Of a DNA stretch of 64,000 bases, positions 1 through 64,000 are shown one piece after another (the first letter of the stretch is position 1; every line of letters starts with the position of its first letter). The stretch comes from Deferribacter desulfuricans SSM1. Its GTDB lineage: Bacteria; Chrysiogenota; Deferribacteres; Deferribacterales; Deferribacteraceae. Under the pieces are notes generated by a model. It was given only the letters and a program-made list of their open reading frames with translations, made no database searches and was not told where the DNA came from. The DNA lies in NCBI RefSeq assembly GCF_000010985.1, contig NC_013939.1, forward strand, positions 434,001 through 498,000. The letters are read 5' to 3'. The position numbers and the translations under genes were made by a program.

Positions 1-309
1 ATAAAGCATGGTTACGCTGTTGCTATCGGTATGTATTTAGAGTCTTTAATTGGTATGGAATTAGGTGAGCTTGATGAAGATACCGTGTATTATGTAAAAA
101 AGCTACTTTTAAGATATAATTTTGATATAGATTATAAAATTAAAGATAGTTTCAGGTTTTTGGATGCTTTAACTGGTGATAAAAAAGCTGAAAGTTATGG
201 TATTGTACTTTCCTTGACTAACCCTATTGGGGCTGGTAAAATAATTAAAGGAGTAAGTATTGATTTTGTAATGAAAATACTTAAAAAGTATGGAGTTTTA
301 AATGGATGA
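1..309 (+). CDS. aroB: 3-dehydroquinate synthase, C-terminal fragment (gene starts before the window)
   Basis: The frame is open from base 1 to a TGA at 307-309, so only the last ~102 residues are present. The fragment opens with KHGYAVAIGM, which matches the HG-x-AVAIGM signature of 3-dehydroquinate synthase; its histidine is a zinc ligand in the family. The enzyme converts DAHP to 3-dehydroquinate, step two of the shikimate pathway. The helical C-terminal tail fits the family. The next gene starts inside its stop region (ATG at 302), which implies translational coupling. aroQ, the next shikimate enzyme, lies 1.4 kb downstream in the same run. Confidence 0.9.
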   Translation: MKHGYAVAIGMYLESLIGMELGELDEDTVYYVKKLLLRYNFDIDYKIKDSFRFLDALTGDKKAESYGIVLSLTNPIGAGKIIKGVSIDFVMKILKKYGVLNG

Positions 310-1408
310 GAAAACCAGAGCAAGATATCTAAAAGATATCGAATATTTTTCAAAAAAATTAGAAGAGGAACCAGGTTCAAAAGTGTTTATGCCGCTTGCG
401 ATAGCTTATTTAAAACTTGGAAAATATGATGAAGTGATAGATGTGTGTATAAAGGGGTTAGATAAAAATCCAAACTACCTTGCAGCTAAGACTATTTTAG
501 CTCAAGCATATTTGGAAAAAGGGATGATAAATGAGGCAAAGGTTCTTTTGGTGGAGGTTGCTACTTTAGAGAAAAGTAATTATCGAGCAAATAAACTGCT
601 TGGTGATATTTATAGGTCAGAGGGTAATTTGGAAAAGGCTCTTTTTCATTATAGAACAGCTCATTTGACAAGCCCTGAAGATAATAATTTGAAAGAACTG
701 ATAGAAGAGTTAGCTGAAAAAATTGATGCTGTTCCAAAAACTGAGGAAGAGATAGAAGAAATAGAGAAATTAGCTGAGACTGCTAAAGAGATTGCTGAGG
801 AAGTTGGTGAGGAGTTATCAGAAGATTTAAAGGTTGAAAGTGAGTTTGAAGTTGTTAAACAAGAAGAGCTTGAAAAAAGTTTATCAGATATAGATGAAAT
901 GGGTGAAGAGGAAAAAGTTAAAACTGAGTTTAAAGAGGGTAAAGATGAAATTTCTGAATCTGAGTTGGGTGAGTTATTAGTTGAGTCAAATGAGGGTGTT
1001 GAAGAAGAAAAGGAAGCTTCACTTGAAGTTGATGAATTGGAGAAAGAAGTAGAAGAAAGTGAAAAGTTAGAACCTGAATTTGAATTGGAAGATTTAAGTG
1101 TTAGCAAAGAGGAAGAAAAAGGTATTGATGATGAATCAGGTTTAAAACTTGAAACTGAAAATATAGAAGAAGAAACTATTGATACTGAGAAACAAGAATT
1201 AAATGTGGAATCATCTATTACGGAGGGTGATGAGGAATTTGTACAGAATATAGAGACTGATGAGTCTGGTGAAGAAACAGTTTTAACTGAGCAAGTTGCA
1301 GAAGAAACTCAATATGTAGTAATTGATGAGAAAAATCAAAAGATTATAGATGAGCTTGAAAAATGGCTTGAAAATATCAAGAAAGTAAAGGCGGAAAGAA
1401 GTGTTTAA
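302..1408 (+). CDS. TPR protein with a long glutamate-rich C-terminal region
   Basis: A 368-aa protein with no signal peptide. Residues ~10-135 form three to four tetratricopeptide-like helix pairs (for example AIAYLKLGKYDEVIDVCIKG and AQAYLEKGMINEAKVLL), a protein-interaction scaffold. Residues ~145-345 are a low-complexity tract dominated by Glu, with Ser, Leu and Val, probably disordered or extended helix. The last ~25 residues return to ordinary composition (a short helix ending in VKAERSV). It overlaps aroB by 8 bp and the following roadblock gene by 8 bp, so it is translated with them. The partner is unknown; the roadblock protein is the obvious candidate. No enzymatic motif is visible. 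Confidence 0.8.
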   Translation: MDEKTRARYLKDIEYFSKKLEEEPGSKVFMPLAIAYLKLGKYDEVIDVCIKGLDKNPNYLAAKTILAQAYLEKGMINEAKVLLVEVATLEKSNYRANKLLGDIYRSEGNLEKALFHYRTAHLTSPEDNNLKELIEELAEKIDAVPKTEEEIEEIEKLAETAKEIAEEVGEELSEDLKVESEFEVVKQEELEKSLSDIDEMGEEEKVKTEFKEGKDEISESELGELLVESNEGVEEEKEASLEVDELEKEVEESEKLEPEFELEDLSVSKEEEKGIDDESGLKLETENIEEETIDTEKQELNVESSITEGDEEFVQNIETDESGEETVLTEQVAEETQYVVIDEKNQKIIDELEKWLENIKKVKAERSV

Positions 1409-1760
1409 AAAGATTATAAACAGAATCTTTGAAGCTGTTGATGGATTAAAACTGTTTGCTATATTTGATAAAGATGGAATTATTGTTGATAAGGTTGAAG
1501 TTTCTGACAGGACAGCAGAAGAGCTAGCAGCTGAGTTTTCTTCTGTGCTTAGATATATAGATAAAGTTACAACGTATCTGGTTACTGGAAAGATGCAAAA
1601 AATGTTAATAGATTGTGGTGAGGAGATTTTTTATCTTCACAAACTGAATAATTTTTATTATATAGTGGCACTTCTTGATAGGAATGCCATTATAGGAAAA
1701 CTGAAATTTTATATTAAATATTTTGAGAGAGATTTTAAAAGAGAGTTTGACATTGATTAA
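1401..1760 (+). CDS. Roadblock/LC7-family domain protein
   Basis: A 119-aa protein starting at GTG 1401, inside the end of the TPR gene. Residues ~10-105 follow the roadblock/LC7 pattern: a strand with DKDG (AIFDKDGIIVDKVEV), then an AEELAAEF helix, then strands ending in YYIVALLDRNAIIGKLKFYI. In bacteria this fold is found in MglB-like GTPase regulators and in small scaffolds; no Ras-like GTPase lies nearby here. Its tight linkage to the TPR/acidic protein suggests a two-component assembly. Family recognition is by pattern only; the function is unknown. Confidence 0.65.
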   Translation: MFKKIINRIFEAVDGLKLFAIFDKDGIIVDKVEVSDRTAEELAAEFSSVLRYIDKVTTYLVTGKMQKMLIDCGEEIFYLHKLNNFYYIVALLDRNAIIGKLKFYIKYFERDFKREFDID

Positions 1761-2196
1761 GCTTGCTGTTTTGAATGGACCAAATTTAAATTTATTGGGA
1801 AAGAGGGAACCTTCCGTTTATGGTAAAAACTCTTATGATGATTTGGTAAATATATTACAGAGCTTTGCAAAAAATAAAAATGTTGAACTACATGTTTTTC
1901 AGTCAAATCATGAGGGGGAATTGATTGATAAAATTCATGAACTTGCAAATATTGTTGATGGTTTTATCATAAATGCTGGAGCATATACACATACAAGTAT
2001 TGCATTGAGAGATGCTCTTTTGGGTGTCGATAAACCGTTTATTGAAGTACATATAAGTAATATCTTTGCAAGAGAAGAGTTTAGACACCATTCATTTCTT
2101 TCGGATATAGCTATTGGAGTTATATCCGGTTTTGGTGTAAATTCTTATATCTATGCAATTGATTATCTAATTTTTTATCTAAAAGACAAAAGGTAA
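1753..2196 (+). CDS. aroQ: Type II 3-dehydroquinate dehydratase
   Basis: A 147-aa enzyme converting 3-dehydroquinate to 3-dehydroshikimate. It opens with the type II signature LAVLNGPNLNLLGKREPSVYG, with catalytic Arg and Tyr in the lid, and carries FIEVHISNIFAREEFRHHS with the conserved His of the family. The start is taken as TTG 1753 (MIKLAVLNGPN), 8 bp after an AAAAGAGAG stretch; an in-frame TTG at 1723 would add ten residues not typical of the family. It overlaps the end of the roadblock gene by 8 bp. It is the second shikimate gene of the cluster, after aroB. Confidence 0.93.
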   Translation: MIKLAVLNGPNLNLLGKREPSVYGKNSYDDLVNILQSFAKNKNVELHVFQSNHEGELIDKIHELANIVDGFIINAGAYTHTSIALRDALLGVDKPFIEVHISNIFAREEFRHHSFLSDIAIGVISGFGVNSYIYAIDYLIFYLKDKR

Positions 2197-2201
2197 TATT
2201 G

Positions 2202-3263
2202 ATGCGCAAAAGTAGAATTACAAGATTAAGAGATTATTTGAGCAAAAATGGTTATTTGCCTTATTTCATTAGTGATATGTCAAATATTTTTTATCTCACA
2301 GGGTTTACTGGAAGTACTGCTTTTGTAATTATAACAGAAAATGATAATATATTTTTGACTGATTTTAGATACGAAATTCAGTCAAAAAAAGAGGTTATAG
2401 AAGATTTTACGATAAAGATAGCGAATAATTATAAAGAGCTTTTTGAAAAAATTCTTTGCAAATATAAAAAAGCCTACATTGAACCTTCTAGCAATTTGTC
2501 AGTTTTATTGTCTTTGCAAAAGTTGAATATAGATGTTTCAGTAGCTGAAAATGATTATGTTAAAGATTTGAGAATGATAAAAGATAGCAATGAGATTGAA
2601 GAAATAAAAGGAGCCTACTTGATAGCTGAAAAGGCTTTTTTGAATACGATAGAAAATATGAAATATAACGAAGAGGAAAATAAAGTTGCAGCTTACCTGG
2701 AAAATATGATGAAAATTAATGGAGCAAGAAAACCGAGTTTTGATACAATTGTTGCTTCAGGGTTTAGGGGTGCTTTACCTCATGGGGTTGCTAGTGATAA
2801 GAAAATTTTAAAAAATGAACCGATAATCGTAGATTTTGGATGCAAAGTTAATTATTGTAGTGATATAACCAGGGTCATTTATGATGGAAGAGATAAACAT
2901 GTTTTAAGTATTATTGAAATTGTAGAAAGTGCGTTAATGTATGCAAAGGAGAGTGTAAAACCTGGTATGAAGTGCAAAGATGTGGATAAAGTCGCTAGAG
3001 ATTATATAGATAAAAAAGGTTATGGTAACTTTTTCAATCACGGCTTAGGTCATGGTATTGGTATAGATGTTCATGAGAAACCTGCATTTAATTTGAGGGA
3101 TCAAACTGTTTTGCAAGAAGGGATGGTGTTAACTATAGAACCAGGTATTTATTTCGAAAATGATTTTGGGATAAGATTAGAGGATACAATTGTTGTAACA
3201 TCAGATGGCTGTAATACACTTAATGAAAAACTTAATAGATATGTTTATCAAATACAAAAATAA
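2202..3263 (+). CDS. pepQ: M24 metallopeptidase, Xaa-Pro aminopeptidase/dipeptidase
   Basis: A 353-aa cytosolic peptidase that removes N-terminal residues preceding proline. The N-terminal creatinase-like domain spans ~1-125 and the pita-bread catalytic domain ~130-350. The five metal ligands of the family can be seen: Asp in VDFGCKVNYCSD (two), His in GLGHGIGIDVHE, Glu in LTIEPGIYF and Glu in GIRLEDT. The start is ATG 2202, with AAAAGG just upstream, rather than the TTG three bases earlier. It sits directly before efp, an arrangement common in bacteria. PepP and PepQ cannot be separated by eye, so the symbol is provisional. Confidence 0.88.
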   Translation: MRKSRITRLRDYLSKNGYLPYFISDMSNIFYLTGFTGSTAFVIITENDNIFLTDFRYEIQSKKEVIEDFTIKIANNYKELFEKILCKYKKAYIEPSSNLSVLLSLQKLNIDVSVAENDYVKDLRMIKDSNEIEEIKGAYLIAEKAFLNTIENMKYNEEENKVAAYLENMMKINGARKPSFDTIVASGFRGALPHGVASDKKILKNEPIIVDFGCKVNYCSDITRVIYDGRDKHVLSIIEIVESALMYAKESVKPGMKCKDVDKVARDYIDKKGYGNFFNHGLGHGIGIDVHEKPAFNLRDQTVLQEGMVLTIEPGIYFENDFGIRLEDTIVVTSDGCNTLNEKLNRYVYQIQK

Positions 3264-3276
3264 TGAGAGGTGAAGA

Positions 3277-3846
3277 ATGATTACTCCTAATCAATTTAAA
3301 AGAGGCACAAAGGTTGAAGTAGATGGTGAACCTTATGTTGTGGTAGAATATCTTCATGTTAAGATGGGTCGTGGTGGAGCAAATGTTAGAACAAAATTAA
3401 AAAGTTTGTTAACAGGGAATGTTATCGAGAAAAACTTTAAATCTGATGAAAAATTGAAACAACCGGACTTTGAAGAAAAAGAGATGCAGTATCTTTATAA
3501 TGATGGGGAAAACTATTATTTTATGGATAATGAAACATATGAGCAGGTAACAATAAGTAGTAGTGATGTTGGTGATGCTGCGTTGTTTATGCCAGAGAAT
3601 TTAAATGTTACAGTTTTGATATATAATGGTAAACCTGTGGGTATCGAATTACCCACTTTTGTAGAATTAGAAGTGGCTGAAACTGAGCCTGGAGTTAAAG
3701 GTGACACGGTAAGCGGAGGCTCAAAACCTGCAAAAGTTGTTACTGGTGGTACAGTTCAGGTGCCGTTATTTATTTCAGAGGGTGATGTGATAAAAATAGA
3801 TACGAGGGATGGCAAATATATAGAAAGAGTTAAAAGTGCTAAGTAG
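3277..3846 (+). CDS. efp: Elongation factor P (arginine at the tip)
   Basis: A 189-aa factor, full length, with the three beta-barrel domains of EF-P. It binds between the P and E sites and relieves stalling at polyproline. The domain I loop reads KMGRGGANVRTK, so residue 32, the position modified in active EF-Ps, is Arg (codon CGT 3370-3372) rather than the Lys of E. coli or Bacillus type. The family C-terminal motif DGDTVSGG-like (KGDTVSGGSKPAKVVTGG) is present. SD GAGAGGTG precedes ATG 3277. Neighbours are pepQ and accB; no modification enzyme (epmA, epmB, earP) is in the window. Confidence 0.97.
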   Translation: MITPNQFKRGTKVEVDGEPYVVVEYLHVKMGRGGANVRTKLKSLLTGNVIEKNFKSDEKLKQPDFEEKEMQYLYNDGENYYFMDNETYEQVTISSSDVGDAALFMPENLNVTVLIYNGKPVGIELPTFVELEVAETEPGVKGDTVSGGSKPAKVVTGGTVQVPLFISEGDVIKIDTRDGKYIERVKSAK

Positions 3847-3875
3847 TATTTTAAAATTTACAAAAGGAGTTAGAG

Positions 3876-4358
3876 ATGGATTTAAAAGTTATTAAAGAGT
3901 TAGTTAAGTTGATTGATAAAAGTAATATTACTGAGTTTGAGTATGAAAGCGATACGGAAAGGATTTACCTTTCAAAAAATGTTGAGGTTAATGTTGTACC
4001 AAATCAGAGTGCCTCGCAGCCAGTGGTAATGCAACCGAGTGAAATTAACACTAAACAAGAAAGTGATAGCGGAGAGCAAATCAGCAGTGATAATGCAGAA
4101 TCAACAAAAGATTCTAACTATGTTGAGATAAAGTCTCCTATAGTGGGTACCTTTTATGAAGCACCAGCTCCAGGTGCAGAACCCTTTGTAAAAGAAGGGG
4201 ATACTGTGAAAAAAGGGCAAACATTATGTATTATTGAAGCTATGAAGATTATGAATGAGATAGAAGCTGAATTTGATTGTAAAATTATAAAAAAAGTAGG
4301 ACAAAACGCAAAACCTGTAGAGTATGGTGAGACGATTTTTATTGTTGAGCCTTTATAA
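3876..4358 (+). CDS. accB: Biotin carboxyl carrier protein of acetyl-CoA carboxylase
   Basis: A 160-aa protein that carries the biotin swung between biotin carboxylase and carboxyltransferase in fatty acid synthesis. The N-terminal helical segment spans ~1-35, a Ser/Gln/Glu-rich linker ~40-82, and the biotinyl domain ~82-160. The biotinylated lysine is K124 in the EAMKIMNE motif. The thumb insertion typical of AccB (YEAPAPGAEPF) is present, which separates it from other biotinyl domains. SD AAAGGAG lies 7 bp before ATG. It is followed 20 bp later by its partner accC. Confidence 0.97.
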   Translation: MDLKVIKELVKLIDKSNITEFEYESDTERIYLSKNVEVNVVPNQSASQPVVMQPSEINTKQESDSGEQISSDNAESTKDSNYVEIKSPIVGTFYEAPAPGAEPFVKEGDTVKKGQTLCIIEAMKIMNEIEAEFDCKIIKKVGQNAKPVEYGETIFIVEPL

Positions 4359-4378
4359 TTAGAAACTAGGAGAATGAA

Positions 4379-5716
4379 ATGTTAAAAAGGGTTCTAATCG
4401 CTAATAGAGGTGAAATTGCATTAAGAATTATTAGAGCTTGTAAAGAATTGGGTATTGAAACTGTAGCAGTTTATTCCACCGCTGATAAGGAATCGTTACA
4501 TGTGGCATTTGCTGATGAGGCTATTTGTATAGGGCCTCATACCGCTTCAGATAGTTATCTGAATATAAAAAACATAATTGCTGCAGCAGAAGTAGCAGAT
4601 GTTGATGGAATTCACCCAGGTTACGGCTTTTTGGCTGAAAATGCTGATTTTGCAAAGATATGTGAAGATTGCGGTTTTAAATTTATTGGCCCAAAATCAG
4701 AGCATATTGAATTGATGGGTAACAAAGCAAAAGCAAAAGAGACAATGAAAAAGTATGGTGTCCCTGTAGTGCCTGGTAGTGAAGGTGCTGTGGCTGATCC
4801 TGATGAAGCTTTAAAAATAGCCAAAGAGATTGGATTTCCTGTTATCATTAAGGCTTCTGCTGGTGGTGGTGGGAAAGGGATGCGTGTTGCCCATAACGAG
4901 ATGAGCTTTTTAACTCAATTTGAAACGGCTAAAAATGAGAGTGAAAAAGCTTTTGGTTGTGGAGATGTTTATATAGAGAAATATATTGAATCTCCAAGAC
5001 ATATCGAGATACAGGTTTTTGGCGATTCAAAAGGGAACGCTGTGCACTTTTTTGAAAGAGAGTGTTCAATTCAACGAAGACATCAAAAGCTTATTGAGGA
5101 AGCACCAAGCCCATTTTTAACAGAAAGAATGAGATATAAAATGGGGGAGATTTCAGTAAATGCTGTAAAAAATCTAGGTTATGAAAATGCTGGGACTATC
5201 GAGTATATTGTGGATAGCTCTGGAAACTTTTATTTTATGGAGATGAACACAAGAATTCAGGTGGAGCATCCAGTTACTGAGATGATTACGGGGGTAGATC
5301 TAGTAAAACTGCAACTTTTAGTGGCCTCAGGTTATGAGATACCATACAAACAGGAAGATATTAAAATTAATGGTCATGCCATAGAGTGTAGAATAAATGC
5401 GGAAGACCCTGATAATTTTATGCCTTCACCTGGTTTGATAAATGCGTACTATGCTCCTGGTGGTTTCGGAGTTAGGGTTGATTCGGCTGCTTATCAGGAG
5501 TATACAGTATTGCCATATTATGATTCGATGATTGCAAAATTAATAGTGCACTCTGAGTCAAGAAAGGGAGCTATTTCAAAAATGAAAGTGGCTTTAAATG
5601 AATTTATTATTGAAGGTGTAAAAACAACTATACCTTTACATTTAAAGATAATGGATCATTATAAATTTATTGAAGGTGATGTAAGTACAGATTTTTTGGA
5701 GAAATACTTTAAATGA
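4379..5716 (+). CDS. accC: Biotin carboxylase subunit of acetyl-CoA carboxylase
   Basis: A 445-aa ATP-grasp enzyme that carboxylates the biotin of AccB using bicarbonate and ATP. The N-terminal domain starts [21 protein letters not shown]; the glycine-rich ATP loop is [10 protein letters not shown] at ~160-170; the catalytic signature [18 protein letters not shown] is at ~285-302; the C-terminal biotin-carboxylase domain carries [12 protein letters not shown]. Full family length. SD AGGAG at 4368-4372. Its stop overlaps the start of the next gene (ATGA), although the lipoprotein downstream has no evident metabolic link. Confidence 0.97.
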
Positions 5717-7305
5717 TAAGAATTTTTTTTCTTTTTCTCTTTTTGTTTGGATGTTCTGTTGTTAATCAGGCAAAAATTAGTAATCCTGCTATATTATACG
5801 ACAAATATGTCAATATCTTAAAATATGAAGAAACAGGTAATTATGATAAGGCATTGAAGTTGATAGACGATTTATTAAACTATGACAATGATCCTTATTT
5901 GGTATTAAAAAAAGGGGAGTACCTAATCCGTTTAAAAAGGTATGATGAAGCAAGGGATTTATATCTGAAATTTTTAGAAAAAGAGGATTATCCAGGTATT
6001 TTATATAATTTAGCAAATATTTATAAAACATATTATAAAGATTACGATTCAGCAATTAAATATCTATCTAAACTGATAAAAATTGAGAAAAGAGAAGGTT
6101 ATTTGTTGGAGCTAATGAAACTTTATGAGCTAAAAGGTGATTATGCTAAAGCTATTGGTGTGTTGGACGAGTTGATTGGTTTAAACCCTTCTTCCGCATA
6201 TTATTATCAAAGAGGTACCCTTTATCTCAAACTTGGCTTGGAGAAAAAAGGTTTAAAAGATTTAGAACAAGCATACAAGAATGATAAATATCCTTTGGCT
6301 CTATACAAGCTTGCTGATTATTACCTTAAAAAGGGTGATAAAGAGAAAGCTGTTAAGTATTTATCAAGCGTTGTAAATAAACATCCTGAGCAGGCAAGCC
6401 TTAAGTTTCAACTAGGCAGATTATATATGGATTTAAAAGAGTACGATAAGGCTGTGGAGATTTTTGAGGAACTTGAGAAAAGTGATAATGAATTGCTTAA
6501 AACCACAGCTATGAAACAGCTCGCAAGCATTTATTTTGACAAAAAAGTGTATGATAGAGCTCTTAGTTATTTTAAAAAGATAATAGAGATTAAAAATGAT
6601 GACGTTCAGTCTTATTATTTTGCAGGCTATCTATCCGAAATTTTAAAAAATTATGATGAAGCTATTAAATTTTATAAGGGAGCTTTAAAAATTGATTCTG
6701 ATTATACAGAAGCTAAAAAGAGATTGGTTGTTATTTTTTCAAAACGAGGGGAATATGGTAAGTCATTGGAGTTGCTAGATAGTATCGATAAATCTATGAG
6801 AGATGTTGACTATTATAGACTGAAAGCAGCTATTTTTTATGATAAGGGGGAGTATGAAAAAGCAATATCCGTTTTAAAAGAGGGAGTAAAAGCTGGAAAT
6901 GATGATGAGGAAATATATTTTGATTTGGCAATAAATTATGAAAAATTAAAAGATGTTAAAAATGCAGAGAAGTATTTGCTGAAAGTTATCGAAATAAATC
7001 CTAGAAACGCATCTGCTTTAAATTTTTTGGGTTATATGTATGCTGAAAAAGGGATTAAACTTGATGATGCATACAAATTGATAAAAAAAGCATTAGAAAT
7101 TGAGCCTGATAATCCTGCATATATAGATAGTATAGGGTGGGTATTTTATCAAAAAGGGTTATATTCAAAATCTTTTGAATATTTAAAAAGAGCTTATCTT
7201 CTTGCTCCACAGGAAGAGGAAATAAAGGAGCATTATATCAAGGTTATTAAAAAACTGTATCCTGATAAAAAGGTTGAAGATTTTTTAATTCATAAAAATG
7301 AATAA
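5713..7305 (+). CDS. TPR-repeat lipoprotein
   Basis: A 530-aa protein with a short hydrophobic signal and a lipobox at FLFGC (Cys14), so it is probably a lipid-anchored envelope protein. The rest is a solenoid of about a dozen TPR units from ~30 to 515; clear examples are [41 protein letters not shown] and the closing [29 protein letters not shown]. Proteins of this build often sit beside lolB/ispE and act as outer-membrane assembly or scaffold factors; that role is inference. It overlaps accC by 4 bp and the next lipoprotein gene by 8 bp. Confidence 0.85.
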
Positions 7306-7906
7306 AAATATAATAGTATATATTCTTCTAAGTTTATTAATTTTCTCTGGTTGTGCTAAAAAGGTTGTTTTCAAATTTGAATCATCCAATAATCTTTTAA
7401 TAAAAAAAATAAAAGAAGCAAATCTTTATCCGTGTAATTTTAAAGGTAAAGCAGTTATAAATTATGAAGATAGGTTATATAAAGTTAAGTTTAAATCATT
7501 GTTTAATAAAAAATGTGATAGGGATGCTAAGTTTTATATTCTAGGGGTGTTAAATAGTATTGCGGCTGAAATTGATATTGAGGATGGAAAGGTTATTGTT
7601 AAAAAGGCAAAAGAGGATGTATCGTCAGATTTAAGGAATTTTTTAAATAATGTAAATGCCTCATCTCTAATCGGTTTATTAAATATTCCGTACAAAACCC
7701 CTTTTGATGTTAAAGATAAAAAGGTGCAAGGTGAGAACCTTATTTTAGTTGATAATAAAGGTGTTATTTTTACCGTAGATAGAAATTATAAAATTATATC
7801 AATCAAAAAGGGTGAAAATGAAATAAAGTATAATTATTCTGGTAAAACGATAAACTCTATTGAATTTAAAGGCAAAGAAACACATCTGTTAGTCACATTT
7901 ATTTAA
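7298..7906 (+). CDS. Lipoprotein, LolB-like by position and fold pattern
   Basis: A 202-aa protein with a signal peptide and lipobox FSGC (Cys19). After the anchor, the sequence alternates short strands (FKGKAVINYEDRLYKVKFKSLF, KFYILGVLNSIAAEIDIEDGKVIV), as in the LolA/LolB-type half-barrel that binds lipoprotein acyl chains. It lies immediately before ispE and prs, the place lolB occupies in many Proteobacteria, and lolC/lolD are in the same window. Sequence similarity to LolB is not strong enough to assert by eye. It overlaps the TPR lipoprotein by 8 bp. Confidence 0.6.
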   Translation: MNKNIIVYILLSLLIFSGCAKKVVFKFESSNNLLIKKIKEANLYPCNFKGKAVINYEDRLYKVKFKSLFNKKCDRDAKFYILGVLNSIAAEIDIEDGKVIVKKAKEDVSSDLRNFLNNVNASSLIGLLNIPYKTPFDVKDKKVQGENLILVDNKGVIFTVDRNYKIISIKKGENEIKYNYSGKTINSIEFKGKETHLLVTFI

Positions 7907-7920
7907 AATAGAGGTTTCAT

Positions 7921-8766
7921 ATGAGTTATATGTTATCTAAAAGTTATGCGAAGATTAATCTTTTTTTATATGTTACTGGCAAAAGGGAAGATGGATATCA
8001 TAATATTTTTTCATTATTTGGTAAATTAAACTTTTACGATGTGATTAAAATTGAAAGGAATAAAAAATTTCAAATTTACTGTAATAACAAAATGATACCA
8101 ACTGATAAAAGAAATTTTATATTCAAAGTGTATGAAATACTAAAAAAAGAGTACGGTTTGGATTTAAATATAAAAGTTACGCTATTTAAAAATATTCCCA
8201 TTGAAGCAGGGTTAGGTGGAGGAAGCAGCAACTGTGCTGTTTTTTTAAGAATGATTAATGAGTATTTTAATTTGAATATGTCAAAGGATGAAATGATAAA
8301 TGTATTAAAAAGAGTTAGTGCCGATGCTCCAATTTTTTTATTTGATAAAGCAGTTGTTGCAGAAGGGATTGGTGATGAAATATTGTATGAAGTAGATTTA
8401 CCAAAGTGTTATGTTTTATTAGTTAAACCACAATTTGGAGTTAGCACGAAAGATGCATATAGTAGTAAAAATTTGAAGTTGACAACTAAACCACATATTA
8501 CTAATATTCATTCGCTTTCAAATTTAAACGAATTAAGCAAATTGATGTGCAATAGTTTAGAGACTGCAGTGTTTAAAGATTATAAGGAGTTGTATTTTAT
8601 AAAAAATACCATGGAAAACCTTGGCGCATTAAAATCTTTAATGTCTGGTAGTGGCTCAACTATTTTTGGTCTTTTTGATTCTAAAAATCAGTTAAATAAC
8701 GCCTATAACTTTTTTAAGAAGATTTCCAATAAAGGATATTTTGTTTTAAAAACTAATATATTGTAG
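7921..8766 (+). CDS. ispE: 4-diphosphocytidyl-2-C-methyl-D-erythritol kinase
   Basis: A 281-aa GHMP kinase of the MEP isoprenoid pathway, which phosphorylates CDP-methylerythritol at the 2-hydroxyl. It starts with SYAKINLFLYVTGKREDGYHNIFSLF, the IspE N-terminal signature (KINLxLxVxGKRxDGYH). The ATP-binding GHMP motif PIEAGLGGGSSNCAV is at ~95-110 and the C-terminal GHMP motif LMSGSGSTIFGLF at ~240. Family length. SD AGAGG lies before ATG 7921. It is followed 11 bp later by prs, the usual order. Confidence 0.95.
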   Translation: MSYMLSKSYAKINLFLYVTGKREDGYHNIFSLFGKLNFYDVIKIERNKKFQIYCNNKMIPTDKRNFIFKVYEILKKEYGLDLNIKVTLFKNIPIEAGLGGGSSNCAVFLRMINEYFNLNMSKDEMINVLKRVSADAPIFLFDKAVVAEGIGDEILYEVDLPKCYVLLVKPQFGVSTKDAYSSKNLKLTTKPHITNIHSLSNLNELSKLMCNSLETAVFKDYKELYFIKNTMENLGALKSLMSGSGSTIFGLFDSKNQLNNAYNFFKKISNKGYFVLKTNIL

Positions 8767-8777
8767 GAGAATAAAAA

Positions 8778-9734
8778 ATGGGTAAAGATATGGATTTTTT
8801 AGTTTTTTGTGGAAATTCAAATAAACAGCTTGCTGAAGAGATAGTTAAAAAACTTGGTATGAGACTTAGTGATGCTACAGTAACTCAATTTAGTGATGGT
8901 GAAATATTTGTAAGGATTAATGAGAGTGTTAGGGGTAGAGACGTTTTTGTTATTCAATCTTCAAATAATCCTGCAGAAAAGCATCTTATGGAATTGATGA
9001 TAATGGTAGATGCTCTAAGGAGAGCTTCAGCTAATTCTGTAACAGCTGTCATCCCTTATTTTGGGTATGCAAGACAGGATAGAACTGTTGAACCAAGGGT
9101 TCCAATTACCGCAAAGCTTGTGGCAAATCTTTTGACCACATCTGGTATAAATAGAATGGTTACAATGGACTTGCATGCTGGACAAATTCAGGGATTTTTT
9201 GATATTCCAGTTGACAACCTATATGCTTCACCGATTATAACAAAATATTTGATAGATAATGGTGCTCAGGGTAATGATTACGTTATAGTTTCTCCAGATG
9301 CTGGTGGTGTTCCAAGAGCTAGAGCTTACGCAAAAATATTGAACACTTCTTTGGCTATTATTGATAAAAGAAGAACAGCTCCAAATGAAGCAAAAGCTAT
9401 GCATGTTATCGGTGATGTTAAAAATAAGCATGTTATTATAGTGGATGATATGATTGATACTGCAGGTACATTGACAGAGGCTGCAAATGCTGTTTTGGAA
9501 ATGGGAGCAAAAAGTGTTAGGGCTTGTGCAACCCATGCTGTTTTAAGCGGTCCTGCAATAGAGCGTATAGTAAATAGCGCCTTAGAAGAAGTTGTTGTTA
9601 CGAATACAATTGAACTATCAAAGGATAAAATATCTATTTCCAAAATAAAGGTTTTATCAGTTGCAGATATTTTTTCTGAGGCTATAAAAAGGATTCATAA
9701 GAAAGAGAGTATTAGTTCTTTATTTACAAGTTGA
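8778..9734 (+). CDS. prs: Ribose-phosphate pyrophosphokinase
   Basis: A 318-aa enzyme making PRPP from ribose 5-phosphate and ATP for purine, pyrimidine, NAD and His synthesis. It contains FSDGEIFVRINESVRGRDVFVIQS, the ATP site YFGYARQDRTVEPRVPITAKL, the PRPP synthetase signature around DLHAGQIQGFFDIPVDNL, and the PRPP loop VIIVDDMIDTAGTL at ~218-231. Complete. SD TAGGAG lies before ATG. It overlaps pth by one base (TGATG). Products feed guaB/guaA and the NAD genes elsewhere in the window. Confidence 0.97.
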   Translation: MGKDMDFLVFCGNSNKQLAEEIVKKLGMRLSDATVTQFSDGEIFVRINESVRGRDVFVIQSSNNPAEKHLMELMIMVDALRRASANSVTAVIPYFGYARQDRTVEPRVPITAKLVANLLTTSGINRMVTMDLHAGQIQGFFDIPVDNLYASPIITKYLIDNGAQGNDYVIVSPDAGGVPRARAYAKILNTSLAIIDKRRTAPNEAKAMHVIGDVKNKHVIIVDDMIDTAGTLTEAANAVLEMGAKSVRACATHAVLSGPAIERIVNSALEEVVVTNTIELSKDKISISKIKVLSVADIFSEAIKRIHKKESISSLFTS

Positions 9735-10324
9735 TGAGTAAAAAGTTGATCGTAGGCCTGGGAAATCCAGGCAAAGAATATGCTAAAACTAGGCATAATA
9801 TTGGATTTATGGTATTAGATGAAGTTGCATCTTACTTTAACGTAAACTTTAAAAGTGGGTTTAAAGGTGTTTATGGTGAATATAAGAATTGGCTGTTTTT
9901 AAAACCTTTTACTTATATGAATAGAAGTGGTGAGTCTGTTAAGGAAATAGTTGATTTTTATAAAATAAATGTTGAGGATATACTCGTTATACATGATGAT
10001 CTTGATATGGATTTTGGTAAGATAAAATTTAAAAAAGGTGGCAGTGACGGTGGGCATAATGGTATCCGTTCTATTATAAATCATTTAGACAGTACTGATT
10101 TTTATAGGTTTAAAATAGGTATATCAAAACCGTTGCGCTCAGAATACACATCTAAGTATGTTTTAGCCGAATTTAATAGTTTTGAGAAAAAAGTGTTGCC
10201 AGATTTGTTAGTTTTATGTAGAAATGCTATCCAATGTTTTATTGAGAGTGGGGCAAAGGCAGCAATGAATAATTTCAACAATAAAAAAATAGAAAAGGAG
10301 GATAACCAATGTCGTCAACCTTAA
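9734..10324 (+). CDS. pth: Peptidyl-tRNA hydrolase
   Basis: A 196-aa hydrolase that releases tRNA from prematurely dropped peptidyl-tRNA. Signatures: [25 protein letters not shown] (catalytic His in RHNIGF), [15 protein letters not shown], and [30 protein letters not shown] (catalytic Asp in HDDLD). The start is ATG 9734, overlapping the prs stop; a TTG three bases earlier is less likely. Its last 16 bp overlap hppA, whose SD (AAAGGAGG) lies inside the pth coding region. The rplY/ctc gene often found between prs and pth is absent. Confidence 0.96.
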
Positions 10325-12327
10325 TGTATCTTGCTCCTATTATGGGGGTAGCTGGGCTGATAATCGCTTTTCTGATTTATAACTACATCAAAAGTCAGCC
10401 TGTCGGTAATGAGAAGATGAAAGAGATATCTGAGATGATCCATGATGGAGCAATGGCTTTTTTAGGTAGGGAGTACAGGGTACTTTCTATCTTTGTAATA
10501 ATTGTTTTCTTATTGATGCTGTTTTCTAAAGATTTAGGCTTTAAAACAGCTATTGCTTTCTTAAGTGGTGCTATTTGTTCAGTATTAGCAGGATTTTTTG
10601 GTATGAAATCTGCTACCAGAGCTAATGTAAGGACAAGTGAAGCTGCAAGAAGCAAAGGGATGGATGCTGCACTTTTTGTTTCCTATAACGGTGGTGCGGT
10701 TATGGGGCTTGCAGTGGCAAGTCTTGGGTTATTAGGTGTTGGTATATACTTTGCACTTTTTGGCGATCCAGAGAATGCTAAGTATATAAACGGATTTGCA
10801 ATGGGTGCATCTTCAATTGCCCTTTTTGCTAGAGTTGGTGGTGGTATTTATACAAAGGCTGCTGACGTTGGTGCTGACTTAGTTGGTAAAGTAGAAGCAG
10901 GAATCCCTGAGGATGACCCAAGAAACCCTGGTGTTATTGCTGATAACGTGGGTGATAATGTTGGTGATATCGCAGGAATGGGTGCTGATATCTTTGAATC
11001 ATACGTTGGTTCTATTATCGCAACAGTTGCAATTGCTGCTACAGCAAATGAGGCATTACTTGCTAAGCTTGGTGGAGCAAATCTTCAGCCATATTTAATG
11101 TACCTACCTGTTTTTTTGGCTGTTATTGGATTGGCAGCTTCATTAATTGGTGTTTTCTCTATGAAAGTTCTTAAAAATACAGATCCTCAAAAAGCTTTGA
11201 GATATTCTACATTTATAGGTGCTATACTTTTTATAGTGGGTGCTTATGTTGCGATTAAATCATTTGGAATAAGTACTGGTGTTTTCTGGGCTTTATTTCT
11301 TGGTACAATAGCAGGGATTGCAATAGGTTTAATTACAGAATATTACACTTCTGCTGGACCAGTTCGTAGAATTGCAGAAGCTTCTAAAACTGGACCTGCT
11401 ACAAATATTATTCACGGATTTGCGGTTGGTTTGGAAAGTACAGTTTTACCAATTGTAATGATATGTATTGCCATTTTTGTTGCAAACAGCACAGCTGGAC
11501 TTTACGGTATAGGGATAGCTGCTGTGGGTATGCTTGCTACTGTTGGTGTAACTATGACAGTTGATGCTTATGGTCCAATTGCTGATAACGCAGGTGGTAT
11601 TTCTGAAATGGCAGAACTTGGACCAGAAGTTAGAAAAATTACAGACAGTTTAGATGCTCTTGGTAATACTACTGCTGCTGTTGGTAAAGGGTTTGCTATT
11701 GGTTCTGCTGCGTTAACTGCTTTGGCTCTTTTTGCCGCTTATAGTAGTAGTGCTAAAATTGATATTATAGATATTACTCATCCAAACGTTGTTATTGGTA
11801 TGTTAATAGGTGGTTTCCTACCATTTTTGATTGCAGCTTTAACAATGACATCTGTTGGTAAAGCTGCTGGGCAAATGGTTGAAGAAATCAGAAGACAGTT
11901 TAGAGAAATCCCTGGTCTTCTTGAAGGTAAACCTGGTGTTAAGCCTGATCCAAAAACATGTGTGGATATTTCTACTAAAGCTGCTTTAAGAGAAATGGTT
12001 TTACCTGGTGTGATAGCTGTTATTGCACCTATTATTGTAGGATTTGGTATAGGTAAAGAAGCTCTTGGTGGTATGCTTGCTGGTGCAACTGTTACTGGTG
12101 TTCTACTTGCATTACTTATGGCTAATGCTGGTGGTGCTTGGGATAATGCTAAAAAGGCAATAGAAAAGGGTGAAATTCCAGGGGAGAAAAAAGGTAGTGA
12201 AGCTCATAAAGCTGCAGTTGTGGGAGATACAGTTGGTGACCCATTTAAAGATACAAGCGGACCAGCAATGAATATCTTAATAAAATTGATGAGTATTGTT
12301 TCTCTGATTATAGCTCCATTGTTATAA
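10309..12327 (+). CDS. hppA: Membrane-bound pyrophosphatase, K+-dependent type, probably Na+-pumping
   Basis: A 672-aa integral membrane protein with ~16 hydrophobic helices, which hydrolyses PPi and pumps cations out of the cytoplasm. The catalytic acidic motifs are present: [18 protein letters not shown], then [30 protein letters not shown], and the C-terminal [17 protein letters not shown]. The potassium switch reads [10 protein letters not shown] (A456, G459), the K+-dependent form; K+-independent enzymes have Lys here. The gate glutamate is in helix 6 at E230 (DIFESYVG), the position seen in Na+-pumping members rather than one turn later as in plant H+ pumps. Pump specificity is inferred. 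A strong terminator follows. Confidence 0.95.
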
Positions 12328-12354
12328 AAAAGGCCGCTTTTAGCGGCCTTTTTT
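12326..12354 (+). terminator. Rho-independent terminator after hppA
   Basis: Perfect 6-bp stem GGCCGC (12332-12337) and GCGGCC (12343-12348) around a TTTTA loop, preceded by six A and followed by six T. It starts at the hppA stop codon. The A and T tracts extend the stem, so it could work in both directions. It ends the long run that begins before the window. Confidence 0.95.
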
Positions 12355-12382
12355 GTTATAAATTTGAAAGAGTGAGGTTTAG

Positions 12383-13474
12383 ATGGGATTTAATTGCGGT
12401 ATTATAGGATTACCAAATGTTGGGAAATCTACTATATTTAATGCATTAACGAGAGCAAAAGCTGAAAGTGCAAACTATCCATTTTGTACTATTGATCCGA
12501 ATGTGGGTATTGTTAATGTACCTGACGAAAGACTTTATTTTATAGCTGATTGTATAAAACCTAAAAAGGTTACACCAACAGTAATTGAGTTTGTTGATAT
12601 TGCAGGTTTAGTAAAAGGTGCCAGCAAAGGTGAAGGGCTTGGTAACCAATTTTTATCTAATATTAGACAGGTTGACGCTATTGCTCATGTTGTGAGATGT
12701 TTTGATGATGAAAATGTAGTTCATGTCCATGGGAAAGTTGATCCTGCAAACGATATTGAGATTATAAATACAGAGTTACTGTTAGCTGATTTAGAAGTTT
12801 TGGATAAGGCTATATTAAAATTGGAAAAAAATGCTAAAAGTGGGAATAAAGAATTAAAAGAGAGAGTTGCAGTTTTAAAAAGTATTTATTCAAAAGCATC
12901 AGAGGGCATATTATTAAGAAATCTTTTATCCGAAGAGGAAAAGGTACTTCTTAAAGAATATAATCTACTTACATTAAAGCCAATGATGTATGTATTAAAT
13001 GTTGATGAAGATGGATTATTCGAAGATAATGATTATGTTAAACAGGTTAAAGAAATAGCTGAGAGAGAAAATGCAAAAGTTATTAAAATTAGTGGGAAGA
13101 TGGAAGCGGAACTCGCTGAGCTTGAAGAAGATGAAGCTAAACAGTATTTAGAAGAGCTAGGTGTTGAAAGATCTGGTTTGGAAACATTAATTATAGAAGG
13201 TTATAAGTTATTAGATTTAATAACTTTTTTTACAGCAGGGGAAAAAGAGGTAAAAGCTTGGACTATAAAGAATGGAACAACGGCTGTTAAAGCTGCTGGA
13301 AAAATTCACTCAGATATTGAAAGAGGTTTTATTAGGGCAGAGGTTGTTGATTACAGCACATTTAAAGAGTACAAATCGATGCAGAAAATTAAAGAATTGG
13401 GTAAACTCAGGTTAGAAGGGAAAGAGTATATTGTAAAAGACGGAGATATAATATATTTTAGGTTTAATGTTTAG
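12383..13474 (+). CDS. ychF: Ribosome-binding ATPase/GTPase YchF (Obg-like)
   Basis: A 363-aa P-loop protein of the Obg/HflX superfamily that prefers ATP. Walker A is [15 protein letters not shown] at ~8-20, switch/G3 is [31 protein letters not shown] at ~70-100, the central coiled-coil hairpin is ~120-200, and the C-terminal TGS-like domain holds [28 protein letters not shown]. It is full length. The start ATG 12383 follows GTGAGG. It overlaps the SH3 gene by 8 bp. In many bacteria ychF follows pth directly; here hppA is inserted. Confidence 0.96.
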
Positions 13475-14240
13475 GTATTTAGTTTATCTAATAATTTTAA
13501 TTTTACCTACTTTAGGCTTTTCAGATAATAAAACTGCGTCAAACAAATATGTAGAACTTCTCGCTAAAGTAAAAAACACTACATATGTCTATAAACAACC
13601 TGATACAAAATCAAAAAAACTGAGAAAAATTTATAAAGGTTCAAAAATTATAGTAATTCAAGATGTAAACGCTGACTGGTATTTAGTTAAATACAATAAT
13701 GTCAGGACTGGTTATGTTTTAAAGAAATATATAGAATTGAGATATACATTAAAAAAGGAAGTTAAAAGGGTACCGTACCAATTAAAAAAATTAGAAATTG
13801 ATTTAGATAGTATGATAAAAAGGTATAATTTTTATATGAAAGAATCAAGATTTTTTATGGATACCGGCTATGTCCCTGTATTTAAATTACATTCAGTAAA
13901 AAAATCAGGTGATACTGTTACAGTTTCTCTTTTATATGATATTGAGGTGAAGAAAGGTGTAAAAGTATTGGATAAGAATAACCCTTTTGCAGATATCTTA
14001 CAAAAGTTTATAGAGGTTATTTTCTTTAAAATGTTTATAGAAAAAGCTAAAAATTATCAAATTGTTATTTTTACACAGGATGGAAAAAGTAAAAATGAGT
14101 ATGCAAAACTTAGATATGTCGCTGATGAAAAAAGGTTTTTTGAAATTAAAAATTATGATGGTAAAATATGGGATTATATCGAAAGTACTGTAGATCCGGA
14201 TACACTGTTTAAATATTTACCTGTAAAGGGGGATGTATGA
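13467..14240 (+). CDS. Exported protein with an N-terminal bacterial SH3 domain
   Basis: A 257-aa protein with a signal peptide ([21 protein letters not shown]), so it is likely periplasmic. Residues ~28-92 form an SH3b module ([28 protein letters not shown], then [21 protein letters not shown]), a fold used in peptidoglycan or protein binding. The C-terminal ~165 residues are charged and match no family I recognise. It overlaps ychF by 8 bp and moaC by 4 bp, so it is expressed with them, but no shared function is apparent. Confidence 0.75.
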
Positions 14241-14713
14241 AATTTACTCATTTTGATGAAGAAGGTAGAAGTAAAATGGTGGATGTGAGCGAAAAGAGTG
14301 ATACTTTTAGAGAGGCACATGCATCAGGCTTTATTTATATGAAACAAGAAACGCTTGATTTGATTTTAAACAAGAAGATTGAAAAGGGGAATGTTTTTGA
14401 GGTTGCTAGAGTTGCAGGTATAATGGCTTTGAAAAAAACATCAGATTTGATTCCAATGTGTCACCCATTAAATATAACAGGTGCAGAAATACATTTTACT
14501 CCTGAACCAGATAAGAATAGAATAAAAATTGACTGCAAAGTTAGATTAACAGGAAAAACTGGTGTTGAAATGGAAGCATTAACAGGTGTTTCTGTTGCTG
14601 CACTGACAATTTACGATATGTGTAAAGCTGTTGATAAAGAAATGATTATTTCTGATATAATGTTGATTAAAAAAACAGGTGGCAAAAGTGGGACATTTGT
14701 GAGAAAAGTATAG
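14237..14713 (+). CDS. moaC: Cyclic pyranopterin monophosphate synthase
   Basis: A 158-aa molybdenum-cofactor enzyme that acts after MoaA to form cPMP. Signatures: [28 protein letters not shown] at the N-terminus, [18 protein letters not shown] at ~56-73, and [24 protein letters not shown] at ~113-136. Catalytic Lys and Asp of the family are in the last two motifs. Family length. Other moa/moe genes are not in this window; the small molybdoenzyme at 43807-44412 would be one user of the cofactor. Confidence 0.96.
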
Positions 14714-14735
14714 TATATTTTTTCGGGAGTTGATA

Positions 14736-15569
14736 ATGGCCAAAATAACTTTAGCACAAATAAGCCCTTATTTGGGGGATATCAACAAAAATCTTGATTT
14801 ACATATAGGTTTGATAGAAAAGGGTATAGAATCAAAAGCGGATATTATTGTTTTCCCAGAGCTTTCATTAAGTGGTTATTTTTTAAGAGATCTCGTTGTT
14901 GATGCAGGTCTCAGTTTGAAATCTCCAATTTTAAAAAAGATAAAAGAATTATCGAAATATATCTCTATAATTATTGGTGGAGTTTTAGAGGATGAGGATT
15001 ATCTTTTATATAATTCTGCATTTTATTTTGAAGATGAAGAATTGAAATATATTCATAGAAAAGTTTATTTACCTGATTATACAATGTTTGAAGAAGGTAG
15101 ATATTTTACAGCGGGAAATAGATTTACAGTCTTTAATACTAAGCATTTTAGAAGTGGGTTATTGATTTGTGAAGATGCTTTACAGGTAAGTTCCATATAT
15201 GCAATGAAATTACAAAAAGTTGAGATTATTTATGTGATTTCTAATAGCCCTGCCAGGGGTTTATATGAAAATAAATTTTATTCGAAAGATTTTTGGTATA
15301 CTGCTTTAAAATATATGGCCTTAAGTTGTAATGCTTATGTAGTTTTTGTTAATAGAGTTGGTGTAGAAGAGGGTGTAACCTTTTGGGGCGGCTCAACAAT
15401 TTTTTCACCTATGGGAGAAATAATTACAGAGTTACCTCTTTTTGATAATGCAGATGTTATGGTTAATATTGAAAAAAGTGAATTAAAAAGAGCAAGAGTT
15501 ATATCACCATTTTTAAAGGATGATAAAGCACAGATTATATTGCATACAATTAAAAAGATGGAGATATAA
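14736..15569 (+). CDS. Nitrilase-superfamily amidohydrolase, likely glutaminase partner of NadE
   Basis: A 277-aa carbon-nitrogen hydrolase with the Glu-Lys-Cys triad: E42 in FPELSLSGY, K109 in HRKVYLPDY, C145 in LLICEDAL. The start is ATG 14736, six bases after GGGAG; an in-frame TTG at 14730 lies inside that SD. nadE begins at the base after its stop. Glutamine-dependent NAD synthetases are normally one fused polypeptide, nitrilase domain first and synthetase second; here the two halves are separate genes in the same order. The role as ammonia-supplying glutaminase is inferred from this linkage. Confidence 0.85.
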   Translation: MAKITLAQISPYLGDINKNLDLHIGLIEKGIESKADIIVFPELSLSGYFLRDLVVDAGLSLKSPILKKIKELSKYISIIIGGVLEDEDYLLYNSAFYFEDEELKYIHRKVYLPDYTMFEEGRYFTAGNRFTVFNTKHFRSGLLICEDALQVSSIYAMKLQKVEIIYVISNSPARGLYENKFYSKDFWYTALKYMALSCNAYVVFVNRVGVEEGVTFWGGSTIFSPMGEIITELPLFDNADVMVNIEKSELKRARVISPFLKDDKAQIILHTIKKMEI

Positions 15570-16397
15570 ATGGGTAAAAGTGAACTTAATTTGGATTATA
15601 GACTAGTTACAAAGGTTTTGACTGATTTTATAAAAAATGAGACTGAAAAAGTTGGAATTAAAAATGTAGTTGTTGGTTTAAGTGGTGGTATTGATTCTGC
15701 TTTAAGTGCCACATTGGCCACATTAGCGTTGGGTAAAGATAGGGTTTATGCTTATGCTTTACCTTATAAAACAAGTAGTAAAGAGAGTCTTGATGATGCA
15801 AAGTTAGTTGCAGATTTTTTGGGAGTTAATTTCGAAATAATTGAGATAACAGATTTTGTTGATCCATATTTTGATAAGAATCCAGATATTTCTAAGTTGA
15901 GAAAAGGGAATGTGATGGCAAGGATGCGGATGATAGTTCTTTTTGATAAATCGGCAGAGGTCGGCGGACTTGTTTTAGGAACAAGCAATAAGACTGAGTT
16001 GTTACTTGGCTATGGAACCTGGTATGGTGATCTTGCTTCTGCTATTAATCCAATTGGTGATTTATATAAAACTCAAGTATGGGAGCTTGCAGTATATTTA
16101 AATATTCCAAAAAGAGTTATAGAGAAGAAGCCAACAGCAGATTTATGGGAAGGCCAAAGTGACGAAGATGAGTTGGGTTTTACTTATAAAGAGGTTGATA
16201 GATTACTAAAAGCTATGATTGACGATAGAAAAGATAGTGTAGAACTTATCAGAATGGGTTTTAGTGAAAATTTTATTAACAACATTAAAGAAAGAATTAG
16301 AAAAAATCAGTTTAAAAGGCAATTACCAATAATAGCAAAAATTAGTAATAGAACAATTGATAAAGATTTCAGATATAGTAGAGATTGGGGATATTAA
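15570..16397 (+). CDS. nadE: NAD+ synthetase, synthetase-domain-only form
   Basis: A 275-aa N-type ATP pyrophosphatase that amidates deamido-NAD to NAD+. The PP-loop SGGIDSA is at 38-44. Downstream signatures KTELLLGYGTWYGDLASAINPIGDLYKTQVWELA and KKPTADLWEGQSDEDELGFTYKEVD are those of NadE. It lacks a glutaminase domain, so it uses free ammonia or ammonia from the adjoining nitrilase protein. It completes the route from NadA and NadC elsewhere in the window. Confidence 0.95.
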   Translation: MGKSELNLDYRLVTKVLTDFIKNETEKVGIKNVVVGLSGGIDSALSATLATLALGKDRVYAYALPYKTSSKESLDDAKLVADFLGVNFEIIEITDFVDPYFDKNPDISKLRKGNVMARMRMIVLFDKSAEVGGLVLGTSNKTELLLGYGTWYGDLASAINPIGDLYKTQVWELAVYLNIPKRVIEKKPTADLWEGQSDEDELGFTYKEVDRLLKAMIDDRKDSVELIRMGFSENFINNIKERIRKNQFKRQLPIIAKISNRTIDKDFRYSRDWGY

Positions 16398-16413
16398 AAA
16401 AGTGAGGTTATAG

Positions 16414-17880
<1,467 letters not shown>

Positions 17881-17918
17881 TTTTATAGGATTACAGATAA
17901 TTGATATAGGGGTGAATA

Positions 17919-19472
17919 ATGGATTATTTGCACAATAAAATATTGATTTTAGATTTTGGGTCTCAATATACGCAGCTTATAGCTAGAAGAATAAGGGAAA
18001 ATAGGGTTTATTGCGAAATTTTTCCGTATAATGTTGAATTGGAAAGGATAAAAGAGTTTAATCCTAAAGGTATGATCCTCTCAGGTGGTCCTAAAAGTGT
18101 ATATGATGAAGATGCTCCTTTTGTAAGTGAAGAGATATATGAGCTTGGTATCCCTGTTCTTGGTATATGTTATGGGATGCAGTTGATGTGTAAACATTTT
18201 AATGGTGTTGTTGGTAGAGCTGAAAAGAGAGAATATGGCTATGCTGAACTCATTGTTAATCAAAAGGAGATACTTTTTGATGATATACCATTGGAGAATG
18301 GGAAGTTAAAAGTATGGATGAGTCATGGGGATAGATTGGAAAAAATGCCTGAAGATTTTATCGTAATAGGAAAAACTGATAATTCACCTGTAGCAGCTAT
18401 GAAACACAAAGAGAAACCGTTTTATGCGCTTCAGTTTCACCCTGAGGTTGCTCATACCGATTATGGTAGCAGCATCTTAGCAAATTTTGCTATTAAAATT
18501 TGTGGTTGCTTGCCTGTTTGGACTGCGGGTAATTTTATTCACAATGAAATAGAAAAGATTAGAGAACAGGTTGGTGATAAAAAGGTTTTATGTGCACTTA
18601 GTGGTGGAGTTGATTCATCTGTTGTTGCTGTTTTATTAAATGAAGCTATTGGGAAAAATTTAACATGTGTTTTTGTAAATAATGGTTTATTGAGAAAAAA
18701 TGAGGCTGAGCAAGTAGTTAAAACATTTAGAGATAATTTTAATATAAATCTTATTTTTGTGGATGCAGAAGAGGAATTTTTAAAGGCTCTAAGAGGGGTA
18801 ACTGACCCTGAGAAAAAGAGAAAGATAATAGGAAATCTCTTTATAAAAATCTTTGAAAGAGAAGCTGAAAAGCTTGGTAGGTTTGATTTTTTAGCTCAAG
18901 GAACACTTTATCCTGATGTAATAGAGTCTGTTTCCTTTAAAGGCCCTTCTGCAACAATTAAAACCCATCATAATGTGGGTGGTTTGCCAGAAAAGATGAA
19001 TTTCAAACTGATTGAGCCTTTAAGAGAACTTTTTAAAGATGAAGTAAGGCAAGTAGGTTTAGAGTTGGGTTTGCCCGAGGATATAGTATACAGACACCCT
19101 TTTCCTGGCCCTGGGTTAGCCATTAGAGTGATTGGAGATATTACAAAAGAAAGATTGGATATTTTAAGAGAAGCAGACTCTATCGCTATTGAAGAGATAA
19201 AAAAAGCAGGACTTTATAGAGAAATTTGGCAGGCTTTTACTGTGCTTTTGCCTGTGAAAAGTGTTGGTGTTATGGGGGATGAAAGAACCTATGAGCATGT
19301 ACTCGCTTTTAGAGCTGTTACAAGCCTTGATGGAATGACTGCAGACTGGGCTAAAATCCCCTATGATGTGCTTGCAAGGATTTCCAATAGAATAATAAAT
19401 GAAGTTAAAGGGATTAACAGAGTGGTTTATGATATTAGTTCAAAGCCACCAGCAACTATTGAGTGGGAGTAA
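17919..19472 (+). CDS. guaA: GMP synthase (glutamine-hydrolysing)
   Basis: A 517-aa enzyme converting XMP to GMP. The N-terminal class I glutaminase holds the nucleophile Cys84 in GICYGMQLM and catalytic His-Glu in [10 protein letters not shown] at ~172. The ATP-pyrophosphatase PP-loop SGGVDSS is at ~228. The C-terminal dimerisation domain has [15 protein letters not shown] and ends in PPATIEWE, the normal C-terminus. SD GGGGTG lies before ATG. The SD of lolC (GTGGGAG) lies inside the last codons. Confidence 0.97.
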
Positions 19473-19474
19473 AT

Positions 19475-20707
19475 GTGGCTAAAATAGATGGGTTTATAGC
19501 CTTTAGATATTTAAAATCGAAGAAATCATCAAAAGTTTTATCATTTATTTCTTTTATCTCCATTGTTGGTATTGTTCTTGGTGTTGCTACTTTGATTGTA
19601 GTAACGAGCGTTTTAACTGGGTTTTCAGAAAATTTAAAAGAGAAAATAGTTGGAGCAAATTCTCATATAGTAATAAATAAATTAGATGGAACTCCGATTG
19701 AAAATTGGAAAAAAATTTCAAAAAAGGTCGAAAAAGTTGATGGAGTGGTAGCTGTTGCTCCATTTATCATGAGTCAGGTTTTGGTTAGCACCAAGGATGT
19801 GGTTAATGGAGTTGCTGTAAAAGGGATAATACCCGAATTGGAAGTAAAGGCCACAAATCTGGGTAAATTTATAAAACAGGGGGATTTAAAATCTTTAAGT
19901 GATAACTCTACAAAACCTTATATTGCCATTGGAAAGGAGCTTGCAAATACTTTGGGTGTTGTTGTCGGTGACGATGTCGTTTTGATTTCCCCTTTTGGGA
20001 AGAAAGGGCCTTTTGGATTTACTCCAATAATGAAACATTTTAGAGTAGGAGCTATTTTTGATACAGGTATGTATGAATACAATAATTCATTAATCTTTGT
20101 AGATTTAAATGTGTTAAAAAATTTTTTTAAAATAAAAAGGGAAGGGGTTTCTGGACTATCTGTAAAGACTATTGATTTTAATAAAAGCGGTGAAATAGCA
20201 GTAAACATTCAAGCAAAGCTTGGATTCCCTTATTGGGCTAGGGATTGGCTCAGTATGAATAGGAATCTTTTTAGTGCATTAAAACTGGAAAAAGCTGCTA
20301 TGTTTGTCATACTTACATTGATAGTGGTTGTGGCATCGTTTAATATTATAAGCCTTATTACGATGACGGTAAAAGACAAAAGAAAGGATATAGCAATTTT
20401 GAGATCTTTTGGAGCTAATCAGAAATTGATAAGAAAAATATTTGTGAAGCAGGGGTTATTTATTGGTATTGTTGGAACAATAATTGGTGATATCCTTGGC
20501 TATCTAATCTGTTTTATATTGGAAAAGTATAAAATCATCAGCTTACCAGAGGATATCTATTATATGGATAGAATACCAGTAAAGATTATGCCAGAGGTGT
20601 TTATTATTGTATCTATTTGTGCTGTGATAATTACTTATTTTTCTTCCATATATCCTGCAAAACAAGCAGCAAAACTTGATCCTGTAGAACTGTTGAGGAA
20701 TGAATAA
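19475..20707 (+). CDS. lolC: Lipoprotein-releasing ABC transporter permease (LolC/LolE family)
   Basis: A 410-aa inner-membrane protein: N-terminal helix (~22-45), large periplasmic MacB-like domain (~50-255), then three C-terminal helices ending in the typical YPAKQAAKLDPVELLRNE. It extracts mature lipoproteins from the inner membrane. The N-terminus IAFRYLKSKKSSKVLSFISFISIVGI matches LolC/E (ARRYLxSRRxxxFVSxIS). The start is GTG 19475, preceded by GTGGGAG; a GTG at 19463 is in frame but lies within that SD. Only one permease gene is present, so it probably forms a homodimer with LolD. It overlaps lolD by one base. Confidence 0.92.
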   Translation: MAKIDGFIAFRYLKSKKSSKVLSFISFISIVGIVLGVATLIVVTSVLTGFSENLKEKIVGANSHIVINKLDGTPIENWKKISKKVEKVDGVVAVAPFIMSQVLVSTKDVVNGVAVKGIIPELEVKATNLGKFIKQGDLKSLSDNSTKPYIAIGKELANTLGVVVGDDVVLISPFGKKGPFGFTPIMKHFRVGAIFDTGMYEYNNSLIFVDLNVLKNFFKIKREGVSGLSVKTIDFNKSGEIAVNIQAKLGFPYWARDWLSMNRNLFSALKLEKAAMFVILTLIVVVASFNIISLITMTVKDKRKDIAILRSFGANQKLIRKIFVKQGLFIGIVGTIIGDILGYLICFILEKYKIISLPEDIYYMDRIPVKIMPEVFIIVSICAVIITYFSSIYPAKQAAKLDPVELLRNE

Positions 20708-21354
20708 TGTTGTTAGAAGCCAAAAATCTATCTAAAACCTTTAAAAAAGGTGATTATTTTATAAAGGTCTTGGATAATTTTAACTTTGAAGTGGATAAAG
20801 GTGATTTTATAGCAATTGTAGGCCCTTCTGGAGCTGGGAAATCTACACTTTTGCATATCCTTGGTGGTTTAGAAAAACCTGATAACGGGTTTGTTTTATT
20901 AAATGGTGAAAATATATATAAAGATGAAAAAGAGCTTGATAATATTAGAAATCAGTATTTTGGGTTTGTTTTTCAATTTCATTATCTTTTGGACGATTTT
21001 ACCGCAATAGAGAATGTAGCTTTGCCTGCTATGATAACTGGTAAAAAAGATGAAGCTTTTAATAAGGCAAAAGCTATATTGGAGAAAATGGGTTTAATTA
21101 ATAGATTAAATCATTTCCCAAATGAGCTATCAGGTGGAGAACAACAAAGAGTTGCCATAGCAAGAGCTTTGATAAATGATCCACTGATAATATTTGCTGA
21201 TGAGCCCACAGGGAATTTAGATAAAGAAAATAGTAAAATTGTTATTGATGAGTTTAAAAGATTGAATGAGCAAGGGATAACCATTTTGATGGTTACACAT
21301 GACGAGCATATTGCCTCTCAGGCAAAGAAAATTTTGCGATTAGAAAAAGCATAA
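20707..21354 (+). CDS. lolD: Lipoprotein-releasing system ATP-binding protein
   Basis: A 215-aa ABC ATPase. Walker A GPSGAGKST is at ~38-46, the Q-loop in FQFHYLLDDFTAIENVALP, the signature LSGGEQQRVAIARALIN at ~137, Walker B LIIFADEPTGNLD, and the H-loop VTHDEHIA. The FQF-HYLL-DFTAIENV stretch is characteristic of the LolD/MacB branch. It abuts lolC (one-base overlap) and supplies ATP energy for lipoprotein release. Both flanking junctions are one-base overlaps, so the next gene is in the same transcript. Confidence 0.95.
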   Translation: MLLEAKNLSKTFKKGDYFIKVLDNFNFEVDKGDFIAIVGPSGAGKSTLLHILGGLEKPDNGFVLLNGENIYKDEKELDNIRNQYFGFVFQFHYLLDDFTAIENVALPAMITGKKDEAFNKAKAILEKMGLINRLNHFPNELSGGEQQRVAIARALINDPLIIFADEPTGNLDKENSKIVIDEFKRLNEQGITILMVTHDEHIASQAKKILRLEKA

Positions 21355-21965
21355 TGTTACCAAAGTTTATCTATCTATTTGATCTTGTAGGTACTGCCGC
21401 TTTTGCAGCAAGTGGTGCTGTTGCAGGTGTTAGAAAGAAGATGGATTTGTATGGAATAACTTTTCTTGGAGTAGTAACCGCTGTTGGTGGCGGTACTTTA
21501 AGAGATATTGTTGTGGGAAGAATTCCGCCTTTTATTTTTAGAGATTATAATTATTTGATTATTTCTATATTGATATCACTGATGACTTTTTATTTTCATA
21601 GATTAATAGAGAGAAGATTTAAATTTTTGCTTATTATGGATGCTTTAGGGCTTGGAATATTTACTGTAATTGGCACATCGATCGGGATGGAATATAATAT
21701 TGGGATGATAGGCTCGGTATTTTTAGGTGTAATGACAGGTACCTTTGGTGGAATGATAAGGGATGTTTTACAACAAGAGGTGCCACTAGTGCTTCAAAGA
21801 GAGATATATGCTTCTGCTTGCATAGTGGGTGGATTTTTCTATATTCTTGCTCATAAGATGGGGCTGAGTGAAACTTTTAGTGTAACTTTGGCTGTAATAG
21901 TTGTCTTTTCTATAAGACTTATATCGATTTTTAAAAATTGGAATTTACCAAAACCTAAAGTGTAA
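21354..21965 (+). CDS. TRIC/YicG-type membrane channel protein (UPF0126 pair)
   Basis: A 203-aa polytopic membrane protein with two homologous halves. Half 1 has GTAAFAASGAVAGVRKKMDLYG and AVGGGTLRDIVVGRIP; half 2 has DALGLGIFTVIGTSIG and GTFGGMIRDVLQQEVP. About seven hydrophobic helices. The family includes glycine-permeable E. coli proteins and the prokaryotic TRIC cation channels, so substrate cannot be settled from sequence. It overlaps lolD by one base; no link to lipoprotein export is implied. Confidence 0.85.
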   Translation: MLPKFIYLFDLVGTAAFAASGAVAGVRKKMDLYGITFLGVVTAVGGGTLRDIVVGRIPPFIFRDYNYLIISILISLMTFYFHRLIERRFKFLLIMDALGLGIFTVIGTSIGMEYNIGMIGSVFLGVMTGTFGGMIRDVLQQEVPLVLQREIYASACIVGGFFYILAHKMGLSETFSVTLAVIVVFSIRLISIFKNWNLPKPKV

Positions 21966-21987
21966 ATTAATCGGTCTGGAGGTTGAA

Positions 21988-22782
21988 ATGAAAATAGGGA
22001 TAATTGGTGGGAGTGGATTGTATGAAATCGATGGACTTGAATTTATTGAAGAAATAAAACTGGATAATAGATTTGGTAGCCCATCTGATAGCTATAAAGT
22101 ATTTGATTATAAAGATTGTAAGTTTTACTTTTTAAATAGGCACGGTAAAAATCACAAGATTTTACCACATAATGTAAATTACAGAGCCAATATCTATGGT
22201 TTTTATGAACTTGGTGTAAAACATATATTTTCTTTTACTGCAGTTGGTGGGATAAATAAGTTATTAAAACCTGCAGATATTGTTATTCCAGATAATGCGA
22301 TAGATATGACATATAGTAGAAATTCCACTTTTTATGATGAGCTGGAAGAGAAATACCACATCGACTTTACAAATCCATTTTGCACTAATTTAAGAAATAT
22401 TCTTATTAAAAGTTGTATGGCACAAAATTTAAGGTTTTTTGATGTTGGAACTTACATTTGCACAAATGGTCCAAGACTTGAAACTGCTGCAGAAATAAAA
22501 TTTTATAAACAGATTGATGCTGATATCGTGGGTATGACCCTTTTTCCAGAAGCACCATTGGCAAGAGAGTTGGAAATTTGCTATGCAAATATGAGTATTG
22601 TGACAAATTATGCCGCTGGTATTAGTAAAACTAAATTAACTGTGGATGAAGTTATTGATACTATGAAAAAAAATAATGAAAATATTAAGAAAGTGATACA
22701 AAAGATACCTGATTTTATAAATATAGTCAAAAATGACTGTGAATGCAAAAATGCTTTAAAAGGGACTCGTATTGACAAATGA
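21988..22782 (+). CDS. mtnP: MTAP-type nucleoside phosphorylase (5'-methylthioadenosine/purine nucleoside)
   Basis: A 264-aa phosphorylase cleaving 5'-methylthioadenosine or purine nucleosides to base and (methylthio)ribose 1-phosphate. Motifs of the family: IGIIGGSGLYEIDG, FLNRHGKNHKILPHNVNYRANIYG, FTAVGGIN, TYICTNGPRLETAAEI and VGMTLFPEAPLARELEICYANMSIVTNYAAG. The base-recognition region near SKTKLTVDEVIDTMKKN differs between MTA- and inosine-specific members and cannot be read with certainty here, so the specificity and the symbol are provisional. SD TGGAGG lies before ATG. It overlaps murB by 4 bp. Confidence 0.88.
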   Translation: MKIGIIGGSGLYEIDGLEFIEEIKLDNRFGSPSDSYKVFDYKDCKFYFLNRHGKNHKILPHNVNYRANIYGFYELGVKHIFSFTAVGGINKLLKPADIVIPDNAIDMTYSRNSTFYDELEEKYHIDFTNPFCTNLRNILIKSCMAQNLRFFDVGTYICTNGPRLETAAEIKFYKQIDADIVGMTLFPEAPLARELEICYANMSIVTNYAAGISKTKLTVDEVIDTMKKNNENIKKVIQKIPDFINIVKNDCECKNALKGTRIDK

Positions 22783-23642
22783 TAATATTAAAAGATGAGA
22801 TTCTTGCAAATTATACATCCTATAGAGTTGGTGGAAAGGCAAAATATTTTATTAAAGTTATCAATAATGATGATGTTGGGGTTGCTATCAATTTTGCTGA
22901 AAGACTTTCTATGAATTATGTTTTGTTGGGAGCTGGTTCTAATGTGTTGTTTATGGATGAAGGTTTTAATGGAGTTGTGATTTACACTGGGTTACTGAAT
23001 AGATGGATGATAGAAAAAGATGATTATATTTTGGTTGGAGCTGGTGTTAAGCTTTCTGAGTTGGTTGAGTTTTCTGTTGAAAGAGGGGTTTCTGGTTTTG
23101 AAGAGCTTGCTGGGATACCTGGCTCTGTTGGTGGTGCTGTAAATATGAATGCTGGAGCTTTTAATACTGAAATAAAGGATGTTTTAACGGAATGTGTTGC
23201 CTATGATATGCCTAGAAAGAAGATAATAAATTTATCAAATGCTGATTGCAAGTTTGGTTATCGTATAGCAGAAGGGTTGAAAAATAGAATTGTTTTGTTT
23301 GCAAAATTTAAGAAAATGTATGGTGATAAAAAATATCTTAAGTCTAAAGTAGATGAAATATTGAAAAAAAGAGATAGTAAACAACCTTTAGAGTATCCAT
23401 CCTGCGGTTCAGTTTTTAAAAGGCCAAAAGGGGATTATGCAGGAAGACTTATTGAAGAGTGTGGACTAAAAGGGTATAGGATAGGTGGAGCGATGGTATC
23501 TGAAAAACATGCAAATTTCATAGTAAATCTTGGTAATGCCAAAGCAAAAGATATTTTGGACTTGATAGAGTTTGTGCAAAACGAGGTTTATAAAAAATTT
23601 AACATTTTATTAGAACCAGAAGTTAAGATCATAAAAAATTAA
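22779..23642 (+). CDS. murB: UDP-N-acetylenolpyruvoylglucosamine reductase
   Basis: A 287-aa FAD enzyme reducing the enolpyruvyl group to give UDP-MurNAc. The N-terminal NYTSYRVGGKAKYFIK and VLLGAGSNVLF are FAD-binding; GIPGSVGGAVNMNAGAFNTEI is the family signature; the catalytic Ser is in SCGSVFKRP; the terminal acidic motif LEPEVKII contains the catalytic Glu. The length and the short form indicate the type II enzyme of the Bacillus class. It overlaps mtnP (ATGA) and ends 8 bp before the convergent lexA stop. Confidence 0.95.
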   Translation: MIILKDEILANYTSYRVGGKAKYFIKVINNDDVGVAINFAERLSMNYVLLGAGSNVLFMDEGFNGVVIYTGLLNRWMIEKDDYILVGAGVKLSELVEFSVERGVSGFEELAGIPGSVGGAVNMNAGAFNTEIKDVLTECVAYDMPRKKIINLSNADCKFGYRIAEGLKNRIVLFAKFKKMYGDKKYLKSKVDEILKKRDSKQPLEYPSCGSVFKRPKGDYAGRLIEECGLKGYRIGGAMVSEKHANFIVNLGNAKAKDILDLIEFVQNEVYKKFNILLEPEVKIIKN

Positions 23643-23650
23643 ATTTTCTA

Positions 23651-24241
23651 TTAAATATTTCGCATTATAAAAACTACTTTACCAATTATTTCGAAATCGT
23701 CGGTCTCTTCCACTATTATATTTTCATAAAAAGGGTTTTCAGGTTTCAGTATGATTGAGTTTCTATTATAATAATAAGTTTTAACTGTTACTTCTCCATT
23801 TAATCTAAAAACGCCGATATCACCATTTTTAAGCTCTTTGGTGAGTTCTACTAAGACTAAATCTTCGTCAAAAATTTTCTTTTCGATCATACTGTCGCCT
23901 GTAACTTTTAAAAAGAAATATTTATCTGTGTCTAAAAATTTTTCTAAGTTGATGTAAGTAAGAATATTTTCTTCAGAAAGAATTGGATATCCTGCTGCAA
24001 CTTTTCCTAAAACAGGGATACCTTTTTTGTGGGTGTGATTGACTATTTCTATTAATCTTGCCTTTCCATGCCCTCTTCTTATTACCCCTTTTTCTTCCAG
24101 CCTATCGAGCATTTTTTTTGCTGATGCGGTGGATGATAGTTTTAAATGTGTACAAATTTCTCTTATGGTTGGGTAATAACCGTATCTGTTTTTAAAACTT
24201 ATAAGAAAATTGAGCATTTGTTCTTGTTTTTTCGTAAGCAT
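23651..24241 (-). CDS. lexA: SOS repressor LexA
   Basis: A 196-aa repressor. The N-terminal winged helix-turn-helix spans ~1-65 (GYYPTIREICTHLKLSSTASAKKMLDRLEEKG). The autocleavage site is A83-G84 in KVAAGYP; the catalytic pair is S117 (TGDSM) and K154 (VTVKTY). The start is ATG 24241 with GAGG upstream; an in-frame ATG 45 bp farther upstream would add a poor lysine-rich leader. Convergent with murB, divergent from dinB. An operator of type CAAAC-N4-GTTTG sits in the dinB promoter at 24454-24469, but none is visible in the ~200 bp next to lexA. Confidence 0.96.
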   Translation of the reverse strand: MLTKKQEQMLNFLISFKNRYGYYPTIREICTHLKLSSTASAKKMLDRLEEKGVIRRGHGKARLIEIVNHTHKKGIPVLGKVAAGYPILSEENILTYINLEKFLDTDKYFFLKVTGDSMIEKKIFDEDLVLVELTKELKNGDIGVFRLNGEVTVKTYYYNRNSIILKPENPFYENIIVEETDDFEIIGKVVFIMRNI

Positions 24242-24319
24242 AGCTACCTCTTTTTTCTTTTTATGATTTACTTGAAGCTGTTGCACAATTATCTAAATTG
24301 ATAAAATTTAATAATTTAT

Positions 24320-24394
24320 GAGATTGCTTCAGCAACTTTTGTTGCTTCGCAATGACAAATTTTGTGGTCATTGCGAGCGTTAGTGAAGCAATCT
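24320..24394. repeat. Palindromic cruciform repeat, copy 1
   Basis: Outer arms GAGATTGCTTC and GAAGCAATCT enclose inner arms TCGCAATGAC and GTCATTGCGA; between the left arms is a separate small hairpin AGCAAC-TTTT-GTTGCT. Outside that hairpin it is identical to the copy at 55730-55805 but for one base and the terminal C. It lies between divergent lexA and dinB. The GATTGCTTC/CGCAATGAC words resemble short palindromic repeats scattered through many bacterial genomes; no ORF is inside. Confidence 0.9.
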
Positions 24395-24447
24395 GGAAAA
24401 TTTGATGATTTTTTCTGTGTAGCAACCTGTATTTGTTTAAATTTCCC

Positions 24448-24476
24448 TTGAAAGCAAACATTTGTTTGTTTATAAT
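24448..24476 (+). promoter_or_regulatory. dinB promoter with SOS operator in the spacer
   Basis: TTGAAA (24448-24453) and TATAAT (24471-24476) are exactly 17 bp apart. The spacer holds GCAAACATTTGTTTGT (24454-24469), an inverted repeat of the CAAAC-N4-GTTTG form, close to the CGAAC-N4-GTTCG box of Gram-positive LexA. LexA bound there would cover both promoter elements. The same sequence recurs at 44710-44725. Confidence 0.85.
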
Positions 24477-24507
24477 CTGATTGTCAGTAAAAATCAAGGG
24501 GATTTTT

Positions 24508-25710
24508 ATGATAATGTGTATAGATATGGATGCATTTTTTGCTTCTGTGGAGCAAGCATCAAATCCACTTTTAAGAGGAAAGCCTGTTGCTGTGATAGGT
24601 GCCAAAGAGCGCACTGTGGTGACTACAGCCTCTTATGAGGCTAGAAAGTATGGTGTTAAGACAGGTATGAGTAAGTTTGAGGCTATGAGGTTGTGTCCTC
24701 GTATAGTTTTAGTGGTAGGAAACAATCGCAAATATACTTATGTGTCAAAGCAGATATACAATTTTTTGCTTACTATTACTTCTGATGTTGAGATGTATTC
24801 TGTGGATGAAGCCTTTCTGGATCTTTCTTCTGTTAATTTGCCCCCTGAAGATGTGGCTTTTATGATCAAAAGTTTTATAAAGAGCAAATTTGGGATTACC
24901 TGCTCTATAGGGGTCGGTTCTAATAAACTTATTGCGAAAATGGCAAGTGGAATAAATAAACCAGATGGTTTCTGTTATGTTCCAAGGGAGAAAAATAAAG
25001 ATTTTATAGATAGTTTTCCCATTTCTAAGATTTGGGGGGTAGGTAGAAGACTTGCAAAAAGGTTTGAAAATTTAGGAATTTTTTCTACGAAGGATTTAAG
25101 GGATTTTGGAGTTGATAGTCTTGTAGAGATGTTTGGGAAAAATGGGTATAAGCTTTATGCTATGGCAAATGGTGAATATTTTGAAGGGGTAAATACAAAT
25201 GAAGAGCCTGTTAAATCCATTGGACATAGTATGACTTTACCGATGGATATATTTAATATGGATGAGTTATCACCATATTTACTTCAGTTGTGTGAAATGG
25301 TTTCGGAAAGAGCAAGGCAAAACAGAGTCTCTGGGAAAAGGTTATTTGTGGTGATTAGAGATACAGATATGAAATCTTTTGGAAAAAGTTATACATTACC
25401 TTTTTTTACTTCAGCCACACATCATATTTACGATTTTGCCAAAAAAATAATTGAAGATTTTGATATTTCAAAAGGGGTCAGATTGGTGGGGGTATCTCTT
25501 GGTAAGTTGGTTCATGATGCTGTTTGTTTGCAAAATATATTTGAAGATGAAAGGAAAAGTAAGCTTTATCGTGCGATGGATAAAATAAATAAGAAATATG
25601 GTAGTTTTTCTATCTCTTATGCATCTATTTTAAAATGTAGAAGAAAAGGTGCCCTTACCATTTCTCCAGCCTGGAAACCTGATGGTATACGCAATGTCAA
25701 TGTGAAATAG
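24508..25710 (+). CDS. dinB: DNA polymerase IV (Y family)
   Basis: A 400-aa translesion polymerase. Catalytic carboxylates: Asp6 and Asp8 in MCIDMDAFFASVEQ, and Asp-Glu in YSVDEAFLDLS at ~103. Fingers/palm: TTASYEARKYGVKTGMS; thumb HhH: IWGVGRRLAKRFENLGI; little finger domain from ~235. The C-terminus shows no evident QLxLF clamp-binding motif. The start is ATG 24508, five bases after AAGGGGA; an upstream TTG (24481) lies at the predicted transcription start and is rejected. Expression is expected to be DNA-damage inducible through the operator in its promoter. Confidence 0.95.
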   Translation: MIMCIDMDAFFASVEQASNPLLRGKPVAVIGAKERTVVTTASYEARKYGVKTGMSKFEAMRLCPRIVLVVGNNRKYTYVSKQIYNFLLTITSDVEMYSVDEAFLDLSSVNLPPEDVAFMIKSFIKSKFGITCSIGVGSNKLIAKMASGINKPDGFCYVPREKNKDFIDSFPISKIWGVGRRLAKRFENLGIFSTKDLRDFGVDSLVEMFGKNGYKLYAMANGEYFEGVNTNEEPVKSIGHSMTLPMDIFNMDELSPYLLQLCEMVSERARQNRVSGKRLFVVIRDTDMKSFGKSYTLPFFTSATHHIYDFAKKIIEDFDISKGVRLVGVSLGKLVHDAVCLQNIFEDERKSKLYRAMDKINKKYGSFSISYASILKCRRKGALTISPAWKPDGIRNVNVK

Positions 25711-25793
25711 ATATTTGAAAAGAGGTGCTGTATTACATAAGATATAATATAAATTTGTATAGAAATGGGATGATACTGTAATATAACTTGTGA

Positions 25794-25822
25794 TTGACAT
25801 TGGGTTTGTCTTATTGTAATTT
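25794..25822 (+). promoter_or_regulatory. Possible promoter of the zapB-like/zapA genes
   Basis: TTGACA at 25794-25799, a perfect -35, followed after 17 bp by TAATTT. The predicted transcript would begin within a few bases of the ATG at 25829, so the message would be nearly leaderless; no SD is seen before that ATG. Only the -35 is strong. Confidence 0.4.
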
Positions 25823-25828
25823 ATTTCT

Positions 25829-26023
25829 ATGGTTGAGACAAGAGAAAAGATAGAAGAACTAGAAAGAAAAATAGATTTACTGCTTGAAAAATATAATAAC
25901 TTGTTGGAAGAAAACGAGCAGTTAAAGAAAGAAAAAGAAAATTTAGAATTAAAAGTTAAGGAGTATGAAGAGGAAAGAGAGTTGATAGCAGCTAAAATTG
26001 AGAACCTGCTAAGCAGGATTTAA
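25829..26023 (+). CDS. Short coiled-coil protein, ZapB-like
   Basis: A 64-aa all-helical protein with an unbroken heptad pattern from ~4 to 62 (KIEELERKIDLLLEKYNNLLEENEQLKKEKENLELKVKEYEEE), rich in Glu and Lys. This size and build match the cell-division protein ZapB, which binds ZapA at the FtsZ ring; zapA starts 13 bp downstream. The sequence is low in complexity, so the family call rests on size and linkage. No Shine-Dalgarno precedes the ATG. Confidence 0.65.
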   Translation: MVETREKIEELERKIDLLLEKYNNLLEENEQLKKEKENLELKVKEYEEERELIAAKIENLLSRI

Positions 26024-26036
26024 GAGGTGTGGCGTT

Positions 26037-26306
26037 TTGAAAGTTTTAGAAGTATCAATTTATGGGAATAAATATAGAGTAAGATCAGAATTTGATGAGG
26101 TTTTTTTGCAAGAAGCTGCTAAAATGGTTGAAGATAGAATGAAAGAAATAGAGGATACTTACAGAGTGTTGACTACTTCTAAAGTAGCTATTATGGCAGC
26201 TTTTGATATTGCAACTGAGTATTTAAAAGCAAAAAGAGAGTTGAATTTTTTAGAAAATAAAGTTGATGAGTTAGAAAAAAAGTTAGATATCGTAGAGGGT
26301 GTTTAA
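26037..26306 (+). CDS. zapA: Cell division protein ZapA
   Basis: An 89-aa protein. The N-terminal part (VSIYGNKYRVRSEFDEVFLQEAAKMVEDRMKEI) matches the ZapA globular domain, with the usual I-x-G-x-x-Y/F opening; the MAAFDIATEYL segment is the conserved middle; the C-terminal ~30 residues are a coiled coil. ZapA bundles FtsZ filaments at the division site. SD GAGGTG precedes it; the start is TTG at 26037. The ssrS gene for 6S RNA follows directly, the same order as in E. coli. Confidence 0.9.
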   Translation: MKVLEVSIYGNKYRVRSEFDEVFLQEAAKMVEDRMKEIEDTYRVLTTSKVAIMAAFDIATEYLKAKRELNFLENKVDELEKKLDIVEGV

Positions 26307-26311
26307 AGAAT

Positions 26312-26491
26312 AGCCCCTGCGGTGTTCGATTCAGTGTAGGAAATTTGGAGCCAACACCTCTTATAAGAGGGATGATACTGGCTGTGGTGAGCAGGCCCAC
26401 CTTTGAGTGGGAAGCCTAAAGCAGCCGTGATTCCCTCAACCTGGTTAGCCAGGGCTGCAAATGGACTACACGGTCGGCACTCGCGGGGGCT
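26312..26491 (+). ncRNA. ssrS: 6S RNA
   Basis: A gene-free ~180-nt stretch whose ends pair (AGCCCCTGCG with CGCGGGGGCT), forming a long rod as in 6S RNA. The internal GGTGAGCA, followed by a small stem-loop and GGGAAGCCTAAAGCAGCC, matches the conserved GGTGAGCA...AAGCCTTAAAACTGC region of E. coli 6S, and the end ACGGTCGGCACTCGCG matches GGCGGCATCTCGG. 6S RNA binds housekeeping RNA polymerase by mimicking an open promoter. Its place between zapA and rarA/fthC mirrors zapA-ssrS-fau in Proteobacteria. The closing stem followed by seven T is its terminator. Confidence 0.92.
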
Positions 26492-26497
26492 TTTTTT
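26481..26497 (+). terminator. Terminator formed by the 6S RNA closing stem
   Basis: TCGCGGGGGC pairs with the 5' end of the 6S RNA gene (26312-26321) and is followed by TTTTTTT. The pairing partner is ~165 nt away, so it acts only if the whole RNA folds. rarA begins 23 bp past the T-run. Confidence 0.6.
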
Positions 26498-26519
26498 ATG
26501 TATATAAGATGTATATAAG

Positions 26520-27734
26520 ATGAAAATATTAGAGGCTTTAGAACCTAAAACATTTGATGAGATCGTTGGTCAAGAACATTTATTAAGCAGTAATGCTCTG
26601 TTTAGGAATATTGTTTTAAGTTGCGACTTTCAATCTATAATACTCATAGGCCCCCCTGGCTGTGGAAAAACTACAATTGCTAAGTTAATTGGTAAGCAGC
26701 ATTCTATGATTTTTTACCGTTTGCATGCTGCTAATTGTAGTTCTAGTGATATTAGAAAAATTGTAGAAGAAACAAAAGGGTATGGTAAAACGTCAATTAT
26801 TTTTATCGATGAAATTCATCATTTTAACAAGTCTCAACAAAATTTATTATTGAATATTATTGATGAAGGTTATGTAAAACTTGTAGGTGCTTCTACAGAA
26901 AACCCTTATTATAGTTTAATCCCACCGCTTAGATCAAGAAGTATATTATTTGAGCTTAATCAGCCGAGAAGAAGTGATTTTGAAAAATTATTTAAAAGGG
27001 TTGAAAACTGGCTAAAGGAAGAGTTTGAAGTTAGTGATATTGTATATGATGATAATGTTGTTGATTTGCTGATTCAAAATGCAAATGGTGATGTAAGAAA
27101 GTTTTATATTATGATGGAGTCTTTAGCAAAAATTTCAAAGAAAGTTGATAATAAGCTGTACTTAAATCATGAAGATATCACATTGCTACCTTTTGAAATT
27201 ACTTTTTCAACAGATGAGTATTATCATTTGTTGTCAGCTATGATTAAAAGTATTAGGGGGAGTGACCCTGATGCTGCACTTATGTGGGCTTTGAAGTTAT
27301 TAAAAAGTGGTGTTGATCCTAAAATAATATTCAGAAGATTGCTCATTTCTGCTTCTGAAGATATTGGTAATGCAATGCCTAATGCACTGAGCATAGTGAA
27401 TGCCGGGTATGAAGCTTTTGAAAAAGTAGGGTTGCCAGAAGGGGAAATAATACTTGCCCAAGTGGTAACCTATCTTGCTTCTGTTCCAAAAAGTAATTGC
27501 TCGTATATGGCACTTAAAAGTTGTAAAAATTATTTAAAAAACAATAACCCATTACCACCAAAACATTTAAGAAGTGATAGTGAAAATTATAAGTACCCTT
27601 TTGATTATGGCGAATTTGTAGAGCAACAATATATGCCTGAGAAAAAAGTTTTTTATAAACCATCTAAAAGCGGGTTTGAGTCTAAACTTTACGATAGGCT
27701 TGTTAAGTTATGGGGCAAAGAGCATTATGAATAA
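26520..27734 (+). CDS. rarA: Replication-associated AAA+ ATPase RarA (MgsA)
   Basis: A 404-aa clamp-loader-like ATPase acting at stalled forks. Walker A GPPGCGKTT is at ~43-51, Walker B SIIFIDEIHHFNKSQQN at ~93-109, sensor 1 GASTENPYYSLIPPLRSRSI at ~122-141 (the Arg finger is in LRSRS), and the C-terminal tetramerisation domain holds MIKSIRGSDPDAALMWALKLL and ASEDIGNA. The spacing ahead of ATG is odd: an 11-bp unit ATGTATATAAG is repeated twice directly before the start, with no SD. fthC overlaps its end by 8 bp. Confidence 0.94.
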   Translation: MKILEALEPKTFDEIVGQEHLLSSNALFRNIVLSCDFQSIILIGPPGCGKTTIAKLIGKQHSMIFYRLHAANCSSSDIRKIVEETKGYGKTSIIFIDEIHHFNKSQQNLLLNIIDEGYVKLVGASTENPYYSLIPPLRSRSILFELNQPRRSDFEKLFKRVENWLKEEFEVSDIVYDDNVVDLLIQNANGDVRKFYIMMESLAKISKKVDNKLYLNHEDITLLPFEITFSTDEYYHLLSAMIKSIRGSDPDAALMWALKLLKSGVDPKIIFRRLLISASEDIGNAMPNALSIVNAGYEAFEKVGLPEGEIILAQVVTYLASVPKSNCSYMALKSCKNYLKNNNPLPPKHLRSDSENYKYPFDYGEFVEQQYMPEKKVFYKPSKSGFESKLYDRLVKLWGKEHYE

Positions 27735-28269
27735 GAATATGCTTAGGCAGCAATTTAAAGAGAAACGCAAAAATCTTGATAGAAACTTTGTAGAAAAAAC
27801 AAGTAAGGTTATTACAGATAATTTTTTATCAAGATATGGTGGTTTTGATAGGTATTTTTTGTATGTTAGTTTTGATAATGAGGTAAGAACAATTGAGCTA
27901 ATTACTCATCTTAAGAACATGGGGAAAGAGGTTTTTTTACCAATATTGGTAAATGATGAAATATTGGCTGGTTATTTTGAAGATTTTGAAAGTATGAAAA
28001 AAAATAGGTTTGGAGTTTTAGAACCTATTAAGGTTACAAGCGAGGATTATTTTGATGTTGTGGTGGCACCAGGTGTAGTTTTTGATATTGAATGTTACAG
28101 GTTAGGTTTTGGAAAAGGTTATTATGACAGATTTTTAAAAAAGATTCAGAAAAAGGTTTGTGTTGGTTTTGCTTATGACTTTCAGGTTATTGAAAAATTA
28201 CCTGTTGAAAAACATGACGTAAAGCTTGATGCTGTATTAACTGAAAAAAGAGAAATAGGAGGTTATTGA
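27727..28269 (+). CDS. fthC: 5-formyltetrahydrofolate cyclo-ligase
   Basis: A 180-aa enzyme turning 5-formyl-THF into 5,10-methenyl-THF with ATP. Motifs: [12 protein letters not shown] at the N-terminus, [16 protein letters not shown] in the middle, and the signature [15 protein letters not shown] with [31 protein letters not shown] at the C-terminus. The start ATG 27727 lies inside the end of rarA; an in-frame TTG at 27676 would add 17 residues unlike the family. The gene is the fau/ygfA homologue that follows 6S RNA in Proteobacteria, here separated from it by rarA. Confidence 0.93.
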
Positions 28270-29828
28270 TGATTTGGTTGTATATTTTACTAGCTGTTGT
28301 TGGTTTAATTGTAGGACTTTTATTAGGTATAATTATCCAGAAAAAGAAAAATGAAAGTGAAAACATAAGGCTGAATAAAACAGCTGATGAAATAATTAAC
28401 AGAGCAAAAAGGGAAGCTGATGAAATAGTTAAAGAAGCAAAACTGGAAGCAAAAGATATTATTTTTAAAGGGAAACAAGAGCTTGAAAAAGAAGTTAAGG
28501 AGAAGAGAAAAGAGCTTCAACTTCAAGAAAAGCGTTTAATCTCTAAAGAAGAAAATATCGATAAAAAGTTAGAATTAGTGGATAAAAAAGAAGAACTTAT
28601 TTCTAAAAGAGAACAAGAGCTTGAAGAGAAGCTTAATAATTTGAAGAGTCAGATGGAAGAGGTCGAACAGTTAAAGGTTAAATTATTAAGTGAAGTTGAG
28701 AAAGTTGCCGGTATGACTAGAGAAGAAGCGAAAGAGATGTTGATTAATGAAATGGTTACTGAGGCTAAAAAAGAAGCTGCAAGAACTTTGAAAGAATTGG
28801 AAGAGGAAACCAAGCATTTAGCTGAAAAGAAAGCTCAAAGTATAATTGCGACAGCTATTCAAAGGTGTGCTCCAGAATATGTGGGTGAGGTGGCAGTATC
28901 TGTTGTTAATCTCCCTAGTGATGAGATGAAAGGTAGGATTATTGGTAGAGAGGGTAGAAATATTAGAACTTTTGAAAGCATTACAGGAGTTGATATTATT
29001 GTGGATGATACTCCAGAGGCCGTTATTTTATCATCTTATGATCCATTTAGAAGAGAAATTGCTAAGCTAACATTGGAAAAACTCATTTCTGACGGAAGGA
29101 TTCATCCTGCAAGAATTGAAGAGGCTTATGAGAAGAGTAAAGCAGAGCTTGAAAAATACATTTTAGAAGTTGGTGAAGAAACTGCTTTTAATCTTGGACT
29201 GCACAACATACACCCTGATCTATTAAAACTGATTGGTAGGTTAAAATATAGAACAAGTTATGGACAGAATGTACTGGCACACTCTATTGAAGTGGCTAAA
29301 ATTGCTGGTATTATGGCTGCTGAACTTGGTTTGGATGAAAAGTTGGCAAAAAGAGCAGGTTTACTTCATGATATAGGAAAAGCTATAGATCAGGAGAGTG
29401 AAGGTTCCCATACTGAGATTGGTGTTGAAATTGCAAAAAAATATAATGAACACCCTATGGTGTTAAATGCAATATTATCCCATCATGGAGAAGAGGAGTT
29501 TAAGTTTGTTGAATCTGTTTTGATTCAGGCTGCAGATGCAATTTCAGCTTCAAGACCAGGAGCTAGAAGAGAGGTTTTGGAATCTTACATTAAAAGGTTA
29601 GAAAAATTAGAAGAAATTGCTTCATCTTTTGAGGGTGTTCAAAAAAGTTTTGCAATACAGGCAGGTAGAGAAGTAAGAATTATTGTGGAGCCTGATAGAA
29701 TTGATGACGCTGAAATTGTAACATTGTCTAGAGAAATTAGTAAGAAGATTGAGGAAGAGCTGACATATCCTGGTATGATAAAAGTTGTTGTTATTAGAGA
29801 ATCAAGAGCTGTAGAATATGCGAAATAA
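28269..29828 (+). CDS. rny: Ribonuclease Y
   Basis: A 519-aa membrane-anchored endoribonuclease that initiates mRNA decay. The N-terminal helix is ~2-25 ([21 protein letters not shown]), then a long charged coiled coil (~28-200), a KH domain with [31 protein letters not shown], and an HD domain with [22 protein letters not shown]. It ends in [10 protein letters not shown], as usual. The start is ATG 28269, overlapping the fthC stop, with AGGAGG upstream. It is followed by ymdB as in Bacillus. RNase E is not in the window. Confidence 0.96.
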
Positions 29829-29833
29829 ATGAA

Positions 29834-30613
29834 ATGAATATATTATTTGTAGGCGATATTATTGGTAGAGCGGGTAGAAAAGTATTTTCCCGCTCTATTG
29901 ATGATGTAAAATATGAATATGGTTTGGATTTAGTCATTGTTAATGGTGAAAACTCTGCTGGCGGTTTTGGAATAAATGAAAAAATCTATAAAGAGTTAAG
30001 AAGCAAAGGTGCTGACGTAATAACGAGTGGAAATCATATTTGGGACAAGAAAGAAACAGCAAATCAACTTGATAATATGGAGTATCTTATTAGACCTGCA
30101 AATTATCCAGAAGATGTCCCTGGCAATGGTTATATCACTTTATCAATAGGTGTTACAGAAGTAACAGTAATTAATTTACTTGGAAGAGTATTTATGAATC
30201 CTATTGATTGCCCCTTTAGGAAATTTGATGAGATATATCGAAAGGTTAAAGATACTGTAGTTATAGTAGATTTCCATGCAGAAGCTACCAGTGAAAAAGC
30301 AGCATTTGGGTTTTATGTTGACGGTAGGGCAAGTGTTGTTGTAGGTACTCATACACATGTTCAAACAAATGATGATAGAATATTGCCAGAAGGTACCCTT
30401 TTTATGACAGATGTTGGGATGTGTGGTTCTCTTGATTCAGTGATAGGAATGAATAAGGATGCCCCAATTAAACGATTTTTAACAGGGATACCACATAAAT
30501 TTGATGTTGAAAATAAAGGGAAATTGGTATTTAATGCACTGTTTTTTGAAATAGATGAGAATACATACAAGGTTAAAAGGTATAAAAAAATTTTTAAAGT
30601 ATTTGAGGGGTAA
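29834..30613 (+). CDS. ymdB: YmdB-family metallophosphoesterase
   Basis: A 259-aa metal-dependent phosphodiesterase of the TIGR00282 type. Metal ligands are in [11 protein letters not shown] (Asp8), [18 protein letters not shown] (Asn-His), and the C-terminal [14 protein letters not shown] and [10 protein letters not shown]. The Bacillus homologue hydrolyses 2',3'-cyclic nucleotides and influences biofilm and motility decisions. It follows rny by 5 bp, the same pairing as in Firmicutes and other deep lineages, which suggests a joint role in RNA turnover (2',3'-cyclic ends), an inference. Confidence 0.92.
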
Positions 30614-30615
30614 AA

Positions 30616-31524
30616 ATGGATATTAAAAAAGAGATAAGAAGATTGCTAAAAGAAAAAGATGCTGTTTTGTTGGCACATAATTATCAAATTGATGATATCC
30701 AGGAGATTGCAGATTTTACTGGAGATTCGCTTGGTTTGAGTATTGAAGCATCTAAAGTAAAAAACAAAACTATTGTTTTTTGCGGTGTTCATTTTATGGC
30801 TGAGACTGCATATATCCTTTCGCCAGATAAAAAAGTTTTGCTTCCTGAGATTGATGCTGGGTGTCCAATGGCTGATATGGTAACTGCTGAAGGGCTAAGG
30901 GAGATGAAGAAGAAATATCCTGGAGTCCCAGTTGTATGCTATGTAAATTCTTCTGCAGAAGTTAAAGCTGAAAGTGACATCTGTTGTACTTCAGCTAACG
31001 CTGTTAATGTGGTAAAATCTCTTGACACTGATAAGGTTATTTTTGTACCTGATAAGAATTTGGGACATTATGTTTCAAGGTTTGTAGATAAAGAAATTAT
31101 TCTATGGGAAGGTTACTGCCCTATTCACAACAGGGTAACAAAAAAGGAGATTCTTGAACTTAAAGAAAAATACCCTGATGCTATTTTTGTTGCTCATCCA
31201 GAATGTCCTCCAGAGGTAGTTGATCTTGCAGATCATGTGTGTTCAACCTCAGGTGTTTATAAATATGTAAAGGAAAGTGACAACAAGCGTTTTATAATTG
31301 GAACTGAAGAAGGGGTAGGTTATAGATTGAAAAAAGAGAATCCTGATAAAGAATTTATTTTTGCCTATAAAGGTTTTCAGTGTAAAAATATGAAAAAGAC
31401 AACTCTTAAAAAAATATATGATGCTTTAATAAAAGAACAGTATGTTATTACAGTTGATGAGGTAATCAGGGAAAAAGCTTTAAAATCTATAAAAAGGATG
31501 TTAGATATCCCTAGGAATTTTTAA
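30616..31524 (+). CDS. nadA: Quinolinate synthase
   Basis: A 302-aa [4Fe-4S] enzyme condensing iminoaspartate with DHAP to quinolinate. Conserved motifs: [41 protein letters not shown], the first cluster Cys region [14 protein letters not shown] and CCTSANAV, then [10 protein letters not shown] and [21 protein letters not shown], ending in [20 protein letters not shown]. Full length for the single-domain family. It lies 2 bp after ymdB. NadC, the next enzyme, is at 48297; nadB is not in the window. Confidence 0.96.
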
Positions 31525-31548
31525 ACAAATTGACATATTTGTTTTTTT
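31523..31548 (+). terminator. Possible weak terminator after nadA
   Basis: Inverted repeat AAACAAAT (31523-31530) and ATTTGTTT (31537-31544) with a 6-bp loop, followed by four T. It starts within the nadA stop codon. The stem is nearly all A-T, so termination would be inefficient. The loop region also contains TTGACA (31530-31535), so a promoter for rpiB cannot be excluded. Confidence 0.35.
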
Positions 31549-31592
31549 AAATTAAAGAATAATAGCTCATCAAAAATAAAACGAGGAAATAA

Positions 31593-32072
31593 ATGCCAGA
31601 TAAAAAAATAGCATTGGGTTCTGATCATGGTGGGTTTAGACTAAAAGAAGAAATCAAAAATTATCTTGAATCTAAGGGGTTCGAAGCCATTGACTTTGGA
31701 ACAGAAAGTGAATCATCTGTAGATTATCCTGATTTTGCTTTTAAAGTGGTAAAGGCTATTATAAATGGTGATGTGGAAAAAGGGATTATTATGTGTGGAA
31801 CAGGGATAGGGATATCTATTACTGCTAATAGATTTCCTGGTATAAGGGCTGCACTATGTTGGGATTCTTTCACAGCTAAGATGAGTAGACTTCATAACAA
31901 TTCAAATTTGCTTGCCATGGGTGGCAGAATCATAGGTGTAGAGTTAGCAAAAGATATCGTAGATACATGGCTTTCTACAGAGTTTGAGGGTGGAAGGCAT
32001 GAAAGAAGAATTAATAAAATAGATGAATTGGCAAAAATATTTTGGGAAGAATATCTTAGGGGGGATAAATGA
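31593..32072 (+). CDS. rpiB: Ribose-5-phosphate isomerase B
   Basis: A 159-aa isomerase interconverting ribose 5-phosphate and ribulose 5-phosphate. Signatures: [57 protein letters not shown] with the catalytic Cys (MCGTG), and [29 protein letters not shown] lies before ATG. It overlaps glyA by 4 bp. The rpiB-glyA-dCMP deaminase order is widely conserved and usually leads to nrdR and riboflavin genes; here rnf follows instead. Confidence 0.95.
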
Positions 32073-33325
32073 GTCTATATGAAGCAGTAAAAAATATCGA
32101 TCCACAAGTGTATGATGCTTTGATGAAAGAGTTAAATAGGCAGGAGACTCATATAGAGTTGATTGCTAGTGAAAACTTTGTTTCAAAAGCAGTGTTAGAG
32201 GCACAAGGTTCAATAATGACAAATAAATATGCAGAAGGGTATCCAGGTAAAAGGTATTATGGTGGCTGTGAGTTTGTGGATATTGCTGAGCAGCTTGCTA
32301 TAGATAGGGCAAAAGAGCTGTTTGGTGCAGAGCATGCTAATGTGCAACCACACTCTGGAAGTCAGGCAAATATGGCTGTCTATTTTTCAGTTTTGCAACC
32401 AGGTGATACAATCTTGGGGATGAATTTATCTCATGGAGGGCACTTAACACACGGTAGCCCAGTAAATTTTTCTGGTAAATTTTTTAATGTTGTACCTTAT
32501 GGTGTAAATAAGGATACTGAAACTATAGATTTTGATGAAGTGGAAAGACTGGCATTAGAGCACAAACCAAAGATGATTGTTGTTGGAGCAAGCGCATATC
32601 CGAGAGTTATAGATTTTGCTAAATTCAGGGAGATTGCAGATAAAGTTGGAGCTTATGTGATGGTGGATATGGCTCATATTGCGGGGCTTGTTGCTGCGGG
32701 GGTTCATCCAAACCCTGTTCCTTATGCAGATTTTGTGACAACAACCACTCATAAAACATTGAGGGGACCAAGAGGTGGCTTAATCCTTTGTAAAGAGGAG
32801 TATGCAAAAAAAGTTAACTCTATGATTTTCCCTGGGACACAGGGTGGCCCATTAATGCATGTTATTGCCGCTAAGGCAGTAGCTTTAAAAGAGGCAATGA
32901 CTGACGAATTTAAAGAGTATCAGAAGCAAATTGTGAAAAATGCAAAAGCTTTGGCCGACACTCTTAAAGATAAAGGTTTTAGACTCGTGTCTAACGGAAC
33001 AGATAATCATTTGATGCTTGTTGATTTAACTGACAAAGATATTACAGGTAAAGATGCAGAAGAATCACTTGGGAAAGCTAATATAACAGTAAATAAAAAC
33101 ACTATCCCTTTTGAGACAAGAAGTCCGTTTATCACAAGTGGTATTAGAATTGGTACACCAGCTGTAACTACTCGAGGTATGAAAGAGGATGCGATGGAAG
33201 ATATAGGAAATTATATTGCTGAAGTGTTATATAATATAAACAATGAAAGTGTTATAAATACAGTAAAAGAAAAAGTTATTAAATTATGTAATAAATATCC
33301 ATTATACAAAGGTGTATTGTATTGA
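32069..33325 (+). CDS. glyA: Serine hydroxymethyltransferase
   Basis: A 418-aa PLP enzyme interconverting serine and glycine with transfer of the one-carbon unit to THF. The PLP lysine is in [14 protein letters not shown]; the N-terminal substrate region is [21 protein letters not shown] and [17 protein letters not shown]; also [18 protein letters not shown]. Complete. SD TAGGGGG lies before ATG, within rpiB. Linked metabolically to fthC (folate) and to the deoxycytidylate route downstream. It overlaps the dCMP deaminase start by 4 bp. Confidence 0.97.
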
Positions 33326-33771
33326 GACCTGATTGGGATAGGTATTTTTTAGAAATTGTAAATGTTGTTAAAAGTAGATCTACCTGCTTGAGAAGGCAGG
33401 TAGGGGCAGTTATTGTGAAAGATAGGCAAATTTTGGCTACAGGTTATAATGGCGTGCCAAGAGGGATTACTCATTGTAGTGAAACTGGTTGTTTAAGACA
33501 AAAGTTAAATGTTCCCTCTGGTCAAAGACATGAGCTTTGTAGAGGATTGCATGCAGAACAAAATGCAATTATACAAGCTGCTTATCACGGGGTTTCAATA
33601 AAGGGTGCGACTATTTATACAAATGCCAAGCCTTGTTCTATTTGTACAAAGATGATTATAAATGCAGGGATTAAAAGAATTGTTTTTGAAGAATATTATA
33701 ACGATGATTTAGCAGATGAACTTTTGAAAGAGACAGATATAACAGTTGAGTGTATAAAAATAGATAGATAA
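33322..33771 (+). CDS. Deoxycytidylate (dCMP) deaminase family protein
   Basis: A 149-aa zinc deaminase. [32 protein letters not shown] matches the ComEB/dCMP deaminase start. The zinc motifs are HAEQNAI (His plus catalytic Glu) and [14 protein letters not shown] (two Cys). A TGCLR... insertion before the HAE motif is typical of dCMP deaminases. The start is TTG 33322, giving the family N-terminus, with AGGTG upstream and an overlap with the glyA stop. The product dUMP feeds thymidylate synthesis. Confidence 0.92.
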
Positions 33772-33780
33772 GGGTGTGCT

Positions 33781-35088
33781 ATGCCGTATTATGGATTTCG
33801 TGGTGGTATTCATCCAAGGTATAATAAAGAGAAAACAGCAAGTAAAAGCATTGAGAGATATAGTGTAAATATTGGTGATGAGGTTGCCATCCCTTTATCT
33901 CAGCATATCGGTGCTCCAGCTGAAGCTGTAGTTAAAAAGAAAGATGTGGTAAAGCGTGGTGATTTGATAGGGAAATCGAAAGGTTTTGTTAGCTCAAATA
34001 TTCATTCATCTGTCACAGGCGAGGTTATAAATATTCAAAATGTTCCTCACCCTATAATGGGTTCTATCCCTGCTGTAATTATAAAGGTAACTGAGGTTAC
34101 TGAGGAGTATACCCCAATTGAATTAGCGGATAAATTTCAAGAAAATGTCTTATCAGCAGGAATTGTTGGACTTGGTGGAGCAACATTTCCTTCTCATGTA
34201 AAGTTATCACCACCAAGAAAAATAGACTATTTAATTATAAATGGTGCAGAGTGTGAACCTTATCTAACCTGCGATCACAGGTTGATGGTGGAAAAAACTG
34301 AAGAGATAATAAAGGGAGCTAAGATAATACAGAAAGAATTAGAAATAGATAATCTTGTAATTGGGATAGAAAAAAATAAGCCAGACGCAATAGAATCTTT
34401 TAGAAAGTTTGAAAATAAGTATGAGTTTGAATTAATCCCTCTTGAAGTGAAATATCCACAAGGTGGTGAAAAACAGCTTATAAAAGCGACTGTAAATAGA
34501 GTAGTTCCTGAAGGGAAATTGCCTTTAGAAGTTGGTGTTATTGTGCACAATGTTGGTACTGCTTTATCGATATATGAAGCTTTAGAGTTTAAAAAACCTT
34601 TGATTGAAAGAGTGGTTACTGTTACAGGCGCTGTTAAAGAGCCTAAAAATTTGTTGGTTCCTATCGGTGTTCCTGTGTCTAAATTAATAGAGTTTTGTGG
34701 AGGCCCTCTTGGTGATATTAAAAAGGTTGTTATGGGTGGGCCAATGATGGGTTTTTCTCTTTTTGATTTAAATACCCCTGTTATGAAAGGTACTAGTGGG
34801 ATTATTCTTTATAGAGATTCAGACTTGCCAAATCTTAATATGCATAACTGTATTAGATGTGGCAGATGTGTGGAGGCATGCCCAATGGGGCTTGTTCCTG
34901 CAATAATGGAGCAATTTGCCTTAAATGAAATGTATGAAAGGCTAAATGAATGGCATGTATTAAATTGTATTGAGTGTGGTTGTTGTAGTTATGTATGTCC
35001 ATCAAGAAGACCTCTTGTTGGATATTTTAAAACAGCGAAAAGAGAAATAATGAATATAATGAGGCAGAAGAAAAATGCAGGGAAATAA
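33781..35088 (+). CDS. rnfC: Rnf complex subunit RnfC (NADH- and FMN-binding, two [4Fe-4S])
   Basis: A 435-aa peripheral subunit exchanging electrons with NAD(H). It has an N-terminal biotinyl-like SLBB/RnfC-N part (VNIGDEVAIPLSQHIGAPAEAVVKKKDVVKRGD), a flavin/NADH-binding core (GIVGLGGATFPSHVKL; NGAECEPYLTCDHRLM) and a C-terminal ferredoxin part with CIRCGRCVEACP and CIECGCCSYVCP. It is the short RnfC form without the long alanine/lysine-rich tail of gammaproteobacteria. First gene of rnfCDGEAB. SD GGGTGTG lies before ATG. It overlaps rnfD by 14 bp. Confidence 0.96.
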   Translation: MPYYGFRGGIHPRYNKEKTASKSIERYSVNIGDEVAIPLSQHIGAPAEAVVKKKDVVKRGDLIGKSKGFVSSNIHSSVTGEVINIQNVPHPIMGSIPAVIIKVTEVTEEYTPIELADKFQENVLSAGIVGLGGATFPSHVKLSPPRKIDYLIINGAECEPYLTCDHRLMVEKTEEIIKGAKIIQKELEIDNLVIGIEKNKPDAIESFRKFENKYEFELIPLEVKYPQGGEKQLIKATVNRVVPEGKLPLEVGVIVHNVGTALSIYEALEFKKPLIERVVTVTGAVKEPKNLLVPIGVPVSKLIEFCGGPLGDIKKVVMGGPMMGFSLFDLNTPVMKGTSGIILYRDSDLPNLNMHNCIRCGRCVEACPMGLVPAIMEQFALNEMYERLNEWHVLNCIECGCCSYVCPSRRPLVGYFKTAKREIMNIMRQKKNAGK

Positions 35089-36070
35089 GTTATTAGTTAC
35101 TTTTTCACCACATGAAAGAGATGATTTAAGAACAGACAAAGTAATGCTCTATGTCATTTATGCACTTATTCCTGCAATGGGTGTATCTATTTACTATTTT
35201 GGTTTTTATGCTATTAAAACATATCTTCTCACAATAATTTTTACACTTGGTTTTGAATACCTTTTTCAGAAGATTGCTAAAAGACCTGTCAGTCTAAATG
35301 ATAATTCTGCTCTTGTAACGGCAATACTTCTTGCAATGAATTTGCCACCTAATAGCCCATGGTGGTTAATTTGTGTAGGTAGTTTTGTCGCAATCATTAT
35401 TGGGAAACAGGTTTTTGGTGGTCTTGGACAAAACCCTTTTAACCCAGCTTTGGTTGCGAGAGTTTTCCTACTCATTTCTTGGCCTGCACAGATGACAAAC
35501 TGGATGAAACCTAATCCTATTACAAAGAGTTTTATTTTTGATGCGGTTAGTACAGCTACACCTCTTGGTGCTTCTAAAACAGAGGTATTGACTTATGGCA
35601 AAATAGTTTCAGAAAATCTTGTAAATACTTCTAGTTTGTTTTTAGGAAATGTTGGTGGGTCATTAGGTGAAATATCAGCGCTGGCAATAATAATAGGTGG
35701 ATTGTTTCTACTATATAAAAGGATTATTTCTTGGCATATCCCTTTTAGTTATATTGCTGCATTTTTAATAATAGTTGTTCCTTATTGGTTTTTTGCCCCA
35801 GAAAAAACATTGGATCCTATTGCCCATCTTTTTTCAGGTGGCTTAATGCTTGGTGCATTTTTTATGGCCACTGATATGGTGACGAGCCCAGTTACAAAGA
35901 GAGGACAACTTATTTTTGGAGCTGGTTGTGGGATTTTAACTGCTGTTATTAGGCTTTTTGGTGGTTATCCAGAAGGGGTATCTTTCGCCATATTGTTAAT
36001 GAACGCTACAGTTCCTCTAATAGATTATTATATCAGACCAAAAAGTTTTGGTGAGGTTGAAAGTGAGTAA
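35075..36070 (+). CDS. rnfD: Rnf complex membrane subunit RnfD (covalent FMN)
   Basis: A 331-aa polytopic membrane protein with ~10 hydrophobic helices. The flavinylation site is within FDAVSTATPLGASKTE (the Thr of S-T-A-T), where FMN is bound covalently in the family. FGGLGQNPFNPALVARVFL and FMATDMVTSPVTKRGQLIFG are also conserved. With RnfG it carries electrons across the membrane. ATG 35075 overlaps the end of rnfC; the end overlaps rnfG. Confidence 0.95.
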   Translation: MQGNKLLVTFSPHERDDLRTDKVMLYVIYALIPAMGVSIYYFGFYAIKTYLLTIIFTLGFEYLFQKIAKRPVSLNDNSALVTAILLAMNLPPNSPWWLICVGSFVAIIIGKQVFGGLGQNPFNPALVARVFLLISWPAQMTNWMKPNPITKSFIFDAVSTATPLGASKTEVLTYGKIVSENLVNTSSLFLGNVGGSLGEISALAIIIGGLFLLYKRIISWHIPFSYIAAFLIIVVPYWFFAPEKTLDPIAHLFSGGLMLGAFFMATDMVTSPVTKRGQLIFGAGCGILTAVIRLFGGYPEGVSFAILLMNATVPLIDYYIRPKSFGEVESE

Positions 36071-36632
36071 GGGTAACGATAATAACTATAAAATGTTTGT
36101 TGTTCTGACAATAATTGGTGCTGTTTCTGCTTTGGTTCTTGCTGCAGTTTACTCTTTTACTAAGGAAAAAATAGAGTATGAGTATAGATTGGAGCTTTTA
36201 AGAGCATTAAAGGTTGTTTTACCTGAATATAATAACGAGCCGGACAAAGACACTTTAAAAACTAAAGATAAAACAGTTTATGTTGCTAAAAAGGATGGGA
36301 AAATAGTTGGTTATGCTATTCAATCAGTATCTGAAAAAGGGTATGGGGGAAGTATAACAGTTTTACTTGGTGTTTCAACTGATGGAAAAATTACAGGTGT
36401 TGAAATATTGCGTCATGCAGAAACTCCTGGTCTTGGCTCACATATTGAGGATAAGTGGTTTAAAGATGAATTTAAAGGTTTGACTATAAAGGATAAGATA
36501 GCAGTAAAAAAAGATGGTGGTGTGATTGACCAATTTAGTGGAGCAACAATCAGCCCAAGAGCTGTTGCTGAGGCGGTTAAAAATGGATTAGATTTTGTAA
36601 TCACAAATGTTATTGAAGGGGGCAGCAAATGA
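36063..36632 (+). CDS. rnfG: Rnf complex subunit RnfG (periplasmic, covalent FMN)
   Basis: A 189-aa protein with one N-terminal helix (~10-33) and a periplasmic FMN-binding domain. The flavin-attachment threonine is in QFSGATISPRAVAEAV; the preceding GVEILRHAETPGLGSHIEDKWFKDEF is the RnfG/NqrC signature. The start is taken as GTG 36063 because GAGG (36052-36055) lies 7 bp upstream; other TTG/GTG codons upstream in frame have no SD. It overlaps both rnfD and rnfE. Confidence 0.93.
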   Translation: MSKGNDNNYKMFVVLTIIGAVSALVLAAVYSFTKEKIEYEYRLELLRALKVVLPEYNNEPDKDTLKTKDKTVYVAKKDGKIVGYAIQSVSEKGYGGSITVLLGVSTDGKITGVEILRHAETPGLGSHIEDKWFKDEFKGLTIKDKIAVKKDGGVIDQFSGATISPRAVAEAVKNGLDFVITNVIEGGSK

Positions 36633-37249
36633 AGCTCCAGATATTTAAAGACGGATTTTGGAATAATAACGCAGTTTTCAAACAGGTTCTTGGTATGTGT
36701 CCTACCCTTGCAGTTACCACTTCTGCTGAAAATGGAATAGGTATGGGACTTGCAACTACTGTAGTACTGATTTGCTCAAATATTGTTGTTTCATTGGTGA
36801 AAAATTTTATCCCTTCAAAAGTTAGAATACCTGCTTTTATTGTTATTATTGCAAGTTTTGTAACTGTAATCGATTTGTTGATGAATGCATATGCTCACAG
36901 TTTACACAAAAGTCTTGGTCTTTTTATCCCATTGATAGTTGTAAACTGCTTGATTTTAGGAAGAGCTGAAAGCTTTGCATCAAAAAACAGTACTATTGAT
37001 TCTTTAATAGATGGGATTGCTTCTGGACTTGGTTTTACTTTTGCTCTGTTTGTATTGGGATCTGTTAGGGAGTTGTTAGGAGCTGGTTCTATACTTGGCT
37101 TCAATATTTTTGGGAGCGGTTATAGCCCAGCTATTGTTATGATTTTACCACCCGGAGCATTTTTAGCGCTTGGATTTTTATTGTTTATTATAAACTGGAT
37201 TGAAAATAGAAATAAAATTAAAGAAGAATGTTGCACTGTAAATGAGTAA
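36629..37249 (+). CDS. rnfE: Rnf complex membrane subunit RnfE
   Basis: A 206-aa protein with six hydrophobic helices, homologous to RnfA. The motif FKQVLGMCPTLAVTTSAENGIGMGLATT at ~17-44 contains the conserved Cys thought to bind an Fe-S cluster at the RnfA/RnfE interface, and PLIVVNCLILGRAESFA at ~97-113 carries the second conserved Cys. ATG lies within the rnfG end with GGGGG upstream. Followed by rnfA 15 bp later. Confidence 0.95.
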   Translation: MKLQIFKDGFWNNNAVFKQVLGMCPTLAVTTSAENGIGMGLATTVVLICSNIVVSLVKNFIPSKVRIPAFIVIIASFVTVIDLLMNAYAHSLHKSLGLFIPLIVVNCLILGRAESFASKNSTIDSLIDGIASGLGFTFALFVLGSVRELLGAGSILGFNIFGSGYSPAIVMILPPGAFLALGFLLFIINWIENRNKIKEECCTVNE

Positions 37250-37264
37250 AATTAGGGGATTGGT

Positions 37265-37846
37265 ATGAAAGAGCTGATACTTATTTTTATAAGTGCTGTT
37301 TTGGTAAACAATTTTGTATTGAGTAGATTTTTAGGGATATGCCCATTTTTTGGTGTTTCTAAAAAACTGGATACTGCTATCGGTATGTCTTTAGCTGTAA
37401 CATTTGTTATGACAATTGCTGGGATTATCACATGGATTTTACAATATGCAGTTTTGAATCCTTTACATTTAGAGTATTTACAGACTATAGTTTTCATTCT
37501 TGTTATTGCTTCTTTAGTACAATTTGTTGAGATGGTTATAGAAAAAACATCTCCTGCACTTTATAAGAGTCTTGGAATATTTTTGCCATTAATTACAACT
37601 AATTGTGCGATTTTAGGTGCAGCTATTTTGAATATTCAATTTAAATTTAACTTTTTAGAAATGTTAGTTTTTACTGTGGGTTCGTCCATAGGTTTTGGAT
37701 TGGCTCTTGTTCTTTTTGCTGGTATCAGGGAAAGAATAGAGCTTTCAAATATCCCTTATTTTTTTAGAGGTGTACCTATCGCATTTATAACTGCAGGGAT
37801 TTTGGCGCTTGCATTTTTAGGGTTCTCTGGACTTGTAAAAATTTAA
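37265..37846 (+). CDS. rnfA: Rnf complex membrane subunit RnfA
   Basis: A 193-aa protein with six hydrophobic helices. [32 protein letters not shown] at ~15-45 carries the conserved Cys, and [15 protein letters not shown] at ~100-115 the second. Together with RnfE it forms the inverted-topology pair at the heart of the ion-translocating path. No in-frame competing starts; SD GGGGATT lies before ATG. Confidence 0.95.
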
Positions 37847-37860
37847 TTATGGGGTTTTAG

Positions 37861-38643
37861 ATGATAGAAGCTGTAGTAGTTGTTGGTTTATCAAGTTTTG
37901 TTGCAGGATTTGGTTTGTATGCTGCTTCTAAGAAGTTTTCTGTTGAAAAAGATCCTAGAATAGAAGAAGTAAATGAGATTTTACCTGGAGCAAATTGTGG
38001 TGGATGTGGCTATCCTGGATGCTCTGCTTTGGCTGAAGCCATTGTTAAAGGGGATGCTCCTGCAAACGCCTGCCCAGTTGGTGGTGCTGAACTTGCAGAA
38101 AAGATTGGTAAATTATTAGGGTTAGAAGTTGATACCTCAGTTAGAAAAGTGGCAAAGATTAAATGCCATGGAGATAAAGAAAAATGTCCGCCAAAATATG
38201 AGTATTATGGCCCTGCTGATTGTCACGCAATTGTTATGCTAGGTGGAGGTAATAAAGGGTGTATATATGGTTGTGTTGGTGGAGGAAGTTGTGTAAAGGC
38301 TTGTAATTTTGATGCGCTTAAAATGGGGGATAATGGTATCCCTGTTGTAGATGAAGAAAAATGCACTGCATGTGGCTTGTGTGTAAAAGCCTGTCCTAGA
38401 AATTTAATTGAGCTAATTGATGTAGAAAAAAAGTTTATAGTTTCTTGCTCATCAAAAGATAAAGGTGTTGAAACAAAGAAAGTGTGTAGTGTGGGGTGTA
38501 TTGGTTGTAGATTGTGTGCAAAAAATTGTCCTGAGGACGCAATAACCGTTGAAAATAATTTAGCTTATATTCACGCAGAAAAATGTATAAACTGTGGAAA
38601 ATGTGAAGAGGTATGTCCTACAAAAGCTATTATTAAGTTGTAG
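37861..38643 (+). CDS. rnfB: Rnf complex electron-entry subunit RnfB (multiple [4Fe-4S])
   Basis: A 260-aa protein: an N-terminal membrane helix (~3-22), the 4Fe-4S/Fes domain with GANCGGCGYPGCSALAEAI and NACPVGG, further Cys around CHGDKEKCPPKYEYYGPADCHA, two ferredoxin-type clusters near CTACGLCVKACP and the VGCIGCRLCAKNCPEDAI/CINCGKCEEVCPTKAI pair. It receives electrons from reduced ferredoxin. It is the last gene of the complex; order C-D-G-E-A-B is the acetogen/clostridial order rather than A-B-C-D-G-E of gammaproteobacteria. Confidence 0.95.
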   Translation: MIEAVVVVGLSSFVAGFGLYAASKKFSVEKDPRIEEVNEILPGANCGGCGYPGCSALAEAIVKGDAPANACPVGGAELAEKIGKLLGLEVDTSVRKVAKIKCHGDKEKCPPKYEYYGPADCHAIVMLGGGNKGCIYGCVGGGSCVKACNFDALKMGDNGIPVVDEEKCTACGLCVKACPRNLIELIDVEKKFIVSCSSKDKGVETKKVCSVGCIGCRLCAKNCPEDAITVENNLAYIHAEKCINCGKCEEVCPTKAIIKL

Positions 38644-38654
38644 GGAATAGATTA

Positions 38655-39650
38655 TTGGTTAAGATTGTTTATGATGAAGTATTTTTGAAACATAAAACAT
38701 TTCAAGGGCATCCTGAATCGCCTGAAAGATTAAAAACTGTAATAAATTACTTAGAAAATTCTACATTAAAATCAAATATTATAAAACCCTTATTCGAAGA
38801 TTATGGTGAGAAAGTAATAGAATTTGTACATTCAAAATCTTATATTCAAGAGTTTAAGGATACAGCAAAATCAGAAACTTTTTTTCAACATAAAGATAAC
38901 TCTATTTGTGAAGATTCTTTTGATGTGGCATTAAAAGCTGTTTATGCTCATTTATTTGCTGCAGATTATATTATGAGTAACGAACCTAAAAAAATATTTG
39001 TGGCAGTAAGACCACCGGGACATCATGCGGATAAAAATAAAGCGTTAGGTTTTTGTTTTTTTAATAATATTGCCATAACTGCAAGATATATCCAGAAATA
39101 CCATGGTAAAGAAAAGATTTTGATTTTTGATTTTGATGTACATCATGGAAATGGTACACAAAATATTTTTTATGAAGATAATACTGTGTATTATGTTAGT
39201 ATACATGAACACCCAACTTTTTTGTTCCCAGGTACCGGGAGGTATTTTGAAACAGGTAAGGGGTTAGGGAAAGGTTATACTTTAAATATACCACTTAAGC
39301 CAGAAGCGGATGATAATGAGTTTGGCAAGGTATTTTTAGAAAAAGTAGTTCCAATATTTTATAAGTTTGAACCTGAAATTTTACTTGTATCAGCTGGTTT
39401 TGATGGGCATAAAGAAGATATGATTGGGGACTTGAATTTTACTACAGAACTTTATAGAAAATTAGGGTATGCTTTAAAATATTTGAGCAATAAATTTTGT
39501 GAAGGGCATTTACTTATATCTTTAGAAGGTGGCTATAAACCAGAGGTTTTAGCAGAATCGGTTGTAAACTTTTTGGATGCTTTAAATGATGATAAGCAGA
39601 TAGATGTTTATGATTTATTTCTAACAGATGAAATGTTTGGTATATTTTAA
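38655..39650 (+). CDS. Histone deacetylase-family hydrolase, AcuC-like
   Basis: A 331-aa zinc amidohydrolase of the class II HDAC/acetoin-utilisation fold. Motifs: HPESPERL at ~18, RPPGHHADKNKALGFCFFNNIAI (catalytic His-His), FDFDVHHGNGTQNIFYED (zinc Asp and His) and SAGFDGHKEDMIGDL (second zinc Asp). Only a TTG at 38655 fits as a start. The gene 14 bp downstream encodes a CBS-ACT protein like AcuB; in Bacillus acuB and acuC lie together beside acetyl-CoA synthetase. Deacetylation of an acetate-metabolism enzyme is a plausible role, not proven. Confidence 0.85.
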   Translation: MVKIVYDEVFLKHKTFQGHPESPERLKTVINYLENSTLKSNIIKPLFEDYGEKVIEFVHSKSYIQEFKDTAKSETFFQHKDNSICEDSFDVALKAVYAHLFAADYIMSNEPKKIFVAVRPPGHHADKNKALGFCFFNNIAITARYIQKYHGKEKILIFDFDVHHGNGTQNIFYEDNTVYYVSIHEHPTFLFPGTGRYFETGKGLGKGYTLNIPLKPEADDNEFGKVFLEKVVPIFYKFEPEILLVSAGFDGHKEDMIGDLNFTTELYRKLGYALKYLSNKFCEGHLLISLEGGYKPEVLAESVVNFLDALNDDKQIDVYDLFLTDEMFGIF

Positions 39651-39663
39651 GTAGGAGAAAAAT

Positions 39664-40302
39664 ATGTTTGTAAAGGATTGGATGACTAAAAATGTAATAA
39701 CAGTTTTTCCAGATACAAAAATTGATACGGCTGCTTATATAATGTTGTCTAAAAATATTAAACATTTACCAGTTGTAAATAGTGAAAAAGAGTTGCTTGG
39801 GATTGTAGTGAAAAGTGATATTAGGGAAGTTATGCCAGAGTCAACTATAGATAAAAAGGAAGATTTAAGTGATAAAAAACCTGTCTTTGTAAAAGATATT
39901 ATGTCTAATGAAGTAGTATCAATAAATGAAAATGATACATTGGAAGATGCATTGTTATTTATTTATCAGGGGAGAATAGGTGCATTGCCAGTGGTGGATG
40001 ACGTAAACAGAGTTGTTGGTATTATTTCAAGATACGATATTTTAAAAGCGATGGTGGCTATTATGGGGTTGGAAGAGCCAGGTAGCAGGGTTGATGTTGT
40101 TTTAGAGGATAGACCTGGTATGCTTGAGTTGCTTGCAAAAGAGTTTAAAGAGCTTGATATAAATATAATATCAGTGATTGTTTCAAATACGGGGGATAAA
40201 AAAAGGATTGTATCAATTAGATTTGATGGTTTATTTAAACATAAAGTTGAGGAGCATCTAAAATCAAAAGGTTTTAAGATTTATTATCCTTGGAAATCTT
40301 AA
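39664..40302 (+). CDS. CBS-CBS-ACT regulatory protein, AcuB-like
   Basis: A 212-aa protein with two CBS domains, ~1-60 (VKDWMTKNVITVFPDTKIDTAAYIMLSKNIKHLPVV) and ~75-135 (VKDIMSNEVVSINENDTLEDALLFIYQGRIGALPVV), then an ACT-like domain ~140-212 (SRVDVVLEDRPGMLELLAKEFKELDINIISVIV). This is the AcuB layout; it probably senses adenine nucleotides and a small effector. It is co-directional with the AcuC-like gene. Its last 29 bp overlap the convergent NRDE gene. Confidence 0.88.
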   Translation: MFVKDWMTKNVITVFPDTKIDTAAYIMLSKNIKHLPVVNSEKELLGIVVKSDIREVMPESTIDKKEDLSDKKPVFVKDIMSNEVVSINENDTLEDALLFIYQGRIGALPVVDDVNRVVGIISRYDILKAMVAIMGLEEPGSRVDVVLEDRPGMLELLAKEFKELDINIISVIVSNTGDKKRIVSIRFDGLFKHKVEEHLKSKGFKIYYPWKS

Positions 40303-41050
40303 TTTGAAATTTGAACTCAGAAATTTTATTATTTAGTTGGTCTTTTTCATAAAATGATACATTGCTTTTTGAATCAATTAAGATAAAATATGAAAAAACA
40401 GTACCGTAAGTTTCTGATTCAATAAATATTGATGAAAGAAGTTTTTCCTTTTCATAACCTACACCTGTATCAGGTAATAAGCTGTCATCAGCCTTTTCTT
40501 TGTCTTCCAAACATCTAAATACTTCATTAATATCGATATTTTGGTTTTGTAGTATTTTCAAAAGGTATGATTTTAACTTTTCTGTTTTATACCAATTGGT
40601 ATCTAAAAAGGCATTACTCAAAGTATATACCCCTTTTGTTAGATTTTTAAGCCCCCCTATAACATTTGAGTAGTAAAAAAGATTATCAACTGTACCAAAA
40701 ATTAAATTAAATGGGTTATAAGCACTTTGCATAGCATAAAAATCTATCAAGAATCTTTGAATTGAGGCAGGTGAAGTTAAAAAATTTCTGACAATTAGAC
40801 CACGGGAAGCTTTTTGTGAGTCAAATTTTTTAGGGTCTCGATAGTTGGTTAAAAAAGCTATCTTACCATTGTTTTTGTTAATACCAAGCCATGTGCCACC
40901 AGCTTTTTTATCTTTACCCGCTAAAATATCAGGGAAGTCTTTCCAAAAATGAGCTGGTATTGATTCTCTTTCATAAAACTCATCGCGATTACCAATTAAA
41001 ACAAATTTGTACTTTTCATTTGGGTTTATGGCAAAGGCGTAAACACACAT
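40274..41050 (-). CDS. NRDE/TANGO2-family protein
   Basis: A 258-aa protein that starts MCVYAFAIN; the Cys2 is in the place of an N-terminal nucleophile, as in Ntn hydrolases. The namesake NRDE motif is N21-E24 (IGNRDEFYERES), followed by AGGTWLGINKNNGKIAFLTNYRD, both diagnostic for the family. Human TANGO2 loss causes metabolic crises; the bacterial biochemistry is unsettled, with lipid/acyl-CoA or haem handling proposed. It ends within acuB and begins at the base where the M16 protease ends. Confidence 0.88.
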   Translation of the reverse strand: MCVYAFAINPNEKYKFVLIGNRDEFYERESIPAHFWKDFPDILAGKDKKAGGTWLGINKNNGKIAFLTNYRDPKKFDSQKASRGLIVRNFLTSPASIQRFLIDFYAMQSAYNPFNLIFGTVDNLFYYSNVIGGLKNLTKGVYTLSNAFLDTNWYKTEKLKSYLLKILQNQNIDINEVFRCLEDKEKADDSLLPDTGVGYEKEKLLSSIFIESETYGTVFSYFILIDSKSNVSFYEKDQLNNKISEFKFQIKISKDNKS

Positions 41051-42342
41051 TATTTACTTTCTTCTGGTAATGTTTTTACAAGAACATAATGCCCGCTAAA
41101 AATATGTTTTGCTAATTCCTTTATATCATGCAATGTTATTCTCTCTATATTTTTCTCGTAATCTTTGTAATAGTTTTTAATATCGTGGGTATAAGAATAC
41201 CCTATATCGTTTGCTTCAGAGCTCACTTTTTCATGCTGGAATAGAAATTGGGAAATCAATCTGTTTTTTGCCTTTTCAATATCATTTTTGGTTATTAGGT
41301 TCCCATCTTTTAATTCTTTTATTAAAGAAAATAACTCTTTTTCTGCTTCTTTTTGCTTGTTGGGTGCTGAGGTGAAATAAAAAGTAAAACTTCCATCGTA
41401 TTTTAACCCCATATATCCACCAAAAACAGATGTTACCAATGATTTTTCATATTTAAGCTTTTGGTTTAATAATGAAAATTCTCCACCAGAGAGGATTTCT
41501 GTAAGGACTTCTGCAGCATAAATTTTATCACTTGTTAGAGGGAAAGCTTTGTAGCTTATTGCTACATAGGCTTGATTGACATTTTTGTAGAATGTTTTTT
41601 CTATATTTTTTTGTAAAATAGTTGGTTTAAAAATAATTTGTTTCCCTGATTTTACCTCTTTTGTTTTATTAAAATATTTTTCTGCTAATTTTTTTACTTC
41701 AGCTTGACTTAAATCACCAACAACAACTAATGTCATATTTTCAGGATGATAAAAATGGTTGTAATAATCAAAGAGGGTTTCTCTTGTAAAACTTTTTACA
41801 TTGTCTTCTGTCCCGATAACTTCCATAGCATAAGTTGTGTTTTTGTAGAGATTTTTAGATAATTCAACCCACATATCATAAGTTGGTGAGTCGTATTTTC
41901 TTTTAATTTCCTGTATTACAACAGGTTTTTCCTTTTCTATCTCTTCAGGTAAAAATTTTGCCTTAAAAACCATTTCACTTATTACATCAAAAGCTACTTC
42001 AGCGTTTTTTGATGGGATAGTAATGTAATAAAAGGTGTAATCTTTGCTTGTAGCTGCATTCATCTGGCCACCATTTGACTCTACGATTTCATCAATTTGT
42101 GAAGGTTTATATTTTTCTGTACCTTTAAAAACCATGTGTTCTAAGAAATGAGCTATACCATTGTTTTTTTCGTTTTCATTTCTTGAGCCTGTTTTCATCC
42201 ATAGTTGAATAGACACAATTTTCACACCATCTACCTGTTTAAAAACCACATTTACACCATTTTTTAGTTTAAACTCAGTTGTAGCCAAACTAACCCCTCC
42301 AAAACATAATAATATAATCATCAATTTTATAAAAAATTTCAT
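41050..42342 (-). CDS. M16-family zinc protease, exported
   Basis: A 430-aa peptidase with a signal peptide (MKFFIKLMIILLCFGGVSLATT), so it is periplasmic. The inverted zinc motif HFLEH is in GIAHFLEHMVFKGTEKY at ~66, with the downstream Glu in the EKEKPVVIQEI helix region at ~140. Active and inactive halves fit a single pitrilysin-type subunit that pairs as a dimer. ATG 42342 has GGGGTG upstream. It overlaps the NRDE gene by one base; no functional link is obvious. Confidence 0.9.
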   Translation of the reverse strand: MKFFIKLMIILLCFGGVSLATTEFKLKNGVNVVFKQVDGVKIVSIQLWMKTGSRNENEKNNGIAHFLEHMVFKGTEKYKPSQIDEIVESNGGQMNAATSKDYTFYYITIPSKNAEVAFDVISEMVFKAKFLPEEIEKEKPVVIQEIKRKYDSPTYDMWVELSKNLYKNTTYAMEVIGTEDNVKSFTRETLFDYYNHFYHPENMTLVVVGDLSQAEVKKLAEKYFNKTKEVKSGKQIIFKPTILQKNIEKTFYKNVNQAYVAISYKAFPLTSDKIYAAEVLTEILSGGEFSLLNQKLKYEKSLVTSVFGGYMGLKYDGSFTFYFTSAPNKQKEAEKELFSLIKELKDGNLITKNDIEKAKNRLISQFLFQHEKVSSEANDIGYSYTHDIKNYYKDYEKNIERITLHDIKELAKHIFSGHYVLVKTLPEESK

Positions 42343-42364
42343 TTTTCACCCCATAAGACATCTT

Positions 42365-42370
42365 ACTATA
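42365..42370 (-). promoter_or_regulatory. Possible extended -10 promoter of the M16 protease gene
   Basis: On the minus strand TGG-TATAGT gives a TGn-extended -10, ~22 bp before the ATG. No convincing -35 is seen at 17 bp. It lies in the 126-bp region divergent from the HD-GYP gene. Confidence 0.35.
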
Positions 42371-42468
42371 CCACAACTATATGATAATAAAAACCAGATT
42401 TTGTTCAATATTAGATTTTTATTAATATATGTTGATTATTTTATGTTTTGTGTTAAAGATTAATAACT

Positions 42469-43665
42469 ATGAAAGTCCGGATAAAGATTTTACCACAAGA
42501 TTTAAAAGTTTATGATAAAGTAATTGATTTTGTTGGGGTAAGTTGGTTAGATACCACTTTTTTAAAGCATAAATTTGTGATTAAAGATAAAGAGCATCTT
42601 GATAAGGTACTGAAAAAAATAAAAAATAATGGAATTAAAGAACTTATAGTAGAAAGGGAAGTATTAGAAGATAAAAAAATAGAGGCTTTGCTTCCTGAGG
42701 TAAAAGAAGAAGATTTTATTGATAAAAAATCATTAAAAAGTGTTTCAACTTTATATAAAGAAGCAATAGTTGTAACCAAATCATTGTTAAACGATGTGAG
42801 AGCAGGTAAACTGATAGATGTTTCAGAAATCGAAAACATAACAAAAGAAATTACAGCGCAGGCGATAACAAGGGGTAATTTGCTTTCGAGCGTTACGAAA
42901 TTAAGAGATTATGATGATTATACATTCCAGCACTCTCTAAATGTGAGTATCTTTGCTGCAAGTCTTGCTGCTAAATTGAATAAGGATAAAAAGTTTATTG
43001 AAAATATTACTCTTTCTGCTCTGCTACATGATGTGGGTAAAATGTTTATACCAAATGAGATATTAAATAAACCTGGAAAACTAACTGATGAAGAGTTTGA
43101 ATTAATGAAGAAGCATGTAACTTATGGATACGAGTATTTATTAAAAGTTGGTATGAAAGAAAGTGATATTAAAATATGCTTAGAGCATCATGAAAGAGCA
43201 GATGGTTCCGGTTATCCTAACGGTTTAAAAGATGAAGAAATTTCTATAGAAGGGAAAATTGGTGCTGTAGTTGATATTTATGATGCGTTAACGAGTCAGC
43301 GGATTTATAAACCAAAGATTTCACCAGCCACAGCTTTAAAAATGATGATGGGGTGGGTAGATAAACATTTAAACAGGAAAATTTTTGAGTTTTTTGTTGC
43401 GAATACTGGGATTTATCCTGTTGGAACGATTGTTCTTCTTAATACTAATGAGATTGGGATTGTTGGAAAGGTCAATTATTCAAAGCTTACGCAGCCTTTG
43501 GTAATTATTTTTAAAAATTCTAAAGGGCAAGATATCCCTCCTTTGTCTGTTGATTTGGGAAAACAAACAACAATGCTGAGGAAAATTATTGGTCCAATTG
43601 ATCCTAATAAAATATCTGTCCCAAAACATATTTATTCTTTAATTGAGGAAAACTTAGATCAGTAA
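42469..43665 (+). CDS. HD-GYP domain cyclic-di-GMP phosphodiesterase
   Basis: A 398-aa protein. Residues ~1-115 form a DUF3391-type N-terminal region (IKILPQDLKVYDKVIDFVGVSWLDTTFLKHKFVIKD); the HD-GYP domain is ~140-330, with HD at 187-188 (LLHDVGKMFIPNEILNKPGKL) and HHERADGSGYPNGL ending in GYP at 248-250. All metal-binding residues visible, so an active phosphodiesterase cleaving c-di-GMP is expected. No SD precedes ATG. Single gene with its own promoter region; c-di-GMP control would bear on the flagellar genes at 62 kb. Confidence 0.92.
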   Translation: MKVRIKILPQDLKVYDKVIDFVGVSWLDTTFLKHKFVIKDKEHLDKVLKKIKNNGIKELIVEREVLEDKKIEALLPEVKEEDFIDKKSLKSVSTLYKEAIVVTKSLLNDVRAGKLIDVSEIENITKEITAQAITRGNLLSSVTKLRDYDDYTFQHSLNVSIFAASLAAKLNKDKKFIENITLSALLHDVGKMFIPNEILNKPGKLTDEEFELMKKHVTYGYEYLLKVGMKESDIKICLEHHERADGSGYPNGLKDEEISIEGKIGAVVDIYDALTSQRIYKPKISPATALKMMMGWVDKHLNRKIFEFFVANTGIYPVGTIVLLNTNEIGIVGKVNYSKLTQPLVIIFKNSKGQDIPPLSVDLGKQTTMLRKIIGPIDPNKISVPKHIYSLIEENLDQ

Positions 43666-43684
43666 CTTTTCTGTTTTTTATACC

Positions 43685-43713
43685 TTGACAAAGGTTACTA
43701 TTATCACTATAAA
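43685..43713 (+). promoter_or_regulatory. Promoter of tRNA-Arg
   Basis: TTGACA (43685-43690), a 17-bp spacer, then TATAAA (43708-43713), ending 19 bp before the tRNA gene. Near-consensus sigma-70 type. Confidence 0.8.
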
Positions 43714-43732
43714 AATTGAGCCATTAACCGAT

Positions 43733-43806
<74 letters not shown>

Positions 43807-44412
43807 TTATTTTATTATTATACCATCTTCTGGGTAGCCGTATTTTGACCAGAAACCGATCTCTCTTTGATTTGAAAATACTATTTTTTTAATCCATTTA
43901 GCACTTTTGTATCCATACCTGTCGGGATAGAAAAGTCTTAAGGGGAACCCGTGTTTTTGATCTAAAGGTTTATCGTTAATTTTTAAAGCCAATATGTAGG
44001 AATCTCGGATTTCTTTTATTGGAATTGACTCTGTGTATTTGTTTCCATAGCAGTAAAAGTTTATATATTTTGCAGAGTAAAAAGGCTTAGTTATTTTAAT
44101 TAAGGTGTTTAGGCTAATCCCATCCCACTTTACACCTGGAACTGTCCACCCTTCGACACAATTGAAATCGCTTGTGTATGAAGTGTTTATTAAATTTAAA
44201 AGATCATTATATACTAATGTTAATTTGTTTTCGATAAGACCTGTAATTTTTAGATGAAATTTTTGAATATCAATATCTGGTGTTTTATCCTCAACAGTTC
44301 TTATCTTCCATCTGCTAATTATATCAGTAATTTTTGCAAAACTGGTTATTTTTGAGGATACAATAAATAATCCTGTTAAAAATGTTTGTTTTAAAAATGT
44401 TCTTCTATTCAT
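43807..44412 (-). CDS. Small molybdopterin-dependent oxidoreductase (MsrP/sulfite-oxidase fold)
   Basis: A 201-aa protein with a twin-arginine start (MNRRTFLKQTF) and hydrophobic stretch, so probably Tat-exported with its cofactor already inserted. The sulfite-oxidase molybdopterin domain fills the rest; the Mo-ligand cysteine is Cys85 in SDFNCVEGWTVPGVKWDG. PLDQKHGFPLRLFYPDRYGYKSAKWIKKI is the usual end of the domain. It is smaller than MsrP (~300 aa) and lacks a dimerisation domain. Substrate unknown. It lies 37 bp downstream of the small SOS-box gene on the same strand; TTGACA on the minus strand (44442-44447) may give it its own promoter. Confidence 0.88.
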   Translation of the reverse strand: MNRRTFLKQTFLTGLFIVSSKITSFAKITDIISRWKIRTVEDKTPDIDIQKFHLKITGLIENKLTLVYNDLLNLINTSYTSDFNCVEGWTVPGVKWDGISLNTLIKITKPFYSAKYINFYCYGNKYTESIPIKEIRDSYILALKINDKPLDQKHGFPLRLFYPDRYGYKSAKWIKKIVFSNQREIGFWSKYGYPEDGIIIK

Positions 44413-44449
44413 GATTTTAAGATTGGTAATGTCTATATTTTGTCAACAC

Positions 44450-44698
44450 TTATTTCTCATCGATAGCTATCAATTTCCATTCGAGGTTATTTTTGCTGTA
44501 GGATATTTCGTATATATTCACCCCTTCAGTTACCGTGAATTTAAATATGGTATCGCTCCCTTTCCTTTCTTTCCATTGATAAATCCGCTCTTTGATTAAT
44601 ATTTTGCTGTTTTTGTATTTAAACCATACAGGTTTTATCTGCCCATTTGTTCCAAATATTGCACCAACTTTTATTTTTTCGTTTAACATTACCAACAT
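44450..44698 (-). CDS. Small protein of unknown function behind an SOS-type operator
   Basis: An 82-aa protein. The start is ATG 44698, five bases after GGAGG; upstream TTG (44713) falls in the operator. No signal or membrane helix. Pattern: KIKVGAIFGTNGQIKPVWFKYKN, IKERIYQWKERKG, then FTVTEGVNIYEISYSKNNLEWKLI, i.e. a beta-rich fold with conserved-looking P-x-W-F, W-K-E-R and W-x-L. This resembles the DUF6504-type small domain as I remember it, a weak match. The operator directly upstream is the same as that of dinB, so expression in the SOS response is predicted. Confidence 0.72.
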   Translation of the reverse strand: MLVMLNEKIKVGAIFGTNGQIKPVWFKYKNSKILIKERIYQWKERKGSDTIFKFTVTEGVNIYEISYSKNNLEWKLIAIDEK

Positions 44699-44709
44699 AT
44701 TTACCTCCA

Positions 44710-44725
44710 GCAAACAAATGTTTGC
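44710..44725 (-). promoter_or_regulatory. SOS-type (LexA) operator, second copy
   Basis: GCAAACAAATGTTTGC on the + strand, an inverted repeat with 7-bp arms. Its complement GCAAACATTTGTTTGC matches the dinB operator at 15 of 16 bases. It lies between the promoter below and the SD of the 82-aa gene, overlapping the expected transcription start. Confidence 0.82.
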
Positions 44726-44731
44726 TTTTTA

Positions 44732-44760
44732 TTGATAGCTCATATCCTGTATAAATTCAA
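44732..44760 (-). promoter_or_regulatory. Promoter of the SOS-box small gene
   Basis: On the minus strand TTGAAT (44755-44760), a 17-bp spacer, then TATCAA (44732-44737). The start of transcription would fall at the edge of the operator at 44710-44725. Confidence 0.5.
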
Positions 44761-44810
44761 CTACTTTTTTACGATTTGAAATTTTTTGCGATTTGATTTA
44801 GAGTTATCTC

Positions 44811-45377
44811 ATGCTTACAGTATTAAAGAGTTATATTGAAACATATGAAGTAAAAAAATCGAAATTTATTTCTCATTTGGTACCAATTAACCAGTTTAAA
44901 GAATATCTGAAAATATTAAGAGATGAACATCAAAAGGCAAATCATATTGTTTGGGCGTATAGACGCCTCAATGGAAACGGTATTATAGAAGAACGGGAGA
45001 CTGATGATGGTGAGCCAAAAAATAGCTCTGGTAAACCCACATTGAGAGTACTCCAAGGGAATAATCTTGTTAATGTTGCAATATTAACGGTCAGATATTT
45101 TGGTGGTATTAAGCTTGGGGTTGGTGGCCTTGTAAAAGCGTATACTGAATCTGCTGCAAGAGTCGTTAAAAATGCAGAACTGATAGATTTGTTATCAAAA
45201 GAGAAGAGAAATTTTGAAATTGATATTAGAAAATATGACCATTTTATGTATTTTATAAAAAAATATAATTTATCGTTAATTGATAATCAGTTTTTGGGTG
45301 AAAAGGTTAAGTTAACGGTAGAGGGTAATAAAGAAAATCTCGAATTACTTTTTAATATTTCCAAAGGTTTCAATTAG
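44811..45377 (+). CDS. yigZ: YigZ/IMPACT-family protein
   Basis: A 188-aa protein with the UPF0029 N-terminal domain (~1-110): EVKKSKFISHLVPI, ANHIVWAYR, DDGEPKNSSGKPTLRVLQ and VAILTVRYFGGIKLGVGGLVKAYTESAARV are the family signatures. The C-terminal ~60 residues are the second small domain. The family is linked to translation control in eukaryotes (IMPACT); the bacterial role is not established. Its 3' end overlaps convergent rsmI by 33 bp. Confidence 0.9.
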   Translation: MLTVLKSYIETYEVKKSKFISHLVPINQFKEYLKILRDEHQKANHIVWAYRRLNGNGIIEERETDDGEPKNSSGKPTLRVLQGNNLVNVAILTVRYFGGIKLGVGGLVKAYTESAARVVKNAELIDLLSKEKRNFEIDIRKYDHFMYFIKKYNLSLIDNQFLGEKVKLTVEGNKENLELLFNISKGFN

Positions 45378-46172
45378 TTTGTAAGCATCATTTCTGTTCA
45401 TACCTAATATTTTTAATATTTTTAAAATATCTTTTTTATTGAAATTTTCATTAAAGAGGTTTTTGCAAATTTTATGAAAATCAAAATTTTGAAGGGTGTT
45501 ATTATCTTTTTCATTATTATTCACGATTACTACAAATTCCCCTTTTTTTGTTAAATTAATTACGTCCTGAGTATCGTTTATAAAAATTGTTTCTTCATAT
45601 AATTTTGTGATTTCTCTAACAACAGCAAAAGGAGGGGAAAAGAAATCAAATAATAAATTTAAAGTTTCTTCGATTCTATGAGGTGATTCATAAAAGATGA
45701 TAGTTGTTTTATATATTGTCAATTTTTCTAACTCTTTACGTTTTTGTTCCTTTTTGTGAGGTAAAAATCCGTAGAAAAAGAAATGATTGGATGGAAAACC
45801 AGATAGTATCAATGCTGGCACAAATGCTGTAGCGCCTGGCAGCACCTCAAATTTAATATTATTTTTTATTAATTCGTTAACTAAAAAGTAACCTGGGTCA
45901 GATATGCATGGTGTTCCAGCTTCGCTGATAAGGGCAATTTTTACACCATTTTGCAGTTTTTTTAACACTGCATCAATATGTTTTTTTTCATTATCTCTAT
46001 GATAAGATGTAATCTTTTTATTTATATTGTAGTGGTTTAATAGAGAGAGTGCTTTTCTCGTGTCTTCTGCTAAAATCTCGTCAACTTTATTTAAGACATC
46101 AAGTGCTCTTAATGTGATATCTTTTAAATTTCCTATAGGGGTTGGGACTACGTAAAATTGCGAATCTGTCAT
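45345..46172 (-). CDS. rsmI: 16S rRNA (cytidine-1402 2'-O)-methyltransferase
   Basis: A 275-aa SAM-dependent tetrapyrrole-methylase-fold enzyme acting on the decoding centre of 16S rRNA. Signatures: YVVPTPIGNLKDITLRALDVLNKVD, AEDTRKALSLLNHY, ISEAGTPCISDPGYFLVNELI, and FYESPHRIEETLNLL. The C-terminal ~45 residues end in a helical domain (ILKILGMNRNDAYKLI) typical of RsmI. It overlaps the DUF2914 gene (ATGA) upstream. Last gene of the valS operon. Confidence 0.94.
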   Translation of the reverse strand: MTDSQFYVVPTPIGNLKDITLRALDVLNKVDEILAEDTRKALSLLNHYNINKKITSYHRDNEKKHIDAVLKKLQNGVKIALISEAGTPCISDPGYFLVNELIKNNIKFEVLPGATAFVPALILSGFPSNHFFFYGFLPHKKEQKRKELEKLTIYKTTIIFYESPHRIEETLNLLFDFFSPPFAVVREITKLYEETIFINDTQDVINLTKKGEFVVIVNNNEKDNNTLQNFDFHKICKNLFNENFNKKDILKILKILGMNRNDAYKLIETFGNIKK

Positions 46173-46552
46173 TCAATTTTGAAGCTTATTGAGTCTATCA
46201 TTTTTCCATCTTCAGAATAGATTTCTACTTTCCAATCCCCTTTCCATTTTGGAAGTATTTTTTTAGAGCTGTAGGTTCTCCACTTATTTGAATTAACTGC
46301 AAGAGGGACTTCAGCCATAATATTATCTTTATAAATCCAAATATGGATCACTTTAGTTGGAAACTTATCTGTTGTGATTTCGGTAAAACAGTAAACTTTA
46401 CCTATATCAGATGAAAAAGTAGTGCTCACACCTACAGGCTCTCTATTTTCGATTTTTCGGGCAATAGCTTTTCTGCTAACTACTGTGTCAGCGAAAAGAT
46501 TTGCAGAAAAAATGATAAGAAAAAATATTGTTAAAATAGAAAGTTTTTTCAC
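46169..46552 (-). CDS. DUF2914-domain exported protein
   Basis: A 127-aa protein with a signal peptide (KLSILTIFFLIIFSANLFAD). The rest matches the DUF2914 pattern: an aligned VYCFTEITTDKFPTKVIHIWIYKDNIMAEVPLAV then WRTYSSKKILPKWKGDWKVEIYSEDGKMIDSISFKI, a beta-sandwich ending close to the C-terminus. It is periplasmic and of unknown function. It starts directly after trxB stops (no gap) and overlaps rsmI by 4 bp. Confidence 0.75.
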   Translation of the reverse strand: MKKLSILTIFFLIIFSANLFADTVVSRKAIARKIENREPVGVSTTFSSDIGKVYCFTEITTDKFPTKVIHIWIYKDNIMAEVPLAVNSNKWRTYSSKKILPKWKGDWKVEIYSEDGKMIDSISFKIE

Positions 46553-47521
46553 TTAGCCCTCCTGAGGGAAATTTTCTTCTATATATCTTTCAGCCATTTT
46601 AGCAGCTACAGCACCATCTGCAACAGCAGTGACAATTTGTCTTAACTCTTTTTTTCTTACGTCACCAGCAGCAAAAATTCCTGGGACATTTGTATGTGTA
46701 GTTTCATCAGCAATAATAAATCCAGACTCATCTAACTCTAACAGCCCCTTAAAAGCCTCTGTATCAGCATTCCATCCTATAAAGACAAAAACACCATCAA
46801 CTTTAAGATCATGAGTTTTGCCTAATTTTTTATCATAGAGGGTAATTGATTCTATTTTATCCTCACCATTTACCTTTTTTACCACACTGTTCCATATAAA
46901 TTCTATTTTTGGATTTGCAAAAGCTCTATCTTGAAGTATTTTTGCTGCTCTTAATTTATCTCTTCTGTGCACAATATATACTTTTTTTGCAAATTTTGTG
47001 AGATAATGTCCTTCTTCAACAGCTGAATCACCTCCACCAATTACAGCAACAACTTTATCTTTGTAAAAAGCACCATCACAAGTAGCACAAAAAGATATAC
47101 CTCTACCAAGGAATTTGTTTTCACCAGGCACTTCTAAGTGTTTTGGCTTAGCACCAGAGGCAATTATAACAGTTTTTGTTTTAATCTTGATGTCTTTGTA
47201 CTGTAAAGACACATATTTATAACCATCGCAAAATTCTATCCCTTTACACATTCCGTTCTTTATTTCAACGCCAAACTGTTTTGCGTGTTGGAAAAGTTTT
47301 TCTGTGAGTTCTCCACCTGAAATCCCTTCTAAAAAACCTGGGTAATTTTCTATAATTTCTGTAATCGCAACTTGTCCACCAGGGAAGTTTTTCTCTAAAA
47401 TTAAAGTATTAAGGTCGTCTCTTGCTGCATATATCCCTGCTGTTAAACCTGCAGGGCCACCACCAATTATAACAACATCATATTCCTCTTTTAAATTATC
47501 AAAATTAAAAAAATCTTCCAT
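46553..47521 (-). CDS. trxB: Thioredoxin reductase
   Basis: A 322-aa FAD/NADPH flavoenzyme. The N-terminal FAD motif is GGGPAGLTAGIYAARDDL, the redox pair Cys145-Cys148 is in FCATCDGAFY, the NADPH fold starts AVIGGGDSAVEEGHYLT, and the C-terminal FAD motif is GIFAAGDVRKKELRQIVTAVADGAVAA. An N-terminal extension of ~13 residues precedes the FAD motif. No thioredoxin gene with a CXXC motif is nearby; the adjacent thioredoxin-fold gene upstream lacks cysteines. SD GAGGGG lies before ATG. Confidence 0.95.
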   Translation of the reverse strand: MEDFFNFDNLKEEYDVVIIGGGPAGLTAGIYAARDDLNTLILEKNFPGGQVAITEIIENYPGFLEGISGGELTEKLFQHAKQFGVEIKNGMCKGIEFCDGYKYVSLQYKDIKIKTKTVIIASGAKPKHLEVPGENKFLGRGISFCATCDGAFYKDKVVAVIGGGDSAVEEGHYLTKFAKKVYIVHRRDKLRAAKILQDRAFANPKIEFIWNSVVKKVNGEDKIESITLYDKKLGKTHDLKVDGVFVFIGWNADTEAFKGLLELDESGFIIADETTHTNVPGIFAAGDVRKKELRQIVTAVADGAVAAKMAERYIEENFPQEG

Positions 47522-47530
47522 TTTACCCCT

Positions 47531-48040
47531 CTATAATATTTTTTCTATTTCTTTTAATGCGGGTATTTTAGATGCATATATAATCTTATTATGTTCATCT
47601 AATATCACCAAAAAGGGCCAACTATTAATTCCAAAAATACCCTCAACCTCACTTATATTAACTAAATACAAATCTTTTTCAATAGGTTTGTAGTGTTTAT
47701 TTGATATGTAATTTAATGCCGATCGTGGTGTTTGTTTAGTTTTGACAAAAATTATAAGGTAGGCACTTTTTTTATCCGTGATATGTTTAATCTTTGATAA
47801 ATTTTTTTTATAAAATACAGAGTAAATATTGTTTTTATTTAAAAAGATTATTACTTTTTTTAATTTAATATCATAAAGAGTAAATGTCTTGCCATTTAAT
47901 GTTTTTAATTCGAAGTTTGGCACTTTTGTGTATAAAGGTGGTGGGTCATTTTGTCTATATTTGTAAAGGTAATAGAAAGCGTAAGCAACTAGTATATAAA
48001 TTAAAAAATTCTTTCCAGAGAAATAGTTTCTTTTCCACAT
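47531..48040 (-). CDS. Membrane-anchored thioredoxin-fold protein without cysteines
   Basis: A 169-aa protein with one N-terminal helix (FLIYILVAYAFYYLYKY, ~11-27) and a TlpA/AhpC-type domain: VPNFELKTLNGKTFTLYDIKLKKVIIFL is the standard opening, and INSWPFLVILDEHNKIIYA has the cis-proline loop. Where the redox CXXC should be, the text is NKNNIYSVFY; the protein has no Cys at all. So it cannot act as a thiol oxidoreductase and may be a binding or structural relic. It is encoded between the 86-aa gene and trxB. Confidence 0.75.
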   Translation of the reverse strand: MWKRNYFSGKNFLIYILVAYAFYYLYKYRQNDPPPLYTKVPNFELKTLNGKTFTLYDIKLKKVIIFLNKNNIYSVFYKKNLSKIKHITDKKSAYLIIFVKTKQTPRSALNYISNKHYKPIEKDLYLVNISEVEGIFGINSWPFLVILDEHNKIIYASKIPALKEIEKIL

Positions 48041-48300
48041 TACCAGATTTTAGAATTTATATCTTTGCCATATTTGGCAATCAAAATGTCGATTAAAGTT
48101 TTATCAAAGATTTTTGGACTAATTATAGATGTATCTACTTTCTCTTCAAAAAGTTTACGTCCTAGGTTTATTTCTTCTTCCAGAACATCAAAAACATTAT
48201 CGTTTTTTATCCCCTCAATGACTTTTTCCTTATTGTATAAAACTATATCTCCAATTATTGTTCTTGCCAACCTTTTAGCTCTTTCGATATCTGTAATCAT
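48040..48300 (-). CDS. Conserved-looking 86-aa protein of unknown function
   Basis: An 86-aa hydrophilic helical protein. The stretch IERAKRLARTIIGDIVLYNKEKVIEGIKNDNVFDVLEEEINLGRKLF resembles a short domain (ARRLAR-IV-DIALYN) seen in various deltaproteobacterial proteins, but I cannot name it. It is coupled to nadC (ATGA overlap) upstream and to the thioredoxin-fold gene (TAATG) downstream. Function unknown. Confidence 0.65.
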   Translation of the reverse strand: MITDIERAKRLARTIIGDIVLYNKEKVIEGIKNDNVFDVLEEEINLGRKLFEEKVDTSIISPKIFDKTLIDILIAKYGKDINSKIW

Positions 48301-49139
48301 ATAATCTCTCCAAACTTCATACTTATATCAACTGATTTAAAACTATTTGTCAAAGCACCTACAGATATAAAATCTATGGGGTATTTTTTGTACATATGTA
48401 ACTTATCGAGTGTAATACCCCCTGATACTTCTATTTTAGCACGTTTGTTTATCAGTTGGCAAGCTTCATTGATGGAATTTATATCAAAATTATCAAGCAT
48501 AATTATATCAGCACCAGCTTCGACGGCTTCTTCCACTTCTTTTAAATTTCTTGTTTCTACTTCTATTTTTACAGTTACTGGGATATTGCTTCTGACTAAT
48601 TCTACAGCTTTTTTTATAGAGCCTACAGCATCTATATGAGTATCTTTCAACATTACACCATCAAAAAGTCCAATTCTATGATTTGTGCCCCCTCCTATTT
48701 TTACTGCATATTTTTCCAAAATCCTTAACCCCGGAGTTGTTTTTCTTGTATCCAAAATTTTTATGTTAGTTCCGTCTAATTCTTTGATATATTTGTTTGT
48801 ATTGGTAGCTATACCAGATAATCTTTGTAGAAAATTTAAAACGGTTCGTTCTAACATGAGAATTATGGCAGTATCTCCGATTATTTCTGCTAATTTATCA
48901 CCTGCATTTACTAACTCACCATCATTTTTTAAAAAATTTATTTTTATATTTCTATCTGTTTTGTAAAAAATCTCGTTAACTACTGGCATCCCACACAAAA
49001 TAAAAGATTCTTTTGCAATCAAATAGTACTTACTTTTTTTAAGATAAGGGGATATTGACTTTGTCGTTAAATCTCCAGAACCGATATCTTCTAAAAGCGC
49101 TAAATCTATTATTTTATTAAGCAAAGGGGAGTTTAACAT
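48297..49139 (-). CDS. nadC: Nicotinate-nucleotide pyrophosphorylase (quinolinate phosphoribosyltransferase)
   Basis: A 280-aa enzyme making nicotinate mononucleotide from quinolinate and PRPP. Signatures: LALLEDIGSGDLTTKSI, LERTVLNFLQRLSGIAT, ILDTRKTTPGLRILEKYAVKIGGGTNHRIGLFDGVMLKDTH, IEVETRNLKEVEEAVEAGADIIMLDNF and EVSGGITLDKL. Full length. It overlaps valS by 7 bp. Pairs functionally with nadA (30616) and nadE (15570). Confidence 0.96.
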   Translation of the reverse strand: MLNSPLLNKIIDLALLEDIGSGDLTTKSISPYLKKSKYYLIAKESFILCGMPVVNEIFYKTDRNIKINFLKNDGELVNAGDKLAEIIGDTAIILMLERTVLNFLQRLSGIATNTNKYIKELDGTNIKILDTRKTTPGLRILEKYAVKIGGGTNHRIGLFDGVMLKDTHIDAVGSIKKAVELVRSNIPVTVKIEVETRNLKEVEEAVEAGADIIMLDNFDINSINEACQLINKRAKIEVSGGITLDKLHMYKKYPIDFISVGALTNSFKSVDISMKFGEII

Positions 49140-51751
49140 AAACTCTTTAACCTTTCTATTGATTTATCTATCTCTTCAAGTTTAAGTTTTGCTTCTTCAT
49201 ATTTAGCTTTATCCTTTTCTATTATATGCTCTGGTGCTTTTTTTAGATATTCTTCATTATTTAATTTTTTGCCGTAAATATTGATATCTTTTAAATAACC
49301 TTTTTTCTCTTTTTCGAGTCTTTTAATTTCAGCTTCAAAGTCTATTAACCCTTCTAATGGGACAAAAACAGTAAAATCTTTTTCAATTTGTACAGCAGAT
49401 TTTTCAATTTCTTTATCTGTAAAGTTAATATTTTCTATTTTTGCTAATTTTTTAATTATATCTGATTTTTGTTCAATTAAAGATTTCATTTCATCAGAAG
49501 TTTTAATGAAAATGTTAATATTTTTTGCTGGAGGGATGTTGTATTCTCCTCTAACTGTTCTCACATTAGAAATTAGTGTTATAACTTTTTCTATATTTTT
49601 ATAATCAGCATCAAAAAGGAACTCTTTTTCAGGATATGGCCCAAAGTTTATAGTTTCTTTACCAGAAAGTTTTTTGTAAATAAATTCAGTGATAAATGGC
49701 ATAAATGGGTGTAGTATTTTTAATGATTCTTCTAATGTATATTTAGCAACTGCCAGAGCATTGGTTTTGTTTATGTTATTATAAATTCTGTGTTTTATAA
49801 ACTCTATATACCAATCACAGAATATGTGCCAGAAAAATTGATAGATTTCATTTGCTGCTTCGTTAAAGTCGTAAGATTTGATAAACTTTTCCACATTTTT
49901 TGCTGTTTGATAAAGGTTGTGTAAAATCCATTTATCTTCCATTTCAAGGTTATCAAAATCAATTTCACTTATATTTTCATCGAGGTTCATCATTAAGAAC
50001 CTTGATGCATTCCAAATTTTGTTAACAAAGTTTTTATAACCTACGATTCTATCTTCAGATAATTTTATATCTCTTCCCTGAGCCGCAAAAGCAGCTAAGG
50101 TAAATCTAAAAGCATCAGCTCCATATTTTTCTATCATAATCAATGGGTCTATTACATTCCCTTTAGATTTACTCATTTTTTGACCATATTGATCTCTTAC
50201 AAGGGCATGTATATACACGTGATAGAATGGGACATCGTTCATAAATTTTAGTCCCATCATAATCATTCTTGCAACCCAGAAGAAAAGGATATCAAAGCCA
50301 GTAACTAAACAGCTTGTAGGGTAAAATTTTTCGAGGGTTTTAGTTTTCTCAGGCCAACCCATTGTGGAAAATGGCCATAAAGCTGAAGAAAACCATGTAT
50401 CAAGGACATCAGTTTCTTGTGTTAGCTCAGTAGAGCCACATTTTTCACATTTTTCTGGGTCTTTAAAATCTACGTTGATATGTCCACATTTTTCACAATA
50501 CCAGGCTGGGATCCTGTGCCCCCACCAGATTTGTCTTGAAATACACCAGTCTCTTATATTGTACATCCATTCAAAATATGTTTTAGTCCACATTTCAGGG
50601 AATATCTTTATTTTACCTTGTTCAACAGCTTCTATTGCTTTTTCTGCAAGAGGTTTTATTTTTACGAACCATTGCATAGAGATTCTTGGTTCAACAACAG
50701 TTTTACATCTATAACAATGACCTACAGAATGGTCATGTTTTTCAATTTTTTCTAAATAGCCCAAGTTTTTAAGCTCTTCTACTATCTGTTTCCTTGCTTC
50801 GAAACGATCTAACCCTTTATATTTACCACCGTTTTCATTGATAATACCAGAATCATCCATTACATTTATTTCTTCAAGCCCGTATTTTTTACCAAGCTCA
50901 AAATCGTTTGGGTCATGTGCAGGGGTTACTTTTAACGCACCTGTTCCAAATTCCATATCCACATATTCATCAGCTATTATAGGTAGGCGTCTGTTTAAAA
51001 TTGGTAAAATTGCATATTTACCGATAAGATGTTTATACCTTTCATCGTTTGGATTTACTGCTACTGCTGTATCTCCAAGCATTGTTTCAGGTCTTGTGGT
51101 TGCAATTAATAATTTCTCATCACTATTTTCTATGGGATAATATATGTAATAAAGAGCTCCTTCTTTATCTTCGTGTTCTACTTCAAGGTCGCTTAAAGCT
51201 GTGTGACATCTTGGACACCAGTTAATAATATAATTTGATCTATATATTAAACCTTCTTTATAAAGGGTTACAAAAACAGTTCTTACGGCATTTGAGAGCC
51301 CTTCATCCATTGTAAATCTTTCTCTATTCCAATCGCAGCTTGCTCCTAATCTTTTGAGCTGATTTATTATCTGTCCACCAGATTCTTCTCTCCACTGCCA
51401 AACTCTTTCAATGAATTTTTCTCTGCCAAGATCGTGTCTTGATAAACCTTCTTGAGCTAACATACGCTCAACAACATTTTGGGTGGCTATCCCTGCATGA
51501 TCAGTACCTGGTAGCCATAGGACTTCAAAACCTTTCATCCTATGATATCTAATTAATATATCCTGTAATGTATTATTTAATGCATGCCCCATATGGAGTG
51601 AACCTGTAACATTAGGGGGAGGAATTACTATAGAATAAGGTGGTTTATCAGAATTTTCGTTTGCATGAAAATATTTTTTTTCTAACCATTCGTTGTATAA
51701 TTTCTCTTCAAAATCAGCAGGGTCAATTCGAATTGGTAATTCTTCTTTCAT
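49133..51751 (-). CDS. valS: Valyl-tRNA synthetase
   Basis: An 872-aa class I synthetase. HIGH-type motif PNVTGSLHMGHALNNTLQD at ~46; CP1 editing domain ~185-330; a zinc-ribbon pair CEKCGHINVDF and CEKCGSTELT at ~415-440; KMSKSKGN at ~520; anticodon-binding domain ~595-730; C-terminal coiled-coil arm (EAEIKRLEKEKKGYLKDINIYGKKL). Complete. SD GGAG lies before ATG. First gene of the minus-strand operon to rsmI. No T-box leader is seen in the 266 bp upstream. Confidence 0.97.
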   Translation of the reverse strand: MKEELPIRIDPADFEEKLYNEWLEKKYFHANENSDKPPYSIVIPPPNVTGSLHMGHALNNTLQDILIRYHRMKGFEVLWLPGTDHAGIATQNVVERMLAQEGLSRHDLGREKFIERVWQWREESGGQIINQLKRLGASCDWNRERFTMDEGLSNAVRTVFVTLYKEGLIYRSNYIINWCPRCHTALSDLEVEHEDKEGALYYIYYPIENSDEKLLIATTRPETMLGDTAVAVNPNDERYKHLIGKYAILPILNRRLPIIADEYVDMEFGTGALKVTPAHDPNDFELGKKYGLEEINVMDDSGIINENGGKYKGLDRFEARKQIVEELKNLGYLEKIEKHDHSVGHCYRCKTVVEPRISMQWFVKIKPLAEKAIEAVEQGKIKIFPEMWTKTYFEWMYNIRDWCISRQIWWGHRIPAWYCEKCGHINVDFKDPEKCEKCGSTELTQETDVLDTWFSSALWPFSTMGWPEKTKTLEKFYPTSCLVTGFDILFFWVARMIMMGLKFMNDVPFYHVYIHALVRDQYGQKMSKSKGNVIDPLIMIEKYGADAFRFTLAAFAAQGRDIKLSEDRIVGYKNFVNKIWNASRFLMMNLDENISEIDFDNLEMEDKWILHNLYQTAKNVEKFIKSYDFNEAANEIYQFFWHIFCDWYIEFIKHRIYNNINKTNALAVAKYTLEESLKILHPFMPFITEFIYKKLSGKETINFGPYPEKEFLFDADYKNIEKVITLISNVRTVRGEYNIPPAKNINIFIKTSDEMKSLIEQKSDIIKKLAKIENINFTDKEIEKSAVQIEKDFTVFVPLEGLIDFEAEIKRLEKEKKGYLKDINIYGKKLNNEEYLKKAPEHIIEKDKAKYEEAKLKLEEIDKSIERLKSLC

Positions 51752-52017
51752 CTTTTCTCCTCAATATATAGATTTTTACAAAAATAGCGCTACAAAATAA
51801 CATAAGTTTTAAAAAAACTGAAGGGGTTTTTCTAAAATTACGCGCTTTTTAGTTATGTTGAGTAAGTGCTCGAGGAAAAATATTAGATTTGAATATGTTT
51901 GAGGGTGTTGCAAATAATAATTGCTTAAACACCTCAGATTGTTTCCCTAAAGCTCGCAAAGACGGGCATACCAGTTCTTGGGTGCAGTGTAAACTGTCAA
52001 AGTAATCTTACCAATGT
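51752..52017. other. Intergenic region upstream of valS
   Basis: 266 bp with no ORF of note. It holds a degraded half of the palindromic repeat (51935-51967) and the valS SD (GAGGAGAAAAG on the minus strand). No clear terminator after the 90-aa gene and no RNA leader fold was recognised. Confidence 0.5.
51935..51967. repeat. Degraded half-copy of the palindromic repeat
   Basis: CAGATTGTTTCCCTAAAGCT-type left arm followed by CGCAAAGACGGGC. It aligns to the left arm of the full repeats (AGATTGCTTC...CGCAATGAC) with several changes and has no matching right arm. Confidence 0.5.
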
Positions 52018-52290
52018 TTAGTTTAAAGTGTTATTTTTAGCTTCTATAGGCAGTAGGTTAGTAATTAATGCGTTTAATTTATTGATATATTGTTCTATGA
52101 CAAAAAGTTTATATTTTAAATAAGCTTTTTCGTCATAAGGGGTAGATGGGTCGTTTAATAACTTATAAATCTTTTCCATTTCAGCTATAAAAAGTGCCAT
52201 ATCCTCCAAACCTTCTTTTGCTAAAGCAACCGCATCAAGCTCTTTCTTCTTAAGTTCTTTCAAGATATCAATTCCATCCGTTTTCTTCAT
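52018..52290 (-). CDS. 90-aa helical protein of unknown function
   Basis: A 90-aa protein, helical throughout (DILKELKKKELDAVALAKEGLEDMALFIAEMEKIYKLL, then AYLKYKLFVIEQYINKLNALITNLLP), without cysteine or any motif I recognise. It overlaps the zinc-ribbon gene by 23 bp and is the last gene of the Trm112-like/hldA/nnr/tsaE operon. Confidence 0.6.
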   Translation of the reverse strand: MKKTDGIDILKELKKKELDAVALAKEGLEDMALFIAEMEKIYKLLNDPSTPYDEKAYLKYKLFVIEQYINKLNALITNLLPIEAKNNTLN

Positions 52291-52465
52291 TTAACCCCTC
52301 TAAATCTACATCTTCGTCTTTTAAAAAAATTTTATCAAAGACTTCTCCACATTCTTGGCATTCATAATGAAAAATTATCCAAATATCATTATCAACGACT
52401 ATTTCTGTTGGGTTTAGTTCTTCTAATCTCTGTTTACCGCAATAAGGGCAAAAAATAGGTTCCAT
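52268..52465 (-). CDS. Small zinc-ribbon protein (CPxCG type)
   Basis: A 65-aa protein with C6-x2-C9 (FCPYCGKQ) and C36-x2-C39 (YECQECGEVF), a four-cysteine zinc ribbon, then an acidic tail (KDEDVDLEGLNEENG). Many such proteins are annotated CPXCG-motif cysteine-rich. Function unknown. Its start overlaps the tsaE stop by one base and it overlaps the 90-aa gene by 23 bp. Confidence 0.75.
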   Translation of the reverse strand: MEPIFCPYCGKQRLEELNPTEIVVDNDIWIIFHYECQECGEVFDKIFLKDEDVDLEGLNEENGWN

Positions 52466-52899
52466 TATTCACCTTCATTTTCTTCTATAATAATTTCTCT
52501 CTTATCTTTATCCAGCTTTTTTATAGTTATAATAATGTGACTAATTTTAGTTATTGTTTCTAAAATTATTTCAGGCCATTCAATAAACTTTATCCCTGTT
52601 TCTTCAATATAGTCAAAAAAGCCTATGTTATCAAGTTCTAAAATATTCTTGATTCTATAAAGGTCAAAGTGATACAAAGGGAATTTGCCATCAGAATAAG
52701 TTTGCATTATTGTAAAAGTTGGACTTGATACGGCATCGTTGCACCCTAATGATTTTGCAACGGACTTTACAAATAGTGTTTTTCCTGCTCCAAGTTCCCC
52801 TTGTAATAATATTGTTTCGCTACCTTGTAAATTTTTTGCAAAATTCTTTGCTATTTCTACTGTATCATTTGGACTGTTGCTGATATGCTTCGATTTCAT
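52465..52899 (-). CDS. tsaE: tRNA t6A biosynthesis ATPase TsaE
   Basis: A 144-aa ATPase needed for N6-threonylcarbamoyl-adenosine at tRNA position 37. Walker A GELGAGKTLFVKSVAKSLG is at ~35-53; SSPTFTIMQTYSDGKFPLYHFDLYR follows; FFDYIEETGIKFIEWPEII is the TsaE Walker-B-like region. Full length. It overlaps nnr by 35 bp, a common nnr-tsaE linkage. tsaB, tsaC and tsaD are not in the window. Confidence 0.94.
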   Translation of the reverse strand: MKSKHISNSPNDTVEIAKNFAKNLQGSETILLQGELGAGKTLFVKSVAKSLGCNDAVSSPTFTIMQTYSDGKFPLYHFDLYRIKNILELDNIGFFDYIEETGIKFIEWPEIILETITKISHIIITIKKLDKDKREIIIEENEGE

Positions 52900-54388
52900 T
52901 AAAACCTCTATAAAGATTTTCTATTATTTCAGTTGTTTTAAGGCATTTCTCATTTTTTTCTTTTGTTAAAATAGATGCAGTTAAGTTCATAGTAAAGCAC
53001 CCAAGCTTTGCCGCATCTAAAAGAGAATAATTTTGTGCAATTAATCCACCAATCAATCCTGCCAGGCAATCTCCACTACCACCTTTTGAGAGAGCAGGAG
53101 TACCATTTGATAAAACAAACAGGTTTCCTTCAGGTGTAGCAATGATAGTATCAGCACTTTTAAGAACTAAAACAACCTGATATTTCAAAGCAAAATCCTT
53201 GGCTAATGAAATTTTATTTTGTAGAATCTCATCTTTATTCAGGCCTGTTAATCTTGCAAATTCACCAATATGTGGTGTTAACACTGCCCTAAAGCTGAGC
53301 TGATTTAAAAGCGAATCATCAAGATGATATAATCCATCTGCATCAATTACAAAGCTTTTGTCACACTCTTCGATAAGGCCTTTTACAAACTCTTTGGTTT
53401 GATGATTTCTTCCTAAACCACACCCTAGTGTGATAACATTTTTGTCACTAATAAATTTTAGTAATTCGTCCAATTCACTGCTGGTATAGAAACTTTTACC
53501 TTTGATAATAAAAGCCATTATTTCAGGGTACTTTGATAAAAAGTAGTAATATTGCTCAAAAATTGCACATGTTGTTAGCCCAGCTCCAGACATAACGGAT
53601 GCATAGGATGCCATTATTGGAGCACCCATTTTGCCTGCTGATCCACCTATCACTACATTATGGCCAAAATGCCCTTTGTGAGAATCTTCCTCTCTTTTAT
53701 AAATTAATGGCAAATTATCTAATGTAAGTTCAAAAATATAGGGAGAAACTGTTTGAATAGAAAAATCAGGTATTGAAATGTCTTTAACTATTACTTTGCC
53801 GCAGAACTTTTTTGCTGGATAAAAAACATGTGGTATTTTAGGCCTTGCAAGGGTAATTGTGATGTCTGCTTTTAAACATTCGCCAAGTATATTGTGATTA
53901 CTACCTGGTAAACCGCTAGGGATATCAATTGCTATTTTAAATGCTTTTGAAAGGTTAGCATTTATTATTACATCTTTAGCAATACCTTCAACAGGCCTAG
54001 TTAAACCAGTCCCAAATATTGCATCAAAAATAACATCGTAATTATCAAAATTTATTTCATCGTTATAATTAAACATTTGGATTGGGTATTTCTTTAATAT
54101 TTCAAGGTTTGTTTTGGCGTCACCTTTTAGCTCTTCAGGTGGATAAATAAAGATTATGTCAACTTTATATCCTCTGTTAAACAGATGTCTTGCTAATGCT
54201 AATCCATCACCGCCATTATTACCTTTGCCAACTAATACTGCTATTTTGTTTTTGGGGATTGAAAGTTTTTCAAACTCTTCAAATATTCCTCTTGCAGCAT
54301 TTTCCATTAGAACAATGGAAGGGGTACCTAATATTTCTATTGTATATTTATCAGCGTTTGCCATTTGTTTAGAATTGAGTACTTCCAT
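52865..54388 (-). CDS. nnr: Bifunctional NAD(P)HX epimerase/dehydratase
   Basis: A 507-aa metabolite-repair enzyme. The N-terminal YjeF-N epimerase (~1-210) has AVLVGKGNNGGDGLALARHLFNRG and the ATSIDIPSGLPG-like AIDIPSGLPGSN; the C-terminal ADP-dependent dehydratase (~215-505) has GGSAGKMGAPIMAS, LTPHIGEFARL and KGGSGDCLAGLIGGLIAQ (the GSGD loop). It repairs hydrated NADH/NADPH. Fused form as in E. coli. SD GGAGAT lies before ATG; hldA ends 1 bp before. Confidence 0.95.
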   Translation of the reverse strand: MEVLNSKQMANADKYTIEILGTPSIVLMENAARGIFEEFEKLSIPKNKIAVLVGKGNNGGDGLALARHLFNRGYKVDIIFIYPPEELKGDAKTNLEILKKYPIQMFNYNDEINFDNYDVIFDAIFGTGLTRPVEGIAKDVIINANLSKAFKIAIDIPSGLPGSNHNILGECLKADITITLARPKIPHVFYPAKKFCGKVIVKDISIPDFSIQTVSPYIFELTLDNLPLIYKREEDSHKGHFGHNVVIGGSAGKMGAPIMASYASVMSGAGLTTCAIFEQYYYFLSKYPEIMAFIIKGKSFYTSSELDELLKFISDKNVITLGCGLGRNHQTKEFVKGLIEECDKSFVIDADGLYHLDDSLLNQLSFRAVLTPHIGEFARLTGLNKDEILQNKISLAKDFALKYQVVLVLKSADTIIATPEGNLFVLSNGTPALSKGGSGDCLAGLIGGLIAQNYSLLDAAKLGCFTMNLTASILTKEKNEKCLKTTEIIENLYRGFNEIEAYQQQSK

Positions 54389-54389
54389 G

Positions 54390-55385
54390 TTATATCTCCT
54401 TGGTACTATTTATTAAATTTGGAATTTGTTTGAGCAATTCATCTCTATCTGTTGTTGCTGTTCCAACTTTTCCTACAACTATTCCAGCTGCAGCATTTGC
54501 AATAATTGCAGCGTCTGTATAACTTGCACCGACAGCTAATGCTGAAGTAAAAACACTTATAACTGTATCACCGGCTCCAGTCACATCGAATACCTCTTTA
54601 GCTACAGCAGGTATGTGAGTAATATTTTCTTCTGTAAAAATTGTCATCCCTTCTTCTCCCCTTGTAATAACAAGGGATTTACTCTTTAATTTTTCAAGAA
54701 TATGTTTACCACATTTTGTTAGCGATTCTTCATCAGTAATTTTAATATTTGTAGCAGTAGATGCTTCTTTATTATTTGGTGTTAGTGAAGTGACGTTTTT
54801 ATAGTAATAAAAATTTTCTATTTTTGGATCAACAGTAATAATTTTTTCAGAAAAGTTTGCAACTAGTTGTTCAATCAAATATTTCGTTATCATCCCTTTC
54901 CCATAATCTGAAATTATAATAGCGTCTATACTGTTTTTTATATCTTCTATGAAAGATAATAATTTATCTGTATCTTTCTTTTTAATTTTATGTTTTTCTT
55001 CTTTATCTATTCTTACAACCTGCTGGCTGTGAGCAACAACTCTTGTTTTAGTAGAAGTAGTCCTGCCATCATCTATTATAAATTGATTATCTATTTGCAT
55101 CTCGTTTAGTAGATTTTTTAAAAGTGAGCCATTGTTATCATTTCCAATAATTCCAGCTAAAATTGGAGTGACGCCAAGTGCTTTTAGATTGGCTGCAACA
55201 TTTGCAGCTCCTCCAGGCATCATTACCTCTTTTTTTATTTCAACAACAGGGACAGGTGCTTCTGGCGAAATCCTATCTACAGAACCGTAAATAAAAATAT
55301 CCAGCATTAAATCGCCGATAACCAGTATCTTTAATTTATCAAATTTATTGATATAAGAGGTTAATCTGTTTAAATCAGTATTCAT
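54390..55385 (-). CDS. hldA: D-glycero-beta-D-manno-heptose-7-phosphate kinase
   Basis: A 331-aa PfkB-family kinase for ADP-heptose of the LPS inner core. Signatures: KILVIGDLMLDIFIYGSVDRISPEAPVPVVEI, MPGGAANVAANLKALGV, and DVTGAGDTVISVFTSALA (catalytic Asp in TGAGD). It lacks the C-terminal adenylyltransferase of HldE, so HldC is needed. The start is ATG 55385 (MNTDLNRL) with AGGTGG upstream; ATG 55412 has no SD and lies deeper in the preceding gene, which it overlaps by 11 bp. Confidence 0.9.
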   Translation of the reverse strand: MNTDLNRLTSYINKFDKLKILVIGDLMLDIFIYGSVDRISPEAPVPVVEIKKEVMMPGGAANVAANLKALGVTPILAGIIGNDNNGSLLKNLLNEMQIDNQFIIDDGRTTSTKTRVVAHSQQVVRIDKEEKHKIKKKDTDKLLSFIEDIKNSIDAIIISDYGKGMITKYLIEQLVANFSEKIITVDPKIENFYYYKNVTSLTPNNKEASTATNIKITDEESLTKCGKHILEKLKSKSLVITRGEEGMTIFTEENITHIPAVAKEVFDVTGAGDTVISVFTSALAVGASYTDAAIIANAAAGIVVGKVGTATTDRDELLKQIPNLINSTKEI

Positions 55386-55560
55386 CGGTGTTTTCCACCT
55401 GCTTAGCTTCATCTATGAGCATAACCGGTATATCTTCTCTAATTTCGTATAAAAGTTTGCAGTTATCACATACTATGTATTTTTCATCTTTGCTTAATCT
55501 AATATCACCTCTACATTTTGGACAAGCCAAAATTTCTAACAATTCTTTATCTATTGACAT
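55375..55560 (-). CDS. Trm112-family zinc protein (YcaR-like)
   Basis: A 61-aa protein with C13-x2-C16 (ILACPKCRGDI) and C31-x2-C34 (VCDNCKLLYEIREDIPVML), the YcaR/Trm112 zinc ribbon and its IPVMLIDEA end. The start is ATG 55560 behind a strong GGAGG; upstream codons in frame lack an SD. In E. coli ycaR sits beside LPS genes (lpxK, kdsB); here it precedes hldA. Role in bacteria unclear, perhaps as a methyltransferase partner. Confidence 0.85.
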   Translation of the reverse strand: MSIDKELLEILACPKCRGDIRLSKDEKYIVCDNCKLLYEIREDIPVMLIDEAKQVENTDEY

Positions 55561-55588
55561 GTTATCCTCCTTCTGTTGGTATAATCTG

Positions 55589-55617
55589 ACTATAAATTCT
55601 ACTGTTTTTTTTATCAA
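55589..55617 (-). promoter_or_regulatory. Promoter of the Trm112-like/hldA operon
   Basis: On the minus strand TTGATA (55612-55617), a 17-bp spacer, then TATAGT (55589-55594), ending 28 bp before the ATG. It fits the start of the six-gene minus-strand operon. Confidence 0.6.
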
Positions 55618-55729
55618 GAAATTTTTAATATAATTAAGTTATTGTTTATTTTTCGATTTTTAAAAATTATACTATAAATTGTTAGGGTGTTGAAAAATAG
55701 GTTAACTTGTTGAAAGTTAATATAGTTTT

Positions 55730-55805
55730 GAGATTGCTTCCGTAACTTAAGTTGCCTCGCAATGACAAATTTTGTGGTCATTGCGAGCGTTAGCGAAGCA
55801 ATCTC
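55730..55805. repeat. Palindromic cruciform repeat, copy 2
   Basis: Same architecture as 24320-24394: outer arms GAGATTGCTTC / GAAGCAATCTC and inner arms TCGCAATGAC / GTCATTGCGA are identical; the small left hairpin reads CGTAACTTAAGTTGCC instead of AGCAACTTTTGTTGCT and still folds. The right part GCGTTAGCGAAG differs by one base. It also lies between divergent genes. Confidence 0.9.
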
Positions 55806-55862
55806 TAAAAGTTACTTAATTGTTGTGAAAAATCCTTAATGTTGCAATTAGTGAGGTGAGTA

Positions 55863-56606
55863 ATGTCTACAATAGGTTGGGGTTTTTTAGGAAGTTTAAC
55901 AGCTGGTTTGGCTACTACTTTAGGAGCAATCCCTTTGTTTTTTTACAGGAATCCTTCAAGGGGTGCTTTAGATTTTATGCTTGGGATATCTGCTGGTATA
56001 ATGTTGGCAGCTACTATTTTCAGTCTTTTAATTCCAGCGATGGATATGGGGGGAATTTTAATTGCAGTTATAGGTTTTGCCGCGGGTGCACTTTTTTTGG
56101 ATAGAATGGATAAAGTGATTCCTCATTATCACACAGAAATAGGTTATGAGGGACCACCTTCAAGAATGAGAAAAATATGGCTTTTTGTTTTAGCAATTAC
56201 ACTTCATAATTTTCCAGAGGGGATGGCTGTTGGGGTATCTTTTGGTGGAGGACACATACAAGATGGTATAACAATTACTACAGCTATTGGTTTGCAAAAT
56301 ATACCTGAGGGTCTAGCAGTCGCTGCTGCTTTAATTTCTGAAGGGAAATCTGTGCGTTATGGCACAGGTATAGCGTTTTTGTCTGGAATTGTTGAGCCAA
56401 TAGGTGGATTACTTGGTGCTGCAATTGTTTCTATTATGTTGCCCATGTTGCCGTTTTTCCTCTCTTTTGCAGCTGGTGCAATGTTTTTTGTTATTAGTGA
56501 TGAGATTATTCCTGAAACGCACAAAGGTGGTTATGAAAGACTTGCTACTTTTGGTATAATTATTGGTTTTATAGTTATGTTAATTTTGGATAATGCATTA
56601 GGTTAA
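55863..56606 (+). CDS. ZIP-family divalent metal transporter
   Basis: A 247-aa membrane protein with eight hydrophobic helices. The metal-site helices are TLHNFPEGMAVGVSFGGG (~119-136) and LQNIPEGLAVAAALISEG (~148-165), both H/N-x2-P-E-G as in ZIP/ZupT, and MFFVISDEIIPETHK (~210-225). Between helices III and IV a short His-containing loop (IPHYHTEIGYE). Zinc, iron or manganese uptake cannot be told apart from the sequence. SD GTGAGG lies before the ATG. Confidence 0.9.
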   Translation: MSTIGWGFLGSLTAGLATTLGAIPLFFYRNPSRGALDFMLGISAGIMLAATIFSLLIPAMDMGGILIAVIGFAAGALFLDRMDKVIPHYHTEIGYEGPPSRMRKIWLFVLAITLHNFPEGMAVGVSFGGGHIQDGITITTAIGLQNIPEGLAVAAALISEGKSVRYGTGIAFLSGIVEPIGGLLGAAIVSIMLPMLPFFLSFAAGAMFFVISDEIIPETHKGGYERLATFGIIIGFIVMLILDNALG

Positions 56607-56607
56607 G

Positions 56608-57513
56608 ATGCTTTACAATACCTTTAGTAATTTTTTAAAAAATAAGTATGGTGGCAAAGTTTGGAAGATTAGTATTGATGCTGGCTTTACTTGCCCAAAT
56701 AGAGATGGATATAAAGGCTTTGGAGGGTGTACTTATTGCAATGTGAAATCATTTTCTAATATTAATGAAAAAGATATTTCAAAACAGGTCTCAGATAGGA
56801 TTAAGTTTTTAGAAAAACGAAAAATAAAGAATTTTATAGTTTATTTTCAGTCATATTCGAATACCTATGGCCCGATTGATATGATAAAGAGAAAAATTGA
56901 GGCAAGTTTAGTTGACGAAAGGATAGTTGCTATTTATGTTGGGACAAGACCAGATTGTATTGATGAAGATAAGATTAAGTATTTTAAAGAATTAAGTGAA
57001 AAAATCGACGTAGTTTTGGAGTATGGACTTCAATCTATACATAACACAACTTTAGAGATAATAAATAGGGGAAGTACGTTTGAAGAGTTTGACTTTGCTC
57101 TAAAATTAACAAAAAGTTATGGTTTGCCTGTATGTGCGCATATAATATTTGGTTTACCAGGTGAGAATAGAGATATGATGTTTGAAACGGTTAAATATTT
57201 AGCTGATAATAAAATCGATTTTATAAAGTTTCACCATTTACATGTTGTAAAAGGCACTAAGATGCATAAAGAATTTCTAAATGGTGATATAAAACTTTTA
57301 AGTGAAAATGAATATATTGATATATTGGCAAATAGTATTTCTATGCTTCCAAATGAAACTGTTATTGCAAGGGTAGTTGGTGATGCTCCTAAAGATTTAT
57401 TAGTTGCTCCTCATTGGCCTGAAAATAAATCGGAGTTTTTAAATAAACTTAATAACTATATGATACAAAACAACTTATACCAGGGTAAGTTTATAAATGA
57501 AAATAATAATTGA
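56608..57513 (+). CDS. Radical SAM protein, YhcC family (TIGR01212-like)
   Basis: A 301-aa radical SAM enzyme. The cluster cysteines are in FTCPNRDGYKGFGGCTYCNVKSF, the spacing of the YhcC family rather than the canonical CxxxCxxC. IVYFQSYSNTYGPIDMIKRKIEASL and YGLQSIHNTTLEIINRGSTFEEF, then GLPVCAHIIFGLPGE are family signatures. Substrate unknown. It lies 1 bp after the ZIP gene; its end overlaps cls. Confidence 0.9.
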   Translation: MLYNTFSNFLKNKYGGKVWKISIDAGFTCPNRDGYKGFGGCTYCNVKSFSNINEKDISKQVSDRIKFLEKRKIKNFIVYFQSYSNTYGPIDMIKRKIEASLVDERIVAIYVGTRPDCIDEDKIKYFKELSEKIDVVLEYGLQSIHNTTLEIINRGSTFEEFDFALKLTKSYGLPVCAHIIFGLPGENRDMMFETVKYLADNKIDFIKFHHLHVVKGTKMHKEFLNGDIKLLSENEYIDILANSISMLPNETVIARVVGDAPKDLLVAPHWPENKSEFLNKLNNYMIQNNLYQGKFINENNN

Positions 57514-58903
57514 ATTGCTTTTACAATACACAAGTTTAATCATTACAATGGTTTTTGTTTTAATAATTCTTTCTGGTAGGAAAGAAGCTAGAGCTACTTT
57601 AGCATGGTTGCTTTTTGTTATCTTTTTCCCTTATCTTGGGGCAATAGCTTATTTAATATTTGGTAATTATAAGTTAAAAAGAATTGTAGAAAAGAAAAGA
57701 AGAGAATCAAGAAAAATACATCTTACTCAGTATCATAGCTGCATCTTGGAATATGAGAAAAACAGATTTGGTAAACTTGTAGAAAAAGTAACAGGGCTTG
57801 AACCATTTTTAATTAAGGATTTGGAGTTGCTGCCTAGTGCAATAGAAAAGTATTCAAAACTTTTTCAAGATATTAATAGTGCACAAAAATACATATTGCT
57901 TGAATATTATGTGTTTCGTCAGGATGATGTGGGTAAATTTTTAGTAAAATTACTTACTAAAAAGGCTAGAGAAGGTGTCAAAATCTATTTGCTGTATGAT
58001 GGTATCGGTGCGATTGGTTTATCTATAAGAAAAATTTTAGATCCATTGGTTAATGCAGGGGGGAAATGTGCTGCGTTTTTATCTCCTTTAAATCTAAAAA
58101 CGTTTTCTCGAGTGAATTTTAGAAATCATAGAAAGATTGCTATTATAGACGGAGAAATTTGCTACACAGGCGGGATAAATATAGGGAATGAATATATTGG
58201 TGATTTGTTTAATAAACAAAAATGGTATGATGCACATATAAGGTTTAAAGGGAATGGGGTAGGTTTTGTAGAAGAGGTTTTTGCAGAGGATTGGTATTTT
58301 ACCACAGGTGAAGATATCACCCCATTTCTAAAAAAGAGAGAAGCAGAGGCTGGAGACACTACTGTTCATATAGTTCCATCTGGACCTGATCAGGAATCAC
58401 CTTACATATATGATACGTTGTTTACAGTGTTTAATAAAGCTGAAAAATCGATTGAGGTGGTTACCCCTTATCTAGTACCAGATGCTCCTATTATGGAGTC
58501 ATTAAAGAATGCTGCAAAAAGAGGGGTGGATGTAAAACTAATTTTACCAGGTAAAAATAATCATCCAATGGTTGCGATGGCTGGAAGATCCTATTATGAA
58601 GAGTTACTTCTTGCTGGGGTTAAAATATTTGAAATGAAAGATGTTATGATTCATGCGAAAATTATTAAAGTTGATGATCAGTGGGTTACAGTTGGTTCAG
58701 CAAATCTTGATATAAGAAGTTTTAGGTTAAATTTTGAATTAAATGTTATTGTTTATTCAAGTGAGTTTGCTTACGAAGTAACAAAGCTATTTAAATATTA
58801 TCTATCTTTATCTAAAGAGATTAACTATGACAAAGTTGCAAAGAGACACTTTACAGTAAGAATTTTTGAAGGTGTCTGCAGAACATTATCTCCAGTATTG
58901 TAA
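57497..58903 (+). CDS. cls: Cardiolipin synthase (phospholipase D superfamily)
   Basis: A 468-aa membrane-associated enzyme joining two phosphatidylglycerols. Two N-terminal helices (~5-25, ~33-55; the second ends LIFGNYKLKR), then two HKD motifs: FRNHRKIAIIDGEICYTGGINIGNEY at ~215 and MIHAKIIKVDDQWVTVGSANLDIRSFRLNFE at ~390. Complete. It overlaps the YhcC gene by 17 bp. Together with ZIP and YhcC it forms a three-gene + strand unit. Confidence 0.94.
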   Translation: MKIIIELLLQYTSLIITMVFVLIILSGRKEARATLAWLLFVIFFPYLGAIAYLIFGNYKLKRIVEKKRRESRKIHLTQYHSCILEYEKNRFGKLVEKVTGLEPFLIKDLELLPSAIEKYSKLFQDINSAQKYILLEYYVFRQDDVGKFLVKLLTKKAREGVKIYLLYDGIGAIGLSIRKILDPLVNAGGKCAAFLSPLNLKTFSRVNFRNHRKIAIIDGEICYTGGINIGNEYIGDLFNKQKWYDAHIRFKGNGVGFVEEVFAEDWYFTTGEDITPFLKKREAEAGDTTVHIVPSGPDQESPYIYDTLFTVFNKAEKSIEVVTPYLVPDAPIMESLKNAAKRGVDVKLILPGKNNHPMVAMAGRSYYEELLLAGVKIFEMKDVMIHAKIIKVDDQWVTVGSANLDIRSFRLNFELNVIVYSSEFAYEVTKLFKYYLSLSKEINYDKVAKRHFTVRIFEGVCRTLSPVL

Positions 58904-58958
58904 AATAAAATTTTAATCTTATTTTAGTCTTATAAATATTAACTAACAGGGGGATGGT

Positions 58959-60269
58959 ATGAAAGTTGTTGTTGTTGGGGGTGTTGCTGGCGGTCTAACT
59001 TGTGCAAGCAATATTAAACGTATGAATAAGGATATTGAAGTAGTAGTTTTTGAAAAAGGTGTGGATGTCTCTTACGGGGCATGTGGGATGCCTTATAATT
59101 TGTTAGATTTAGAAAAACCGGTGGAATCTTTATACGCTTTGAGTCTTCAAGAAATTAGGGAGAAAAGAGGGATAGATTATAGATTGAAGCATGAAGTGAT
59201 AGGCGTGGATTTTGATAATAAATCTGTAACAGTTAGAAATGGTGATAAGGAGTTTGAAGAAAATTACGATGTTTTGGTGATTGCAACAGGAGCTAGAGGA
59301 AACAAGATACCTATATTTGAAGGTAACGATGATAGCTTTTATTTTAAGACTTTAGAGGATCTAAGAAAAGTTAAATCTTACTTAAAAGAAAATGATGTGA
59401 AAAAAGTTTGTTTAGTAGGTGCTGGTTATGTAAACTTAGAAGTTGCTGAAGTATTGAAGGAAAAAGGGGTAGATGTTTTTATCTTAGAAAAAATGGATTA
59501 TATATTGCCGCAGTTTTGTGATGAGGTGAGGGAAAAGGTTTATTCCAAGCTAAAAGAGAAGGGTATTGATCTTTTTTTAGGAGTTGACATTACAGCTAAA
59601 GAGAAGGGTGTTGTAAGGACTAATAAGGGAGATTTTAATGCAGATATGTTTATCATATCTGCTGGTGTTACACCAAACAGTGAGCTTTTTGATATCAAAA
59701 AGGGTGCAAAAGGTGCAATTGTTACTGACCGTTATATGCAAACATCAAGAAAAGATGTATATGCTGTTGGAGATGTAACTCTTGCTTATAATAGAGTCAT
59801 AGATGATTTTGTATATTTCCCTTTAGGCACAACAGCTAATAAGCAGGGACGAGTTGCAGCTTACAACATTGTAAATGGTAACAGGCTTGAGTTTTATGGT
59901 ATTGTTCAAACTGCTACATTTAAATTGTTTGAGTATACTGTTGCTACAACTGGTTTAAGTGAATATCAAATGGAAAATTTAGGTATCGATTTTGAAAAAA
60001 CTGTTGTTACTACTCACACAAGAGGTGCTTACCCTGGTGGGGGTAAAGTTACAGTTGTGATGTATCATGATAAGAAAAACAGAAAGATTTTAGGCGCTCA
60101 AATGGTTGGCGAAGATGTAGTTGCTAAAAGAATAGACATTATTGCTACTGCTATTTCTAATAATATGAAAATTGATGAGTTTGCATGGGTAGATTTATCT
60201 TATTCACCACCTTTTGCACCAGTTTGGGATCCGGTTTTAACTTGTGCCCAAAAGGCACTGAGAAAATAA
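58959..60269 (+). CDS. CoA-disulfide reductase/NADH oxidase-type flavoprotein
   Basis: A 436-aa pyridine nucleotide-disulfide oxidoreductase. The FAD motif is VVVGGVAGGLTCASNIKRM, the single redox cysteine is Cys42 in SYGACGMPYNL (the SxxxCGxPY motif), the NAD motif is VGAGYVNLEVAEVLKEKGVD and the second FAD motif YAVGDVTLAYN. The C-terminal dimer domain ends AWVDLSYSPPFAPVWDPVL. Members reduce CoA disulfide, oxygen or polysulfide; sulfur reduction fits a Deferribacter-like organism but is inference. SD AGGGGG lies before ATG. usp follows 12 bp later. Confidence 0.9.
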   Translation: MKVVVVGGVAGGLTCASNIKRMNKDIEVVVFEKGVDVSYGACGMPYNLLDLEKPVESLYALSLQEIREKRGIDYRLKHEVIGVDFDNKSVTVRNGDKEFEENYDVLVIATGARGNKIPIFEGNDDSFYFKTLEDLRKVKSYLKENDVKKVCLVGAGYVNLEVAEVLKEKGVDVFILEKMDYILPQFCDEVREKVYSKLKEKGIDLFLGVDITAKEKGVVRTNKGDFNADMFIISAGVTPNSELFDIKKGAKGAIVTDRYMQTSRKDVYAVGDVTLAYNRVIDDFVYFPLGTTANKQGRVAAYNIVNGNRLEFYGIVQTATFKLFEYTVATTGLSEYQMENLGIDFEKTVVTTHTRGAYPGGGKVTVVMYHDKKNRKILGAQMVGEDVVAKRIDIIATAISNNMKIDEFAWVDLSYSPPFAPVWDPVLTCAQKALRK

Positions 60270-60281
60270 AGGGGGTGTATT

Positions 60282-60734
60282 ATGTTTAAACCAAAAAAGA
60301 TTTTAGTACCTGTTGATTTTTCTGATAGGTCTGAAATTAGCTTAGCTAAGGCATTGGAGATAGCTGAAAATGTGGGTTCTAAAGTCGTAATTGTTCATGT
60401 AATAGAAAAAAAAGATAATGATTTAATTAGTATGTATTTATCTAAAGAGCAGTTGGAGAAAATAAACAGTGATATTAAAGAGTTTGCTGAAAAACAAATG
60501 GATGAACTAATAGCTAAGGTTGGCACAGGTAAAACAGTGTATATTGAAAAAAGAATTGTTTTTGGTGTTCCATATGATGTGATTGTTGATTTGACAGAGA
60601 AAGAGGATTTTGACTTGGTGGTTATTGCATCTCATGGAAGAAGTGGATTAGAAAAATTCTTTTATGGAAGTACTACTGAAAAAGTTGTTAGAAGAGCGGC
60701 CTGTTCGGTATTATTGGTTAAAGAGAAAAAGTAG
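60282..60734 (+). CDS. Universal stress protein, ATP-binding type
   Basis: A 150-aa UspA-fold protein. It starts KKILVPVDFSDRSEISLAKALEIAE and ends VVIASHGRSGLEKFFYGSTTEKVVRRAACSVLLVKEK, where G-x2-G-x9-G-(S/T) is the ATP-binding signature (GRSGLEKFFYGST). Length typical. Expressed with the CoA-disulfide-reductase-like gene, suggesting redox stress, an inference. A bidirectional terminator begins at its stop codon. Confidence 0.93.
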   Translation: MFKPKKILVPVDFSDRSEISLAKALEIAENVGSKVVIVHVIEKKDNDLISMYLSKEQLEKINSDIKEFAEKQMDELIAKVGTGKTVYIEKRIVFGVPYDVIVDLTEKEDFDLVVIASHGRSGLEKFFYGSTTEKVVRRAACSVLLVKEKK

Positions 60735-60751
60735 GGGTATTCCCCTACTTT
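60728..60751. terminator. Bidirectional terminator between usp and the acetate transporter
   Basis: Stem AAAGTAGGGG (60728-60737) and CCCCTACTTT (60742-60751) with a 4-base TATT loop, flanked by A and T tracts. It contains the usp stop codon and lies 1 bp from the stop of the convergent gene, so it serves both. Confidence 0.9.
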
Positions 60752-60752
60752 A

Positions 60753-61406
60753 TTAAAATTCGCCCAATGGCAAAACAGTTTTACCATATGCTTCATTAAT
60801 TATTTGAGCAGCACCTGCATAGATAGCACTTAATCCACACAATATCCCTTCATATCCTGCAATCGTTTTAATAGATGCATTTCCAGAAGCATCTGCATAA
60901 GCTAATAACATAAACAATACTACAAGTAATGAAAAAACGATCATTAATGCCTTGTTGGCTTTAAAAGTACCAAACCATAATATAGTGGTAAAAACTCCCC
61001 ACATAAACAAATAAGCAGACATTTCAGTAGCACTTGGAGCTTTTGCAATACCAAGTTTTGGCATCATGATAATAAAAACTAAGCTTATCCAGAATAGACC
61101 GTATGATGTAAAAGCTACAGTTCCAAAAGTATTCTTTTTCTTCCACTCCATAATACCTGCAATTATTTGAGCTAAACCTCCGTAAAAAATTCCCATTGCC
61201 AATATCATACTACTTAAACCAAAAAGACCGATGTTGTGCATATTAAGTAAAATTGTTGTTAAACCGAATCCCATCAAACCTAAAGGAGCTGGATTAGCAG
61301 TTGTGTCTTTGATAATAGTTTCTGCAATAGCTGCTGATTCCGAAATTGTTTTTTGAACTTTTGACTTACCTGTTTCATCAACATAAACATTAATTGTTTT
61401 TGACAT
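60753..61406 (-). CDS. GPR1/FUN34/YaaH (SatP) family acetate transporter
   Basis: A 217-aa membrane protein with six hydrophobic helices after a ~35-residue cytoplasmic N-terminus. The family signature [14 protein letters not shown] is at 38-51; [37 protein letters not shown] is also conserved. It moves acetate/succinate with protons. The start is ATG 61406 with GGAGG upstream; a further 21 residues in frame are rejected. Linked in theme with the acuC/acuB pair. Confidence 0.92.
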
Positions 61407-61469
61407 AGTGACCTCCTTAATGTAGTTAAAAACAAAAAATTGTTTTATAAAGATTAAAAAGTATGTCAA

Positions 61470-62066
61470 AAGTTAATTTATGTTTGTTTAAAATAAAATT
61501 AAATTATATATAAAATGTATACAATTTCTTAATAATAAACCAATAAAACATATTGAGTTAAATTTTAATTAAAATATTACTTTGTTGTATAAAATCGTTT
61601 TACTAAAAAATGAATATTTAATCATGAATTTACAAACCGACAAAAAGATATACATATATTTTATTAATATGTAATCTTTATAAAATCTAAAAATTAATAA
61701 TTATTAAAAAAAGAGATGTGCAGTATTTGTGGTGCAAAAAAAAGTTTTTAGGAAAAATAAAAAAGTTTTATAATAAGAAGTGAGATTGTTTTATGGTATT
61801 GTTCTCAATTATAACTATTTTATAGTATTAAATTATAGGGTTGTTGGTAGATTTATGCTTTTAAAAATGGTTTCAAGATATAATTATTGAAAGCTTAAGA
61901 AAAGTAATCCCAATACATTAACTTCTTTTGTTTATAATATGTTAAAGAATCTAAATTTATATTAATAAAAGTTGCTGAAATCTAACATACATTGAAGTAA
62001 GTATAGATTAGTTTATTTAATTTATGGCATGGAGTTTGTTATGTTAGTTTATAAAAGGAGGTTTAA
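61470..62066. other. Long AT-rich gene-free region before the flagellar operon
   Basis: About 600 bp (660 counting the transporter leader) of very AT-rich DNA. It has only tiny ORFs, the best being MCSICGAKKSF at 61716-61751 with an A8 run. A possible sigma-54 promoter lies near the flgB end. No RNA fold, repeat or terminator was recognised. Confidence 0.6.
62025..62041 (+). promoter_or_regulatory. Possible sigma-54 promoter of the flagellar operon
   Basis: TGGCAT (62025-62030), five bases, then TTGTTA (62036-62041). This matches TGGCAC-N5-TTGCA except C to T and C to T at the -12 GC. It is 25 bp before flgB ATG, so the leader would carry the SD AAAAGGAGG. Early rod genes are under sigma-54 in several non-enteric phyla. 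Confidence 0.4.
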
Positions 62067-62471
62067 ATGGATCTATTTAAGGCTGTAAATATTGATAAGC
62101 TATCTTATGCATTAGATGTAACTTCCTATAAAAATAAGGTTATTTCTGAAAATATAGCAAATGTGGACACCCCATTTTATAAAGCCAAAAAGTTGGATTT
62201 TAAAGATGCCATGCAGGATGTTATGGGAACTGGGAAAAAACTTCCTCTGAAAGTGACAAATAAATATCATATCTCTGGTAGTAGTGAAAATTTTTCTGTG
62301 TCAAATTATGTGAAATATCAAAATAATATGTCTGTTAGAAATGATGGAAATGACGTAAACCTTGATTATGAGATGAGTGAATTGGCTGCAAATGGGATTT
62401 TGTTTAACATGTTATCTCAAATTACTGGATATGAGTTTACCAGACTTAAAACATCAATCCAGGGTCGATAG
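62067..62471 (+). CDS. flgB: Flagellar basal-body proximal rod protein FlgB
   Basis: A 134-aa rod protein, exported by the flagellar type III system without a cleaved signal. KNKVISENIANVDTPFYKAKKLDFKDAM at ~22-50 is the FlgB/FlgC-type N-terminal rod motif (SxNIANxxTPxYK), NDGNDVNLDYEMSELAANGILFNMLSQI the C-terminal helix pair. SD AAAAGGAGG lies 6 bp before ATG. First gene of flgB-flgC-fliE-fliF. Confidence 0.95.
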   Translation: MDLFKAVNIDKLSYALDVTSYKNKVISENIANVDTPFYKAKKLDFKDAMQDVMGTGKKLPLKVTNKYHISGSSENFSVSNYVKYQNNMSVRNDGNDVNLDYEMSELAANGILFNMLSQITGYEFTRLKTSIQGR

Positions 62472-62482
62472 GGAGGTAGTTT

Positions 62483-62887
62483 ATGAGTTATTTTGATATT
62501 TTGAAAATAGCGAGTACAGGTCTTTCTGCACAAAGGATACGTATAAATGTGATATCTTCAAATTTGGCAAATGCGAATACAACAAGGACAGAGGATGGAA
62601 CACCTTATCAGAAAAGGGAAGTAATTTTTAGGACTATTTTGGATGGAGAGTTAAGAGGTGGTGTAAGAGTTGAAAAAGTGGTAAGAGATGAAAAACCACC
62701 TATCTTGAAGTATGAACCAGGGCATCCTGATGCTAACGAAGAAGGTTATGTTGCTTATCCAAATATCAATCCAATTGAAGAAATGGTTAATATGCTTGAA
62801 GCATCAAGAAGTTATGAAGCAAATGTCACAGTTTTAAATACAGCAAAGCAGCTTGCTTTAAAGGCTTTAGAGATTGGAAGAGCATAA
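62483..62887 (+). CDS. flgC: Flagellar basal-body rod protein FlgC
   Basis: A 134-aa rod protein. FDILKIASTGLSAQRIRINVISSNLANANTTRTEDGTPYQKREVIF at the N-terminus is the FlgC signature; DANEEGYVAYPNINPIEEMVNMLEASRSYEANVTVLNTAKQLALKALEIGR is the conserved C-terminal part. Full length. SD GGGAGG lies before ATG. It follows flgB by 11 bp. Confidence 0.96.
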   Translation: MSYFDILKIASTGLSAQRIRINVISSNLANANTTRTEDGTPYQKREVIFRTILDGELRGGVRVEKVVRDEKPPILKYEPGHPDANEEGYVAYPNINPIEEMVNMLEASRSYEANVTVLNTAKQLALKALEIGRA

Positions 62888-62941
62888 ATTTTAGTATTGA
62901 TAGATAAATAAAATGAATGTATACTATTATATGAGGTGCTT

Positions 62942-63244
62942 ATGTCTGGTATAAATAAAGTTAATTTTCTTTTACCAAATAAGTTAGAGCCAGATAAAAA
63001 GACTGAATCAAAAGAATCGAAAAACGTAGATTTTTCAGAGCTTCTGAAAAATGCAATTAAAGATGTAAATAATGCTCAGTTACAAGCTGATGAAGCTGTT
63101 AAAAAAGTATTGAGTGGTGAAACAAAAGATATTCATGAAACTATGATTGCGTTACAAAAAGCTGATGTTTCTTTAAAGTTGATGTTAGAAGTGAGAAATA
63201 AACTTATAGAGGCTTATCAAGAAATAATGAGAACACAAGTATAA
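62942..63244 (+). CDS. fliE: Flagellar hook-basal body protein FliE
   Basis: A 100-aa protein joining the MS ring to the rod. FSELLKNAIKDVNNAQLQADEAVKKVLSGETKDIHETMIALQKADVSLKLMLEVRNKLIEAYQEIMRTQV carries the family C-terminus (HEVMIAxQKAxLSLxLxxxVRNKLxEAYQEIMRMQV). The start is ATG 62942, 5 bp after GAGG; a GTG at 62936 overlaps that SD. The N-terminal ~25 residues are variable. Confidence 0.96.
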   Translation: MSGINKVNFLLPNKLEPDKKTESKESKNVDFSELLKNAIKDVNNAQLQADEAVKKVLSGETKDIHETMIALQKADVSLKLMLEVRNKLIEAYQEIMRTQV

Positions 63245-63259
63245 TCTTATGGATAATTT

Positions 63260-64000
63260 ATGGCATTGAAGGATTTTATCAATCAGTTTAAAGCAGTTTT
63301 TAACAGTTTGAGTTTAATTCAAAAAGTTTCTATAGTTACCGCGACTGTTGCAGTATTTTTAACTATTATTGTGTTAGTTATATGGGCTAACAAGCCTGTG
63401 TATAAAACTTTGTATTCAAATTTATCATCAGATGATGCAGCAAAAATTGTTGAAGAATTAAAAGCAAATAAAATTCCTTATGAACTTAAAGATAATGGGA
63501 AAACTATTTTAGTCCCAGAAAAAAATGTTTATGAACTAAGGTTAAATCTTGCACAAAAGGGTTTGCCTTCTGGTGGTGGTGCAGGTTTTGAATTGTTTGA
63601 TAAATCTTCATTTGGTATCTCAGAATTTGCTCAAAATGTTAATTATCAGCGAGCATTACAAGGTGAATTAGCAAGGACAATTAAAAGTTTAGATGAAGTA
63701 GAAGATGCAAGAGTCCATTTAACTTTACCAAAAGAGAGGATATTTGTATCTGAGGAGAGTTCACCTAAGGCGACGGTAGTACTAAAGTTTAGAAATGGTG
63801 CAAATATTAGTCGTGAAAATATAAAAGCGATTGCTTCTTTGGTTGCTGGGGCAGTAAAAGGGCTTACAATTGATAATGTGCAGGTTGTGGATACAAAAGG
63901 GAGGCTTTTGAGTGAATTTTTATCTAAGGATTATGAGCCTCTTTTATTAACCCAAACTCAGTTGGAATATCAAAAGCATATAGAAAAGAATCTTGAAAGT
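63260..64000 (+). CDS. fliF: Flagellar MS-ring protein FliF, N-terminal part (runs off the window)
   Basis: The frame from ATG 63260 stays open to the last base, 247 codons. A transmembrane helix lies at ~24-44 (SIVTATVAVFLTIIVLVIW), then the YscJ/FliF ring domain: YKTLYSNLSSDDAAKIVEELKANKIPYELKDNGKTILVPEKNVYELRLNLAQKGLPSGGGAGFELFDKSSFGISEFAQNVNYQRALQGELARTI, characteristic of FliF. Complete proteins are ~550 aa, so over half is missing. Only a weak SD is seen. Confidence 0.95.
   Translation, partial: MALKDFINQFKAVFNSLSLIQKVSIVTATVAVFLTIIVLVIWANKPVYKTLYSNLSSDDAAKIVEELKANKIPYELKDNGKTILVPEKNVYELRLNLAQKGLPSGGGAGFELFDKSSFGISEFAQNVNYQRALQGELARTIKSLDEVEDARVHLTLPKERIFVSEESSPKATVVLKFRNGANISRENIKAIASLVAGAVKGLTIDNVQVVDTKGRLLSEFLSKDYEPLLLTQTQLEYQKHIEKNLES

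Follow-up and report, generated by a model that had tools for sequence, protein, structure and literature searches.

A LexA-type operator in front of a small gene

In the window, i.e. the whole stretch of 64,000 nucleotides that was analysed, a gene for a protein of 82 amino acids (44450..44698 including the stop codon, minus strand), hereafter called X, is preceded by a LexA-type operator. This operator, GCAAACATTTGTTTGC (44710..44725, minus strand, exact), is located approximately 11 nt 5′ of the ATG of X. A probable promoter (44732..44760, minus strand) was read by eye and consists of a -10-like TATCAA (44737-44732) and a -35-like TTGAAT 17 nt upstream. As the operator starts about 7 nt after TATCAA, the transcription start expected for X falls within it, in agreement with the original prediction. 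The weak -10 sequence of X was not reported by an automatic consensus promoter scan. About 20 kb from X, the SOS repressor gene lexA (23651-24241, minus strand; Pfam LexA_DNA_bind 5.6e-16, Peptidase_S24 2.3e-32) and dinB, encoding the Y-family DNA polymerase IV (24508..25710, plus strand; Pfam IMS 1.8e-48, IMS_C 1.3e-22), adjoin each other in divergent orientation. The gap between them contains the LexA-type operator GCAAACATTTGTTTGT (24454..24469, plus strand), which takes up the spacer of 17 nt that separates TTGAAA from TATAAT in the dinB promoter. It had been claimed that the sites of X and dinB agree at 15 of 16 bases and that both are palindromes of the CAAAC-N4-GTTTG form; both statements hold.

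The complete genome, which comprises two contigs of 2,234,389 and 308,544 bases (2.54 Mb), was scanned for the operator by pattern searches, as had been suggested together with the original prediction. Allowing up to one mismatch, GCAAACATTTGTTTGC was detected in three places (X, dinB and contig 2), all of which are intergenic. The assertion that there is no third copy is thus correct for the window, where no match with up to two mismatches was found beyond the X and dinB sites, but not for the genome, since a third exact copy lies on contig 2 (262594-262609). According to Markov models of orders 1-3, 0.005 exact copies and 0.22 copies with up to one mismatch are expected per 2.54 Mb genome, and the latter amount to approximately 0.006 sites per 64 kb. 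Matches with three mismatches are near noise (34 versus 16 in the reversed control, 159 versus 135 in a second scan) and were therefore left out of regulon membership. Upstream of recA no such operator was found in the genome of the window, the best match agreeing at 8 of 14 positions. The best match upstream of recA of the congener is weak (10 of 14 positions).

The third exact copy (L180, 7595-7610) belongs to the second replicon (308 kb). Downstream of it lie a gene for 245 aa without a known family and, preceded by a good ribosome site, a frame of 10 codons. It is possible that the gene behind this operator is a plasmid SOS gene. An imperfect-palindromic element, AGATTGCTTC...GCAATGACA...TCATTGCGAG...GAAGCAATCT, occupies positions 24320-24395 between lexA and the dinB operator, and a second copy resides at 55730-55805 of the window. 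Since the short lexA-dinB gap of the congener is devoid of such an element, lexA may have become separated from its own operator when the element inserted. On the other side of the X gene, a gene with a molybdopterin oxidoreductase domain (43807-44412, minus strand) follows on the same strand at a distance of 37 nt. As no terminator was found in this short gap, the gene may be co-induced with X. No such neighbour of X was found in the congener.

Conservation of the operator and of the gene order

Conservation of the operator before orthologues had been named beforehand as a test of the original prediction, and one congener genome (G001) was used for this comparison. The congener keeps the site before X in the form GCGAACATATGTTTGC, at a nearly equal distance from the start codon and following TTGAAA and TATAAA separated by 17 nt. 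Its lexA and dinB genes diverge around ACAAACATTTGTTCGC, and the other two sites with up to one mismatch lie inside ORFs. With both sites kept and the remaining ones of the congener inside ORFs, the conserved chromosomal LexA regulon supported by the data probably consists of lexA, dinB and X. The marks of a LexA (SOS) regulon, namely a LexA box in the promoter, its conservation before orthologues and an encoded LexA, were all found. In both genomes, X is separated from lexA and dinB and has a yigZ-like gene as neighbour.

A search of 60 genomes revealed X orthologues in 23 other genomes of the Deferribacterales, nearly all of them alignable from the same start Met, which supports the 82-aa frame. 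Outside the window's genus, the compact order lexA-X-dinB on one strand is present in all 22 X-bearing genomes. X overlaps the start of dinB in 20 of these operons, by 4 nt in 16 of them, and frequently overlaps the end of lexA by approximately 20 nt. The SOS control postulated for X therefore gains support from two sides, the operator kept in the congener and the position of the gene inside a lexA operon in the relatives. In 18 of the 22 operons lexA is preceded by a palindrome (GCGAACANNTGTTCGC-like or AGAACANNTGTTCT), mostly 25-45 nt before the start codon and often after a -35 of the TTGAC type; the full form in the relatives is GCGAACANNTGTTCGC. In the other four operons, a scan of 400 bases revealed no clear operator. 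In the f8 genomes (L042, L043, L044), the palindrome of the operon has the form AGAACAAATGTTCT. The LexA box of these bacteria, CAAAC/CGAAC-N4-GTTTG/GTTCG, differs from the known Geobacter type, and we take CAAAC, as found in the window, to be a probably drifted CGAAC box. From the comparison, the order thus gains a LexA box; the searchable literature yielded no publication on this element for the phylum. Because the operon is present in all other families with X, it is likely to be ancestral, and the split in the window's genus would be derived.

X as a standalone ImuB-C protein

Pfam and NCBIfam scans with X and its orthologues gave only chance-level matches (CSL4_N, DUF3024 and others) and thus missed X, even though the family is known. 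A direct hmmscan of X did not reveal a DUF6504 match, a DUF6504 search of its own genome yielded nothing and a PDB sequence search with X nothing meaningful. A profile of the 24 X orthologues of the order (A1) finds 24 homologues outside the order, each of which adjoins dinB-like and/or lexA genes. Together with ImuB-C of Deinococcus deserti they make up a distant set of 25 sequences, of which 18 match DUF6504 at E 0.1 or better. By profile-profile comparison, X is linked to the distant homologues (E 4e-24) and to the DUF6504 set (E 3.6e-9, probability 96), and the distant homologues are linked to the DUF6504 set (E 2e-18). DUF6504 (PF20114) is the Pfam name for ImuB-C, and the D. deserti ImuB-C is annotated as DUF6504 and passes the Pfam cut-off. 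These links make X a well-supported standalone member of the ImuB-C superfamily as far as its sequence is concerned, a membership that, given the missing direct match, is based on profile-profile and transitive links. The linkage to a mutagenic polymerase and/or lexA that characterises ImuB-C was seen in all 22 X-bearing genomes of the order that do not belong to the genus and for all 24 distant homologues. X also shares the ImuB-C traits of approximately 80 residues, an all-beta structure (as predicted), a C-terminal W and basic residues.

Strands without any helix are predicted along the whole length of X, and its AlphaFold2 model has eight strands with a mean pLDDT of 94.7. A fold search of the model against the PDB gave no match at E 0.001. 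This result is compatible with the published description of ImuB-C as a beta-barrel without close PDB neighbours (PMC12926913, 2026). Among viral proteins, X has its best fold match in a 100-aa siphovirus protein that is uncharacterised (TM 0.63, E 0.005). X is rich in lysine, and K32, K36 and K53 are nearly invariant or invariant in the alignment of the 24 orthologues. The W of the last strand occurs in most sequences and is replaced by C in the three f8 genomes. The P-x-W and W-x-E motifs pointed out in the original prediction are invariant across the order, and the weak likeness to DUF6504 suspected there is supported by the profile comparison. By contrast, the role of X can no longer be called wholly unknown, because standalone ImuB-C proteins in lexA-imuB-C-polY operons have been published, this phylum included (PMC3765255, PMC6511836).

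The C-terminal tail of DinB

DinB ends in a tail similar to the N-terminus of RecA, KLYRAMDKINKKYGSFSI, followed by ISPAWKPDGIRNV. Compared by eye, KLYRAMDKINKKYGSFSI resembles the start of the RecA of the same genome, KALELAMSKIERDFGKGAV. The RecA-like stretch is followed in most relatives by ISPAW[RK]P-x-G-x-R, a conserved tail. A Y-family partner with catalytic domains and a RecA-NT-like tail, as expected of a PolY-ImuB-C-RecA module, is thus encoded in the window. In the order, X was never seen without dinB. All 24 X-bearing genomes possess the RecA-like DinB tail, in three of them with a shorter and differing end; these are the f8 genomes. X is missing from 12 genomes of the order that do carry dinB; three of them have the tail and nine do not. 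The co-occurrence of X and the tail gave a Fisher p of 2e-6, a test that is not independent, as most of the nine tail-free genomes belong to one clade. In three X-free relatives that were examined, lexA directly adjoins a tail-less dinB. The three tailed genomes without detectable X (G028, G037, G041; L165, L166, L167) have no lexA adjacent to dinB, and they indicate that X is not obligatory for the DinB tail.

Proposed role of X

We assume, with a probability of roughly 0.85, that X is an SOS-controlled, LexA-repressed ImuB-C subunit of the DinB translesion polymerase, whose operon was split and which kept an operator of its own. Judged by sequence comparison, the regulation of X by LexA is well supported; from the data we infer LexA binding, induction, protein contacts and function. 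LexA would repress X and dinB by way of the palindrome at each of the two promoters, until DNA damage leads to cleavage of LexA and to the joint production of X and DinB. X could then act as the small subunit, without catalytic activity of its own, of a translesion polymerase that is SOS-induced and has DinB as its core, most likely binding DinB, probably at the C-terminal tail, and RecA. In this way, it may help to place or activate DinB at stalled forks. The binding to DinB and RecA is suggested by the tail co-occurrence and by the finding that the RecA-like ImuA′ is bound by ImuB through its RecA-NT motif, a contact which is stabilised by ImuB-C (PMC11791113). The 4-nt overlap of X and dinB in the relatives suggests translational coupling and a fixed stoichiometry. 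In the window's genus, the ancestral single operon lexA-X-dinB would have been broken up and X moved to a new site, where its own operator may have preserved co-regulation with dinB. A more detailed version, to which we give somewhat less than even odds, is that X is a subunit of a DinB/ImuB-C/RecA polymerase without a role for DnaE2 and binds the ISPAW[RK]P-x-G tail, that the matching operator replaced the operon linkage in Deferribacter, and that the conserved chromosomal LexA regulon is restricted to lexA, dinB and X.

A different function of the same protein has to be considered. According to Aravind et al. (2013), ImuB-C might bind DNA, recognise damage and recruit repair proteins generally, without being a DinB-specific subunit. 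That ImuB-C genes also occur beside Ku, ligase, SplB and SRAP genes (PMC3765255) is in line with this, as are the lysine-rich, predicted all-beta nature of X and its position away from dinB in the window's genus, the congener showing the same split. However, X always lies next to dinB in the order outside this genus and is never present without it, and the overlap with dinB, if it reflects translational coupling, would rather fit a dedicated partner. We therefore consider a general recruiter rather unlikely.

Small genes next to lexA, such as YneA, SosA and SulA, are also known as SOS cell-division inhibitors, and X, which is SOS-controlled and directly downstream of lexA in the relatives, could be taken for one of them. 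The homology to ImuB-C, the consistent linkage to dinB and the predicted all-beta domain with strands throughout and no helix render this very improbable. Even less credit is due to the idea that positions 44710-44725 form a transcription terminator or that the inverted repeat found there arose by chance. On the plus strand, the stem of the palindrome and a T-run do read as a terminator, yet no convincing plus-strand gene end lies just upstream. The terminator was rejected because the congener keeps the palindrome without the T-run. Chance is hardly compatible with a site that is present at both SOS promoters, although merely 0.005 exact copies are expected per genome.

Comparison with known systems

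Among the closest parallels to X is the lexA-imuB-C-polY operon known in Geobacter (PMC6511836 citing Jara et al. 2003; PMC3765255). ImuB-C was defined by Aravind and colleagues from Geobacter GSU0042, with frequent operons containing dinB and lexA (PMC3765255), and Deferribacteres were named in 2019 as carriers of this polymerase group (PMC6511836). In both cases a beta-rich protein of approximately 80 aa forms an SOS-controlled operon with lexA and an active Y-family polymerase carrying a RecA-NT-like motif. In the window's genus, by contrast, X stands apart from lexA and dinB, with a separate operator in front of it. The standalone lexA-linked ImuB-C of PMC8072749 belongs to the same domain family as X by profile comparison, but its partners are an inactive polymerase and DnaE2, while X has as its partner a DinB with matches to the Pfam IMS domains, and no dnaE2 belongs to the operon. 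The C-terminal domain of ImuB in the ImuA-ImuB-DnaE2 mutasome is of the same superfamily and is fused to the Y-family domain after the RecA-NT motif, so that this ImuB is a natural fusion equivalent to DinB plus X. X, on the other hand, is a separate protein, and its Y-family partner appears active. YolD/YqjX, the small partners of the Gram-positive UvrX/YqjW polymerases, work alike as SOS-induced Y-family partners, and in Staphylococcus aureus a YolD-type partner is sometimes distant from the polymerase and yet keeps a LexA site (PMC6511836). However, none of the 24 X orthologues matches YolD (PF08863), and ImuB-C was reported to differ from the SH3 barrel of UmuD′ and YqjX (PMC12926913).

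Hence, the ImuB-C family, the lexA-imuB-C-polY operons and the polymerase group in Deferribacteres are already known; new are the split of X from the operon with its own operator kept and the co-occurrence of X with the DinB tail. Of all components of bacterial mutasomes, ImuB-C is understood least. In this order it occurs in a compact operon lacking dnaE2, where comparing the presence of the gene with that of the polymerase tail leads to a binding hypothesis that can be tested, and the detached X with its own LexA site independently indicates that X and DinB have to be produced jointly.

The genome of the window possesses two genes for the alpha subunit of DNA polymerase III. The second one (L179, contig 1, 889030), with an open frame of 940 aa, is absent from the congener; according to a published survey, one species of the Deferribacteres has two DnaE1 (PMC3919608).
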